A stretch of DNA of 64,000 nucleotides from Siderastrea radians. Taxonomy: Eukaryota; Cnidaria; Anthozoa; Scleractinia; Rhizangiidae. Under the pieces are notes generated by a model. The model searched no databases. It had not been told where the DNA came from and worked only from the letters and a program-made list of their open reading frames with translations. The DNA lies in contig OZ024890.1 of the NCBI GenBank assembly GCA_964017195.1, positions 48,385,093 to 48,449,092 on the forward strand, in the 5' to 3' direction. Position numbers and translations under genes: made by a program. Of the stretch, positions 1-64,000 are shown piece by piece (position 1 is the first letter of the stretch; the number at the start of each line of letters is the position of its first letter).

Positions 1-1918
1 CTCTGCAATTAAATCCGAAAATCTCAGGTGATTTATATTTTGTGTTTCACATCACGGAGTGTGATCTATAGACCCTTTTCGTCAAGAAATTTAAGTTGTA
101 GCTTCCTTGGAGCTATAGACGCGCAGGCTCCTGTTTACACCAGAGAGAATGCCAGATTAACCCATAAGAATCCCCTTCTCCAGTTTGGTGAAAAAATTCT
201 GAAGTTCGCCAGGTCATTCTAACTAACTGATGCCTTCTGATGTTTTTGTTGTCATGCTTTGTTGGCCTTTATCTCTTATAACGATCGATCTCGAGATCTA
301 CAGTATGCGTGGCTGAGTGATCACAAAATGAATTATTGAGTGTGTTGGTTTATTTGTAACATTCTGTTAATTAGGAAAGAAATTTCTCTCCCAGATATGT
401 CTTTGTCAAAAGAAAGCTTGAACTAAGACTTAGATAAGCTGCTTAACCCGTTTGGGATAAGCTTTATTTTCCATTAGTCCGGCTTATGTTTGTTGTCCAC
501 TAGTCAAGGCCATTAATCTATTTGACCACAGGATACCCAGGCTCATGAGCAGATCTCTTGGTAGACAAATATATATACAGTATGTGGATTTGATGTGGCA
601 GGTAACTCTAATGACTGTTTATTATCATTTGTTCCGTTCGCTGATGACATCAGTTAAAAAGTTCCCCACGACAATTCTATTTTGCTATTAGTGATTTGTT
701 AGTAAGCCTGGTTGTCCTGTGACCAAGTCATTGACAATAGATTTGCGTTCCACGGCCCCCCGGATACTCGGATCTCGTGGCACTCCTTCTCAATTTGTTT
801 GATATGGTCTCAAGAATAAGTGTTCCAAATTTGATGCTTTTGCGCAATTTGTCACGATCTTTCCCTTAACGGATCGGACTATTTCTCGGACGCCGTATTC
901 ATAAATGGCGGTGGAGTGGCCTGGTTGCGACTGCATGAAAACGAGGTTTGGTAGGCCACATGAAACTTGCACGGAAAACAGAATTGGAATAATTCAACTG
1001 TCTTGTAAGACTTGTACCTGACTAAAATACCTGAAAACATTGTGAAAATATTGGATATTTCGGTGCCAAAAAGCCGAAAGTGAAAAAAACAAGTCTGTCC
1101 TCGAGCAAGAATTTTATCCCTTTAAGCTCTCCAGTATTTCTTCTATACGCGCCGTTGAATATTCTTCAGGTCTTTTCCTGTTCATGTGAAGCTTTTAAAA
1201 GAAATATCTTCATTCCAAGGATACAAAATTCCAGTGTACGAAAAGCCAGCGGCCATGTTGTTGACTTGAGATCAAAATTCTGCCGTGATAATAGGCCATC
1301 CGAATTCTGCTACTTGTCAGTGCCCAGTGTAGGATATATTGCTCTTTACCCCGTTATAGCATCAGTCTTAATAGAGGTCCATGAGAGCACGTCCTCTTTA
1401 CTCGAGAGCCAGTCCACGAGAGGTTCAAAGATTTTTGGAAATGGTCAGGAACAACCCTATCTCAAACTTTGCCTGCTGAAAGCTAGTTATGAGCAAGTAT
1501 CAAATCGACATTATTTTATCTTCTAATACTAATTGGGCACGTGACAGGCAATTTAAATTTTACCCCCTGGGAGCAATTTTGGCTCAAAAAATTTCTAAAA
1601 TTTACCAACTTTGCATGTCTCTTGTTAAAACAAAAGTTAGCCAATAATAATTCAAATGATGTTTCTTTACTGAACTGACCTTCATCTTCATAAAAATATT
1701 ATTTCTTTCAGACTCTTCTTATAAGCTGAGCAAAAATTTTCAACAGAGAGGGTGATTTGCCAGATTTGAAAAAGTGTCAACTTTGCCAAATTTCAAAGGA
1801 AGTTATTCCTATGTAGTAGACAAACTCTGTGGTTGATCTGCATTTTCTAAAAGAGCCAAAGGATTGTACTTAACCATTCTTGAAAAATCTTTGCGGGCAA
1901 TTCACTTTTAAGGTTCAA
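1..1918. other. Noncoding stretch, nothing recognised
   Basis: No family-like protein appears on either strand. The longest open stretch, about 148 codons at 1080-1526 (+), begins at GTG and resembles nothing I know; I treat it as chance. A short minus-strand frame near 790-940 follows a pyrimidine-rich CAG that could be a splice acceptor, but no partner exon is visible. Confidence 0.5.
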
Positions 1919-1920
1919 TA

Positions 1921-2364
1921 CAGTAAAAACCCGCGTACAAGAACCTAAAATTTAAGAACCTGTTAGGCTAAAATTTTCTTTTTAAACGCCCTTTTCATAA
2001 GAACCTATTTAGCCTAAAATTTTCAATAGGTTCTTATTTTACAAAAATGGGGGCATCCCAAAATGTGACACAGCATTTTATGGACACTGCAGCATGAAAG
2101 ACATGCATGTTAGCACTTTGGAAAGATAAATTTACTGTATGGTTATCATCTAAACTGTATTCTAGATAATTATTTTATAATACAGCAATATATTTCATAT
2201 CACATATGCCCTGTAGTTTTCTGTGCTGATCGCTAGTGCCCCTATCAAAATAAAAACCTATTTAAGAACCTAAGTAGCCTAAAATCCCACTAAATACCAT
2301 TTCTGTAAGAACCTATTTAGGCTACGTTGGAAAAATCTAGGTTCTCATACGCGGGTTTCTACTG
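1921..2364. mobile_element. pogo/Tigger-like MITE, TA target duplication
   Basis: The ends are inverted copies starting CAGTARAAACCCGCGTA and are flanked by TA at 1919-1920 and 2365-2366. The interior is AT-rich with several copies of AAGAACCTATTTAGGCTA in both orientations and no coding capacity. CAGTaRAACCCCG-like termini with TA duplication are typical of the pogo/Tigger branch of Tc1/mariner. The assignment rests on termini only. Confidence 0.75.
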
Positions 2365-2366
2365 TA

Positions 2367-3505
2367 TAGGCTATGCAAAATTGACATTTTCCTAAAATAG
2401 ACATATCTGCTGAGGGACAAGTGGGTCACGTTAAATCAGCTTTTAACACTTAACAAATACATGAAACCTGCCAAAAGGTAAAATAAACGCTAACAAAGTA
2501 CACGGTTATCGTTTGAATCATTTCACTGCCGCAGATCTGGAACATAAACGTTTTGCAGCTATTGATGTCGTTCCTACCCCACCCCTCCCCCGACAGATTT
2601 CAGGTGAGTCAGTGGTGTATTATTTAATAATTACAACACAAAGTCATTTCAAACTAGTCGAACGGTTTCATTTGACTTGTCGGTGTTGTTTTCAATCCTT
2701 TAGAATCTAAAATAACGTTATAGGCCATAAAAACAGACTGAAATGAGAGAATTGAAGTCGACAGGTTGCGTTACTGTGCGTGACACAGAGAAGCGACTTT
2801 CGTACATGGATAACTTCTCGACGGCAAATTTACTATTTTACATGGAGAAAATGGCAACCAAATAAGTTCAGGTATTCCACAAGGAACACGAATTTGCTAT
2901 ACCAGCCTACACTTTCTACGTGATCACTCAAAGACACTTCAAACATACTGCATGAAATATGTTGGGACGGACGTACGGGCATGAATGACGTCATGACCCA
3001 AAAGTTAAGTCACATGGTTTTTTTTTTCACATGGTTTGAGTCACATGGTTTCTATAACTATTAAGAGCTCCGCTCTCGCGGGACCTTGGACCTTGTTTTT
3101 TTTTGTTTTGTTTTTTTGTTTAGAAAGTTGTAAATATAAAGCTGGGGGAAATTGTACGAAAGTACGAATGGTCTATAACGAAGGGTCTTTATTAATGAAG
3201 ATTGAGGCCTCCATTGAACTGAAAGCAGAAAGGCGCGCTAGTTGAATAGAATGGGAAATAGCAATAGTCATTTTTTTTTCAGCTTACAGATGTAATGTTA
3301 ATTGTCGAGTTGTGTTAGCAGTCTCATTTTGGCGGCGAAAATGAAGTGAGCGCTAGAAAACGTACTATACAATTCTTATATCAGAGACTGTTAATCCTGC
3401 TGTAAATGGAGCAAGAATATAGAGCAGCAAGTAGAGAAACAGAACCTAATTTAAGAAAATTGCGCGTCTAACGCGGTGTTGAGTAAATCATAAAGGCAAA
3501 GTTCT
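2367..3505. other. Noncoding stretch, nothing recognised
   Basis: Contains T-rich tracts near 3017-3030 and 3094-3120 and short open frames without recognisable content. No RNA gene or repeat family was identified. Confidence 0.5.
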
Positions 3506-3509
3506 TTAA

Positions 3510-4020
3510 AGTGCTACTATGATCAAAAAATCACTTTTATTTTTTCTTCGGATTTCGAAACTATGTTTATTAAACACTCCCCAAGCGAAATTATAAGCCT
3601 TAATGTTGAGAAGAAGACCGTTAATTTAAACTGCAATTTTCCGGTTTAATGGTCCGCCATTATTACACCAGAAAGGATACAATGACGTCATACACGCAAG
3701 AGCTGTAAAATGTAGTGTGTGAACACGGCTTACAAATTATGCAAAACACGAGTTTGAGAGTGTGAAAGCTCAAAACTCCCGTGCTGCATACTAAATAAGG
3801 CACTTTCACACACACTGCATTCTAAAACTCGTGTGTGAATGATGTCATTGTATCCTTTCTGGTGTAATAATGGCGGACCATTAAAACGGAAAATTGCAGT
3901 TTAAATTAACGGTCTTCTTCTCAAAATTAAGGCTTATAATTTCGCTTGCGGAGTGTTTAATAAACATAGTTTCGAAATCCGAAGAAAAAATAAAAGTGAT
4001 TTTTTGATCATAGTAGCACT
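3510..4020. mobile_element. 511-bp foldback MITE with TTAA target duplication
   Basis: Two inverted arms of about 180 bp (3510-3691 and 3840-4020) are nearly perfect reverse complements beginning AGTGCTACTATGATC. The element is bounded by TTAA at 3506-3509 and 4021-4024. The ~150-bp loop is itself partly symmetric around ACACGAGTTT motifs. There is no coding capacity. TTAA duplication fits a piggyBac-mobilised nonautonomous element. The arm bases differ at only a few sites, suggesting a fairly recent insertion. Confidence 0.8.
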
Positions 4021-4024
4021 TTAA

Positions 4025-4629
4025 GTAAACACCGTTGACCGGTAACTTCCCACGGCTTATGTTATTGTCGCTTCCACTTCCAATAAAGTTGCTCTCTGCA
4101 GTTTTGCCTCCACAAGTTAAAGTAAAATGTTTTGCTAAATGAAATGCCACTCTAAAGGATGCCTTTTTTTCATCTTTTGGAGGGAATGATGATGTCTGAT
4201 GGAGAAGTAGAGCGAAAAGCTATGGTGGAAATGTACCTATACACTGAACATTGCAATACTGTCAAACCTGATTTCAGTGGGCTGAACTGAGGAAATGGAC
4301 TACCGCTTGTGCATCAAAGAAGTTGAATGTAGACATTTCTAGATTAATTAGCAACAACGAGCACTCTGTAGAAACGGGTTAATTAGGCCTTTTCGTTTTC
4401 TTAGCATCACGCATGAACATTAAGTGATCGTCTAGGGATTACGTCAAGTAAGAAAAAAACCGTGCCTTGGCAAGATTCTTCGCGACGCACACTAACTTGT
4501 AACCATGTCTTAAAATAAATCTTCCTTGGAGTCCAATTGGAAAAGTTTGAAGGGATTTATGAACAAATTTTGGCCCTTCGAACCGGATGTAAGCACAGCT
4601 AACAAGGGATATTCAAGTTGCTTATTTCT
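4025..4629. other. Noncoding stretch, nothing recognised
   Basis: No coding, RNA or repeat signature seen. The right part may belong to the leader or LTR of the BEL/Pao remnant that follows, but I found no matching second LTR after 10.5 kb. Confidence 0.4.
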
Positions 4630-5795
4630 GAATTGAACGCCGCTGTTCACTGTTTATTTTGGAACCGCTTCGCCGGGTTGGACGCCTTCGTCCTTGGATT
4701 ATTGAAACGCTGCTAATTGTGTATTTGAATTCACTTTGCTGGATTGGACGTTACCGTCCTTGGACTATCAGCGAGCTTGCTGCTTATGGTTTCGCTTGGG
4801 CTTTACCTCATCTCTTCCTTACTTTAGTGTTTTTGCTGAATCGAGCGTCCGCCGCTCGGGGTCTCCTCTGAAATTTCTATTGGTCGATTTTATCACCCGC
4901 CATTCATTTACAATGGGTAGAGTGGACACTGGAGAACAATCATTGAACCCTACCGATGGACACACGTCAACAGCACGAGGGTTCGCTTGCTTAGACGCCG
5001 GCAAAATGATGAACTGTGTGACGAACTCGGAAATCTGAATCAGCTAATAAAGGACAAAGGGAGCAGGACTCTGGTAAAGTACTTAATGGATAGTACCAAA
5101 AAATTATGTGAAGACCTGATGAGTAGCAATAACCAGCTTATTGAAGTTCCAGATGACAGAGAAATGCTTGCGTTGAAACGTTGGGCGCGTTCCATTGAAG
5201 AAGACGTGTTTCAAGCCCTACAAAGAGCCGTATGAATATTGAAAATCCAGGGAAGGTGATCCTCAAAGTTCTGTTCGAATCACAACCAAACGCTCAATCA
5301 TTCTATGAAAGCTTAAGAAGTCGAGCATCTTTCATGGCAGTAAAATCGCAAATAGAAGTGGACCTAGCGCAACAAATAGGGGATCTTAAGCTTGGAGGAG
5401 AAACGGAAAAAGCTAGAGGAAAAGGAGCTACGCTTACAGCAGGAGCGAAGGAAACTTCAAATTTAGGCGGAAACTCAGTTAGAACTCGAGGATGCTAAGA
5501 GTAGACTCAAGATTGCGAATGCCGAACCACGTGCCCGAAAGAAATCATCGGACCCGAGTGATAATGAGACTTTAGAGGACAAATTTCAGGCACTACCCCA
5601 GGGGAACCTTCAGGTACTACCCGGGAGAGTAAGAAAGACATATTCGATCGTTACTTCGCTCGAATGACCGATTTCCATCCCAGTGAAGCAGCGAAATTCA
5701 ACACCTGTAGTGACAGCTGTTAGTATTCGCGGAATATTCATCAATCAAGTTAGCTGAGGCTATCTTGAGGACACTTGACCCCAGAATAAAGTCCT
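4630..5795 (+). pseudogene. BEL/Pao-like retrotransposon gag remnant, frameshifted
   Basis: A gag-like reading starts at ATG 4913, shifts frame near 4975, and continues as an acidic, helical stretch (4987-5235, ending EDVFQALQRAV) and then as a Lys/Glu/Gln-rich coiled-coil-like stretch (about 5380-5560). A segment with FHPSEAAKFNT and LRTLDPRIKSF precedes 5799. The order (helical N-terminus, charged coil, then a region feeding into the gag core and pol at 8465 onwards) matches BEL/Pao gag. Multiple frameshifts and stops make it inactive. It is separated from the rest by the insertion at 5800-8464. The gag label is weaker than the pol assignment downstream because gag is poorly conserved. Confidence 0.5.
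4660..4790 (+). repeat. Two imperfect ~67-bp tandem copies in retrotransposon leader
   Basis: Two diverged copies share GGATTGGAC..CGTCCTTGGA..AT..GCTGCT, one near 4660-4715 and one near 4727-4787. They lie just 5' of the gag-like start at 4913, so they probably belong to the untranslated leader or LTR of that element. Confidence 0.45.
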
Positions 5796-5799
5796 TTAA

Positions 5800-8464
5800 G
5801 GTGGCTCGAAAGGGTTCTTGTTTTTTTTCGATGCATTATATTTGGGAGTTAAAATATTTAGGTTAGAGTTGACCAATCATGATTAAATTTTGCCACAAAA
5901 TAACATTAATATCAAAGTGTCAATTTTGTGTAGATTCCTTAAGAAATTTGTTGCCATGGCAACGCAGTTGGGTTTCGAAGTATGACCATGAAATAGAGAT
6001 ATCCTGAGTTTCCTTGAAAATTTGACGGTGAAATTTCTTTTACTTTTGCATACGGCCTTTGATTCTAGTAAGCTATCTAAGGATTAAGTTAAAGAAAATT
6101 CTGTCGAAAACTTTCAGCAAAAAACACTTTTTTACGAATTTACCTTTAACCTTTCTCCCGTACGACAGAATTTTTTTAATCTCACTTGAAAAGCTCTTTG
6201 GGCATAATAAGAGTTAACATGGAAGCGGAAGCGAAATTATGTTCTTCCTAAGTTACAAAATGTTGAAAATTTCCACACGACAAGATAGGCAATTGCGCAT
6301 GCGCAGAAATTGTCACGCCACTCTCAGCACGCGGTTTCAAGTCTGTTTATTCCAGGTTTATTTCGTTGGGCATTTCTTTCGCCCTGATGACTTTCTTTAC
6401 GTTTGAAAAGGTGACGTTTTGGGTGGACTCGGGATCAGTGCTTGTCGAAGAACATTACATCGTTTGTTTTTTTTTGTTTTCAAATCATTGTATCATTGGC
6501 ACCAAATATAGCGGAATGTTTTCCTCCTCGTGCAGATTGATTCTATCTCAAGTGAATTCATCGGCACTTCGCTCAGAATGGCGACTAATGCTTCTTTTAC
6601 ACCTTGGGAACAAAGATTGTGTTAATCCTCCAAAGATAGGCTGCTTTCTGTACTTGTTTTGATTTATCGTCTGCCTGAAGAGCTATTTGAACTCCGTGAA
6701 AACTGAACTCATCTCTGAATGTTTGCAAACGTTCGCAGCGTTCGCTCACAAATATCAGGTTTTCGAAAGCGGTGGTGGACTTTAGCTTACTGTTTATACC
6801 ACTGTACAATTATTTACATGTCAACGATTCTTAACCTAAACGAGGATTGGAAACGTATGCGATGGAGAGTAAGTACTTCTACCAAAGTGGAATGTGCTTG
6901 AAACTCTTAAAAACAACGGAGTTTCGAAAATACTGCAATCAGGCAAGGTTGTCCTTCAAAAGGAGTTCAGGATTGAGCAACGCGTACATGGACACCACTT
7001 CGGGATTATATGTCTTAAAGGAGCACAAGGACAGAATTAACAAAAAGACAACATTACCGAAGAAGAAATCCCTTATGTAGAGGTATGTATTGAAACGAGG
7101 ACAAAACTACCTTTGATGATCTTTGATAAGTGTCAATGTTGTCAAGAATTCTCTGTTGATGAAACTTGTTCGATTGATTGATCAAAACTCAATTTAAAAA
7201 GAACCGCTTTGAAGGTTTGAAGAATTGTTTTCGCCCCAGGAAAAACCAGTAACAGTCAAATTATCAATATTACCAGTTCGGCAAGATAGAAACCATTTCT
7301 TTTATCCGAACATTTGGAGTATTTCGTACCAAACGAATTTACAAAGATAGCACGCGGTAATGTTTTGAAATTATTCTACAGGTCGGTTTTTCTTATTGCA
7401 TTACGGAAAAAAAACGTATTACCACCAAACTATCGCACTATCACTTAATTAAGCAAATAAGAGAGCACTTCTTTTATCCAAAAATGTGGAGTATTTCCCA
7501 GAAAACTAACTTGAAAAAACTAACTTGTTTTTAGCGAGCCGACTGCTGATAAAAATACAGCACGCGATGAATTGTTTTGAAATTCTCTTGTACGCTTTTT
7601 AATTTTGTGCAAGTAAACAGATTTACGGTGAAACTGATATTGAAACTACCACTTCAGCAAAATGGAAAGCGAATCTTTCACCTCATTGTTTGTAATATTT
7701 TCTTTGTAGCGGCTGGTTTGTCAACATTTCGACATGAATAAGTCTCTTTATTGAGTCAAAATCTGTCTGTTTCACAAGGTATTTTTTTCTCTCACTGGAA
7801 GTTTAATTTTGTTACACTAAATTTTTCTTTTAGTTTTAAATTCTTGCCCTGTTATTTCATGATGTGAAGACAATAAAAAGCTTTTACTGTAGTCTACATT
7901 GTTTTTGCTAACAACACCGTAAACGTGTGTGTGCCTGTTTTTTTTTTGTCTTATATTCTAAATGGGAATGTATTCTCAGAAATACGAATCGGAGTTCGCG
8001 AAAAATTTGCCCTGGCACGGAAACGGTGCCAGACTTTTTTCCTGCGACCTGGACGTAGAAAAGGCTTCCGTGGTCAAAACAGCCAGTGAAAGAAACTAAT
8101 GGTAAAAAGGCGACTATTCTAGGGCCTTTAAACGATTTCACTGGAGATGAGAGAGTTTTGAAGTCACCGTCCTCTCTAGCACAGTTCAGTTGCACAGCCT
8201 CTGAATATAAGCTCACTGCGCTTCATATGCGGCTGAGTTGACGATCGCGTTGATAACATTGAAAAGGACATGATTCAAGTGAATTGTCACCTAAGTTCCG
8301 GCGTTTTCAACCTTGCCTACACGAAGCTTTTAAAAGACCTGCGCAAAATATTAAATCCAGACGAGAGCGCGACGCCATTTTTGCTTGTTTGTTTTAGTAT
8401 TTGAGTCTCACGGGAAAATTGGAACCCAGTTTGCGCGCGCCCAGCAAAACTGTTTCGAGCCTCC
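5800..8464. mobile_element. 2.7-kb nonautonomous DNA transposon with TTAA duplication, inside BEL/Pao
   Basis: The element begins GGTGGCTCGAAA and ends TTTCGAGCCTCC, giving 12-bp inverted ends with one mismatch, and is flanked by TTAA at 5796-5799 and 8465-8468. Retrotransposon-like coding resumes directly after the right TTAA, so the insertion is precise. Internally there are only short open frames; none resembles a transposase. A minus-strand frame at 7908-8216 is open for 102 codons but unrecognised. TTAA duplication suggests piggyBac-type mobilisation; other families cannot be excluded. Confidence 0.65.
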
Positions 8465-8468
8465 TTAA

Positions 8469-10480
8469 GGGAGACGTGAAGAACTATTCGCATTCAAGGC
8501 TTCATTCAACAAGTACGAAAGAGAAAACATCCACTCTGAGGACGAGCTCTTGGACCTGCTAACTCAAGTTACAGGCAAAGGGGAGAAGGCTCCTCAAGGG
8601 ATTTTACCTGGTAGCGGCAAGTGCCGAAAGGCGTGAGAAATACTTCAGGAGCGATTCGAGGGAACCCATTGGAATTCTGTTGGCGCACGATACGTCCTTC
8701 AGAAAACATCCAAAAGTCAATGAGAGAAATGTTTAACAGCTAATATCTCTTTCAGATACTGTTTCTATTCTTGTAGCAAGGTACGAATCATTACGACAAG
8801 AACATGAGTTGAGGGCCACGTTTCACGTTTGACCTCCACCTACACTGAAAATCGCATGGCCGAGTCACGCAAATGAAAATCCTAAAAGTGTTGAGTTGGA
8901 GTCGATGCAAAAATGGCTGGAAAAGCAGGCTAGAGTGTGGGAAAAGTGTCCTCCTGGACTTGACGCCTTATCAAAACAAACCGACCTCAGAAACCAAACT
9001 GCTATACCAAAGATCCACATTCTCTGTCCACGCGAGTACTGCGTTTTGCCCGTTTCGCACGAATGGAAAGCATCCCGTTTAAGATTGCAGATTGTTTAAA
9101 GGTCTCGACACAGCCGGAAAGAAAGAAATTACTAGCGGAAAAGGGACTATGCTTAAATTTCCTTTTTCAGGCATCTCAGAACGAAATGCAAGCAGAAAAT
9201 AAACTGTGGTGAAGGCTAACCACCCTAAACGCGTTCTTACTTCTATCGGAGTTCCAGGAGGACCAAATCTCTTTTCCCATGCTGCCTGTACGCGTCTACA
9301 CCGATTATCATCGATTATCACCCACTGTCGTGTCTACACCGAGTATCATCTTCCTGGATCAGAGGAAGATAACATTCACATGTGTCGAATAGAAGCAAAC
9401 CTTGCAGTCTCAAGGCGACTCTTGTCTTCAACGCCAAATTCAACAATGGATCGACATGGAAACTGTCCTTACGAACGTCTGTCTCAACAAGCTGTCTCAA
9501 CGAACTAAAAGCACTGTACGGCCAGTGGAAGATGAGAAAGCGTTACGGGACTGAAAATAGCACAACTAAAAGAACTCAAAACGAAAACGCCTTTGAATCC
9601 GGAATCCTATGGAAAGATGCAATCCCGTTCTCCCTAACAACAGGAAAGCCGCTGAGGCTTAGTTGCGCACCTTACTGCTCTGCCCCGAATGTGACGCTGC
9701 GCTAAAACAGTCGTTCAAAGCCTCGAAAGCAATTGATGTTCAGAAGAGCTACATTAGAAAGATGACTCCCTAGGAGGTCAATGGAACTGTGAGTCAAAGA
9801 GTGAACTGTCTCAACCATCATCCTGTTTGTCACCCCAAGAAACCAGAAAAACTCCGTAGGGTGTACAACGCAGCAGCCAAGTTCAATGGGAAGAGTTTAA
9901 ATGACTTCATCCTAGCCGGCCCTGATCTCCCAACTTCACTTTTCACTGTGTTGCTTTGCTTTCGTCAGGGACGTAATGTGCTATGCTCGGGCTTTAAGGA
10001 CATTTTTCTTCAGTTACGAGTTAACAAACTGATATGCCTGCTATGCGTTTCTTGTATAGAGAATCACGAGATTAGGAACCAGATGTTCATCAATGTCTAA
10101 GGAGGTCATTCGGACAGCATTCATTTATGCGCCAATCACGTGGTAATGATTAACGCGGAAGAGCATCGTGACAAGTACCCTGAGGAAACAGCAGCCATCA
10201 GACGAAACCTTTATGTGGATGATTCACTAAACACTGCCGATACAGAGAGTGAAGGCACCAGACTTCGGAGTTCGGAGGGTTCACCTTGAGAAAATGGTTA
10301 AGCAATACCAAGCAGGTCTCGATGCCATCCCAGCTTCCGAAAGGGCTGAAATAAAGCGACCGACGTAAAATATGTCGCAAAATATTCTTCTCATTAGATT
10401 CCAAGTAGAAAAGTTGAAGCTATTTCTGAACACTAGGATAAATAGCACAACCAGCTGAAAGAAGAGGTTTAGAACGCTGG
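8469..10480 (+). pseudogene. BEL/Pao retrotransposon gag-pol remnant with YVDD box
   Basis: Degenerate polyprotein in all three forward frames. Order: gag core (8490-8640, ENIHSEDELLDLLTQVTG), a region with ELESMQKWLEKQ (8890-9080), a protease-to-RT linker (9340-9500), then RT. RT signatures: ILWKDA plus a frameshifted LPNNR-like element (9595-9660), HHPV..P.KPEKLRRVYNAAAKFNGKSLNDFILAGPDL (fragments within 9800-9940), EETAAIRRNLYVDDSLNTAD (10180-10255) with the catalytic YVDD box, and GGFTLRKW-like residues at 10270-10290. These are characteristic BEL/Pao RT motifs. Frameshifts occur at about 9500, 9640, 9720, 10000 and 10270, plus stops. No RNase H or integrase is seen after 10.5 kb, so the 3' half is lost. 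Confidence 0.8.
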
Positions 10481-12000
10481 ATTTGTAAACCAGCTCGCCC
10501 AACGTAAGTCGCAAAGTGGAGACATGAACAAAACCGTCAAGTAAGCTTTACTTCGGTTCAAATTGTTTCCAAAAATACGGTTTATGAAGGGTTGTTTCCA
10601 TCAGAGGACTACTTAACATACAACATTCTTTAAATCTCAGTGCGTCTCAGTTTTCTTCCAAGTTTTCAAGCAAATTCACTGAATGTTAATTTTGACAAAA
10701 TTTAAGATATCTCATTTTTTATGGTCTCTTTGTTGGTTGCCCTGAAAACAAAATAATCCCGCCTTGCTGAGAATTTTTTCTTATTTCGTAACTGCAATTT
10801 CTGTTGTAAGCTATCCATGTACATGTAGTATCAATTATAGAACTTATGTACTTCTGGAGATAATAGATAGAAGAAAATGATGTGGTGCTTGTTTTGCTGA
10901 CGAATTAAAATGGCCGGGACACTGTGTAGCTAATTCCATCCTTATTTATTTATATATTTACTGAAAAGCCAGATGCATGGAAGGAAACTACAATTGTGGT
11001 TTTGTCTTGAGTTGTAGTAATCTAACAGACTTGAGAAATTACGTTTTAAATGTTGCAGTTTTCATAACAGGTTTTTGAGTTCAAAATTAGGTTCTCGGGC
11101 GTCAACAAACATTCACTGTTACCATGGCAGCAATTAGGTTACGACCTCAAAATGGCAATTTCTGAACTTCCCCCCCTACAAATTTAAGTTGGGGGTCAAC
11201 ATTTTCCATTTTCCACTTTGTTTGATTCTTACAAAAAATTTTTCTTGACGTGGAAGTTACAAGTTAGGCAATTTTAAATTATTTCCTTAGAAATTATGAT
11301 ATTTACGTCGCGCTCTTTGCGATACGCCAGGTGACCATTTTGCCTTGCTAAAATTCCATGTTCATGTACAAAAGGGATCCGTAAACAGTTCAATTCACTG
11401 TATTAAAAACAACGACGATTTTATCCAGTTAATTACAAGAGTTAAAAAATGAAACATACCGTGACGCAAGAAATGCTTATGAGACTTTCATCTGGCAATT
11501 TCATTTGGCGGTCTTTTGTGTTATGTGGGAACTAATTTCTGCGATCTGGAGATACTGATGTTTTCGGTGGTAAACTATTTTTTGCGATATCGTAAGACTC
11601 CAGTGGACATTTTTAAAAACCACCTCACCTGTCACAAACAGAAATTAGAAGAAGCACGATTTCTTCTTTTGAATTTAATTTTGTGCCCTCTGAAAAGACG
11701 ACATACAGTTTTAAACACTGTCTTCCCGGCAATACTGGTAACCAGTTGCTTCGATGATAATCTTGTGCTAAAATATGTGTTTGATAGAAAGGGGAAACCA
11801 AAGTAATTTTACCACAGAAAGTACGGGAAAGCCAAAAAAAATACTCAAACGGAACGAAATGTTGCCATGCCTGTTGGCATGCAGGCCGAAAGTGCAGGGC
11901 GGATTGAGGGAACAGATTTTCATTATCAGCGGCTGCCTAGTGATCTACCTTTGCAAGCTCTCGCAGCTCCTTTGTCACGGACCGACCGTCAAAAAATAAT
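10481..12000. other. Noncoding stretch, nothing recognised
   Basis: AT-rich sequence without recognisable coding content. Open frames at 11516-11999 lack family features. It ends in an A/T-rich run (AATAATAACAACAATAATAA near 11995) just before the LINE, whose exact 5' end I cannot place. Confidence 0.45.
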
Positions 12001-12076
12001 AACAACAATAATAAAATCGACAAATCAAGTTTGATTTGGAATTATCCCTTAGGATGATTTTTTTTTGGACGAAGGG

Positions 12077-15000
12077 ATGAGGAAAGAAATTCAAGGTGCC
12101 AACAGTGCTCGTTCCTGCAGCTCTCTGAAAAGACGTTTTCGCTATAAAAAAAAGCTAGCGAGGTTTGTTGTTCTTATCAGTGTCTCCGCTTCTGATGCCA
12201 TCTTCTATGATAGGTGGGTAAATGACCTACCGTCTGTTTTGGTTTTGGCACATATGCATGTCAAGATGGCGTCAAGACGTGTTTGTAAAGGCTCCTCCTT
12301 AGTTTTGATGTTGTTTCTCTTCACGGTCCTTAGGACGCAATTGAATGCTAGATATGATGTTGAAACGCCGAGAAGTCTTTTCCATATTGGTGATATGCAC
12401 AGGAAATCATTTCCTACTAGGATTTTAGCCCGTCATAGATGTTGCTCTCCTGCTCCGCCGACATATTGGAAAGCTCGTGTTGGACTTCATTTGACTCATA
12501 TCGCATTGTCATCCAGTATTTTGGCTCTTCTTGCTGGGGATATAAATCTTAACCCTGGCCCTCAAATGGATCCATGTTGTGAATGCCTAAAAGGGTGTCG
12601 CAAAAATCAGAAAGCCATCCAATGTGATGAATGTCAAGGCTGGTTTCACGCCAAATGCATCAATATGTCTTCTACTGAAGACAACTATCACGTACAGAAT
12701 GCTAACTCAAATTGGAGCTGCAATTCTTGTCTTTTTCCCCAAGTGGTGACTGAAACTCAGCCTCACTCAAGAAATGTTATAACGGATTCTTGTGATGTTA
12801 ACGATTTTCTGAACCCAAATCTCAAGAAGCGGGGAATGAAGTTTGGTCATTTAAATGTAGCGTCCTTGCATTCTCATAGTGCTGATGTTGATGTTGTTTT
12901 AAAGAAATCCAGCATCGATGTTATGGCCTTCTCGGAATCACGATTGGATTCGACTATTGCTGATAGCAAAATATGTCCATCAAATTATGTTTGCTATCGG
13001 AAAGATAGAAATCGTAAAGGTGGGGGCTGTGCTGTTTTTGTGAAGAATAAATGGCCAAGCAAGCGACGGGGCGATTTGGAATCTAGTTGTCTGGAAATGG
13101 TATGTGTCGAAATATGCCCTGAGAAAGCCAGGAATACTTTATTTATTACCACTTACAAACCACCAATAATGGATTCTGACAAATTTGTTACGAGTTTTCA
13201 AGATATTTTGGCAAAATTGGAAAACGAAACGAACAAGGACATTATAATTACTGGCGATTTCAATGCAGATGTTGGTGCATTGAAACCAAATAAATACACA
13301 AGGAAACTTATGCAAATTACTCGTCTTCATGGCTTAACTCAACTTATCAAAAATCCCACGAGGGTAACTGAGCATACAAGCACTACAATAGATCTTATGT
13401 TTGTTAATAATTGTCATCGTATTGTTACGCATGGTGTGCAAGAATCTGGTATTACTGATCATTGTATTGTTTTTGTTACAAAGAAAGCTGGTATTCCCAA
13501 AGGCCCTGCTGAAATTCGTGAAATAAGATCGTACAAGAATTATAATAAGGAAAGTTTTCGTCAGGATATTGCTCGGGTTCCTTGGAGTGTAATTGAGTCG
13601 TTTGAGGATATAGATGATGCAGTTGATGCTTGGAATAAACTTTTTATTGATGTAGCAAATCGGCATGCTCCGTTGCGAAATATTAGAACTAGATGCACAA
13701 CAAAGCCTTGGATCACAAATGAACTTAAAGAATTAATGGCCAAAAGAGATAACATTTTTAAACGAGCTAAACGATCTGGAAATCATGAAGACTGGAATAA
13801 CTATCGTAGCCTCAAGAAGTTGGTTAATAACAAAGTGAGATCTTCTGAAGCTGAACATTACAAAGATCTTATTAATTCTGCTTCCAATCCAAAGCAACTA
13901 TGGCAATCCCTGTCCTCAGTAGTGGGCAAAAAAAATCATGGATCATCAGTGCTTCATATTAAGAATGGAAAACAATTGATAACAGAAAATAAAAAGATTG
14001 CTTCTAAATTTAACAAATTTTTTGCTTCTATTGGTAGTAAAGTTGCTGGTAAGCTTCGAAATGTTGCATCGAATGCCTGGGAAAAATACGAAAATAACCA
14101 TACAGTACATGACCCTTTGGATTTGCGTCCAGTAGATCATAAATCAATATTCGATATCATCCATTTGCTAAAACCCAACAAAGCTACCGGTCTAGATAAA
14201 ATTCCAGCAAGACTGATTCGTGACGCTGAAATGGAACTCACTCCTTCAATAACCTACTTGGTAAATAAATCGATTAAGGATGGAAAATTTCCGGCGCCGT
14301 GGAAAATGGCACGTGTTACACCATTGCACAAAGGAGATGATACACACAAAGTTGAGAACTATCGTCCAATCTCTATCTTACCTATACTTAGTAAAATTAT
14401 TGAAAAAGTAGTTCACGCTCAGCTAAGTCAGCATTTAAATCACAATAAATTCCTATATCATCACCAGTATGGGTTTAGACGTGGTCATAGTACTGTTCAA
14501 GCAGTAGCTCAGCTCAATAATTGGACTTTACAGTATATGGATCAAGGCAAAGTTGTTGGGTCGTTGTTTGTGGACATATCCAAAGTTTTTGACTCGTTAA
14601 ATCATAAGATATTGCTTGGTAAGCTAGATTCTCTAGGGGTATCTAGTCAATCACTACGCTGGTTCAAATCGTATCTTTCAGAACGTAAGCAAAGTGTTGT
14701 TATCAATGGCTCGGTTTCAGATCTACGTTCCATCCAACTAGGTGTTCCCCAGGGTAGTATCTTGGGGCCGCTACTATTTAACATCTACATCAACAGTTTG
14801 CCCAACGCTATTAATGATGTCAAGATGATTCTCTACGCCGATGATGCTGTATTGCTATGTGCGGCATCAACTGCAGCTGAACTCAAAGAGTCCCTTGATA
14901 TTGGTTTTACACAGATCTGTACTTGGTATTGTGAGAACAAGCTATCATTGAACGTCAAGAAAACTAAACTGATGTTGTCTGGAAGTAAGAACACATTAAC

Positions 15001-15667
15001 TGCATTTGAGAATTTTGAATTTATATCTGACAGTGTGGTTATTGATCGCGTGAAATCTTTTAAATATCTGGGAGTGACAACCGATGAAAAATGGAGCTGG
15101 AAACCTCATATAAGGAACTTAGTTAAGAAATTGGGACATCGAATTAGTGTTTTTAATCGTATCTTACATATGCTCGATCAAAAGTCTCGCCTGGCATATT
15201 ACAATGGTTTGGTCCTGCCATATTTAGACTATGCAGATATAGTCTGGGGGGACCAGCCTGGGTTGAAATCTGAGATGGACCAATTACAGGGCTTTCAAAA
15301 TAAGTTTGCCAAAAAGGTTTTAAGGAAGAACGTTTCTTCCAGAGAGGCTTTAAAAACTCTAAAGTGGTTGCCACTGGAATGTCGTCGACGTGGGCATCGT
15401 TGTGAATTAGTTCAAAATGCTATTAAGGGAAATATCCCTAAACATTTTGACAACTTTCGATCGCCACTCAACTCTTCTCAAGGCTATAATACCAGGAATG
15501 GCTATTTGCCCAGATTACCTAAAGTTAAGTCTGATTGGGGTAGACGCGTCACCTCATTCCAAGCCTTTAACGACTGGATGGCTCTTCCCATGGACTTGAG
15601 GAGGCCCATGCCATGCAATACATTTAAAAGGCTCTTGAACATCTTTTTATCAAATCAAATTATATGA
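12077..15667 (+). CDS. LINE protein: 2A-like peptide, PHD finger, APE endonuclease, reverse transcriptase
   Basis: Single uninterrupted frame, about 1196 residues from the first in-frame ATG (12077); later ATGs at 12254 and 12266 begin right before a hydrophobic segment (SLVLMLFLFTVL) and may be the true start. Numbering here counts the codon at 12065 as 1. Domains: signal-like hydrophobic stretch ~72-84; 2A-like GDINLNPGP ending at P166; PHD finger C4HC3 ~170-224 (CCEC..C..CDEC..WFHAKC..WSCNSC); APE-type endonuclease ~255-480 with HLNV, FSESRLD, GDFN (397-400), T-I-DLMF and ITDH; reverse transcriptase ~700-960 with KMARVTPLHK, NYRPIS, FVDISKVFDS, GVPQGSILGPLLF and YADD (924-927); then a C-terminal region with LDYADIVWG and a Cys/Trp-rich tail. 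All catalytic residues I can check are present, so this copy may still be competent. RT places it near CR1/L2/Jockey; the exact clade needs a tree. Confidence 0.93.
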   Translation: MRKEIQGANSARSCSSLKRRFRYKKKLARFVVLISVSASDAIFYDRWVNDLPSVLVLAHMHVKMASRRVCKGSSLVLMLFLFTVLRTQLNARYDVETPRSLFHIGDMHRKSFPTRILARHRCCSPAPPTYWKARVGLHLTHIALSSSILALLAGDINLNPGPQMDPCCECLKGCRKNQKAIQCDECQGWFHAKCINMSSTEDNYHVQNANSNWSCNSCLFPQVVTETQPHSRNVITDSCDVNDFLNPNLKKRGMKFGHLNVASLHSHSADVDVVLKKSSIDVMAFSESRLDSTIADSKICPSNYVCYRKDRNRKGGGCAVFVKNKWPSKRRGDLESSCLEMVCVEICPEKARNTLFITTYKPPIMDSDKFVTSFQDILAKLENETNKDIIITGDFNADVGALKPNKYTRKLMQITRLHGLTQLIKNPTRVTEHTSTTIDLMFVNNCHRIVTHGVQESGITDHCIVFVTKKAGIPKGPAEIREIRSYKNYNKESFRQDIARVPWSVIESFEDIDDAVDAWNKLFIDVANRHAPLRNIRTRCTTKPWITNELKELMAKRDNIFKRAKRSGNHEDWNNYRSLKKLVNNKVRSSEAEHYKDLINSASNPKQLWQSLSSVVGKKNHGSSVLHIKNGKQLITENKKIASKFNKFFASIGSKVAGKLRNVASNAWEKYENNHTVHDPLDLRPVDHKSIFDIIHLLKPNKATGLDKIPARLIRDAEMELTPSITYLVNKSIKDGKFPAPWKMARVTPLHKGDDTHKVENYRPISILPILSKIIEKVVHAQLSQHLNHNKFLYHHQYGFRRGHSTVQAVAQLNNWTLQYMDQGKVVGSLFVDISKVFDSLNHKILLGKLDSLGVSSQSLRWFKSYLSERKQSVVINGSVSDLRSIQLGVPQGSILGPLLFNIYINSLPNAINDVKMILYADDAVLLCAASTAAELKESLDIGFTQICTWYCENKLSLNVKKTKLMLSGSKNTLTAFENFEFISDSVVIDRVKSFKYLGVTTDEKWSWKPHIRNLVKKLGHRISVFNRILHMLDQKSRLAYYNGLVLPYLDYADIVWGDQPGLKSEMDQLQGFQNKFAKKVLRKNVSSREALKTLKWLPLECRRRGHRCELVQNAIKGNIPKHFDNFRSPLNSSQGYNTRNGYLPRLPKVKSDWGRRVTSFQAFNDWMALPMDLRRPMPCNTFKRLLNIFLSNQII
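12536..12562 (+). other. 2A-like ribosome-skipping motif in LINE N-terminus
   Basis: Encodes GDINLNPGP. The canonical 2A core is D-(V/I)-E-x-N-P-G-P, so the only departure is N for E at the third core position. It follows an Ala/Leu-rich stretch (ILALLAGD) as expected, and precedes the PHD finger. 2A-like sequences at this position are documented in APE-type LINEs of sea urchin, amphioxus and cnidarians. Skipping would separate a short hydrophobic leader from the PHD-EN-RT protein. Activity with Asn is uncertain. Confidence 0.7.
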
Positions 15668-15854
15668 TTCAATAGTTTTAGCAAAATATGTATTTATATT
15701 TTAAGGACCTTTGATCTATTTTTACCATATTTGTACTTTTTATATTTTTAGTTTTAGCTTGTATCTATTACAATGTTTAGTTTTATTTTATTCTTTTGTT
15801 ATAGAGGACCTCCCTGAAAACCACTCAACGTGATGGGAGTATCCTCTTTAAAGA

Positions 15855-15857
15855 TTA

Positions 15858-15894
<37 letters not shown>
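15855..15894 (+). repeat. (ATT)n microsatellite tail of LINE
   Basis: About 13 ATT units directly after the LINE 3' end; probably templated or target-site derived, as in CR1/L2 elements. Confidence 0.9.
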
Positions 15895-15896
<2 letters not shown>

Positions 15897-15955
15897 ATAT
15901 TAAATGCAAAAAATAAATAAATAAAATAACAATTTGAATGTAAGCTACTGATTAC

Positions 15956-16195
15956 CAATAACATCAACTGTAAAATCTCTGGTGTCAAATCCAGCTTCAT
16001 TCTTTGCCACACAAGTGTAGTTGCCGTCCTGTTTAATTGTACTCCCTACTTTTCCGATCCCGCTAGCCAAGGGCGTACAGTTTGATGCGTTGACCAAAGA
16101 TATGTTGATGGGAGGTGTCCCTTGTGCAAAACACCACACATAATGTTCTCGTACAGTTCGAAACTCTGGGAGAGGAATCGTTATTGTTGGCTTAT
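15956..16195 (-). CDS. Ig-like domain exon (exon 3 of secreted or membrane Ig protein)
   Basis: On the minus strand a polypyrimidine tract and TTTGCAG precede the exon and GTAATC follows it. It is 240 bp with phase-1 junctions at both ends. It encodes one Ig domain of the I-set/Ig_3 type: Cys in YVWCFAQGTPP (strand B), a hydrophobic core, and the D-x-x-Y-x-C signature DGNYTCVAKNEAG (strand F), ending FTVDVIG. One exon per Ig domain with phase-1 boundaries is the classic arrangement in cell-surface adhesion and receptor genes. Linked in frame to exons at 17581-17649 and 17874-17955. The next exon should lie further left, beyond the LINE; I could not find it, so domain number and membrane anchoring are unknown. 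Confidence 0.85.
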
Positions 16196-16393
16196 CTGCA
16201 AATAGAGGATAATGAACAAAAAAAGTAAAATACATATTAATTAATCATAAAAAGTTATAATAAAAGATAATGAGAAAAAAATAATTTGTATTCCCACAGC
16301 AGGAGAAACCAGGAAAGACTGAGTTATGGCCAGTTTTTGGTCGTTTTACTGACATTATTGGTACCTTAAGCTCGTATATGTGAAATTTTATTA

Positions 16394-17261
16394 GCGGAGC
16401 ACTATGAGTAAGCAAATCTGGTAACCAATCGATGCAAGAAATTGTGGTTGTGACGTCAGGGTACGTCCACCAGACGTCCGTCCGTACAGACTCTGGGGAA
16501 GGGGGAAGGGAGTCCCAAGGCAATCCGACGGGGCAGGAGACTGCCATCTTTTCTTTGGGGGAAGCGTGCGATACTATTGGGAACCAGCCTTTTTCTTGGC
16601 GGGAAATCGCATGACCATCGTCGTTTTGAAAAAGAGGTTTCCTTAAAAAGCTTAATTATGCTTATTTAGCAAGACGATTGTTCGACAGTGTTGAAGTTTT
16701 ACACATGAGAAAAAATATTTAATATCCGTAATTGGAAAGAAAAATTTCAAATAAATACTCAGTTGTCTTTTTGGTAGAAGGCGAAAATTTCAAGTTACGA
16801 AATTGCCTCCGAGGACTTCATCTTTGTTGTGTTCTGCTACGAACGCGGTCGGCACATCACTTGAGCTTGCAGCACTTGGCCACGGTCCCGACGGCAAATA
16901 TAGCAGAGCTAGTGATTCTGTATTTCTTTTGTTTTTTTTTTTTTTGTTTTTTTGTCCACAACCATGGTTTTTGCAGCGGTCAGAACACATTTTCCCAGGA
17001 AAAGCACCCGCGTGTGTATCTAGATCGAGCTGCGATCGGTAAATAGCTGGATAAGTATTAAAATTAACCCTGAATTTGGTGACATAACAAGCGTGGCTGA
17101 GTGTGAATCGTGCTTACCCGCGAAGCCAGTGGTCCAGGGTTCGATTCTCAGGGTGGGAAGATTGTCTTCTTAAACGACCTCAATGAGAGTATTTTCAGAA
17201 ATGAATAAGTGCAAGCGGAAAAAAATGTGGAGCTCCACTTTTAGGCTTGGCTAAATCTATA
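16394..17261 (+). mobile_element. TATTA-flanked repeat family, copy 1 (in Ig gene intron 2)
   Basis: Starts GCGGAGC and ends AGGCTTGGCTAAATCTATA, with TATTA on both sides (16389-16393 and 17262-17266). The left ~450 bp align with copies at 32688 onward and 51194-52816 (GACTCTG..GGGAGTCCCAAG, TTTTCTTGGCGGGAAATCGCATGACCATCGTCG in pieces, and AAAAAGAGGTTTCCTT). The interior from about 16850 to 17230 is different from the other copies. No coding capacity seen. Superfamily unknown. Confidence 0.7.
17095..17165 (+). ncRNA. tRNA-like / SINE promoter candidate
   Basis: GTGGCTGAGTGTGA resembles an RNA polymerase III A box and GGTTCGATTCT a B box, about 35 bp apart. The context is inside copy 1 of the TATTA-flanked repeat and absent from the other two copies. 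It lacks a convincing full cloverleaf, so a tRNA-derived SINE head or decayed tRNA pseudogene is more likely than a functional tRNA. Confidence 0.3.
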
Positions 17262-17580
17262 TATTACTTTAGATACGGTGACATGTCGAGCGTGTGGTTA
17301 TATGACAAGGTTTGCACGTGACGTCCATCATGGCTGCCACCCCATTGTCTTTTGAATCTTTACAGATTGGTTGCAAACCATCATTCATGTATAATGACAT
17401 CGCAGTAGTTCTGAAGCTTGCTCTGTTATTATTTTCTTCTAATCAAATCTACCACAAATAATTAAAGGGAAATAAAACCTTTAAAGCCTTTAGTAGGCAG
17501 ATCTTGAGATGTTTTAATTTCCTCAAATTTCATGACTTTCGTGTCTTTATTGGAAGACCTTCATACAGATTAGAGCTCAC

Positions 17581-17649
17581 CGTCTTTTGTTGCACTTCCA
17601 CTGGTGATCCCCGTAATGTTACAAAGGCTTGATGTCGTAGAATAGACAA
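17581..17649 (-). CDS. Ig gene exon 2 (short linker)
   Basis: A 69-bp minus-strand exon between TTTGCAG and GTGAGC, phase 1 on both sides. It encodes 23 residues with one Cys and an N-glycosylation-like NIT (YSTTSSLCNITGITSGSATKD). It joins the signal-peptide exon to the Ig exon without breaking the frame. Too short for a domain; probably a mature N-terminal linker. Confidence 0.75.
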
Positions 17650-17873
17650 CTGCAAATGAAAGGTAGGATGGTTTATGTTTAAAAAATGACAAACAAACAA
17701 CTGATATGCATTACGTACATACTGGGCTGTGATTATGAACTGATATCAACACTATTGCTCAGCTGAAATCTCAGTTTAAAACCACGATGAAGACATGATT
17801 GTTCGAATTAAATAATACCAAAATTAAAAAAAATAGTGAAAGAAAATGCAAAACCAATGATTATAACACTTAC

Positions 17874-17955
17874 CTTTAAAGTAGGCGAGCACAATAAGAG
17901 TCATTCCGTAAATCCACTTGACCATTTTTAACTCTTTTGGCTTTTTACGCTTCAT
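17874..17955 (-). CDS. Ig gene exon 1, signal peptide
   Basis: On the minus strand ATG at 17955 or 17925 opens a frame that ends at a strong donor GTAAGT in phase 1. The second Met gives MVKWIYGMTLIVLAYFK, a compact signal-peptide-like stretch (basic N-region, hydrophobic core). The upstream Met adds a Lys/Arg-rich extension. Together with exons 2 and 3 this predicts a protein sent to the secretory pathway with an Ig domain near its N-terminus. Promoter elements are not evident. Confidence 0.75.
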
Positions 17956-19150
17956 TGAAATCATTCAAAAGGCAACCAAAACTCTGTAAAATAATAAATT
18001 AAAATGAATGTGTAGTATATGCGTAGGGCGTTTGTTTTGTATAATAATTTTAAAAGTGCTCGTTCAGACTTTAAAATTTGCTAGCTATAAAACCACTAAA
18101 ACAAAGCCCACCAATGTTTATATTTTATTCATAACAGTCAAAATTGTAAACTTAATGGTGATATTTTCGAACAGACACCTTCACCCAAATACTGTCTTTA
18201 TCTCCTTTTTTCCTGTGTAATTGCTAGTTTTTATTCAACCCGTCTTTTAACGTTTTCCTTTCTTTATCATAATAAATTTGGACTTGATTGATCGGACAGC
18301 ATGGACAGCATGGAGAGATGAATCCAAGATGTGGATTATTGAAAGCACGACTACGTGTAATTTTTTTACGTGAGCACGAAAAGAGTAAGTACACACTAGA
18401 ATGTAACTACATTGTTTCAACGACGTCGGTACCCACTCAAATTAAGGTTAGTTATTCAGTTCATATAAGCATCATGAAGTTTTGCCACCAGTGATGTGGC
18501 AGTGGACGCCTCATGTGCCTTCATCTGATCAGCAGTTGCCCAATCCTGCGAGCCGAAGTTGAGACCTCAGCGTTCTAGAAGCCTCTGCATCCTCTATCTT
18601 AAAAGTGTCTTTGAAATGTGCACGGCGAGACCAAAGTAAGGCGATAGGAAGTAAAATTACTTCCGGCAACATCGAAATGTGCGGATTAGTACTACTCGCT
18701 GTAGCCTCCTTGTCTGCTACGGTCAAAGAGCATGATTTCTCGTACTGTTGACTACGAGAGTATGTTCTGTACTTTTCCGCCTTTTAAACACACATTCAAC
18801 TGTTTCGTTTCCATCACTTCAAAGATGCATTACTAAACTGCGAAAGTTAGTGCCAACATAGTTGTTGCGTCGTGGTTTTTGGGTAGTTGTTGCTCAACTG
18901 TTACAGGACTTAAAAAAAAGTAGTCTTTAACAAGCCAGGCGTGCTGTTCAACAAGCACCATCTTAAATAACCCAAAATGCCTTGCCAGCAAAAGACAGAT
19001 ACACACTTTATGTAAGCTAACACTACATAAACAAGCTCTGTAAAGTCACTATAACAATTAATCTATCAAAATCTATAACATAAGTCAGGTTACGCGAAAC
19101 CTAGATTTTCCTTAACTTTGAGCGATGGTTATATAATTCTTAAGAATTGA
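17956..19150. other. Noncoding stretch upstream of Ig gene
   Basis: Holds the putative promoter side of the Ig gene; no clear TATA or other element could be assigned. A 65-codon minus frame at 18529-18726 is unrecognised. The right end may contain the 3' untranslated region or LTR of the gypsy remnant, but no LTR pair was found. Confidence 0.4.
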
Positions 19151-19154
19151 AGTT

Positions 19155-19802
19155 TTAAGAGTTGGTGTTACAGGGGGGTACTTCTAAATTCATCTTGCTG
19201 TCAATAATGTCCATCAGGATAGGTGTTGTGGCTTTGTTCCCTGGTGAGATCAGTCGCTGCTGTGGCTGTTGTGGCAGCGGTTGCTGCTGCAGCTGCAGCT
19301 GCTCTGGCAGTGTTGTAAGGTGTACGCGGTTCCTTCTGGTTGTACTGGTGGGTGTTTTGACTTCGTAGGACCGGGACAGTTCACCCCTGCTCGACCGGCA
19401 GGGTTTCATGGCATCATTTAACGAATACTTGTCTGGCCACCCCTTAAGGCAGTACATTTTGATCTGTCTGTAGACTGGATCCTCTTCTTGAACATCTCTG
19501 ATCAGATCTAAACGTATGTCTGAGGGGGCAGTAAAGAAATCACACTCTCGACGTGTGCGACATGCGGTCACCTTGTCATTGTCTAATGTGGTTGAACCCC
19601 TTTGACCTTGAATTTGTACTCTGGAAAGTTCTTCGGCTATGTGAATCTTCTTCTTAGAAACATGTTTTATTTCCTTGAAATGGAATCTCATTAGTCGCAT
19701 CCTGAATTTCTGGATCGTTATCGGGAGTTGATCTAGTGTGTGAGTACTCAGAAGTGGAACCAGGGGTTTGTGGTCAGTTTCTACTGTGATCGACTTTTCC
19801 AT
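19155..19802 (-). pseudogene. Ty3/gypsy pol remnant: RNase H end fused to integrase tail
   Basis: The minus-strand frame starts in RNase H (ITVETDHKPLVPLLS, FRMRLMRFHF, ELSR) and enters the linker and start of integrase (VQEEDPVYRQIKMYCLKGWPDK). It then jumps from RGELS straight to the integrase C-terminal tail motif SYEVKTPTSTTRRNRVHL, followed by a Gln/Pro-rich stretch. The HHCC zinc finger and DDE core of integrase are missing, so an internal deletion of roughly 900 bp or more is inferred. The frame remains open across the junction. Confidence 0.8.
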
Positions 19803-21287
19803 TATGCATTTCTACGGTTGCTCACAAGCCCTTGTGAGTTCAAGAGTTTCTTTCTCTTTCTGTACATATCTGGATTCCATGGTAGTATTGGCTCTCGAGA
19901 TGAATGAAACTGGCTTCCAGACGTTATCCGGTTGAAGCTGAAGGACTGCTCCTCCCATGCAGCCAATAGGATGAGGCATCAGCTGCTACTTTAGTTTCTT
20001 TATTTGGATTATACAGGGCCAGTACCGTGTGAGATCAGCTTTGACATGCTCGAATGCTCACTGCTGTTCGCTATCCCACGTCCACTGGTTTCTTTTCTGA
20101 AGGTCTCTGATGCTCTGTGTTCAGCAATGTGTTCAGAAAACTTTCTTAATTGATTCACCAAGCTTAAAAATGTTCTCACTCCTTGAACGTTCTTTGGCGG
20201 TTGCAGGTCAGCGATTGCTTGCAGCTCTCCAGGATCAGCCTCGATTCCATTGGAGATTATGATGTGTCCAAGGAACGTGACCCTGTCTTACTAAATTCGT
20301 ACTTGTCGATCGCGAGGTTGAGTGTGACATCAGCTTTAACTAGGCGTGTAAGGAATGCTTCTAGCCTTTCATCGCGCTCTACTTGGTCTTTGCCATGTAC
20401 CAAGACGTCATCTATGTTGCATTCTAAGCCCTCCGGTCCCTCTAGGATTTGGCTTATGTCCTTCTGGAAATTTCTGCCTCCAGAATTGGTCCTCCAGAAA
20501 CGTCCCCATGGAGTGATGGATATGGTTAATGGTCTTAACTCCCATCTCAGCTTTATCTGCCAAAAGCCAGAGTTAGCGTTAAGTTTCTGGGAACTGCCAG
20601 TCTACCCAAGGTTGTGTCTACGGCTGGGAGTGGAGGGTTCTCTCTCTTGACATACTCGTTTAACTTGCTGAGATCCACACACATCCTAACTTTTCCCTAG
20701 CTTTTGGGAGTTTCAACCATGGGTGAACACCATTTGGTGGGTTGGTGGACATTGGGTATGACACCTGATTCCAGCAGAAGCAGGGGTACCTTCCTTGGCA
20801 TGGACACTTGAAAGGGACACGCACCTTTTTTGAGTGTGATAGTGTAACTGCGCCACGCATTTTTTTGTCAAGCACCTTTTTTGAATGTGATAATGGAACT
20901 GTCCTTTATTATGCCAAGTCCTTTAAACAGCTTGGGGCACTTGTCTGCCACTTTACTTTTGTACTATCACCACTCATATCAGGTTATGGAGTTTGCTTGT
21001 CAGCTTCAGTCGTTCAGCTGGTCCTCTTCCTAGCAAGGCTCGCAATCAACTATCCTATAGACCTGCTCCTTAGCCACCTTTTCACTTACTTGTAATTCTA
21101 CCGTAAATGTTTTAAGGTGACTCAATTTTTGTTTGCACGGACCCATCAGAGCTCTTGCTAAGTGACGGTTTTGGTTTCAGGCTGTGGTAGAGGATTACGA
21201 GAATTACTGTAACGTCTTCTCCTGCATCCACTTTAAATTCTGCTACTTACCCGTTTAATTTCTCCTGCATCTCCTTGAACAGCAGCT
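19803..21287 (-). pseudogene. Ty3/gypsy protease and reverse transcriptase remnant
   Basis: Degenerate minus-strand coding. From 5' to 3' on that strand: protease-like KVDAGEDVTVI (near 21220), RT start with VRMCVDLSKLNEYV (near 20650-20690), RT catalytic box reading N-IDD-VLVHGKDQVERDERL (near 20350-20420), then RNase H start YNPNKETKVAADAS (near 19985-20015). Tyr of the YxDD box is replaced by Asn and there are many stops and frameshifts. It continues upstream across the insertion at 21288-25538 into gag. Inactive. Confidence 0.75.
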
Positions 21288-21434
21288 ACAACCGCGGCCA
21301 CAATTCCTTGAAACACCCCGCTCCCCCATTCAATGTTGACGAAAGTAAAACATTTTGGTGTCAGAAACAACATTGAAAAGGGGAAGGGGGAGCTCACTTG
21401 CATAACCTGTTTCAAGGTTTGTGGCCGGGATTGT
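21288..21434. repeat. 147-bp terminal repeat X, copy 1
   Basis: First of three copies (others 23340-23486 and 25392-25538). Its ends form an imperfect inverted repeat of about 16-19 bp (ACAACCGCGGCCACAA against ACAATCCCGGCCACAA). The boundary is set by loss of identity with the second copy at 21287. Confidence 0.8.
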
Positions 21435-21770
21435 GTGATGCACAACAGGGTGTCTGGATAATGTTATCAGATGTTTTGACATTACAACAACTGAAGTACT
21501 AGCGTTGAGATGGGTCAGTTGATTTTTCATGTCCAGTAATGTTTCCAAAATACGCAACACGTTATGTTGGTGGAAATAATATAAAAATAAACACTCTGTT
21601 GTACATATCGGTTAAGAAACAGAGTTTTACGGAGAACACGAAACTAACAAAAATGGTTTATTCGAGGGAAACCACATCAGAAGAAAGAGCTTTAATACCT
21701 ATTTCGTCTTCTTAACGGAAATTATCTCTTCGAGAAATCGCGAGGAAAACACATCGATCACCTGCAACCA

Positions 21771-22037
21771 TAATGAAAGTTCTAAGGGATGTTCAGCGTC
21801 GTTCTTTTCATTGCTCCGAAGACGAGAATACGTCTTTGAGACGAGGCCGACAGCTGAGACTTATTATCAGGACCGTACAGGGCCAATTTTACTGCTAGGC
21901 GCATTATGAAAGAGATGAACATTTCAGAAACGGATGTCTTTCTTCGCACTATTCGTCGCTTTATTAATAGCGAAGGTGTTGGGCATCTTCAGGCCCGTAA
22001 AAAGGGCTTCCTTATTGTCAGTGAAACGATGCGTTAA
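21771..22037 (+). pseudogene. Tc1/mariner-like helix-turn-helix transposase fragment, unit 1
   Basis: Broken reading: SLRRGRQLRLIIRTVQG, a stop or shift, then TARRIMKEMNISETDVFLRT followed by IRRFIN..GVGHLQARKKGFL and a stop at 22035-22037. The arrangement of a basic stretch, TARxI..E..IS, RTIRR and ARKK is that of the second N-terminal HTH of Tc1-like transposases. No DDE/D catalytic domain follows. Duplicated in unit 2. Confidence 0.5.
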
Positions 22038-23339
22038 CTGATAACCTCAACCAGTATCGGTCTTAAAATATGTTAGCAAATTTAAGACTACATGTCTACA
22101 AAGAGACCTCACAGAAGCTACTTTTAAAGAGCAATTTAAAAACATATATAAAAAAGATTTTTTACTCTCCAAAAAACTTCTACTAAGATTTACATATGTT
22201 GATGTTACCTCTGTCAAAGGGTAACGTGTCAACGGTAAACCGTTGTCACTGTAAAGGAAGATCACAGTGAGACTCTCAATTTAATCACACAATGGTTGAC
22301 CGTTGTAAAAAGGTTAAAATACACTATCTCATTTCTAAAGTGACTGGCAAATAGTTAGAAGGGATTTTGAGCTACATTTACGCTTACTTTTTATTGTCAT
22401 AACAGGCCAGAGTACTCCAAAATAAAAGAAAAAACAGTGGTTTACCGTGCGTTGATCGGTGGTGGTTTATCGTCTGTCGAATCATTAACAGATATAATTG
22501 CGCAATTGGTTTAAACAGTAACGCGATATATCTCTGCTACTAACTACTTTTCATTGTCATTTAGAATGAACTTCGCAAAACATCTTGGACACCGAGGAAC
22601 GTTCAGGGCTTTGCTCCTTTTCAGGAATCTGCGAAAAGAAACTAGAAATGCAGCAACGAACTCTCATCATCTCGGTTTCCTTCTCGTCAATACACTCACC
22701 CTTAATAAATATCAACTCATGCTTACTAGTGCAAAAAATAGCGGGGTATCTGCACAAAATACAATGTCTTTAGGAAAATGGCTCTTGGAACTTTGCATTT
22801 TAACGCTCCAGTTTAATACACAGTATGTGCCTACGTCGTCAAAACCTTACGAAAAAAGAATGACACCGAACTCAAGGTATTGCAAAATACTGATCAATAT
22901 ATATTGTTCCCGTTGTTTTGATTGTTTTTGTCATCTCCATATTTTGAAAACTCAAGAGAAAAAAATCTATTTTGGGCTCTATTAAGACACTTTCTTTCTT
23001 TTTTACTTTATTACGACATTCACGTTGTATTGATGTGTAGGCTCTGTAATTCAGGTGCTAATGAATCTTGTGGGGCTTATGATAATCGTTGAACTTTGGA
23101 GTGATCTCGTTTGGAGACGACCATTAAGAAAATTTTGTCAAAAGTTATCTTAACTCCTTTATTACATGTTTCTAACGAGTATAACTGGCAATTTATAAAG
23201 ACACGATGATGTATAAACTACAATTATCGAGCCATGAACTCAACCCTGTCACACACTATCACCTTGCAATTCACTCGCAAATTTTCTAAGTCTGATTTTA
23301 CGCCCACTAGACATGCGCAAAAAATTCCCGCCACTCGAG

Positions 23340-23486
23340 ACAACCGCGGCCACAATTCCTTGAAACACCCCGCTCCCCCATTCAATGTTGACGAAAGTAA
23401 AACATTTTGGTGTCAGAAACAACATTGAAAAGGGGAAGGGGGAGCTCACTTGCATAACCTGTTTCAAGGTTTGTGGCCGGGATTGT
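23340..23486. repeat. 147-bp terminal repeat X, copy 2 (internal)
   Basis: Internal copy shared by units 1 and 2; the preceding base run ACTCGAG is the end of Y. Confidence 0.8.
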
Positions 23487-23822
23487 GTGATGCACAACAG
23501 GGTGTCTGGATAATGTTATCAGATGTTTTGACATTACAACAACTGAAGTACTAGCGTTGAGATGGGTCAGTTGATTTTTCATGTCCAGTAATGTTTCCAA
23601 AATACGCAACACGTTATGTTGGTGGAAATAATATAAAAATAAACACTCTGTTGTACATATCGGTTAAGAAACAGAGTTTTACGGAGAACACGAAACTAAC
23701 AAAAATGGTTTATTCGAGGGAAACCACATCAGAAGAAAGAGCTTTAATACCTATTTCGTCTTCTTAACGGAAATTATCTCTTCGAGAAATCGCGAGGAAA
23801 ACACATCGATCACCTGCAACCA

Positions 23823-24089
23823 TAATGAAAGTTCTAAGGGATGTTCAGCGTCGTTCTTTTCATTGCTCCGAAGACGAGAATACGTCTTTGAGACGAGGCC
23901 GACAGCTGAGACTTATTATCAGGACCGTACAGGGCCAATTTTACTGCTAGGCGCATTATGAAAGAGATGAACATTTCAGAAACGGATGTCTTTCTTCGCA
24001 CTATTCGTCGCTTTATTAATAGCGAAGGTGTTGGGCATCTTCAGGCCCGTAAAAAGGGCTTCCTTATTGTCAGTGAAACGATGCGTTAA
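23823..24089 (+). pseudogene. Tc1/mariner-like HTH fragment, unit 2
   Basis: Same sequence as 21771-22037 displaced by 2052 bp, including the same stops. Confidence 0.5.
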
Positions 24090-25391
24090 CTGATAACCTC
24101 AACCAGTATCGGTCTTAAAATATGTTAGCAAATTTAAGACTACATGTCTACAAAGAGACCTCACAGAAGCTACTTTTAAAGAGCAATTTAAAAACATATA
24201 TAAAAAAGATTTTTTACTCTCCAAAAAACTTCTACTAAGATTTACATATGTTGATGTTACCTCTGTCAAAGGGTAACGTGTCAACGGTAAACCGTTGTCA
24301 CTGTAAAGGAAGATCACAGTGAGACTCTCAATTTAATCACACAATGGTTGACCGTTGTAAAAAGGTTAAAATACACTATCTCATTTCTAAAGTGACTGGC
24401 AAATAGTTAGAAGGGATTTTGAGCTACATTTACGCTTACTTTTTATTGTCATAACAGGCCAGAGTACTCCAAAATAAAAGAAAAAACAGTGGTTTACCGT
24501 GCGTTGATCGGTGGTGGTTTATCGTCTGTCGAATCATTAACAGATATAATTGCGCAATTGGTTTAAACAGTAACGCGATATATCTCTGCTACTAACTACT
24601 TTTCATTGTCATTTAGAATGAACTTCGCAAAACATCTTGGACACCGAGGAACGTTCAGGGCTTTGCTCCTTTTCAGGAATCTGCGAAAAGAAACTAGAAA
24701 TGCAGCAACGAACTCTCATCATCTCGGTTTCCTTCTCGTCAATACACTCACCCTTAATAAATATCAACTCATGCTTACTAGTGCAAAAAATAGCGGGGTA
24801 TCTGCACAAAATACAATGTCTTTAGGAAAATGGCTCTTGGAACTTTGCATTTTAACGCTCCAGTTTAATACACAGTATGTGCCTACGTCGTCAAAACCTT
24901 ACGAAAAAAGAATGACACCGAACTCAAGGTATTGCAAAATACTGATCAATATATATTGTTCCCGTTGTTTTGATTGTTTTTGTCATCTCCATATTTTGAA
25001 AACTCAAGAGAAAAAAATCTATTTTGGGCTCTATTAAGACACTTTCTTTCTTTTTTACTTTATTACGACATTCACGTTGTATTGATGTGTAGGCTCTGTA
25101 ATTCAGGTGCTAATGAATCTTGTGGGGCTTATGATAATCGTTGAACTTTGGAGTGATCTCGTTTGGAGACGACCATTAAGAAAATTTTGTCAAAAGTTAT
25201 CTTAACTCCTTTATTACATGTTTCTAACGAGTATAACTGGCAATTTATAAAGACACGATGATGTATAAACTACAATTATCGAGCCATGAACTCAACCCTG
25301 TCACACACTATCACCTTGCAATTCACTCGCAAATTTTCTAAGTCTGATTTTACGCCCACTAGACATGCGCAAAAAATTCCCGCCACTCGAG

Positions 25392-25538
25392 ACAACCGCG
25401 GCCACAATTCCTTGAAACACCCCGCTCCCCCATTCAATGTTGACGAAAGTAAAACATTTTGGTGTCAGAAACAACATTGAAAAGGGGAAGGGGGAGCTCA
25501 CTTGCATAACCTGTTTCAAGGTTTGTGGCCGGGATTGT
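25392..25538. repeat. 147-bp terminal repeat X, copy 3 (right end)
   Basis: Ends at GGGATTGT, after which the sequence departs from the tandem unit and AGCT target duplication begins. Confidence 0.8.
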
Positions 25539-25542
25539 AGCT

Positions 25543-26477
25543 CTTGTGACTTCACCTAAGAAGAATTATCCATAAAACTGTGTCTCGGCGACTTTCACGT
25601 TACCCACTATCTTGTCTGACCGAGATCTCCAAATCTGTGCCCAATGACTCACTTTGGACAGCTTATCCATTTTGATTTTCTTGCAGGATATTCCCTTTTA
25701 CGGTACGAAGGGCGAAGGCATCTGGAATACGTTGCATTGATCAGCAGACTTCTGAGGTTGCCTTCTTTGGTTTGGGTGCTCTTTGGCATCTTTTACTTTT
25801 ACTTTCCCTTTTGATAGGTGGTTCACATTGATTGACATTGAATATTGTTTCTTAACTGTCTCCGACTGCCTGGCTTTTGTAACAGCTGTTTCTAATGTGA
25901 GCTGTGAATGTAGTTGTAGTTGCTCAGAAAGCTTCCTGTCTCTGAGGCCAAGCACGATTCTTACTCGGATGAGATCGTCCTTTAGAGTACCCAATTCGCA
26001 ATATTCAGCTAGACAATAAAAATCTGTGATGAAGCTATCCATGCCCGTCTTCATTTTGGGTTCTAAGATTTAGTTTGGCTCTTTCAAATATAACGTTTCT
26101 CTTCACTACAAAATGACCTTCGAACCTTTCTTTTACCACGTGATACTGCTTCGCCTTTGTGCTGGTACGCCCAGATGAGATGACAATGTCATCGGACTCT
26201 TCGCCTATAGAATCAATGAGGGTGTTTACCTGATTTTCATCGTCCTATTGATCAAGCCCAGTCGCTTTGCGAAATTTCCGAAGCGTCTAATTCTACGGGG
26301 CCATTCTTCAGGTTTAAAGCTATTTTTCCGGTCGAGGAACTTGATAATTAGTCACACATACATGTTGAACTGGTTGCGGTATGATCACAGCTGACTGAAG
26401 CTGTGCAGCTTGTGCTGAATAAACGTGGGCAACCGTTTCGATCGGCTCTTCAAATTGAGATTGTCCAGCTGGAATTC
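25543..26477 (-). pseudogene. Ty3/gypsy gag remnant
   Basis: The minus-strand reading runs from about 26470 (QFEEPIETV) through DQ-DDENQVNTLIDSIGEESDDI (near 26180-26260) and FVVKRNVIFERAKLN (near 26075-26115) to an intact stretch MDSFITDFYCLAEYCELGTL, DDLIRVRIVLGLRD and KLSEQLQL (25870-26045). These are signature blocks of the retrotransposon gag capsid family. The tail toward 25543 is a basic linker where a zinc knuckle would be expected, but I do not see one intact. Frames shift near 26055 and several stops exist. The 5' end is cut by a Penelope-like fragment at 26478. Confidence 0.8.
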
Positions 26478-26628
26478 CGGAAAGGCCACAGATCGTCATG
26501 GGTTGGCTAGAATGAATAGGGAGATTGAAATGTCGGGCGACTGGTTTCGATGCGTCCTTGTCATTTCTTTTAAAGTTTCTTAGGTGTTCGCAGAAGCGGT
26601 CGTCTAGTCTCCTCCCTTCCACGAACAC
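26478..26628 (-). pseudogene. Penelope-like GIY-YIG endonuclease fragment (minus)
   Basis: Encodes GRRLDDRFCEHLRNF and NDKDASKPVARHFNLPIHSS, the conserved central part of the GIY-YIG nuclease at the C-terminus of Penelope-like retroelements (R-x-x-x-R-x-x-E-H-L context). It forms an inverted repeat with the next feature, head to head at 26628/26629, and abuts gypsy gag on its other side. Confidence 0.7.
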
Positions 26629-26841
26629 CTACGAGACGTTGAAATAAATGACAAGGACGCATCCAAGCCAGTCGCCCGACTTTTCAATTTCCCTAATCAT
26701 TCTAACCAACACATGACAATCTGTCGCCTTTTCCTACACCATGGTAACACGGAAGACCGTAAAAATCATGAACAAAAATTCATTTTACAAATCTGCAGAC
26801 TTAATCCCAACGGTATCAACAAACGCTCTTCATTCAACTGA
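26629..26841 (+). pseudogene. Penelope-like GIY-YIG endonuclease C-terminus (plus)
   Basis: Reads LRDVEINDKDASKPVARLFN with FPNHSNQHMTICRLFLHHG and ends EQKFILQICRLNPNGINKRS before a TGA at 26839-26841. It is the C-terminal end of the same nuclease as the minus-strand neighbour, about 75-80% alike where they overlap. The reverse transcriptase part is absent. Confidence 0.7.
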
Positions 26842-26934
26842 TTTATTCTTGTTTTTCTCGTTGCCATGTTCCTACCAATAGCTTAGCTCCACCACTCTCT
26901 ATATATAAACCAAGTGCAAACCACAATTCCTTGA

Positions 26935-26975
26935 TTCGCTCTGACGAAGAACTAACACTCGAAACGTCAGCTTTT
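26935..26975 (+). ncRNA. Hammerhead-like ribozyme motif in Penelope-like 3' region
   Basis: CTGACGA at 26941-26947 and GAAA at 26961-26964 match the hammerhead core order, followed by CGTC at a plausible cleavage position. GCT before the core and AGC after GTC can pair as a short stem I. Stem II looks eroded in this copy. Hammerhead motifs in Penelope-like terminal repeats are established; here the position just after a Penelope-like C-terminus supports the call. Activity is doubtful. Confidence 0.45.
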
Positions 26976-27214
26976 AACCACTTTACGGTGGCCAATCTAC
27001 CTTATCAACTCAGTTGATAAATCCAAAGTTTTGTATTTCACTTCCCCACCGACGCAGCACCACAGTTCCTTTAAATACCACCCCCCTCGTTAGCTATACA
27101 CTGTCTATGCAATGATAAATAAAACGAAAACCAGCATTTTTTCATTGAAATTACAGACAAAATAGTCGCAGTTTGTTGTGAGTGAAGATTATTAAATGAT
27201 CAGCTTGCAATGGA

Positions 27215-27965
27215 CCACAATGTCCTGCCAGCATAAGAGAGATGTTAGCTCTTGAGTCTTACAAGCACAAAAAGGGGAGCAACGAAGATACGAAAATGTG
27301 GACTGGCATAGCTCAATATATGAAGAATTGCCAGCAGATAAGGGTCAAGCAGAGTCTTTCAAGGAGAGCTTGTCGCGAGAGATGTGACCTCCTTCTGCCC
27401 AAGTACAAAGAGAAAGAAAGAGAGTAGATACGTGCCGTGCTGATTACGGAGAGAGAAAACGCTGACAAGTTAACACGAGGATGCTAGTAGAAAGAACAGG
27501 AGCAAGCTACTACCGAGGAAACTATGAAACTATGCAAAGACATATAATGGAAAGGTTGGGACAGACACACAAAAACCAGAAAAGGGAAGGAGATGTGAGG
27601 AAGAAAAAGAGGAAGAGGAGGAGTGCTAGTGATGCTGTGGAGTTCCTAAAAGGAAACTTTGAAAGAGAAGAAGCACTCTATGAGAAGGAAAGTGAGGTAA
27701 ACTAGAAAGAACAGCAAGAGAAAAATAGCCAGTTTGAGATTATGTCCAATCAGCAGAAAATCCTGCTACATACAATGCAACAGCAACGAGCACAGTAGCA
27801 ACAGTATAGCCAGAGTCTGGCCTAACAATGCAAGACGAAGCAATAATGTGCCTGCTGTAGAAAGTGCTGTAAAGGGACTGCCCGTAGTTATTGCTGAGGC
27901 TGTCATGTTATCGTTTTGTTTTCAAAATTGTGGCAGTTTATTTAGTTTCCATATGTACAACTCGG
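27215..27965 (+). pseudogene. Broken SANT/Myb-like multicopy protein
   Basis: Frames piece together to a basic helical module (LALESYKHKKGSNEDTKMWT, then ACRERCDLLLPKYKEKERE), then a Lys/Arg-rich tract (KKKRKRRSASDAVEFLKGN) and an acidic/charged helix. Tandem helices with spaced Trp/Tyr and R-x-x-R-x-x-L-L-x-x-[FY]-K resemble SANT/Myb-like DNA-binding proteins that are repeated in cnidarian genomes and often transposon-associated. Stops at 27426 and after 27480, and shifts near 27540 and 27700, break it. Family assignment is inference. Confidence 0.4.
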
Positions 27966-29029
27966 CTTAAACATTTTCTTTCAATCAGTTATTAAAAGTA
28001 TAAATACGTTTTTCGCTAAACAATTTCCCAATTAATACAGTTTTATTGAGTAGGAACCCATTTCGCGTGCCTGGCATGCAACTTTAAAACAATACTGCGA
28101 AAGTGGCAAGAAAAGAAGTGTGTTTGTAGGTAGTTATACATACATACTATCAACAAATTTGTGAAAAAAAGCCACAATAATAGAACAATTATTGAACTAT
28201 AGCTTGTTTGGTCCGTGTTATAAAAAATGATATTGCTTTCATTTTCTTAGCCAATTTATACGCAAGTTAATGTAATAACCATTTTCTTTAATCTTGGTAG
28301 AGGGATAATAAAACCGTCCACTTCCGCTCGTTGGCAACTTCCTACAAGTAGTCCTCTCTTATAGTATGATTTGGCTCGGCCAATCAGGTACCGCGTTTTC
28401 ATGTGCACTACAGATTCTCAAATCGCATGCTCTTCGTTAAATCGAGGTTCCACTGTAAGATACTTGGTACGCTCGACATTGTGCGCGTTAAATTTAGTAC
28501 CTGTCTGCAAAAAGAAACAGCTGAACCCTCTATGGTTGTTGAGGGTCTCAAAAAGGAACAAACCAAGACCAAAACTGTACCAATTGTTTTAGTTCTGAAA
28601 AGATGAGTTTCGTAAGAATTAATTTCTTTGTATGGTCGTAGTCAGTGGGCATCTGGTAAATAATAAACGTTTTTAATGTCTTTTGCTCTTACTGGTATTT
28701 AATAACGGTTAAAATTTGAGTCAGTTTTAGTTAACGTCGTACAAAAGAAAATAATATATATGTAAAGGCCATGCGTGCGAATGAATTAATAGCTATTTAA
28801 GTTTCAGAGTATTCGTGTGTGCATTCTTACTTGTCAGCAGAATGAACTTTAAACAGTTTGCAGTTTAAACAAACATAGCTAGTTAGTCTTTAAACTTACC
28901 CTTTAATCCTTAAAATGGAAATTCTTTGTAAATCTAAACCAGCCAAGAATTATCTACCAAGGCAAGACACGAAAAACTATAAATAAACGCTAGAGCTTGT
29001 TTTACCGCCTGTAACTCAACGGGACACCT
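27966..29029. other. Noncoding stretch, nothing recognised
   Basis: AT-rich. Short frames at 28371-28606 are unrecognised. No similarity to the neighbouring array was noticed before about 29030. Confidence 0.4.
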
Positions 29030-29472
29030 TGAGTTAACTTCCCCACCGAGAACCTAATTCCCTTGTTCAACGGGACATCTGACTTTCTCCTGTTATGCAA
29101 ACCATTGTTTACTTATTACTTATTTTGTTTATTTATTTCAAATGTCTTTCCCGTGAAGACTGTCTTTAACCTGTTTGAAGATACAAATATGGCTTTGCAA
29201 GTTTTTTTGTTGAACAAAGTTTCGGTCGTATATATTATGTGTAATAGCACAATGATCCAAATTATTTTCCTAAGGGAAGTTCTACATTAAAAAAAGTTTC
29301 TATCATTTACGTCTAATGAAAGTTTGAAAGTTTTCGTTTCGATAATACTTTGAGGATAATGACACGGGTTTAAATTTTGGGCTCTAAATTCTAAATTCGA
29401 CGTTCTTGTGTGAAAAAGTTGAATGTTCCTATTATCAATAAAAACTCTTCAGTAAATAGCCCTTTCCACAGT

Positions 29473-30795
29473 CTGGGGCGTTCCCAGACAGTTTTTGGGA
29501 GTACGCATAAAGTCAGGCTGATACTTAGCCGAAGGGAGACAAACATAGCTACACATTTGATTACAGTCAGAAATACAATTTGTTATTTCAGTTGTATTCT
29601 CGTTCTCGCATATTAACTTCAGCTAATTACGCTAATTCCAGCAGTGTTCGGATATCTTTTCTAATACAATTGCAAGCACAACAGTCTACAGTTTTGCATG
29701 AAATATATTAGTAAACGTTAGGCACTTAAATGTTACTTCTGATTGGACTATGAAATCATGTATTATCTTGTAATGTCTGGGCGTGGATGCAAGAACTCAC
29801 TACTTTGAAGACTCTAGCACTGTGATAAAGACATTATTCTGATGTTTGGTCTACAACAGTCTTTTCCGTAACGCAATAGTACTTATTTCCTAGGTAAATG
29901 AAAATTAATTCGAGACAATTGGACATACGAAAACTACAATTTAAAAGCTAACCTACTATTCCCAGCGCAAAATTCTCGCACTACACTTTCGGTGTCAATC
30001 GGAGTGTCTCTATAGGCCTGCGTAAGCACCAGAGAAGAGAGCCGTTTAGTTCTGATCGCTTGAGCTCCCGCGTGTAGGCTTTCAAGACCCTGCGCAAGGT
30101 GCTAAACTGGGGGGCCACTCTGTCGTAACCGTAGACTCAGGCATTTTAAGAAGAATACTGAGAGCTATTGTTGCATTTGGGTACAAAATAATCCCCCGGC
30201 GGATTAATAGTCAAGAAACAGGTAAAAGATGAAAGTGAAAAGCATGGATAAGAGATCAGCTGTCAGTTTTGTAGCGTTTGAAACGGGCACCGAACGCCTC
30301 CTTCTTGTATAGTTTGCGTCTGCTGTAAGGTTTCATTGTGTTTTGTTGCTGAAGATTTTTCTGGAGATACTAGTAACTGTTGGTGCAGATACAGTTGTTG
30401 CAGTTATCCCAATAGCGGAAATTTTTGTGATTTTGAATTCCTAATCGCTACCTAATGACTCAGTTTTCACTAACAACAAGTCTACAACTGACTAAAATCC
30501 ATTGCAAAGAAAATAAGTACTGGAATACATTTCCAAGAAAATAAGTCGCGCTTTTAATGGTTTCTTGGGACTGGAAGAGAGAATACAACACGCACAGACG
30601 CACTCTTCCGCAACTATGTTGAAGAAAATGCCAATATTGAAATTGCACAGCTTTTACCTTATCGCCTTTTCTACATGAGTTCTTAATTTTCTTTTCTTCT
30701 GTATTATAAACCATGAAGTAAAGGAATATCACATTAAGGTCGGGAAATTCTGGTACGCACTTGCGTATTTCGCGTAAAGGCAGGAACGCCCCTGT
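29473..30795. mobile_element. 1.3-kb TIR element inside copy D
   Basis: Copies A and B read CCACAGTTAACTTT continuously; in D this is opened after CCACAGT and resumes at CAGTTAAC. The ends are CTGGGGCGTTCC and GGAACGCCCCTG(T), roughly inverted, with CAGT on both sides (29469-29472, 30796-30799). Ends of the CAGGGGCG type recall hAT elements, but those make 8-bp duplications, so the class is left open. No transposase seen. Confidence 0.6.
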
Positions 30796-31024
30796 CAGTT
30801 AACTTTTCTCCTTTCCATTGCAATGTATTTGAACATGGAAAGTTTGAGGCAACCTCAGGCAGAAACTCCAAAATTGCCGGAAATTACCTCACATCCACGT
30901 TCAAATACATTGTAATGCAAATGAGAAAAGTTAACTATGGAAAGGGCTTTCTTTGCCAAAAACAAATGGAACCAATGTATTTTTTTTAATCCGGACCGAC
31001 CAAGATAGTTTGACGACATCTTCA

Positions 31025-31029
31025 ATAAC

Positions 31030-31063
<34 letters not shown>

Positions 31064-31673
31064 GTAATATTTATTACTTAATATTACGCAAATTAACATA
31101 CATACATGATCAAATGCGCATTACAAATATAACGAAAAGGAAATTATATGTTTCTGTCATTAAAATTAATTAAAAGAGAGTAAACTTTATGTACACCTAA
31201 ATAGAGTTAAAATTATATGCAAGTCTAAAATAGTGAGTCTTTAACTGTCCCTTAAAAATACTCTAATTGTCCTGCATTCTAATGTCCTCTGGTAAAATGT
31301 TCCAGATTTTGGGTGCTGCTGTTTTAAAAGCCCTGTCTCTTAGTGTCTTCTTTGATCGTGCACTATAGTCCTCTAGTAACATACCCCCCTCCGATCTAAG
31401 ATTATATCTGGATGTCCTCTTTAAACTTTGACTAGTCCCCTAAGGTATTCAGGCGCATTGCCATAGATACACTTATGAGCAAGCATTGCTGTCTTAAAAA
31501 TGACCCTAAACCGTACTGGGAGCCAATGTAGCTTAAAAAGTGTAGGAGTAATGCGATCATACTTTGCAACATTGCTAACAAGGCGAGCTGCTGCATTTTG
31601 TAAACGGTGTAGCCTACGTAGCTGGACGGCTGGAACACCAACCAAGAGGCTATTGCAGTAATCTATCCGTGAG
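31025..31673 (-). mobile_element. 5'-truncated LINE 3' end inside copy D
   Basis: On the minus strand it reads LVGVPAVQLRRLHRLQNAAA, RITPTLFKLHWLPVRFRV and AMLAHKCIYGNAPEYLRGLV, then after a stop RYNLRS-like and APKIWNILPEDIR residues. This is the conserved C-terminus of CR1/L2/Rex-type LINEs. It ends in (ATT)n on the minus strand (31025-31062). Copies A and B lack it at the equivalent position. 5' truncation is typical of target-primed insertion. Confidence 0.8.
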
Positions 31674-34123
31674 AGCGTAGGTCTGATTGAGTGGATAGAT
31701 CACTCTCGCTTCTACACTGTTTCGCATTTGTGAAATCTCGTGTTAGTTTTTCGATGCTTTTCTAGCATAAAAGAGTATTTCCTTAAAATTATTGTTATGC
31801 TCGAAACTGTGAGCGTGAGTTCTATAGCTGTCGCGGAAAAGAAAGAGATGAGTCCTCCATATCTCTTGAAGTTGACAAAACTGTTTTCACAATATCACCG
31901 GATAGAAGATGATTAACACCGGCTTATTTGGCACGAGAGATGAACAAGTACATGTTGATAATATCTCAAACATAAAACAATAAACAACTACTAGGCGAGG
32001 TTTTTTTTGCGCATAAACACGTTAGTTTGCCAAAATATAAAAGGAAAAGCCTGATGTAATTATAATAATTAGAGCCTTCAAAGTTAGTTGCTTTTCTTTT
32101 CATCACATGTGCTTAGCATTAGTTTCGACATTTGTTTATGCTGGAAACCAATGAATTGAAAGTTTTATTGAGTACTTAATCGTGCTAAATAGCACTTGCT
32201 TACCTACAAGCAATGCGTTACATCATGTGCGTTTCTGATCATATTGTTTAAGCTAATGTTATCTTTGGGCGCACACTCAAATGGCACTTCAGATCGCCGC
32301 TAAAATCTACTCCAAATTTGTGAGATTTTACTCTATTGCAATGACATTTTGAAAAATATAACAAAAAAGTTTATCTTAAATATGATGAAAGTAATTGATT
32401 TTCACAGCTTCTGTTTCAAAATCATCCAAAACAAATCAACAAAGTTTTGAGAAGTTGAAAAATTGTTACTTGTTTGATTTTCAATCATTCGACATAGAAC
32501 TAACCGACTACCTTGAGTGCTAAGATTTGAAGTCTCCGATCGCTTCGGCTTCTACCCAAACATCAGCCTCCAAACTAGCGTGTACTGGATCAGTATAAGA
32601 AACACATTTATGGGGCAGTTGAGACAGACAGACGAGTAGAACATTTATTATGGCACAGTTAAGAAATGGGTCGTTTGGTCGGTATTAGCGGAGCCTGTGG
32701 GCAAAGCCCGCCAGCGGAGCTCCATTGATAAGCAAATTTGGTATCCTATCGATCCGAGAAATTTTGGTTGTGACGTAATAGTCACGTGACCGTCCGTCCG
32801 TACTTACGTCCGTCGGCACAGACTCTGCGGAAGGGGAGAGGAGTCCCAAGACAACCCGACGGGGGAGTAGGGAATGCCATCTTTTCTTGGCGGGAAATCG
32901 CGCGGTGATTTTGGGCAACCGGCTTTTTTTTCTTGGCGGGAAATCGCATGACCATCGTCGCTTTTGAAAAAGAGGTTTCTTTAAAGGCTTAAGCTTCTTT
33001 AGCAAAACGATTGTACGAGAGTACTCAGTGAAGTTTTATACTCGACAAAAAAACATGTAATATCTATAAATGGACAGAAAAAGTTCAAAAGAATACTGGT
33101 AGAAGGCGAAAAGTTCAAGTTACAAAAGCTGCCTTCGAAGGACTTCTTTGCTTTGTTTTCTTCACGGCGGAGAGCTTGCCCTGTTTGAAACATAACCGAG
33201 TAAATGAAGTTTTTAAAAGGGCTAAGGTACATGATTTTGATTATTACGGTAAAAAAAATTACGTTTTGAAATGGGAATTTAATCTACGTCATTAGAAATG
33301 TGTCATTTACTTTTGGCTTTCTAAAAGCGCTCACATTTCAAACAACGTGCAGCCGCAAAACTTATGCTATAGAGGGATAAGCATGTTTCAGGGTGTTTGT
33401 TTGTTTTCAATCTCGATGGTCTCAAGTTAGAGAACGAAATATAAGGGTTACTTATAAGTAACTATAAGCGAAGCAGTTTTGAGTTTGAAGCTATTTTATC
33501 CGGTAATTAAAGAGTGCCCCTCAAAGCGCTCGAATTTTTTTCTAGGCTGCTATAAAAGCCTACGCGACATTTCTTTGATAAGTTTATTACAAGTGCTTCG
33601 AAGCTCCCCAGATCCTTTCTTTCGGATAATCCCAGTAAAATGCCAGTGTAATGCCAGTATAAATTTTTGACCACAATAATAGTGGCAGTTCATGTCATTT
33701 GTTAACATCCGAACGCGATGAAGATAACCCATTTAAATTTTGTTGTTGTAAATGTCTAAATGAGCGCCGTTTCAAGTTCATTCAAGCGAACAGACAATAA
33801 TCCAAGGAGATTTAACAAGCCTTGACAGTTAGTGACAGGATATGAAAACATTGCAAACACCAAGGAAGACGGCTCGTGAGTAAAATATGTGTTCAGTTTG
33901 ATGCCCGAAAAAAAAAATAATCAAGCTGTGCTCAGCCTCTAAAATGACCTTTCGAGCTTGGTTTTACAGAACTGGGGGCCGTTTCTCGAAACTCCCGATA
34001 ACTTTCCGGGCCCGAAAACTATTTTAGGTGTGCAATATGCTCCGATAGCTATACAATTTTTATTGATTTTGAAAGCTAAATTTTAATCTTTATAATTTCG
34101 TGAAGCACATTGCTACGGTGGCC

Positions 34124-34395
34124 CATGAGTGCACTCCGAATTCCAAATGACACTCCAAATTTCTAAACACACTCCCAATTCTTAAACCTCACTCCCAATT
34201 CTAAAACTTCACTCCCAATTCAAAAAGCTCACTCCCAATTCCAAAAACTCATTTCGAATTCAAAAACTTCACTCCGAATTCTGAAAACTCACTCCCAATT
34301 CTAAAACTTCACTCCGAATTCTGAAAACTCACTCCCAATTCTAAATCTCACTCCCAATTCTAAAACTTTACTCCAAATTTTATAATCTTACCTTC
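34124..34395 (+). repeat. Left subterminal minisatellite of the transposon
   Basis: About a dozen ~20-bp units alternating CACTCCCAATTCTAAAACTT and CACTCCGAATTCTGAAAACT, with a spacing of 18-21 bp. Reverse complement of the right array. Confidence 0.9.
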
Positions 34396-34555
34396 CGAAT
34401 AATTCACCTCGCCCCAAACATTTTCATTCCGTTCAACTAAATAATCTCGCTCGAAAACACTTGCAGTTAAAGTCGCAAGGGACTGGATTGAGCTTTCCCG
34501 AAATGCATCATGGGTACAGTTGAGTCCTCCCGCCATCTTGTTCGGACGAAGCAAC

Positions 34556-35336
34556 ATGTTTTGTTCAAGCTGTGGAGTAAATGCGAAGATAATGGCAGGT
34601 TTTGCTCCAAGTGTGGGCAAAACATCGTCACAAATTTTGGCAAAGGTATGTAGGTCTTATTTTTCAGTACTTTTGTATCCACCATTGATCAGATCATCGA
34701 GAAAATTGAGTTTCAGTCCGACATCAGCTATTGAGTTTTGGCGGGCTTTTTGCTGTAGTTTAAGCGGCTTCAAAATTCTACCTTAATTTGCCCAAGCTGT
34801 AGACGTTGATGTAAACTTGACTTAGCTTTATTTTACTTTTATTTGTTTTCAACGATCAACAGCACAGCAGTATGTGAGGCCACAACACAGCTTTCTTAAC
34901 ATTAACCCTGGTCCCTCTACATCAACAGCCCCAGGTGAGGGACCGATCGTTTATTACATCGCAGAGGGGGGCGGTGTTGTTATAGTGGGGGGGGGGGGCA
35001 CAAATTTAAAAATCCTGCGTAGGTGGCGGGTACATATAGAACAAGGCTTAATCAAACAAAGGAATCTGTTGTTATTAACTTATTCACATTAGTGGCAGGG
35101 TATTCTGCAGTTAAGGGCAAGAAAAACATTCCAGCACATGACCATGATTACATGTAGTTTCTATTCTATAACAAGAATAAAGCGTGTTAAGTACATTACC
35201 CTTGCCTGGTTAGCAGCCACATACAAATGCTTCTAGTAAAAACAATAGACAGAATATTATAATTAGTTTTGTATTTTTTCCCACACAGCGGCACACTTCA
35301 GTCCCAACCAATCTGGTCCTTGTACAAGTACACAAG
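34556..35336 (+). pseudogene. Zinc-ribbon 5' exons of the HECT-like transposon gene
   Basis: Exon 1 (ATG 34556 to donor GTATGT at 34646) encodes FCSSCG and, one frame over, RFCSKCGQNI: a CxxCG..CxxCG zinc ribbon split by an apparent 1-bp loss. Candidate exon 2 (34863-34934) lies between CAACAG and GTGAGG and encodes FLNINPGPSTSTAPG. Candidate exon 3 (35289-35336) lies between CACACAG and GTACAT. A further small exon may end at the GTGAGT near 35561. These feed into the exon that begins at 36015. Splice sites are inferred from consensus only. Confidence 0.5.
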
Positions 35337-36014
35337 GTACATTATTATGGGTTAACGTGTTTCCATAATATATCCACACACCGCGCTCACCCCCACACCC
35401 TCTTTCCGTAGAGTTTCACTCTTAGACCTCCCTTGGTAAAAAAGTGTTTTTACAGTCATGCACAAGATCAACCCCACTTCATAATTCTCGATATGCAATC
35501 CTGTACCTTTTTTTTCATTTTAAAACACATGGGGTCCTTCAAGAAGAGCAACTGAGACGGTGAGTGTTTCTATGAAATGTATAGCATTCTTCTGTCATTT
35601 CAACATGACAACAAAAAGCTGTGTTTGTAAATTGACTTTGTTTATTTGCCCAAAAAAGGTTAGAAATCACACCATCACTCCATATCATGTATAAATAAGC
35701 CAAAACATGCAGTGTTTAATGTTTTGAGCATAGGAGTGATGTGATTTTGCAAATGCCAAAAATGGCGATTAATTTTTTTTGTTTCATCTTTGCATTGACA
35801 CAACAGAGCAATACAGACTTGTGTTTCAAACTTTATTCTTGCAATTATCTGCACAAAAACGGAAAAAATTGTTTCCAAGGTGTGGGGTGTGGATAAAGAT
35901 CTGCTTCACAGACCACTAGACATAGTGTAATACTCAAACCAAGTATTTATCACCTTGGATTACTGAACCATACATTTTTATCGGTTGAAAGAATCTTCAA
36001 AAACTTTTTTTCAG

Positions 36015-36520
36015 GGGAAAGAATGGAAAGCCATGGTGTCCAAAAAACAAATTGACAAGGAAATGGAAGTCCAAGTTATGATAGGCATGATGTACTTTTG
36101 TGAAAAGGGGATGCGCCTTAAACCAAAAAGAGGGAAGCGTATTGCTTTGTCAGTGTCAAATAAAGCACCCTACAATGTCATCCTGGAGAAGGCAGTGGAC
36201 AAGTTCAAGGCTTACTACAGTGATATTTTTGACACCAGTGAAGACTATGTGTTACTTCTAGAAAATGGGGAGGAGGCCCAGTTGATCCCGGGGTCATGCC
36301 CCAAAGAGTTGTTTTCATTGAAGCAGTATAAAGAGGACCTGGGAAAGGATTATGCCAAGATTGTCCTTTATTTGTGTCGTATGAATGACTTCATAATTAA
36401 CACAGACGATGATGAAGAAGATGAAAAGGAAGAACAAGATCTTTTTCATGAAAGCTCAACAGCCAAAAAGAGAAAAACAGAACCAACTGTGGCATTTGAA
36501 GAGGTATCACTACATATGAA
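36015..36520 (+). pseudogene. Ubiquitin-like N-terminal region of HECT-like gene
   Basis: After a TTTTTTTCAG acceptor, an open frame encodes a ~110-residue alpha/beta region: VQVMIGMMYF, MRLKPKRGKRIALSVSNKAP, VLEKAVDKFKAYYSD (approximate), YVLLLENGEEAQLIPGS and YKEDLGKDYAKIVLYLCR, then a very acidic tail (NTDDDEEDEKEEQDLFHES). Strand-helix order and placement ahead of a HECT-like domain match the N-terminal ubiquitin-like region of the G2E3-like proteins that are abundant in fish and cnidarian genomes. The frame shifts near 36520. Function unknown; a role in recruiting ubiquitin machinery is speculation. Confidence 0.65.
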
Positions 36521-37817
36521 TCAGATGAAGCCATGGCTATGGAATTTCAAAAGAAGTTTGATGAGGAAAGTGATGAAGATCTTACCGTTCCCACATTTGA
36601 TTCTCACAGTCTACAGAAAACCACCATAGCCCATGAGGATAGTGCAAGTGTAGTGCGTGCAATGCAAAAGAACGTCAAGCAAGATCATGACTTTTACATC
36701 GTTACTCGACGAGGAGCACCACTTCCAAGAGTAATTTCCCTTCGGCAACGCCAAAGCAACTAAAGTCCAGAAAATGTCCTAAGAATACAATATTGTGGGG
36801 AAAACGGTATTGATACAGGGGCATTGCCCCAAGAATTTTTCTCAAGTGTTGTTTTGGACATTGGAAATCAATGTTCCCTGATGGAGCACCCGTTAACTCC
36901 ATCTGCAATGTTCAAGATAAAAGCTTTAAAACATGTGGCGAAATTGTTGCAGCTTCATTAGCACAGGGTGGTCCTTCTCCGTCGTTTTTAGCTGAGCCTG
37001 TGTATGAATTGATGCTAACGCTTGAAGTCAAGCTTGACCAACTTGATGCTGAAACACATTTCACTCCTAAGGACAAGGAACTCTTTGGACAAATAAGAAA
37101 CTGTGATTCATTTGATGATAGCTTAAGCAACTTAATTTTAGACCATGGATACACTGGCCCATTAGACAAGAACCATCAAGATGACATTATTGGAACCATT
37201 CAAGTGAGCATTATGAACAAGCGCTTACTTTACTTGAGAGAATTCTGTGAGGGTCTCAAACTGTTTCATGTTTATGCACTTGTTAAAGATTATGCTGCCC
37301 TCTGCAAAGACCTGTTTGTGCCAAATACAAGTGGTTCTGTGGATTCAGATATGTCTTTTCACTGGTTTCACCATATTATTCAGCAGAAGGAACATCAAGA
37401 CGGAAGCTGGAGGAGGAAGTCATGGACAATTTTCAAGATTTCTTATCAACTGTGGAAGATAAGAACATCACGGGCTACACAGAAGCAGTGGCTTGGAAGG
37501 AGAAGAATGACATTACAGATGAAAATGGCGTTCTGGAAGCTGAAAAGTGTCAGGCTGTGGACGTGAGTCCAGCCGGAGTACTTGGTTGGTTAACAGGCCA
37601 GCAACATCGCCCTGTAAATGGAGAACAACTGACCATAAGGGCACATTTCGACCACGATTGCGTGGAGAGAAATCCCAAGCACACCATCTGCTTTCCTCAA
37701 GTTGGAGCGTGTAGTAGGGAAATTACATTCCCTGTGGCACACATGACTGACACGAAAGAGTTTGAACACATTTTCCTTCTGGCTCTTTGCAAAGGTGGTG
37801 CATTTTCAAAGGCATGA
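36521..37817 (+). pseudogene. HECT-like (G2E3-type) ubiquitin ligase domain, frameshifted
   Basis: Blocks in order: a UIM-like acidic helix (DEAMAMEFQKKFDEESDED), FYIVTRRGAPLPRV, a TAA stop at 36760-36762, then VLRIQYCGENGIDTGALPQE with FF, a shift near 36860 into MFPDGAPVN, KTCGEIVAASLAQGGPSPSF and LAEPVYELM, a shift near 37390, then GVLGWLTGQQHRPV, KHTICFPQVGACSREITFPV and FLLALCKGGAFSKA before TGA 37815-37817. The G-x-D-x-G-x-x-x-E-F and GEI-A-SL-QGGP motifs mark the HECT N-lobe, and PxxxxCFPxxxAC the C-terminal lobe in this family, although the usual HECT Thr-Cys-x-x-x-L context is atypical. At least three frameshifts and one stop show decay in this copy. Confidence 0.7.
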
Positions 37818-38589
37818 GGCTACCAGGAAATTGCACAATTGATTACAAAGGATTGTGAACTTTCAGGCTAAAGTTTCATCAGGGAGGTGGGATGGTTTTA
37901 TCCAACTAGGTATCATTACTTTGTATTTGTGCTGTTCATTCCAATTTCGACTTTGTCTTCTCAAACACCAGAGCGGCTAAGGAAGCATTGAAACAGTTTC
38001 ATGTTGCAATTCAGTAACGAGGTTTTGTATAGTTATAGTTAGGTTACAGAGTTTTTGTAATAGCAAGTAATGGTTGCCATTATGCAAAACGAGAGAGAGA
38101 GAGAGGGAATGTTGAAGCAGAAAAGGTCAGTGTTTGTACTAAGTTTATACGGCAATCTTTGTGGTGTATTAGTATGGAAAAAAATTTCCTTATTTTTGAT
38201 TTTCCAAAAAAAAAAAAGAACAGCTGGTCATATTTGCTAATGAAATTTTAATTCATCTTAAGCTTGCTTTTTTTCTCTTGGGGAGAAAAAAGAGAGGTTG
38301 CATAATGTAAAAAAAGACAAGTATGTTCTGTTACGCAAATGAATCGTTAGTTTGTAGCTATTCCGTTAGTATGATATAGTATTATTGGCCCATTTTTGTG
38401 AACCAGATTCTGTATCTAAAACTGCATTTGATGTTAAAAGTTGGCCCGCAAGAATAAAACTATTTTACCTATAAGATGAAATTAACGTAACAGACTGATT
38501 GCTCTGTTTAATATTATCACCAGGAAATGGCCCATGACGGTAACAATTCAATGTGGGAATGATTTCTAGTTTTAATGATGACATACCAC

Positions 38590-38885
38590 ATGAATATCTG
38601 GTTGCACCCCCCTTGACCCCAAGACACTTAACACAAGTTTGGTTGGTTGGCAGTGTTCCCTTCTTGAGCTGTGAGTTTTTCTATTTTTGATGACGCCATC
38701 GCTGATTTCATAACATGTTGCTATGCGGCTGCAGCCCATCCCCCCCCCAAAGACACCTTTACTTGATTGTCTAGCAGGGTTCTCTTCTAACTTTTGATGA
38801 TGTCATGCATGTGGTTGCACCCCCCCCCCTTGCCTCCTTTAAAACATTACCTAAGTTTGGTTGTCTGACAGTGTAGGAAAACCAT
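38590..38885. repeat. Imperfect ~115-bp tandem repeats with C tracts
   Basis: Three diverged copies of a motif with GGTTGCACCCCCC, CCTTTA..A, AAGTTTGGTTG, CTGACAGTGT and TTTTGATGAYGYCAT. They lie between the 3' ends of the two convergent genes inside the transposon. Confidence 0.65.
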
Positions 38886-39033
38886 TCAAGTATCCTAGTT
38901 TCCAACTGGCCAATCAGACACGTTTGCCCCACATACACTAGGAGTGTATCATCTGAAAACAAACTTGGTCTCTGATCTTCAATACAATTCAAATTAATCT
39001 GAGTTAGGGCAGGTGGGTCTGACACTGAAAAAG

Positions 39034-40260
39034 TCAACAAGATGCATAGGAATAAAGATTATGGTACAAATCCGAGGCTTCTCGCCAGTTTTGGGGGTTT
39101 GAAAGTCCTGCAGCTTGAAAGGCATGCTGAAAATACTCCTGGTATTCATTGGTGTTCTCTGCAAGGGCAAGGTAATTCTCTGTGATATAGTCACACTGCT
39201 GTGCACTGACAGGAGCACGAAAATCTTCAGTATTGTGCAGTTCAGGTAAGTAAAACAACTCATTGGGTCTTCCTTTTACCGTGTCATAGCGCGACCCTCT
39301 GATGTAGTGGCTGTTCCAGTGTTCTTTTACCCTGTCCAAATCTTGCTGAATCAGTCCGGAAAAACAGAACCACAAGCACTCCATCTTCAGTTCATTACCA
39401 GAAGTAAAGACTTGTTGTTCCATTAAGTCCTTGAAAAAGTTGATCCACCAAGTAGTTCTGTGTTGTCTTAGGTACGACCACCACCCTTCTATTCGTTGGT
39501 TATGAGGTGAGGTTTCATAAATATGTGCCAGATCGTTGCCAATGAAATAGCATTGTGCTGCTGCTACGAGGCTGTTCTCAGTGCCACAGTCAGTTCTAAC
39601 CTTCAGGGGGCATCCTCCGTATTCCTTCACAGCATCCATATAATATCTCCCGATCACTAAGGGGTTATTGTTTGTTGTATCCAATCTTAACCATATTACC
39701 TTGCGGCTGTAACCGTCAATACAGCCATGGATCGCGAAACCGTCAGGTTTAATTTTTTCATACCCATCAATATGCCAACAGTAGTTCGGCCCTGGATTAG
39801 TGTAAACTCTTCTCTTAAGCTTCCGCCTTCGTCTTCTTTCGCACCCCTCAGGATCCATTTCTTGTAAGCATGTCGCCACTGCTTGCCTCGACACCTGATA
39901 ACCCTCACGGCGTAAACTATGCCACATGCTCCTGTAGCCCGATAAACAGCCAGGCCCATCTAACTCTTCCTGTATTCTAGCTCTGACATCCTGGTTATAT
40001 GAATCCAACAGGTTTCGTCGTCGAAGGCCAAGTCACTTGAATCTCTCCTTGAGCGTTCGCAGGCTCATTCCTATTCCGTGGTATTTCAGCAAAAAGCACA
40101 GAATAACGTCATACTCGTATCCTTCGTTGAAATAATGTTTTAATGCTAGCGTTTCTTCATCAAGTTCAGCACCACAGGTGGCACAAAATTTGTTGTAAAG
40201 CGACAATGTTGCTGTGCAAACTTCACATTTCAGTGATGTTGTCGAGTTTGCCACCGCCAT
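39034..40260 (-). pseudogene. IS3EU-like DDE transposase, one in-frame stop
   Basis: Reading starts at ATG 40260 (MAVANSTTS) and ends at 39034; about 409 codons with a single TGA at 40033-40035. Domains, numbered from 40260: zinc ribbon CEVC..FCATCG ~11-34; helix-turn-helix ~45-85 (GMSLRTLKERFK, stop, LGLRRRN); a second helical region ~90-135 (GYRSMWHSLRREGYQVSRQA); integrase core ~145-330 with catalytic D165 (CWHIDGYEK), D224 (VRTDCGTEN) and E258 (HNQRIEGWW); then WNSHYIRGSR and a C-terminal tail. The three acidic residues are intact. The stop sits between HTH and core; everything else is open, so decay is slight. The enzyme would cut and join the ends of this element. Recognised as integrase-core (rve) of the IS3EU type; confidence in rve is high, in superfamily moderate. 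Confidence 0.8.
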
Positions 40261-40384
40261 CTTGAAAATGTAGCTAATATCCCGTGATACATTTCGACAA
40301 AACTTGGCCCAGTCTCTGGCGACTCTAGCTCAAGATATCCAGCGGTCTATGCTAGCGTATTGTGAGGATTTGAAAATTTCGGGG

Positions 40385-40670
40385 TAAAGTTTTAGAATTC
40401 CGAGTGAATTTTTAGAATTAAGAGTGAGTTTTAGAATTGGGAGTGATTTTTCAGAATTCGGAGTGATTTTTCAGAATTCGGAGTGATTTTTCAGAATTCG
40501 GAGTGAGTTTTCAGAATTCGGAGTGAAGTTTTTGAATTCGGAGTGAGTTTTTGGAATTGGGAGTGAAGTTTTAGAATTGGGAGTGACGTTTTAGAATTGG
40601 GAGTGAGGTTTAAGAATTGAGAGTATGTTTAGAAATTTGGAGTGTCATTGGAACTCGGAGTGCACTTGTG
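40385..40670 (-). repeat. Right subterminal minisatellite of the transposon
   Basis: About thirteen ~20-bp units such as AGAATTCGGAGTGATTTTTC and AGAATTGGGAGTGAAGTTTT, the inverted counterpart of 34124-34395. Adjacent units at 40450-40510 are almost identical, suggesting recent local expansion. Confidence 0.9.
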
Positions 40671-40970
40671 GGCCACCGTGCATTGCTAAGTTTGCGCCTA
40701 TAATTACCATTTGGCGATAAATAAATGAGTTCGAAAAATTACTTACCGTGCCCGGAAAGTTATCGGGAGTTTCGAGAAACGGGCCCCTCAGATCCCCAAA
40801 ATACTGGAGGACAATTTGAAGCAGTTTCGGGCTTTTTGAGAAACACTTTTCGAAAGCGAACGAGCCAAAAAAAGCCCCGAAATATATTTCAGACCGAAAA
40901 GTTTCAGGACTATTTTTGAGAAACGAACACCAGTTTATTCCTTGGCGGCTCCGCTTTTAGGCTTGGATAA

Positions 40971-41674
40971 GGGCCTCTTCACCTGGAGGTGGGGCACAGG
41001 AAGGTGAGGTACCCTGACTCGATGGGGTAACCAATCTCTCCATACAAACTTTCTTTTTTTCTTGATCGCTTTCACATGAGAGGTGGGGTACCCCACCGAG
41101 GCAGGTTGCCCGGGCAGCCGGGCAGGGTAACCCGCTTAGCTGGGGTGAGTTTTCTCCATGTGAAAGCCGAAGGTGGGGTAACCCGCCTAACTGGGGTGAT
41201 GTCCATCCGGGCATTTATCAACATGGCTGCTGGCCACTACAAACCTGGCGAGCTTTTCCGACGATCTCATTTTCAAAACGTCGAGAAAAACAGTTTTAGC
41301 AAAGGAAATACTGAAGAAGTTGACGGTGCCAGCGACGATCTAAGCATGGAGTCCAGTAATGAAGCTGAACTACGGAAATATCTAAAAGAACACAAAGTTA
41401 CATGCGGCCTTAATGAAAAGGATTCTGAGCAGGACCTGTCGGCGATGTACACAGATATACGCCGATGCTTAGCTATGAATTTGGGTCTAAAAGCACCACT
41501 CACTCTGAAAAGCCCTTAAACAAAAAGAACAGTGAGGAATATGAGAACTATAAGAAACGCATTTTTAACCTCACCCCAGCGTCCTGGGATTGCATGTGAA
41601 GGGTAGCTTTTTTGGACCACGGATAGGCGGGGTACCTCACCTCCCCAGGGCCCCACCTCCATGTGAACAGGCCC
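40971..41674. mobile_element. Harbinger-like MITE, TAA duplication
   Basis: Ends GGGCCTCTTCACCTGGAGGT and the reverse complement of GGGCCTGTTCACATGGAGGT, flanked by TAA at 40968-40970 and 41675-41677. Removing it restores AGGCTTGGATAAATCTAT, which matches copies at 17.25 kb and 51.2 kb. A 99-codon frame from ATG 41223 to 41519 (starting MAAGHYKPGELF) is open but unrecognised. 3-bp TWA duplication is typical of PIF/Harbinger. Confidence 0.8.
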
Positions 41675-41689
41675 TAAATCTATCTATTA

Positions 41690-44600
41690 TCTTGACTTGT
41701 GCGAGTAAACCTTAAATGTTTGCCAGCTTGTTTGAGGTCATAATAGAAAAAAAAAACATTTTGGTGTATGGAAAATGACACCATTTCATTCAAGAAGAAG
41801 ACATTTCATAGAAATGCCTATTATCCTAAGATATTTTTGTTAGATTCTTCGAATTTCCGGAAATGGCTGAAAGTTCACCCGTTCTAAAATACGGGATTTA
41901 AAAATGGGTACTACCGGCCCTGATAAATGCTAACATAAAAATTGAAAGCCGAATGGTCTTTCTCCCTGTTGCTTTGTCAAGATCGGTGTCTTTCGGACTG
42001 AGTGAAGCACCGGCATAGGACTTTTTTCTGCAAAGAGTTTATTCGACTTATTTCCCTTTTCCATTTCCGGTGGTGTGATAGAAATTTGAAATACCTCAAA
42101 TCGCGCTTCGTTTACTAACGTTATTTCTTATGGAAGTTGCATTCAGTCGACTGACTTTATTTTGGTTTTAAAAGAAAAAACTTCTTATTTCACGTTTAAC
42201 ATGAGTTACCCTACACTGGCTGCAAATAAATGGTTCACTGCTTCTCTACCTTATGTTTTTCGCTTAACTTTCTTTACATAGCTTACCTTACGGACGATAG
42301 CTTGATAGTTGATCGCAAAAACACGTTAGTTTGCCGAAAATACAGCGCCCAAAAGCCTGGTGTAATTATAATAATTAAGGCCTTTAAGGTGGTTGTTTTT
42401 CTTTTCATCACTGTAGCAAGCATGTATTTTGACATTTGTTTATGTTGGAAAAAAAAATAAACTGAAAGTTTTATTAAGAACTTAATTCTACTAAATAGCA
42501 CTTGCTTATCGTCATCTGATAAGCAGTGCAATTCAGCATACGGAACTATGATCAAGCTATTCAAACTAATGTTGTCTGTGGGCTCACACTCAAATAGCAC
42601 TTCAGATCGCCACAAAAATTGACAACAAATTTGCGTTAAAAGTCTCCCATGTAAACGGCCCCAAGGCCATGTTTTAAATTGGAATTGGTTGAGCTAATTA
42701 ACCCTCTATCGCTAAAACGTTCGATTGTATAGGAAAAACGACCTATAAAACTAAACATTTAGTTAAACATGGGAAATCGTTTCACTAAGAGACACAGCTG
42801 ATAAGTAAACTTTTAAGAAGGGGCCTCCTTTTTTATTATTATTGTTAAAATGAGTTCTGAGAAGGGCAAAAACATATGTACGCCCAAGAATATCAACTCT
42901 ATTACTATTGCAATCATTTCAGAGGGTATTGAGAAAAGGAATTATTAGCAGCATAGTGATCATGAGTGATGAGTTGACTAAATCGACACGGCGTTTAATG
43001 CAACCGGAAAATATTTTAAAATATAGTTTCTGCTCCAAAATGTTTGAAAAAAAAATGACGAAAACCTCGCTAGAACCAGCAGAAAATGTTCTTTAGCGGT
43101 GTTAAAGTTAATTTCCAACTTGTGAATTGGCAGTTTGGCATAATTGCCTGAACGGACGAGTTATCCTATACTGGCTGCAAATAAATAGTTTCATTGCTTC
43201 ATAGTTTCACCAACCACCTTGTTCAATGGTATACCTGCCTTAGTTTATTAAGTTCAAATGTGTTTCCCGTAAGTACTGTCTTTAAGCTAGAGTTATGTAT
43301 GTAGAGATGCAAAGATGGCTTTGGAAGTCTTTTGTTAAACAACGTTTTGATCGTATATGCTATGCTTAACACCACCGTGATCTCAATTATTTTTCTGAGG
43401 GAGTTCTACATTAAACAACGTTTCTATCACTTAAGTTTTATAAAAAAAAAATTGAATGTTCGTGTTTCAAATATTCTTTGAGTATAATAACACGGGTTTG
43501 GGGTTGTAAACTCTAAATTCGGCGTTCTTCTGTAAAAAGTTTCAATGTTTTTTATTATCAATAAAAAATCTTCTCTAATAGCCCTTTCCACAGTTAACTT
43601 TCCTCATTTTTGTCACAATGTATTTGAAAATGGGAAGTTTGAGCAGTTTCGGGCAGAAACTCCAAAATTGCCCGAAATTGTCTTACATCCACGTTCAAAT
43701 ACATTGTAATACAAATGAGAAAGTTAACTGTGAAAATGGCTATTTTTTGCCAAAAACAGATGAAACCAATCTTTTTTTTTTCAATGCGAAACCACTAAGG
43801 TAGTTCGACAACATCTTCAGCCGGTAGCGTAGGTCTGATTAAGTCGGCTTTATTGAGGGATAGATCACTCTCGCTTCCGCACTGTTTTGCATCTTTGAAA
43901 ACTGGCGCGCGTTAGTGTTTCGATGCTTCTCTAGCAGAAAAAAAGTATTTCCTATAAAATTATTGTTATGCTCGAAACTGCGTGCGTGAATTTCCGAGAA
44001 AAAGAAAAAGCTGAATCCTCCATAGCCCTTGAAGTTGACAAAACGGTTTGCGCAATATCACCGGATAGAAGATGATTAACACCGGTTTATTTGGCACAAG
44101 AGGTGAACAAGTACGTTTTGATAATATATCAAACATAAACATTATAGCCAACTATTAGACGTGCACTTTTTTTGGTGCAAAAACACGTTAGTTTGCCGAA
44201 ATATAAGAGGAAAGCCTGATGGAATTATACTAATTAGAGCCTTCAAGGCTAGTTGTTTTCCTTTTCATCACTGTACTAAGCATGAGTTTCGACATTTGTT
44301 TATGCTGGAAACCAATAAATAGCACCTGCTTGTCTTTATCTGATAAGCAATGCAATACATCATGCACATTTATGATCAAGTTGTTTAAACTAGTGTTGTC
44401 TTTGGGCGCACACTAAAATAGTACTTCAGATCGCCGCTAAAATCTACTCCAAATTTGTGCGATTTTACTCTATTGCAATGACATTTTATCTTAAATATGA
44501 TGAAAGTAATTGATTTTCACAGCTCCTGTTTCAGAATCATCCAAAACAAATCAACAATAGTTTTACCAAGTTGAAAAATTGTTACTTGTTTGATTTTCAA

Positions 44601-44803
44601 TCACCCAACATAGAACTAATCGACTACCTTGATTGCTAAAATTTGAAGTCTCCGATCGTTTTGGCTTCTACCTAAACATCAACCTCCAAAATTGCGTGCA
44701 CTGGATCAGTATAGGTAACACATTTATGGGGCAGTTGTCACAGACAGATGAGTAGAACATTTATTATGGCACAGTTAAGAAAGGGCTCGTTTGGTTGGTA
44801 TTA
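41690..44803 (+). repeat. 3.1-kb array unit, copy A
   Basis: From TCTTGACTTG to GGTATTA, 3114 bp. Very similar to copy B along its length with small indels, for example GCGAGT after ACTTGT at the start is absent from B. No recognised coding capacity; the open frames at 42230 and 43618 recur in other copies but drift by indels and substitutions without frame protection. Confidence 0.85.
43581..43740. mobile_element. 160-bp palindromic MITE in array unit A
   Basis: Arms GCCCTTTCCACAGTTAACTT and reverse complement of GCCATTTTCACAGTTAACTT extend about 55 bp and include CAATGTATTTGAA. Flanked by TA on both sides. Also present in copies B and D, so it was in the unit before amplification. Confidence 0.7.
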
Positions 44804-47800
44804 TCTTGACTTGTAAACCTTAAATGTTTGCCAGCTTGTTTGAGGTCATAAAAAAAAACATTTTGGTGTATGGAAAATGACACCATTTCATTCAAGAAGA
44901 AGACATTTCATAGAAATGCCTATTATCCTAAGATATTTTTGTTAGATTCTTCGAATCTCCGGAAATGGCTGAAAGTTCACCCGTTCTAAAATACGGGATT
45001 TAAAAATGGGTACTACCGGCCCTGATAAATGCTAACATAAAAATTGAAAGCCGAATGGTCTTTCTCCCTGTTACTTTGTCAAGATCGATGTCTTTCGGAC
45101 TGAGTGAAGCACCGGCATAGGACTTTTTTCTGCAAAGAGTTTATTCGACTTATTTCCCTTTTCCATTTCCGGTGGTTTGATAGAAATTTGAAATACCTCA
45201 AATCGCGCTTCGTTTACTAAAGTTATTTCTTATGGAAGTTGCATTCAGTCGACTGACTTTATTTTGGTTTTAAAAGAAAAAACTTCTTATTTCACGTTTA
45301 ACATGAGTTACCCTATACTGGCTGCAAATAAATGGTTCACTGCTTCTCTACCTTATGTTTTTCGCTTAACTTTCTTTACATAGCTTACCTTACGGACGAT
45401 AGCTTGATAGTTGATCGCAAAAACACGTTAGTTTGCCGAAAATACAGCGCCCAAACGCCTGGTGTAATTATAATAATTAAGGCCTTTAAGGTGGTTGTTT
45501 TTCTTTTCATCACTGTAGCAAGCATGTATTTTGACATTTGTTTATGTTGGAAAAAAAATAAACTGAAAGTTTTATTAAGAACTTAATTCTACTAAATGGC
45601 ACTTGCTTATCGTCTTCTGATAAGCAGTGCAATTCAGCATACGGAACTATGATCAAGCTATTCAAACTAATGTTGTCTGTGGGCTCACACTCAAATAGCA
45701 CTTCAGATCGCCACAAAAATTGACAACAAATTTGCGTTAAAAGTCTCCCATGTAAACGGCCCCAAGGCCATGTTTTAAACTGGAATTGGTTGAGCTAATT
45801 AACCCTCTATCGCTAAAACGTTCGATTGTATAAGAAAAACGACCTATAATACTAAACATTTAGTTAAACTTGGGAAATCGTTTCACTAAGAGACACAGCT
45901 GATAAGTAAACTTTTAAGAAGGGGCCTCCTTTTTTATTATTATTGTTAAAATGAGTTCTGAGAAGGGCAAAAACATATGTACGCCCAAGAATATCAACTC
46001 TATTACTATTACAATCATTTCAGAGGGTATTGAGAAAAGGAATTATTAGCAGCATAGTGAGTGATGAGTTGACTAAATCGACACGGCGTTTAATTTTATT
46101 GCAAATGTTTACAAAACAAACACAGCAGAATGCAACCGGAAAATATTTTAAAATATAGTTTCTGCTCCAAAATGTTTGAAAGAAAAATGACGAAAACCTC
46201 GCTAGAACCAGCAGAAAATGTTCTTTAGCAGTGTTAAAGTTGATTTCCAACTTGTGAATTGGCTGAACGGACGAGTTATCCTATACTGGCTGCAAATAAA
46301 TAGTTTCATTGCTTCATAGTTTCACCAACCACCTTGTTCAATGGTATACCTGCCTTAGTTTATTAAGTTCAAATGTGTTTCCCGTAAGTACTGTCTTTAA
46401 GCTAGAGTTATGTATGTAGAGATGCAAAGATGGCTTTGGAAGTCTTTTGTTAAACAACGTTTTGATCGTATATGCTATGCTTAACACCACCGTGATCTCA
46501 ATTATTTTTCTGAGGGAGTTCTACATTAAACAACGTTTCTATCACTTAAGTTTTATAACAAAAAAAATTGAATGTTCGTGTTTCAAATATTCTTTTAGTA
46601 TAATAACACGGGTTTGGGGTTGTAAACTCTAAATTCGGCGTTCTTCTGTAAAAAGTTTCAATGATTTTATTATCAATAAAAAATCTTCTCTAATAGCCCT
46701 TTCCACAGTTAACTTTCCTCATTTTTGTCACAATGTATTTGAAAATAGGAAGTTTGAGCAGTTTCGGGCAGAAACTCCAAAATTGCCCGAAATTGTCTTA
46801 CATCCACGTTCAAATACATTGTAATACAAATAAGAAAGTTAACTGTGAAAATGGCTATTTTTTGCCAAAAACAGATGAAACCAATCTTTTTTTTTTTCAG
46901 TGCGAAACGATTAAGGTAGTTCGACAACATCTTCAGCAGGTAGCGTAGGTCTGAGTAAGTCGGCTTTATTGAGGGATAGATCATTCTCGCTTCCGCACTG
47001 TTTTGCATCTATGAAAACTGGCGCGCGTTAGTGTTTCGATGCTTCTCTAGCAGAAAAAAAGTATTTCCTATAAAATTATTGTTATGCTCGAAACTGCGTG
47101 CGTGAATTTCCGAGAAAAAGAAAAAGCTGAATCCTCCATAGCCCTTGAAGTTGACAAAACGGTTTGCGCAATATCACCGGATAGAAGATGATTAACACCG
47201 GTTTATTTGGCACAAGAGGTGAACAAGTACGTTTTGATAATATATCAAACATAAACATTATAGCCAACTATTAGACGTGCACTTTTTTTGGTGCAAAAAC
47301 ACGTTAGTTTGCCGAAATATAAGAGGAAAGCCTGATGGAATTATACTAATTAGAGCCTTCAAGGCTAGTTGTTTTCCTTTTCATCACTGTACTAAGCATG
47401 AGTTTCGACATTTGTTTATGCTGGAAACCAATAAATAGCACCTGCTTGTCTTTATCTGATAAGCAATGCAATACATCATGCACATTTATGATCAAGTTGT
47501 TTAAACTAGTGTTGTCTTTGGGCGCACACTAAAATAGCACTTCAGATCGCCGCTAAAATCTACCCCAAATTTGTGCGGTTTTACTCTATTGCAATGACAT
47601 TTTATCTTAAATATGATGAAAGTAATTGATTTTCACAGCTCCTGTTTCAAAATCATCCAAAACAAATCAACAATTGATTGCTAAGATTTGAAGTCTCCGA
47701 TCGTTTTGGCTTCTACCTAAACATCGATCAACCTCCAAAATTGCGTGCACTGGATCAGTATAGGTAACACATTTATGGGGCAGTTGTCACAGACAGATGA

Positions 47801-47854
47801 GTAGAACATTTATTATGGCACAGTTAAGAAAGGGCTCGTTTGGTTGGTATTATC
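44804..47854 (+). repeat. 3.05-kb array unit, copy B
   Basis: 3051 bp. Differs from A by scattered substitutions and several indels, such as a ~40-bp extra segment near 46090-46125 (TTTTATTGCAAATGTTTACA) and a gap near 47670 relative to A's 44560-44630. Confidence 0.85.
46696..46855. mobile_element. 160-bp palindromic MITE in array unit B
   Basis: Same element as 43581-43740, same length, few substitutions. Confidence 0.7.
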
Positions 47855-48957
47855 TTGACTTGTAAACCTTAAATGTTTGCCAGCTTGTTTGAGGTCGTAA
47901 AAAAAAACATTTTGGTGTATGGAAAATGACACCATTTCATTCAAGAAGAAGACATTTCATAGAAATGCCTATTATCCTAAGATATTTTTGTTAGATTCTT
48001 CGAATTTCCGGAAATGGCTGAAGGTTCACCCGTTCTAAAATACGGGATTTAAAAATGGGTACTACCGGCCCTGATAAATGCTAACATAAAAATTGAAAGC
48101 CGAATGGTCTTTCTCCCTGTTACTTTGTCAAGATCGGTGTCTTTCGGACTGAGTGAAGCACACACATGGCATAGGACTTTTTTCTGCAAAGAGTTTATTC
48201 GACTTATTTCCCTTTTCCATTTCCGGTGGTGTGATAGAAATTTGAAATACCTCAAATCGCGCTTCGTTTACTAACGTTATTTCTTATGGAAGTTGCATTC
48301 AGTCGACTGACTTTATTTTGGTTTTAAAAGAAAAACTTCTTATTTCACGTTTAACATGAGTTACCCTATACTGGCTGCAAATGAATGGTTCACTGCTTCT
48401 CTACCTTATGTGTTTCGCTTAACTTTCTTTACATAGCTTACCTTACGGACGATAGCTTGATAGTTGATCGCAAAAACACATTAGTTTGCCGAAAATACAG
48501 CGCCCAAAAGCCTGGTGTAATTATAATAATTAAGGCCTTTAAGGTGGTTGTTTTTCTTTTCATCACTGTAGCAAGCATGTATTTTGACATTTGTTTATGT
48601 TGGAAAAAAAATAAACTGAAAGTTTTATTAAGAACTTAATTCTACTAAATAGCACCTGCTTATTGTCATCTGATAAGCAGTGCAATACAGCATACGGAAC
48701 TATGATCAAGCTATTCAAACTAATGTTGTCTGTGGGCTCACACTCAAATAGCACTTCAGATCGCGACAAAAATCGACAGCAAATTTGCATTAAAGGTCTC
48801 CCATGTAAACGGTCCCAGGGCCATGTTTTAAATTGACAACTATGTTTAGACAAACAGGTGCGTCTGGAATTGGTTGAGCCAATTCACCCTCTATCGGTAA
48901 AACGTTTGATTGTATTAAAAAAAACGACCTATAATACTAAACGTTCAGTTAAAGTTA

Positions 48958-49371
48958 GGGGCTGTTCACATGATACCAGAATGAGTTTCATTCCGGAATG
49001 AATTTCGTCCCGGAATGAAGTTCGTTTCGCATTCACATGACAAAATCGACCGGCTCAGCCATCTTGAAGACGACCGTTTTGTCCTCCATTTTGAAAACGA
49101 TACGCATGCGCCACTCGCCCCAGACTACACGGTTTGCGTTTTCATCTCGAAATGGAGTTCGTTTTCAGTTTACATGATGATACCAGAATGAAATATCATA
49201 CCAGAACGAGAATTTCATTCGGATTGAAAACCGGAATGAACTCATTCCGAAATGACTTGTGCTGGGACGAAATTTCGTCTCGGTATCATGTAAACAGATA
49301 CAGAGAAATATATGGGAATGGAATGAACTCGTTCTGGAATGAAAGTTTTCCGGTATCATGTAAACGGCCCC
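48958..49371. mobile_element. Harbinger-like MITE, TTA duplication, in copy C
   Basis: Ends GGGGCTGTTCACATGATACC and reverse complement GGGGCCGTTTACATGATACC, flanked by TTA (48955-48957, 49372-49374). Units A and B show the uninterrupted site. The interior has repeated ATTCCGGAATGAA and GATACCAGAATGA motifs in both orientations. Confidence 0.85.
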
Positions 49372-49454
49372 TTAGGAAATCGTTTCACTAAGAGACACAG
49401 CTGATAAGTAAACGTTTAAGAAGGAACACGGAAGTGTGAGCAAGTTTTTCAAAC

Positions 49455-49745
49455 TAATGTTGTCTGTGGGCTCACACTCAAATAGCACTTCAGATCGCTA
49501 CAAAAATCGACACCAAAATTGCGTTAAAAGTCTCCCATGTAAACGGCCCCAAGGCCCTGTTTTAACTTGACAACTCTGCTTAGACGAACAGGTGCATCTG
49601 GAATTGGCTGAGCCAATTAACTCTTTATCGCTAGAACGTTCGACTGAATAAGAAAAACGACCAGTCGTACTAAACGTTAAGTTAAACTTGGGAAATCGTT
49701 TCACTAAGAGACACAGTTGATAAGTAAACTTTTAGGAAGGGGCTT
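49455..49745 (+). repeat. Second copy of a ~290-bp segment inside unit C
   Basis: Repeats 48710-48960 plus the end of the unit (CTCACACTCAAATAGCACTT, CTCCCATGTAAACGG, GACAAACAGGTGC-like). About 85-90% alike by eye. Confidence 0.7.
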
Positions 49746-51188
49746 CGTTTATTTTTCAGGTGTTTGGATGCTTTCAAAAAATATGACCATTTAGAAGCTC
49801 TAGACAAGTGCAATCCTCTAAAGATACTAAAAAAAAGCTATATTTTACAAAAAAGCTATTTTTGTAACCGTTTTTGTTTTGGTAAGCTCAAACGAGCCTT
49901 CAAACACAAAACTGACGGAGTTTCCGTTACTGGCAGTTACCAGAATTCGCGTTACTGTGAACACCCAAACAAACAGTGTTCAATCCAGAAATTAGTCAAA
50001 GTGGGTCATATGTCCCACATGTTATTTTAAATTGGGTCATTTTAAAAATGGTCTGGGTCATGAACAGTTGTGGTAGTTGCTGAAGCTGTTGGCTTGTGAA
50101 GTTGACTAGTAGTGATACTTATCGAACTCTCTTCCGATCTTTCACCATCCTTCTCCGGTCCTTCTTCATCGTTCTCAAGAGGTTCAACGGCCGTTCTCTT
50201 TTCGATAAAAAATGTTAGCTTTTGTAGTCGTTTCATGTTAATTTTACAAAGAAGAACAACCGAACCGTGAAAAACGTCGATGGCCCAAGGAACGCTTGCA
50301 AAACGTCGAAATTACGGGGCTCTAGTCTCTCTCGGAATTGTGTGGAACGCCTGACACAAAAAGTACTCGTAAGCGCACGTTTTTACTTTTATTTATTGCC
50401 AAATGCCCGCTACTTTGTAAGTACTTCTATGTGAGGTAACTTGTTTTCTTGCGTAAGTATGACACCACGATAATTTCATTTTGCGCCAGGATATAATTTA
50501 CCGCGTCAATGACGCAAAGACGCGGCCTAGATTGAACACTGAAACAAACTGGACTAAGGATGAAAAAGGAGCTTATTGCGTAACATAACACTCATTCAAA
50601 CGTCATCATTCGAGTATTTTTTATTTAAACTCTTGGCACTTCAATACATTTAGAATGCATGAGTTCAGTGTCGCACGGTTGTTCAGGTTAGTGCTCTATT
50701 CACTTCTCGTGTCGTCCTAGCGTTTTCAGTCTGTTGATAAGGTCTCTACCTTGGCCAGTACCACGGATTTTATTGTTATTAAACGGTTTTATCTCGAGAA
50801 GTACGTTTTAGAATCCTCATCACTCAGGGTAACATTTACCATTGGTTTCTGAGAAATCCATTTTATTCGAATGGCATCACGCACTAGGAAGAAAAAAGAA
50901 TAATATTTAGATTTTTGTAAGAGCCTCGCATGTCTTACAGCACTTACGTCTAACAAAACATCTTGGCCAAGATCGTTAATTTATTAAAATCTCATAAATC
51001 AACAGAACCTGTTAGTTCTTTTGAACAAATGTAATTTACGCAACAACGAGGTTTTGGCCTTAAATATATTAAAGCTTTTGGTACCAAGTTAAGGCGGTTG
51101 TTAGTGCAGCCATGTCACCTACCACAAAAACAAAAACACACACGCGATATAACACCCCCTAACGAACTTCGTGGCAAAGAAACAAGAC
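49746..51188. other. Noncoding stretch, nothing recognised
   Basis: No coding or RNA gene seen. A minus frame at 50042-50236 is rich in Glu, Ser and Thr and unrecognised. Confidence 0.4.
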
Positions 51189-51193
51189 TAATA

Positions 51194-52816
51194 TATAGAT
51201 TTAGCCAAGCCTAAAATCGGAGCCGCCAAGGAATAAACTGGTTGTCATTTCTCAAAAATAGTCCTGAAACTTTTTGGTCTGAAATATATTTCGGGGTTTT
51301 CTTTGGCTTGTTTGCTTTCGAAAAGTGTTTCTCAAAAAGCCCGAAAGTGTTCCGAATTGTCCTCCAATATTTTGATGATCTGTTCTGTAAAACCAAGCTC
51401 GAAAGGTCATTCTAGAGGCTCTCAGCACAGCTTGATTACATATTTTTTTCGGGCATCATACTAAACACGTATTTTACCCACGAGCCGTCTTCCTTGGTTT
51501 TTGCAATGTTTCCATGTCCTGTCATTAACTGTCAAGGCTTGTCAAATCTCCTTGAATTATTGGCTGTTCACTTGAATGAACTTGAAACGGCGCTCATTTA
51601 CAACAACAAAATAAAACTTATTTTGAAGTAAATGGGTTATCTTCATCGCGTTCGGATGTTCAGCTAACAAATAACATGGACTGCTACTATTAGTCTGGTA
51701 AAAAATTTATACCATCAAGATTGAAAACAAACAAACGCCAAACATGCTTTAAATTATGGCATAAGTTTTGCGGATGCGAAGTAAGCCTATATAAAGTTAG
51801 GCGCTTTGAGGAACGCAGAAACTTTTTTCGGAAGCTTTTCTGATAAAATAGCTTTAAACCGACAACTGCTTCGCTTAAAAGATTATTACTATTGAAAACT
51901 TCTAGGACAAAAAAATCGACAATCAAAATTGAATTAAGCAATTATTTGCCGTAATCTCATTGAAGTGATGCTTGTGCAGTTGCATTGCGACTGTACTTTG
52001 ACCTACTGTTATGATTAAACAAACACAAAATAATAAACAGGGAAATCAATTTTGAAAAAGTTTTTTCGAAAACGCGTAAGTTTATACTTAAATGCAATTC
52101 GCGTTACACTTCCAGCATCGTGGGTCCGTCCACGCGAGTAAAATCGGCTGTGCATGGCAAAATATTCAAGACTACATCTGTCACAAATCTGAGCGCGTTT
52201 TCTTATAATTTTTTAAAGTCAAAAGTAAATGACACACTTCTAATGACATAAATTAAATTTCAATTTCAAAATGTAATTTCTTTGACCGTAATACTCAAAA
52301 TCATGCACCTTAAACCCTTTAAAAACTTCACTTACTCGGTTGTGTTTCAGAACAGGGCAAGCTCTCCGCCGTGAAGAAAACGAAGCAATGAAGTCCTTTA
52401 AAGGCAGCTTTCGTAACTTGAACTTTTCGCCTTCTACCAGTATTCTTTTGAACTTTTTCTTTCCATTTAAAGCTTTTAGATGTTTTTTTTCCTCAAGTTT
52501 AAAACTACAGCACTGTAGAACAATCGTTTTGCTAAATAAACTTAAGCTTTTAAGGAAACCTCTTTTTTAAAAGCGACGATGGTCATGCGATTTCCCGCCA
52601 AGAAAAACGCCGGTTGCCCAAAAGCACCGCGCGATTTCCTGCCAAGAAAAGATGGCAGTAGCCATCCCCCCTCGGGTTGTCTTGGGACTCCCCTCCCCCT
52701 CCCCCAGAGTCTGTTCGGGCGGGCCGCGTACGCTGACTTCACAACCAAAATTTCTCGGATCGACAGGTTACCAAAGTTGCTTAGGAATGGAGCTCCGCTG
52801 GCTCCGCTGGCTCCGC
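51194..52816 (-). mobile_element. TATTA-flanked repeat family, copy 3, uninterrupted
   Basis: 1623 bp, inverted relative to copy 2. It aligns with 32688-33973 and 40788-40967 with no gap where the 6.8-kb and 0.7-kb insertions sit in copy 2, so it is the empty-site reference. Flanks read TAATA (51189-51193) and TATTA (52817-52821). No recognised protein. Confidence 0.8.
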
Positions 52817-52821
52817 TATTA

Positions 52822-54022
52822 ATGTTTATGCTGGCTGTACTGTGACAGTTTGAAACAGAAACATTTCTTGCTCGGCAATTTTTGAATTGTAACTAGAAAG
52901 CACAATCATAGCCAACGAAGAAATGTTTTTGGTAGTTTCACCAATACTTTTTAAATCACCAGTCCAGAACGGTTCTTGAACTTCGTGGTGCAAGCTTTAG
53001 GTATGTTCAGTCACAATCTTCGCATCTCCATTTTGCCGTTAAAACGAATCCCACTGAAACTATATCTCAGGAAATCGAAATTTCGCTTTAAAATCTTACA
53101 GCAACTCCGAACTATAAACAAACTTTTATTTTTCTTTTAAACGAAGAAACTTTGTCAAGACGATGTATTCAAACGTAAATTTAGGAGCCCTCCCTGGGTT
53201 AACGCTTCCATATTTTTACGTCGCTCAACATACACACCAACGTGATGAAAAGTGTGACCGTGTGCCACAATATTTTGACTATTGCGTTACTGGATGACGT
53301 AATGTTTTAAAACTCTGAAAACTCAGCTTATCTTTCGAATCGCTTTATATTTATCCCGCTAAAAACAAATTCAACTAAAACGTCAAGTGTCGGGATAAAT
53401 TTGCCCACAACTGGGAATGTTTACACGGAGACGACAGATTGATGTCAGATTATTGCTGGGCCTAGAGCGTGAATACAAACAGTGAGCATAGCAGTAAAAT
53501 CAAAAAAGCTTGATAAACACGAGAAGATCGTCGGGGAAAGCGAAAGTGTCACTCCACGCTCAAACACGTTAAGGCATATCTCATGACGTCGACATGATGT
53601 TTAAATCCGGTTTCCTAACCCAGCAATCCCCTTACAAAAGGCAAACAAGTTGACTCGGAATTTGCAACGATTTTCGAAAAATCGTTTCTAAAAACGAACA
53701 ATTAGCTTTGGAAATGCAAAAGTAGTACGAAACAAAGTAAACATGTTGTGAGAATTGGCGAAATTAGTAGTGGTCGTTTCTCTTTTCTGTGATATGGCAA
53801 TTTCGCCGTTATAAAGCGGTGAAACATTCATTGAAACAAATGTGTCAAATGTGTCAAAATTAAACTCGTTTCTCTTCGGGTCACAATGTGACGAGTCCGT
53901 CTTTATCACGCCGTGAAATATTAATTTGTATTTTGCTTTAGACAGAATCAAATGTATCAGGTACCATTGAGTTGAACTCACTTGCGCATGCGTTACATGT
54001 AAGAAGTGTACCGCTACCTGAA
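52822..54022. other. Noncoding stretch, nothing recognised
   Basis: No family recognised; a 114-codon minus frame at 53688-54032 shows no domain features. Confidence 0.4.
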
Positions 54023-55324
54023 TAGCCTGCAACGTAGTCGTTTTTAGGGGAGTCGTATTACCCTCCTCCCCACAAACGCCTCCTTACCGAAGTTCAACAT
54101 TCCTTTCCTCCGCTTAACCAATCCCATTGTACCAACTTATGGCTGGAAGGTTGACCTTGACCGCAGGACGCTTTCCCGGAAACACATGCAGGGACGCGTA
54201 GCATAAATTTTAAAATGTAAAGTACAATGTAACCTCAAAATCGTTCTTGAATACAGGAATAACTAAGTTTCCTAAGCTCTCAAATGGCACGTTAAACTCC
54301 AAAATACGTGCTTAAATTTTGCAGAAATAAATTTATTTATGTGCGCGATAAACTCTGTTTAGCCATAAAATTTATGATATCGCGTTTTAACCCGCGCGGC
54401 ACTTTATGAAACTAAATTTATCCAAAAGCATTTAATGCAGGGATAATTATAACTACATTCTCTGAGCTTTCAAATGGTATATTTGACTTAGAAATGCAGG
54501 GATATCTATACTCTATAAGCTTTCAAATGTAATACACTCTTTTTTAGAAGAACGCGTAAAATTTCACTGAGCCTCAGGATGTTCTTATTTTAGCCCATAC
54601 ATTTTCTTAAATTTTGGGGCAAATCTCAGCCTCAGCGTTCTTACAAAAATGGTTCTTATAAATAAAAGAGTGTATTAAACTTAGAAATCTGGGGACAGAT
54701 TTGAAAACTGATAAATTTAACGTAAGAGATAAGCTATGTGTAATCACAAATAGTGCAGTGGTTGTAAACTAGACTACACGTTATAAACTACGACTAGCAC
54801 TCCCTTCTGCTTAGGGCCTGGGGAATGTCATACGAGAATGCGAGAAGAGCATGCGAATGCGCGTTCTAGTAACCTCCTTCGCCCTTCGATGCAAGATAAA
54901 AGAAACCGGCGTTAATAGATATGCCAGCGGAGAGATTTCTGCGATTTCTGCTGAAATGCACGTGGTTGTTGTGCTATGTGTGATATTTTCATCTCATTTA
55001 TCGGTTTATCATCTCGCTCGGTCCTTTCTCGTCTTACTCTTTGTCTTTTCAAGACGTAGAAATCTCTTATATCCCTTGGCATTTCATTGGCTCCAGCAGT
55101 TTGGGAAGCGCTGAAGTCTTCATCGACCGTCTTACACAGGAAATATAGAAGTGTACATTATAACGATTAATTTGATTGGTCATTATCGGACAATACCTAA
55201 AGGATGATTGGTTAGATTGCCTAGCAAGTAAAACAATGGGAAAGGAATGTTGAACTCCGGTAAGCAGGCGTTTGTGGGGAGGAGGGTAATACGACTCCCC
55301 TAAAAACGATTGCGTGGGAGGCTA
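54023..55324. mobile_element. 1.3-kb element with ~100-bp inverted ends
   Basis: Left arm 54023-54128 and right arm 55232-55324 are reverse complements, including AGGGGAGTCGTATTACCCTC and CCCACAAACGCCT; the outer ends start TAGCCT. No transposase recognised. A mariner-like MITE is nested at 54535-54672. Target duplication not clear. Confidence 0.65.
54535..54672. mobile_element. 138-bp mariner-like MITE, TA duplication
   Basis: CACTCTTTTTTAGAAGAAC on the left faces the reverse complement CACTCTTTTATTTATAAGAAC on the right, with TA at 54533-54534 and 54673-54674. Nested inside the 1.3-kb element. Confidence 0.6.
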
Positions 55325-56399
55325 CTACCTTAACCGCTACCACAAGGTTAACAGGGTTTGTCTGTGTCATATAAGCATGGAACGTTGACGACCATAGGTA
55401 GTGACGTTGTAATTGTGATGTGACATGGTTAAGTTTTGTTAACCTTACTATGACGCCACGATTGCATTGACGTCATAACCGGAACCGCAAGTTTAAAGCA
55501 ACCGCTAAGAGAAAGCCGGAAGTTTGCAGAGAGTGTGTTGCTCGAGACAAAACTGGATGACTAAGGCAAGCGACTTAGAAAAAAAACAAGAAAAGCACCA
55601 GGGGTATTAGACCCCGCAGTTGTTCTCCTTCCCCTCAGGGAGCAAAATATATAACGGTCACTCAAAAAATGAGTCGAAGTGATGTAGCGACGAATATATG
55701 TTTGGCCGAGCGAAAACCGGGAGTCTGGGGCAAGTGACCACGAAAAATGGGTATGCCCCGTCCTGACGGTGGGATAAAAACCGAGCCCAATTTATACACC
55801 GGCGGTCGACCTATGGCGATGGCAGGTGAAAGAGAAACAACGGGGGTTCCACGCACATCAACGTATCGTAGCTACTGCACTTTTCACCGCTTGTTGCGCT
55901 CACTCGTGAAAGATGGCGGATTAGGCGATTGGTGGAGATAAATCTGCCCACTCTTCGCTCAGGATCGAGCCATCTGAAGCTTCACAACGTACTGTCCACA
56001 TGTTTTGCCAATGCGACATTTATTGAATCTATTTCTAAGGCAGATGTCCCATTACTCGTCAAAAGCTTAGTCATGCAAACGTCGGCCACCGAACGGTCTG
56101 AGGGCCCGGTGTTGAACGGTAAGGCCGTAATTTCGAACACAAACTTCTGCCCAAACCGTTAACCTAACGGCAGCTTTGGATTCCTCGAGTAAGCCACAAG
56201 CCAAAAGGCCAAGTGTGGAAAGTCCTCGCGCTTCAGATGACACCGAAGATGAGGGATGCTATTTCTTTGCTATTGCAAGTTTTTCATGATGGGAAGAAAG
56301 CACTAAACTGAGTCAGTCATTAGAGTCCACCAGAAAATCATGACCAACATTCGACAGAAAGATTCCTGAAGAATTTTTTTGAAATGTGATTGCTGAGAT
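55325..56399. other. Mostly noncoding, possible decayed coding near right end
   Basis: A frame ending at 56162 includes ISKADVPLLVKSLVMQTSAT, which looks protein-like (amphipathic helix) but is unrecognised. It may belong with the next fragment. Confidence 0.3.
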
Positions 56400-56661
56400 T
56401 AAAGCAGCAGATAAAGATTAAAAGCTCATCCAGGCCATGGCTCTAGATGCCTTTAGGTCTTCTATGCAATAGAGTTGAAAAAAGGTTGATCCTGTAACTT
56501 TGGAGCAACTTCAGGGTCTCCAATTTGCCCTTACACGTGCAATTAAAATGACTAAAGAACATCAGCTTTCATACCCTCCAAAAGACTGGTATAAGCTAGA
56601 TCCATTTAACGAAAACTTACAAACCCCTTCTCAAAACAAATACCGCAGCCAGATGCAATAA
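56400..56661 (+). pseudogene. Unrecognised coding-like fragment
   Basis: Reads IKAADKD, AMALDAFRSSMQ, two stops, then VDPVTLEQLQGLQFALTRAI and EHQLSYPPKDWYKLDPFNEN before TAA at 56659-56661. Composition and the compact C-terminal end with YPPKDWYKLDPFN look like genuine protein rather than chance. Family not recognised; could be transposon-derived. Confidence 0.3.
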
Positions 56662-57567
56662 GTCGTTTTAACTCACTAAAGCGACTTTTGTGATCGTTGA
56701 GTTAAGTTCAGCCACCGTGAGACAAACGACACGTACATCGCTCAGCGTAATCAAACACCCCGATTTCAAACAGTATGTTTGGTAAAGTAGGGAGGGCTAT
56801 TTCAACCAAACCAACACAGCTGAAAAGTAGGTACCATAGAAATGTCATCACAGAAAGAAACCTTGCTTCCTAACCTTAATGAAATGCATAGAACTCTGTG
56901 AAATTGGCTAATTTCGACGATGTCCAAGTTTTGCCTCGATTTTGAGACTCGTCAACATGAAAGCTTGGCATCAAATTCTCTCGCAGTCAGATCATTTTCA
57001 CGAGATCAGCTTGTTAGCGTTCGAATTTTGCTCGATGATCATACAAAAGGAAAATATTCTCCCACCCAAACTCTGGCTTAATGTAGAGCATGAATCAGGT
57101 TATCATGATTAATTTGTATTTCCGTCTCATAGCAGTCGTTCATTGAAATTTTTTCACGACGAAACGATGCACATCGAGTGATGATAACGTAACCGCCACG
57201 TTTACCTCTAACTGGGTTTGATCGCAGAAGTGTTTGTAGTGCATCGTTCCCCGAAGAGTCGTACCACGACAAGGTACTTAAGCGAAAAGAGGGATAAGTG
57301 TTGGTCACAGTTGGATTCCCACCGCTATGAGTTCTTTCTACGTGACGTCACGGAGTCGTACCAACAAGGCCGAGTTTCCTAGCAACCAAGTCAATGCCTT
57401 CAAGATTCCACTCCCTCACCCGTTCCGACTCCCTAACAGTGGATGAAAAGTAGGATTGAAAAGCATTTCCCTACCCGATTTCAAGGAGAATATTTATGAC
57501 ATGGTGAAAAAGAGAAATACATCTTCAGTATGACTTGGCAACCAAACGGTCCCAAGCGAAGGAGGAG

Positions 57568-57788
57568 GAACAGAAGATCGACTACGTACAGGAAGTTTCG
57601 CATCCCTGGTGAACAATCTCAAAGACCTCGACTCCGTCTTGGACGCCGTGCATCTTATGAACGCTGTCATTGCTTTCATGAAACGAGAGCAGAACAACGA
57701 GGCCGTGCAAGAGGGAAACTTCTTCACATACAATGGAAAACACACATGCATCGTCGGATCGAAAAGAAAGAATAAGAGGAACTTTTGA
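57568..57788 (+). pseudogene. Unrecognised coding-like fragment
   Basis: A ~73-codon open stretch reads SFASLVNNLKDLDSVLDAVH, LMNAVIAFMKREQNNEAVQE and GNFFTYNGKHTCIVGSKRKN, ending NKRNF and TGA 57786-57788. Regular helical heptad-like spacing and a basic tail suggest a real protein end. No start or family found. Confidence 0.3.
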
Positions 57789-58109
57789 TGAACATCATGC
57801 GCGTTTGTCACTGTGGTATGTCCAGAATCCCCGGTTTGACCTTTCATCAAGGCCTGGTCTCAAGACGGCATAATCTTCACCAAATCTTGAGTTGAATTTG
57901 TTTCTATTTCAACCGAGTAGACCTTTGGAATTTCAGATGAGTAAAATTTTACGATGAGTAAAATGAAATACTCACAGAGAAGCAGAATCATCACAGCTTC
58001 ATATACTACCCCGGCCCACACACAGCTTCATATACTACGCCACGAAAAATTTTGGGAGAGGCCAAATTAAATATTTAAAAAAGAGAACTAGATTTCTGGA
58101 CAAAAGTGG

Positions 58110-58515
58110 CCGCTTTTAAGGTACACACAGCATCCGTTTGAACCCTTGTAAAAACCCTATACAGGATCCTAGAGGATTTAAGAACCTGTAATATTTCCTA
58201 CCCAGAATCCCAAATAGCTAAAATCGTAGTCATGTTTCGTAGGAACCTACCCAGTGGCCCTGTATAATCTTTTAGGATCTTGCACACGATTCTGCATAGG
58301 GATCCTTGATGATCGTTGCAACGGCCTTAAAGAACATTGCAGGTACCTCAAGGATGTTACATGATCCTTAAGGATCGTTGCAGGAACTCAAAGGTCTTTA
58401 CAAGATCATGCAAGATCCTTGAAGGTTTTGGGGGACTATAGGTGGAGATCTTTAAAGTCAGATTTTCCAGGATCTCTAAATGATCCTTCCAAGATTTTCA
58501 CCGGAGGAAGTTCAC
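58110..58515. repeat. Cluster of AGGATC/GATCCTT motifs
   Basis: At least a dozen short direct and inverted copies of AGGATCCT, AAGGATCGTTGCAGG and CAAGATCCTTGAAGG in about 400 bp. Looks like a palindrome-rich MITE or degenerate satellite; boundaries not found. Confidence 0.5.
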
Positions 58516-59197
58516 AGTTGGTCATTCACACTCATTATAGCAATGTTAACACTCAAGCCTACAAGGAAGGCTGGATGCCACCCCTTTTCGGTTTTTCTTC
58601 AATTCTTTCGTTTTTCAAGAGGATTTTATACTTTGATTAATTTTCTAGTTTACTGACGTGTTGTCAGCCCATCTTTACAAGGTATCAAATCTAACGTGAC
58701 CGAATCATAGGTGTAAGTGGAACCTTCTAATATTAAGGAAACCTGATGATAGAGTAAACGCAATTTTTTGGAAAGATTAAAAGGGTTCCTAATTGCATGT
58801 AACATTAAAACTTAATGCACATCCTTATTTGTGTTTCCTTCATCTTGGCGTCTCCAACGAACAATGAACTATATCATTGTCTAAGATGCAAAGATGCACG
58901 TGCAATAAACTTCATAACGAAAATGTGCCGCCCTCCCCACCTTTTCCATGTGGCCCAAATTTCCCAAATTTCCTGTGCCGTCGACTGCGTATTAATATCA
59001 CATCATAATTCCATTAAAGGGTACGAAATTACAGAAAAGGTTACAAAATCTCATTAAAGACGTCTATATTTTCCTGGAATTGCCTTGGATTTAGTAACGT
59101 CTCATTTTCACGGGTTTGTTAGTTTGTGGTATTCCGACATAGATCATTAACTTAAACGTAATATTATTTAGCACACGATTATTGTGCATTTTGTCTG
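58516..59197. other. Noncoding stretch, probable 3' flank of coiled-coil gene
   Basis: Lies downstream of the minus-strand stop at 59198. No clear AATAAA in the first 150 bp on the minus strand could be assigned. Nothing else recognised. Confidence 0.4.
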
Positions 59198-59449
59198 CTA
59201 CATTCTCCGCAGTTGGTCTCGCAGATTGTTTATGGTTCGCTCTTGCTCCTGTTGTCTCTGTCTAGCTGCCTCTATCTGAGCTTGTAGGTCTCTTTGTTGT
59301 TGTCTGTATCGTTCCCTCTCTGCTGCTGACTCTTCTCTGGCTCGAGAAATGGCGGCTTCTGCCTGCTCTCTTTGCGATCGCATTTGCTCCTTCATCATGG
59401 AATTAAGCTGTTTCTCCTCCTCGATGTGTTTCTTTTCCAGCTCAATGAT
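59198..59449 (-). CDS. Terminal coiled-coil exon of host gene
   Basis: The minus-strand exon follows a strong acceptor (TTTTTTCTTTCAG) in phase 0 and ends at TAG 59198-59200. It encodes 83 residues of uninterrupted charged helix: IIELEKKHIEEEKQLNSMM, REQAEAAISRAREESAAERE, RQQQRDLQAQIEAARQRQQE, NNLRDQLRRM. Codon choice is clean and there are no stops in frame, unlike the surrounding transposon debris. C-terminal coils of this kind occur in GIMAP/AIG1-like and GBP-like GTPases and in many other proteins; with no catalytic exon in view I do not assign a family. Paired with the exon at 60466-60513. Confidence 0.75.
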   Translation of the reverse strand: MIELEKKHIEEEKQLNSMMKEQMRSQREQAEAAISRAREESAAERERYRQQQRDLQAQIEAARQRQQEQERTINNLRDQLRRM

Positions 59450-59877
59450 CTGAAAGAAAAAAGACACGTGATATATGTAGCATGAGTTGTATCACTGCAC
59501 CTTTCAGAGATTGATATATCGTATTTTCTTAAGTATGGCTCGTAGGTGCTTTACGCAAGCTGTATTTTCTTTTAATATAGTAATAAAAAATCGCCAAACG
59601 TGATAAATGCAAAGAATTATAAACTTAAGAAATAAACAAGCGGCTGAAAATGACAATTTTGATTTCTGTACCGCCTGTCACGAAATCTAATTTGTTGAAC
59701 TGTAATTTCATCCTTGTAATCCTGCCCTTTACCTCTAAAATACTTGTTTTGGTTTGTTCTTTAGAATCTTTTATCCATTTTGGATGTCTATTTCGTGGCC
59801 ATCTACTATGTAACGCGGAAATGAAAGTGAAATGTCAATACTTTTCCGGAGCCTTCATGCATGATGTTAACTGTAAA

Positions 59878-60180
59878 TTCGCACCTCCGAACTTGTTAGA
59901 TCTTTTAACACGCGCAGGTTATGTTCATTCCTATAATACTAGATCTGCATCAGCTGGGGAACACAGACAACAGAGCCACTCCTTTTCACGCATTGGATGT
60001 AAAATATGGAATGTACTCCCGGAACATCTCCAACCAAAAAGTAAAACCTCCTTGAAAAATTGTTTTCAGCAAACATTACTGCAACTTTTAGAACACGAGG
60101 GAACTTACATCGATATCCATACCTTAATACAAAATAATCAAGCTTTCATTCAGTCGTTGCTAAGTAACTGTTTAATGTAA
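59878..60180 (+). mobile_element. 5'-truncated LINE C-terminal fragment in intron
   Basis: Encodes YVHSYNTRSASAG, SFSRIGCKIWNVLPEHL and FQQTLLQLLEHEGTYIDIHT. YNTR followed by IGxKIWNxLP is the conserved C-terminal block of CR1/Rex-type LINEs. The fragment is open but lacks the endonuclease and RT. It lies antisense in the intron between the two coiled-coil exons. Confidence 0.75.
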
Positions 60181-60465
60181 TTCAACGTTGTATATCAAGC
60201 ATGCATAGGCTTATTTCCTTCGACCCATGCATCTTTATTTATTTCTGATTTATTCTAAACATATATTCATTTTATTTAATTTTTTTTTATCTGCTGGACT
60301 TCTTTCGTATACATGTATGTTTCAGTGATGTAAACACTAGTCTACATGTCCCGATTAGCGATTGCTGTTTGTGGACTGGTGTAGCCTCTTATTGTAATGA
60401 TATGCATTACATCTTTGTTCTTTGACAATACACAGACAATCACACATAAGGTTATCATTACTTAC

Positions 60466-60513
60466 CATTCGCTCAATATCCTCTTTGTCTTCTTCCAAAA
60501 GTGTGTTTTCATG
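60466..60513 (-). CDS. Penultimate exon of coiled-coil gene
   Basis: A 48-bp minus-strand exon between ATTTTAG and GTAAGT, phase 0 at both ends. It encodes HENTLLEEDKEDIERM, which continues in helical register into the terminal exon (IIELEKKH). Too short to detect by length alone; the call depends on splice sites, frame and composition agreement. Upstream exons are not found in the window and probably lie beyond or are very short. Confidence 0.65.
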
Positions 60514-61560
60514 CTAAAATAAAATCAAGACGACACAACTGAAACAGTTCATCAGTTAAATTTAAAAATGTTCTATTATCACGATAAGCAAACATGAGAA
60601 ATAGTTTGACTGGATATTTTTTATTGCCAAATCAATTCGCCATATACACAATTGGCTACAGCGCGCACTGGTGACGTCACATTTCTCAAAACGATCATCT
60701 TCTTAAAGGAACTATGTCACGGCGTTTTCATTCATTTTTCTGATCTGACAAAATTATTTTCTCATTAAAGGAAACCTCAAAATAATAGTTTCCTAAGTTA
60801 GAAAAACACCAAAGAAGTAATAATTAACCAAAACTAAACAAGGATGGTTACGACTGAGGGAGATTAAGACGGATTACGAATGACAAACTTGAAAAAACTT
60901 GCCAGCTTTTTCAAGTTGCGTTATTCGTGACGTAGCTCCTTTAACAATCAAAGAAATTTTCACGAAATGTTCACAATTTTTGCACGAAAAACTCTCCTGT
61001 AGGTCGAGATGCAGAGCGAGATGGAGCGGTAGTGTCCAGAAAGTCTTCAGGTTGACCCCCTTTCGGAGGAACTGTGACATGATTTCTGTAGTACCAATGC
61101 CAAGGACTCCACTTCCTCGTCTCATCGATCCCTTTCAAGTAAGACATTTTTCAATAAGGACGTTGATGCTGGGTGCCGAGAAAGGCAAAAATGTTACGAA
61201 CGTCCCAAGAACATACAAGCTAAAGTAGAACTGAGACAAGTCGAGAGCGAAATTCTCGATAAGTTAATAATCTGGACCCGCGAACGCTGGTAAGCAACAA
61301 CTTACTTATGGTTTTAATCATGATGATGCATAAGTTTGTGCTTCTACGGCGAGAGTTATTCAATTACCATGTGCTATGAACGCAGCGATATTTAGGTAAT
61401 TTCTCAATGTAATGATTTCAGTTCACCACTTCGATATAAGAACGTCCCGAGGCTACAGGGATAGGAATAAAGAAGGAATGATTCTATATTGGTCTGGTGT
61501 TTTAATCGACTGTGGGTGTATCAACCCGGGAAACGAGATTTCAATTCTGGCTTGAGCGAA
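60514..61560. other. Noncoding stretch, probable intron or repeat
   Basis: No exon with convincing splice sites was found. Frames at 60874-61228 look like repeat-derived reading. Possibly intron of the coiled-coil gene. Confidence 0.35.
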
Positions 61561-61599
61561 ACTATCACAATTCCAGTAGGTGTAGGCTTCTCATGAAAG

Positions 61600-62029
61600 G
61601 CCAAGCCGACCAAGAGCCTGTCTTGTATCAACCTTTTTTCAACGCGAGCTGTGGGCAACTTTTAATGATGCACTTCGCCAGGCGTCTTAGACGGCGGATC
61701 CAGTGCTGCTCCCGTACCTTAGCCATCTCACCGCAACCCGCTGTGTAGCGTAGCTTCATGGGCCTCCTACACGAACGTCATTGTGTAGACTGCTGTATCT
61801 GGGAGATACAGCGGGCAAGCGCCTTGTATTCGCCCCCTACACTCTAAGAGCTGCTGGTCACTTAGATGCAAGATGAGCTGTAGGCGATCTTTCTCAAACT
61901 GCTCTGATTGTAAGCCTTCCTGTTAGGCTCTTTTCTCCCAGAATCTTCGTTGAACGTTTAGATCTTCTCTTGTTAGGGGACCTCTTTTCCTTTGAAGTGA
62001 CGGACTCCTTGTGTCACGTACAAATCTTG
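61600..62029 (-). pseudogene. BEL/Pao #2: integrase N-terminal region remnant
   Basis: Minus-strand pieces include STKILGEKSLTGRL, then MAKVREQHWIRRLRRLAKCI and IKSCP (near 61640-61730). MAKVREQHWxxRLRRLxKxxIKSC is the zinc-binding region of BEL/Pao integrase; the second Cys is followed by a shift. Stops are frequent. The integrase catalytic core is not seen to the left. Confidence 0.65.
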
Positions 62030-62676
62030 CTACCCACGCGGTAATACGCAGAGTACGCCAAAGGCTGTACTGGTAAAGTACAACCAACCTCTTGCTAACG
62101 TTTCAGTTGTCGTGGTGGTGGTAATGTCTGCTGGCCATGCGCTTGGCTCTGACAACCATTTCGGACCATGCCACCAGAGGTCGTTGTTTTGTTCTACCAA
62201 GCCTCCGCGACTTGCTAAGTGTGCTAGGCTTTCTTTAGTGGACACTTATCCACTCCTTCTGTTGTATTTTGTGCGCTCGGTTTTGCACAAATTGCTTATA
62301 TTGTCCTTATCCCCTTATCCACTGGAGTGCCAATGTGCTCTCGGACCAACAGTAGAACTCCATCGACTGGGTTTGTGGCCAGATTGGTAGTCATGTGACT
62401 GACAACCAGCTCCAGGTGCGGAATAGTAAGGCCCTGTTTGGCCAAATGGCCTTTAGCTGCCACAATGCCTTGTGCAAAACCAGAGGGTTGTGATACCACC
62501 CTATACGCCGCCGCCGCTACGCCCTGTCCACTTGCATCCCCAAAGACATGGTACCGTACTAGCACCCTCGTGAACGTGATTCTTTCTGGCAGCCCCAGCT
62601 CCCATTTTGTCCACCGTTTAGCAAGTCCGGGGGTAGCTGTTCGTCCCATCCCACAAGCATCACGGTAACTTCCCAC
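62030..62676 (-). pseudogene. BEL/Pao #2: RNase H-like region remnant
   Basis: Minus-strand frames: KRWTKWELGLPERITFTRVL, YHVFGDASGQGVAAAAYRVV, AKQGLTIPHLELVVSHM (62296-62676), and downstream ASRGGLVEQNNDLWWHGPKW and LSEPSAWPAD (62030-62245). The FGDAS box (first RNase H Asp), PRLELV-like helix and ASRG..LWWHGPxWL are hallmarks of BEL/Pao pol. A shift separates the two blocks near 62290. Confidence 0.85.
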
Positions 62677-63660
62677 ATAATGTAAGAAGCGACGCTACTC
62701 CGAGGGGGTGATAGCTCCTCGATATTTTGGCTAGAATTCCGTGCTACACTTGTGGTATCTTTGAGCTTGTCCCATTTCAAACCGAGGAGCGCACCGCCTC
62801 CCCAGCTGTTGTTTGGCGAATGTTTCGTCCCCTCCACTCTGACTGGTTTCGGGAGACTCCAACTCAGGGACGCTGGAATGCCACTTTTGGAGCTCAAAGG
62901 TACCGTCAGCAAAGATCTCTTTGGCTGCAGTCTTCATTTCTCTGGCACTAAGGGCGCTTTCCATTCGACCAAAAATTCCGCTTTGAAATTTCGAAAATTT
63001 AATACACGTGTCAAACGGAACAGTAAATCCGGAAATTTTCCGGTTGGGTACACCCGCCCGGTTGGACCGAACCGTTCCACTTAGTTCGGAGGGAAATTTC
63101 CAGAAATTTACGACAGAGGGGTACTGGAAACCGAAATTTTTCGAATGGAAGAGTAGTTTCCGATCAGAATGGTCCAACCGAAAAAAGCGGTCTACCTCTA
63201 AAGGTGGTCCTTTTTTCCGAAAATTTTCCGGCTAGACAGAACCGTTTCATTCAGCTTCGGACCGAAATTTCCGGAAATTTTGGTTAAATGGAAAGCGCCC
63301 TAGATGTTGTTCTTTCTCCGTTGATCAGGTCATCCACATACAGGTCCTTCTTGATCTCGCTAACAATTTCTGGACGTTTGTGGCTCCAGGTATTCAAGTG
63401 TTGTTCAATGAACCTCCCAACAAGAAGGGTGAGGCAGCCAAACCAAACAAGACTCTTGTAAATAGTAGTGTTTCTACTTCTTTTGTCTCTACATCCTTCA
63501 GCCGGTGGAATCTGAGAGCATCTCTATGGATCTGATTCGCACCTGTAAGGAGGCTTTCTTGTCAGTTGATGTCTCCAGTGAGGGCAGCTGGGTTGAAATG
63601 TCTTCGAACCAATATGCTCCACAGTTTATTTTGTAGCGGTGGAGTAGTGTTCTCCAACAT
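62677..63660 (-). pseudogene. BEL/Pao #2: reverse transcriptase remnant with YVDD
   Basis: On the minus strand, KRPEIVSEIKKDLYVDDLIN (near 63330-63390) carries the catalytic YVDD, and EMKTAAKEIFADGTFELQKW with HSSVPELE (near 62870-62950) is the following conserved block. ETFAKQQLG and LLGLKWDKLKDT (62750-62830) follow. A MITE at 62951-63301 sits between them. Multiple shifts and stops. Confidence 0.8.
62951..63301. mobile_element. 350-bp MITE inside BEL/Pao #2 RT
   Basis: Ends AGGGCGCTTTCCATTCGACC and reverse complement AGGGCGCTTTCCATTTAACC. The interior is palindromic with repeated GGAAATTTCCGGAAATTTT-type motifs. It interrupts the RT reading right after the YVDD block. Target duplication ambiguous (TA or 3 bp). 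Confidence 0.75.
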
Positions 63661-63666
63661 CACGAG

Positions 63667-63937
63667 TTACGGTTTTTCTACCTTGGTTACGTCTGCTTCC
63701 ATCTCAAAGTTTCCATTTACGATTTCATCGTTTGATTGACTAGACCCAACATCATCGCATACCAGAATGTGAAAAGTTTTGGCTCCAACTTTTCTTGAGC
63801 AGTGCAGCAGAGGCGTACGAACTTCCCGCGCCGCAATCTCGTAGGGCACGACATTTGACTCCTGCGACTTCCACTACAACCACTGGATAAACTACCCGAC
63901 CATCACAGACTTGCACAGCCGTCGTTGAGTTTTCCAT
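63667..63937 (-). pseudogene. BEL/Pao #2: aspartic protease remnant
   Basis: Minus-strand frame VVYPVVVVEVAGVKCRALRD then CGAGSSYASAALL is the BEL/Pao protease active-site region. The expected D-T/S-G triad reads D-C-G, so the catalytic motif is altered. A frame change near 63780 leads to a continuing block (AKTFHILV). The rest of gag lies beyond the right edge. Confidence 0.75.
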
Positions 63938-64000
63938 GGCTTGGCTGTCACAGATAGATGTGTGAGGTCTTCTTTTGCAGTCTACGCACCTTCTCCTATT

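What the first reader, a model, noticed from the sequence alone, without database searches (positions are those of the whole stretch)
34114..40680. IS3EU-like transposon carrying an intron-containing HECT-like ubiquitin ligase gene
Direct: precise 6-bp duplication CATTGC, inverted termini, and two convergent genes inside, a DDE integrase-core transposase and a multi-exon gene with zinc ribbon, ubiquitin-like region and G2E3-type HECT-like domain. Known: integrase-core (rve) transposases of the IS3EU group exist in fish and cnidarians, and G2E3-like HECT proteins are strangely abundant in the same genomes. Inference: the abundance of G2E3-like genes may come from their being standard cargo of this transposon, which would make a ubiquitin ligase an accessory transposition or anti-silencing factor.
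Basis: partly seen in the sequence, partly recalled or inferred. Interest (0 to 1): 0.9.

Follow-up and report, generated by a model that had tools for sequence, protein, structure and literature searches.

The report
Transposon carrying its own ubiquitin ligase
A "jumping gene" in a coral-like genome carries, besides its cutting-and-pasting enzyme, a gene for a protein-tagging enzyme (a ubiquitin ligase), and most of the related jumping genes that we opened in the same genome carry one too, so the ligase looks like standard equipment rather than an accident.

Summary
The element is real: 34114-40680 (6,567 bp), exact 6-bp duplication CATTGC, TACGGTGGCC-type ends, ~20-bp subterminal arrays, two convergent genes: a DDE (rva_4) transposase, and a zinc ribbon / ubiquitin-like / HECT ligase gene. 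This copy is dead: one stop in the transposase; frame breaks and a stop in the ligase. The test ran in the window's own 805-Mb genome. Of the 20 best-scoring other HECT loci, 19 have a convergent IS3EU-type transposase in the same 10 kb; the exception is an element with perfect ends that lacks it. From the other side, of 7 transposase loci chosen because no HECT was listed nearby, 6 have a diverged convergent HECT gene and one keeps only its first exon. All 47 pairs found by coordinates are convergent. In two families a zinc-ribbon exon lies inside both terminal repeats, so both enzymes begin nearly alike. Discordant trees suggest that HECT modules were exchanged between transposase lineages. 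Against: 20 heavily decayed transposases have no listed HECT; 99 of 146 HECT loci are unpaired in a capped list. No held paper names IS3EU and HECT together; Repbase was not available. Most likely an E3 ligase targeted to the element and acting on host control; that role is inferred.

The parts
34108..34113 (.). target-site duplication CATTGC, left copy
   Evidence: sequence
34114..34146 (+). left terminal inverted repeat (TACGGTGGCCC...)
   Evidence: 32-bp arms 91% complementary
34132..34379 (+). left subterminal array, ~20-bp units (20-bp row starts at 34151, 60-bp row at 34132)
34460..34514 (+). block before the ligase start that is homologous to the right end (score 38; largest of 500 shuffles 29)
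34556..34645 (+). ligase gene exon 1, zinc ribbon, with one frameshift in this copy
   Evidence: read by eye; intact counterpart in P0144 and in L005
34863..34934 (+). ligase gene exon 2 (predicted)
   Evidence: splice signals and phase, read by eye; not checked with RNA
35289..35336 (+). ligase gene exon 3 (predicted)
   Evidence: splice signals and phase, read by eye
35544..35559 (+). ligase gene exon 4 (predicted, least certain)
   Evidence: splice signals, read by eye
36015..37817 (+). ligase gene last exon: ubiquitin-like domain then HECT; frame changes and an in-frame TAA in this copy
   Evidence: five pieces match the A1 profile, E 4e-79 to 5e-13
39034..40260 (-). IS3EU-type transposase: zinc ribbon, HTH, DDE core; one in-frame TGA at 40033-40035
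40281..40334 (-). block before the transposase start, homologous to 34460-34514
40378..40644 (-). right subterminal array, ~20-bp units
40648..40680 (-). right terminal inverted repeat
40681..40686 (.). target-site duplication CATTGC, right copy
   Evidence: sequence

Best explanation
The locus is a decayed copy of a two-gene IS3EU-type DNA transposon. In this genome the second gene, convergent with the transposase, is normally a HECT ubiquitin ligase with a ubiquitin-like domain and, in several families, an N-terminal zinc ribbon. SHOWN: the pairing at the loci examined, its fixed orientation, the conserved catalytic cysteine, terminal repeats that in two families contain the start codon and zinc-ribbon exon of both genes, and discordant gene trees. 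INFERRED: HECT modules have been exchanged between transposase lineages; the shared ribbon gives ligase and transposase one address (the element's ends or arrays, or each other); and the ligase ubiquitinates a host protein there, most likely one that silences the element or blocks the transposition complex. A host target fits module exchange better than a transposase-specific partner would. Confidence below is for the architecture and standard-cargo claim in this genome; for the host-directed role I would say about 0.4.
For: 19 of 20 fetched HECT loci carry a convergent transposase. Two further loci picked from diverged HECT hits, L031 and L032, both have a convergent multi-exon transposase. 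6 of 7 transposase loci picked because no HECT was listed nearby have a diverged HECT gene, and the seventh (L026) keeps its zinc-ribbon exon. 47 of 101 merged transposase loci pair by coordinates with 146 merged HECT loci within 8 kb, all convergent. By transposase state: no stops 41 of 59 paired, one or two stops 6 of 22, three or more 0 of 20 (6 of 22 by subtraction). Catalytic Cys in 16 of 16 aligned HECT rows and in the L033 exon; DDE in 29 of 29 transposase rows. L012: 451-bp inverted end repeat at 93% holding ATG, zinc-ribbon exon and splice donor on both sides; L016 likewise. In the window the end homology reaches past the arrays to a block shortly before both start codons.
Against: 0 of 20 transposase loci with three or more stops have a listed HECT; these may be a transposase-only lineage or decay, and none was fetched. 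99 of 146 HECT loci were not paired by coordinates, where only 102 of 985 transposase candidates had been scored; of the 99 only those fetched were checked. 18 of 59 stop-free transposases had no listed HECT; I opened three of these 18 (L025, L026, L033). The 20 HECT loci fetched were the best-scoring ones and include nine copies of one family. HECT and transposase identities do not correlate across the six families (r=-0.35). One genome only. No activity, expression or splicing data. Within-family dN/dS of HECT is mostly 0.4-0.9, weak evidence of selection on recent copies.
Confidence: 0.88

Rival explanations
1. The ligase acts on the element's own transposase or transposition complex: it limits transposase level or clears the complex from the ends after strand transfer.
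For: A shared zinc ribbon and homologous end sequences put both proteins under one control and perhaps at one site.
Against: A transposase-specific partner should co-diverge with it; D-family HECT stays 43-53% identical to the A, B, C and window families while its transposase is only 29-32% identical to them, and L025 shows the reverse.
Confidence: 0.3
2. The HECT gene is a passenger with no role for the element, such as a host gene that spreads by being inside it.
For: A transposase-less HECT element (L024) and a HECT-deleted element (L026) both exist; within-family dN/dS is only mildly below 1.
Against: Presence in very diverged families, conserved Cys, fixed orientation, and other HECTs where the usual one is absent.
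Confidence: 0.15
3. The HECT fold is kept for binding (ubiquitin or DNA) and is not a working ligase.
For: Single sequences of the window's group match Pfam HECT weakly: 3 of 27 relatives at E<=0.1, best 2.6e-4.
Against: Cys in the catalytic place in 16 of 16 rows; Pfam HECT E=6e-8 in L028 and 3e-6 in L029, both above Pfam's cut-off (L027, 9e-4, is below it).
Confidence: 0.1
4. Chance capture or nesting at this one locus.
For: Nested insertions do occur here: the element itself sits in a MITE-like repeat.
Against: The same convergent pair recurs at 19 of 20 fetched HECT loci and in diverged families.
Confidence: 0.01

Closest known systems
[quoted passage not shown] part 1 of 5 of the text and passages seen)
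   Same: 6-bp TSD, TA..TA ends, IS3/IS481-like DDE transposase without an HHCC domain
   Different: That paper's main text has no HECT or ubiquitin; here a HECT ligase is the regular second gene
Fungal TET+ IS3EU elements (PMC12730594; passages seen)
   Same: IS3EU with TAYGG..CCRTA ends; an alpha-kinase gene in the opposite orientation to the transposase; TET/JBP cargo passed between transposon lineages
   Different: Cargo is a TET/JBP dioxygenase and an alpha-kinase; no HECT or ubiquitin in the main text
Deubiquitinase (VTD, OTU) domains in Helitrons (PMC9741609; abstract and passages seen)
   Same: A transposon carrying a ubiquitin-pathway enzyme, with one enzyme class replaced by another of like activity in related elements, and a suggested role against control of transposition
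   Different: They remove ubiquitin, within rolling-circle elements; here a ligase that would attach it, in an IS3EU element; HECT is not mentioned in that paper
Unclassified repeats with G2E3 similarity in Cottus fish (PMC5638112; one passage seen)
   Same: Repetitive elements with a blastx match to G2E3 among them
   Different: No transposon was assigned; a link to IS3EU is my inference
HECT E3 ligases (HUWE1, Smurf, Rsp5, UBR5; solved structures)
   Same: Both lobes and the place of the catalytic Cys
   Different: 11-18% identity in the 50 structure rows listed; inside a transposon; preceded by a zinc ribbon and a ubiquitin-like domain
Ulp1-type SUMO proteases in MULE transposons (recalled, no call)
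   Same: A transposon carrying a gene of a ubiquitin-like system
   Different: A protease, not a ligase

Membership tests
IS3EU superfamily | 6-bp target-site duplication | tested here: met
   Both ends were found by script in 4 of 22 stretches searched: exact 6 bp in the window, L018 and L024, one mismatch in L004, the duplicate of the window's locus. In the other 18 the script found no such pair; at least some left ends lie outside the fetched 10 kb
IS3EU superfamily | TAYGG..CCRTA termini | tested here: met
   TACGG/CCATA in L018, TACGG/CCGTA in L024, CCGTA at the right end of L005; the window is TACGG/CCGTG, one base off
IS3EU superfamily | IS3/IS481-related integrase-core DDE transposase | tested here: met
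   rva_4 E=4.8e-37; HTH_21 E=1.2e-5, below Pfam's cut-off; DDE in 29 of 29 rows
IS3EU superfamily | Placement among Repbase IS3EU/GingerRoot transposases in a tree | not tested
   Repbase sequences not at hand; GingerRoot paper not held
HECT E3 ligase | HECT fold with N- and C-lobe | tested here: met
HECT E3 ligase | Catalytic cysteine | tested here: met
   16 of 16 aligned rows plus the L033 exon
HECT E3 ligase | Ubiquitin transfer activity | not testable with these tools
   needs a biochemical assay
G2E3 orthologue | PHD-type zinc fingers before HECT (recalled) | tested here: not met
   No PHD family at E<=0.1 in any of 27 relatives
Ubiquitin-like domain | beta-grasp fold | tested here: met
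TET+ / alpha-kinase IS3EU | TET/JBP or alpha-kinase cargo | not tested
   No dedicated search; Pfam scans of seven window ORFs and ten ORFs of other loci listed neither at the thresholds used

The most novel reading that the evidence does not exclude
Animal IS3EU elements are a two-enzyme class of transposon, transposase plus HECT ligase, in which a zinc-ribbon exon carried in both terminal repeats is spliced onto either enzyme so that the ligase shares the transposase's address; HECT modules are traded between lineages in an arms race with host silencing; and the large G2E3-like families of corals and fish are mostly genes of these transposons.
Probability: 0.5. Interest if true: 0.88.

Novelty: new variant of a known kind. 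Interest (0 to 1): 0.78.

Why it matters
It would explain why G2E3-like HECT genes are numerous in some animal genomes (they would be transposon genes, often annotated as host genes). It would add a ubiquitin ligase to the transposon accessory enzymes already in print, such as the fungal TET/JBP dioxygenases and the Helitron deubiquitinases. And it gives a natural system for asking which host protein an animal transposon must remove or modify in order to move.

Tried and rejected
Chance capture or nesting was rejected. Simple co-divergence of the two genes between families was tested and not found. The 98% copy L004 was first taken for a possible independent insertion; identical flanks show a duplication. 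A second TACGGTGGCC at 26984 is not a further copy by eye: no array follows it, and the profiles find no transposase or HECT there. Viral contigs gave no relatives for either protein; genome contigs, searched with the transposase alone, gave one contig from a sponge-symbiont bin, L001, with a fragmented transposase. Single-sequence Pfam did not find HECT in the window's gene. dN/dS within families is weak, and between families dS is saturated or nearly so. A search with the 783-residue HECT of L031 found 14 relatives and added little. Literature: 10 searches used, two of them too broad to be useful; no held paper has both IS3EU and HECT.

Full report
OBSERVATION. The element runs from 34114 to 40680 (6,567 bp) between two copies of CATTGC. 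Its ends are inverted repeats: TACGGTGGCCC, then about 250 bp of ~20-bp tandem units on each side. The last base at the right is G, not the expected A; an independent copy, L005 (94% identical from element position 442 on, other flanks, left end missing), ends CCGTA. The element lies in a palindromic repeat of about 240 bp, itself inside another repeat whose second copy at 51201-51712 lacks the palindrome. A 98% copy 0.79 Mb away has the same flanks and the same pattern of ligase frame pieces, so it is a duplicated locus.

THE TEST IN THE WINDOW'S OWN GENOME. A search with relative P0122 gave 82 matches (70 of 225 candidates scored), which merge to 44 loci including the window and its duplicate. 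In 19 of the 20, a transposase lies convergent to the HECT gene in the same 10 kb. The exception, L024, has perfect 20-bp ends, an exact TCAATG duplication and a HECT gene with 10 non-synonymous differences in 606 codons from that of L011, but no transposase: a derivative that lost it. The sample favours well-preserved copies, and nine of the 20 belong to one family.

FROM THE OTHER SIDE. A search with transposase relative P0002 gave 110 matches (102 of 985 candidates scored), 101 merged loci. A search with a diverged HECT (L029) gave 106 matches (106 of 170 scored). Joining coordinates: 47 of 101 transposase loci have a listed HECT within 8 kb, all convergent, and no HECT locus has a transposase only in another orientation. 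By state of the transposase: no stops 41 of 59, one or two stops 6 of 22, three or more 0 of 20. By my own arithmetic fewer than one pair would be expected by chance. I fetched seven transposase loci with no HECT in the lists at the time: L025-L030 (none in the P0122 list) and L033 (none in either list). L025, L027, L028, L029, L030 and L033 have a convergent HECT gene: Pfam HECT E=6e-8 in L028 and 3e-6 in L029, 9e-4 (below the cut-off) in L027; L030 is of L029's family (97%); L025 and L033 show HECT exons by profile. L026 keeps an open transposase frame and only the first exon of the second gene. L031 and L032, picked as diverged HECT hits, both have a convergent transposase that matches in ten and nine separate pieces.

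SHARED FIRST EXON. In L012 the inverted end repeat is 451 bp at 93% and contains, on both sides, the start codon, a zinc-ribbon exon and its splice donor: MFCANCGAAVPLNANFCVQCG on the HECT side and MFCANCGAGVPLNANFCVQCG on the transposase side. L016, of another family, has the same arrangement. L005 and L026 have a ribbon at the start of both genes, but diverged ones, and so does L025 (for the ligase; the transposase ribbon read by eye). In the window the two ends are still alike beyond the arrays, over 55 bp some 20-40 bp before the start codons (score 38; largest of 500 shuffles 29). That the exon is spliced to both coding regions is inferred from sequence. The motif scan found no ribbon in L007, L011, L018-L020, L024 and L027-L032, and at only one of the two genes in the rest; a ribbon outside the fetched stretch, broken, or of another form is not excluded.

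HISTORY. Identities for 22 loci (the duplicate included) fall into six families by HECT. Between families the two genes' identities do not correlate (r=-0.35; 17,852 of 20,000 permutations as high). D (L018-L020) has a transposase 29-32% identical to all others, but a HECT 43-53% identical to those of families A, B, C and the window; L025 has a transposase 46-55% identical to the A, B, C and window families but a HECT of 22-26%. Trees agree: D is outside in the transposase tree, on a very long branch, and inside the A-B-C-window group in the HECT tree, with weak support for its exact place there; one constrained alternative for each tree is rejected, at p=0.023 and 0.021, with groups that I named after seeing the identities. 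The reading is that HECT modules have been exchanged between transposase lineages. The split of L027-L029, L031 and L032 from the rest appears in both trees. Catalytic Cys is present in 16 of 16 aligned HECT rows and the L033 exon, DDE in 29 of 29 transposase rows (rows include near-copies). Within families dN/dS of HECT is mostly 0.4-0.9 with few changes, with two outliers above 1 based on none or one synonymous change; between families dN is 0.43-0.59 and dS saturated or above 3.

MECHANISM. Shown: architecture, recurrence at the loci examined, orientation, conserved catalytic residues, end repeats with a shared ribbon exon in two families, discordant gene trees. Inferred: the ribbon brings the ligase to the element's ends, its arrays, or the transposase, and it ubiquitinates a protein there. 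I favour a host silencing or repair protein (about 0.4) over the transposase itself (about 0.3), because a transposase-specific partner should co-diverge. The ligase can probably act in trans, since a HECT-only and a HECT-deleted element both exist.

KNOWN AND NEW. Termini, TSD and transposase fit IS3EU as described in PMC10045372 (part 1 of 5 and passages seen) and PMC12730594 (passages). The latter reports fungal IS3EU elements with TET/JBP and alpha-kinase genes, the TET/JBP gene passed between lineages, so cargo on IS3EU is known. Helitrons carry deubiquitinases of two classes, apparently interchangeable (PMC9741609, abstract and passages), so ubiquitin enzymes in transposons are known too. 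I found no held paper with IS3EU and HECT together. The listings of the other searches on HECT with transposons showed me no report of a HECT gene in a transposon; two leads from them, PMC9741609 and a fish study with an unclassified repeat matching G2E3 (PMC5638112, one passage), were opened. Repbase and the GingerRoot paper could not be read, so a second ORF may be on record there. I file it as a new variant of a known kind.

LIMITS. One genome, unnamed (cnidarian by its protein relatives, an inference). 99 of 146 HECT loci remain unpaired by coordinates; those fetched among them did have transposases except L024. 15 of the 18 stop-free transposases without a listed HECT were not opened. Decayed transposases without HECT may be a separate transposase-only lineage. 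Genome searches after did not complete.

Noticed in passing
window 33973-34113 plus 40687-40788: The element interrupts a palindromic MITE-like repeat that is itself inserted in another repeat; the second copy of the outer repeat at 51201-51712 lacks the palindrome.
   Followed up: partly
G000:C4:47629810 (L004) and the window: A segment holding this element occurs twice, 0.79 Mb apart on one contig, ~98% identical, with the same insertion site and ligase frame pieces.
   Followed up: partly
L027:1363-2643, L028:6777-8039, L029:6792-8240, L030:1315-2682: Transposases of these diverged families begin with a hydrophobic, signal-peptide-like stretch (by eye) where others have a zinc ribbon; odd for a nuclear enzyme. 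Unexplained.
   Followed up: no
L031, L032, L001: Some IS3EU-type transposases here, and one on a contig binned with a sponge symbiont, match in many short separate pieces, as if split by introns; L001 has TACGGTGGCC at 268 and a tandem array at 3314-3430.
   Followed up: partly
G000, 20 loci such as C11:23033031 and C14:9340116: A set of heavily decayed transposases (three or more stops), 47-76% identical to P0002, has no listed HECT neighbour.
   Followed up: no
window 40254-40264 and 34530-34540: CCGCCATCTTG lies at the transposase start and shortly before the ligase start; its reverse complement resembles a YY1 site (motif recalled, read by eye).
   Followed up: no
window 26984: An isolated TACGGTGGCC inside other sequence; by eye no array follows it.
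   Followed up: partly
L025:7145-7684: The second gene of this family has a C..C-H..C zinc-finger motif before HECT, like fish relatives P0172 and P0173 (by eye).
   Followed up: no
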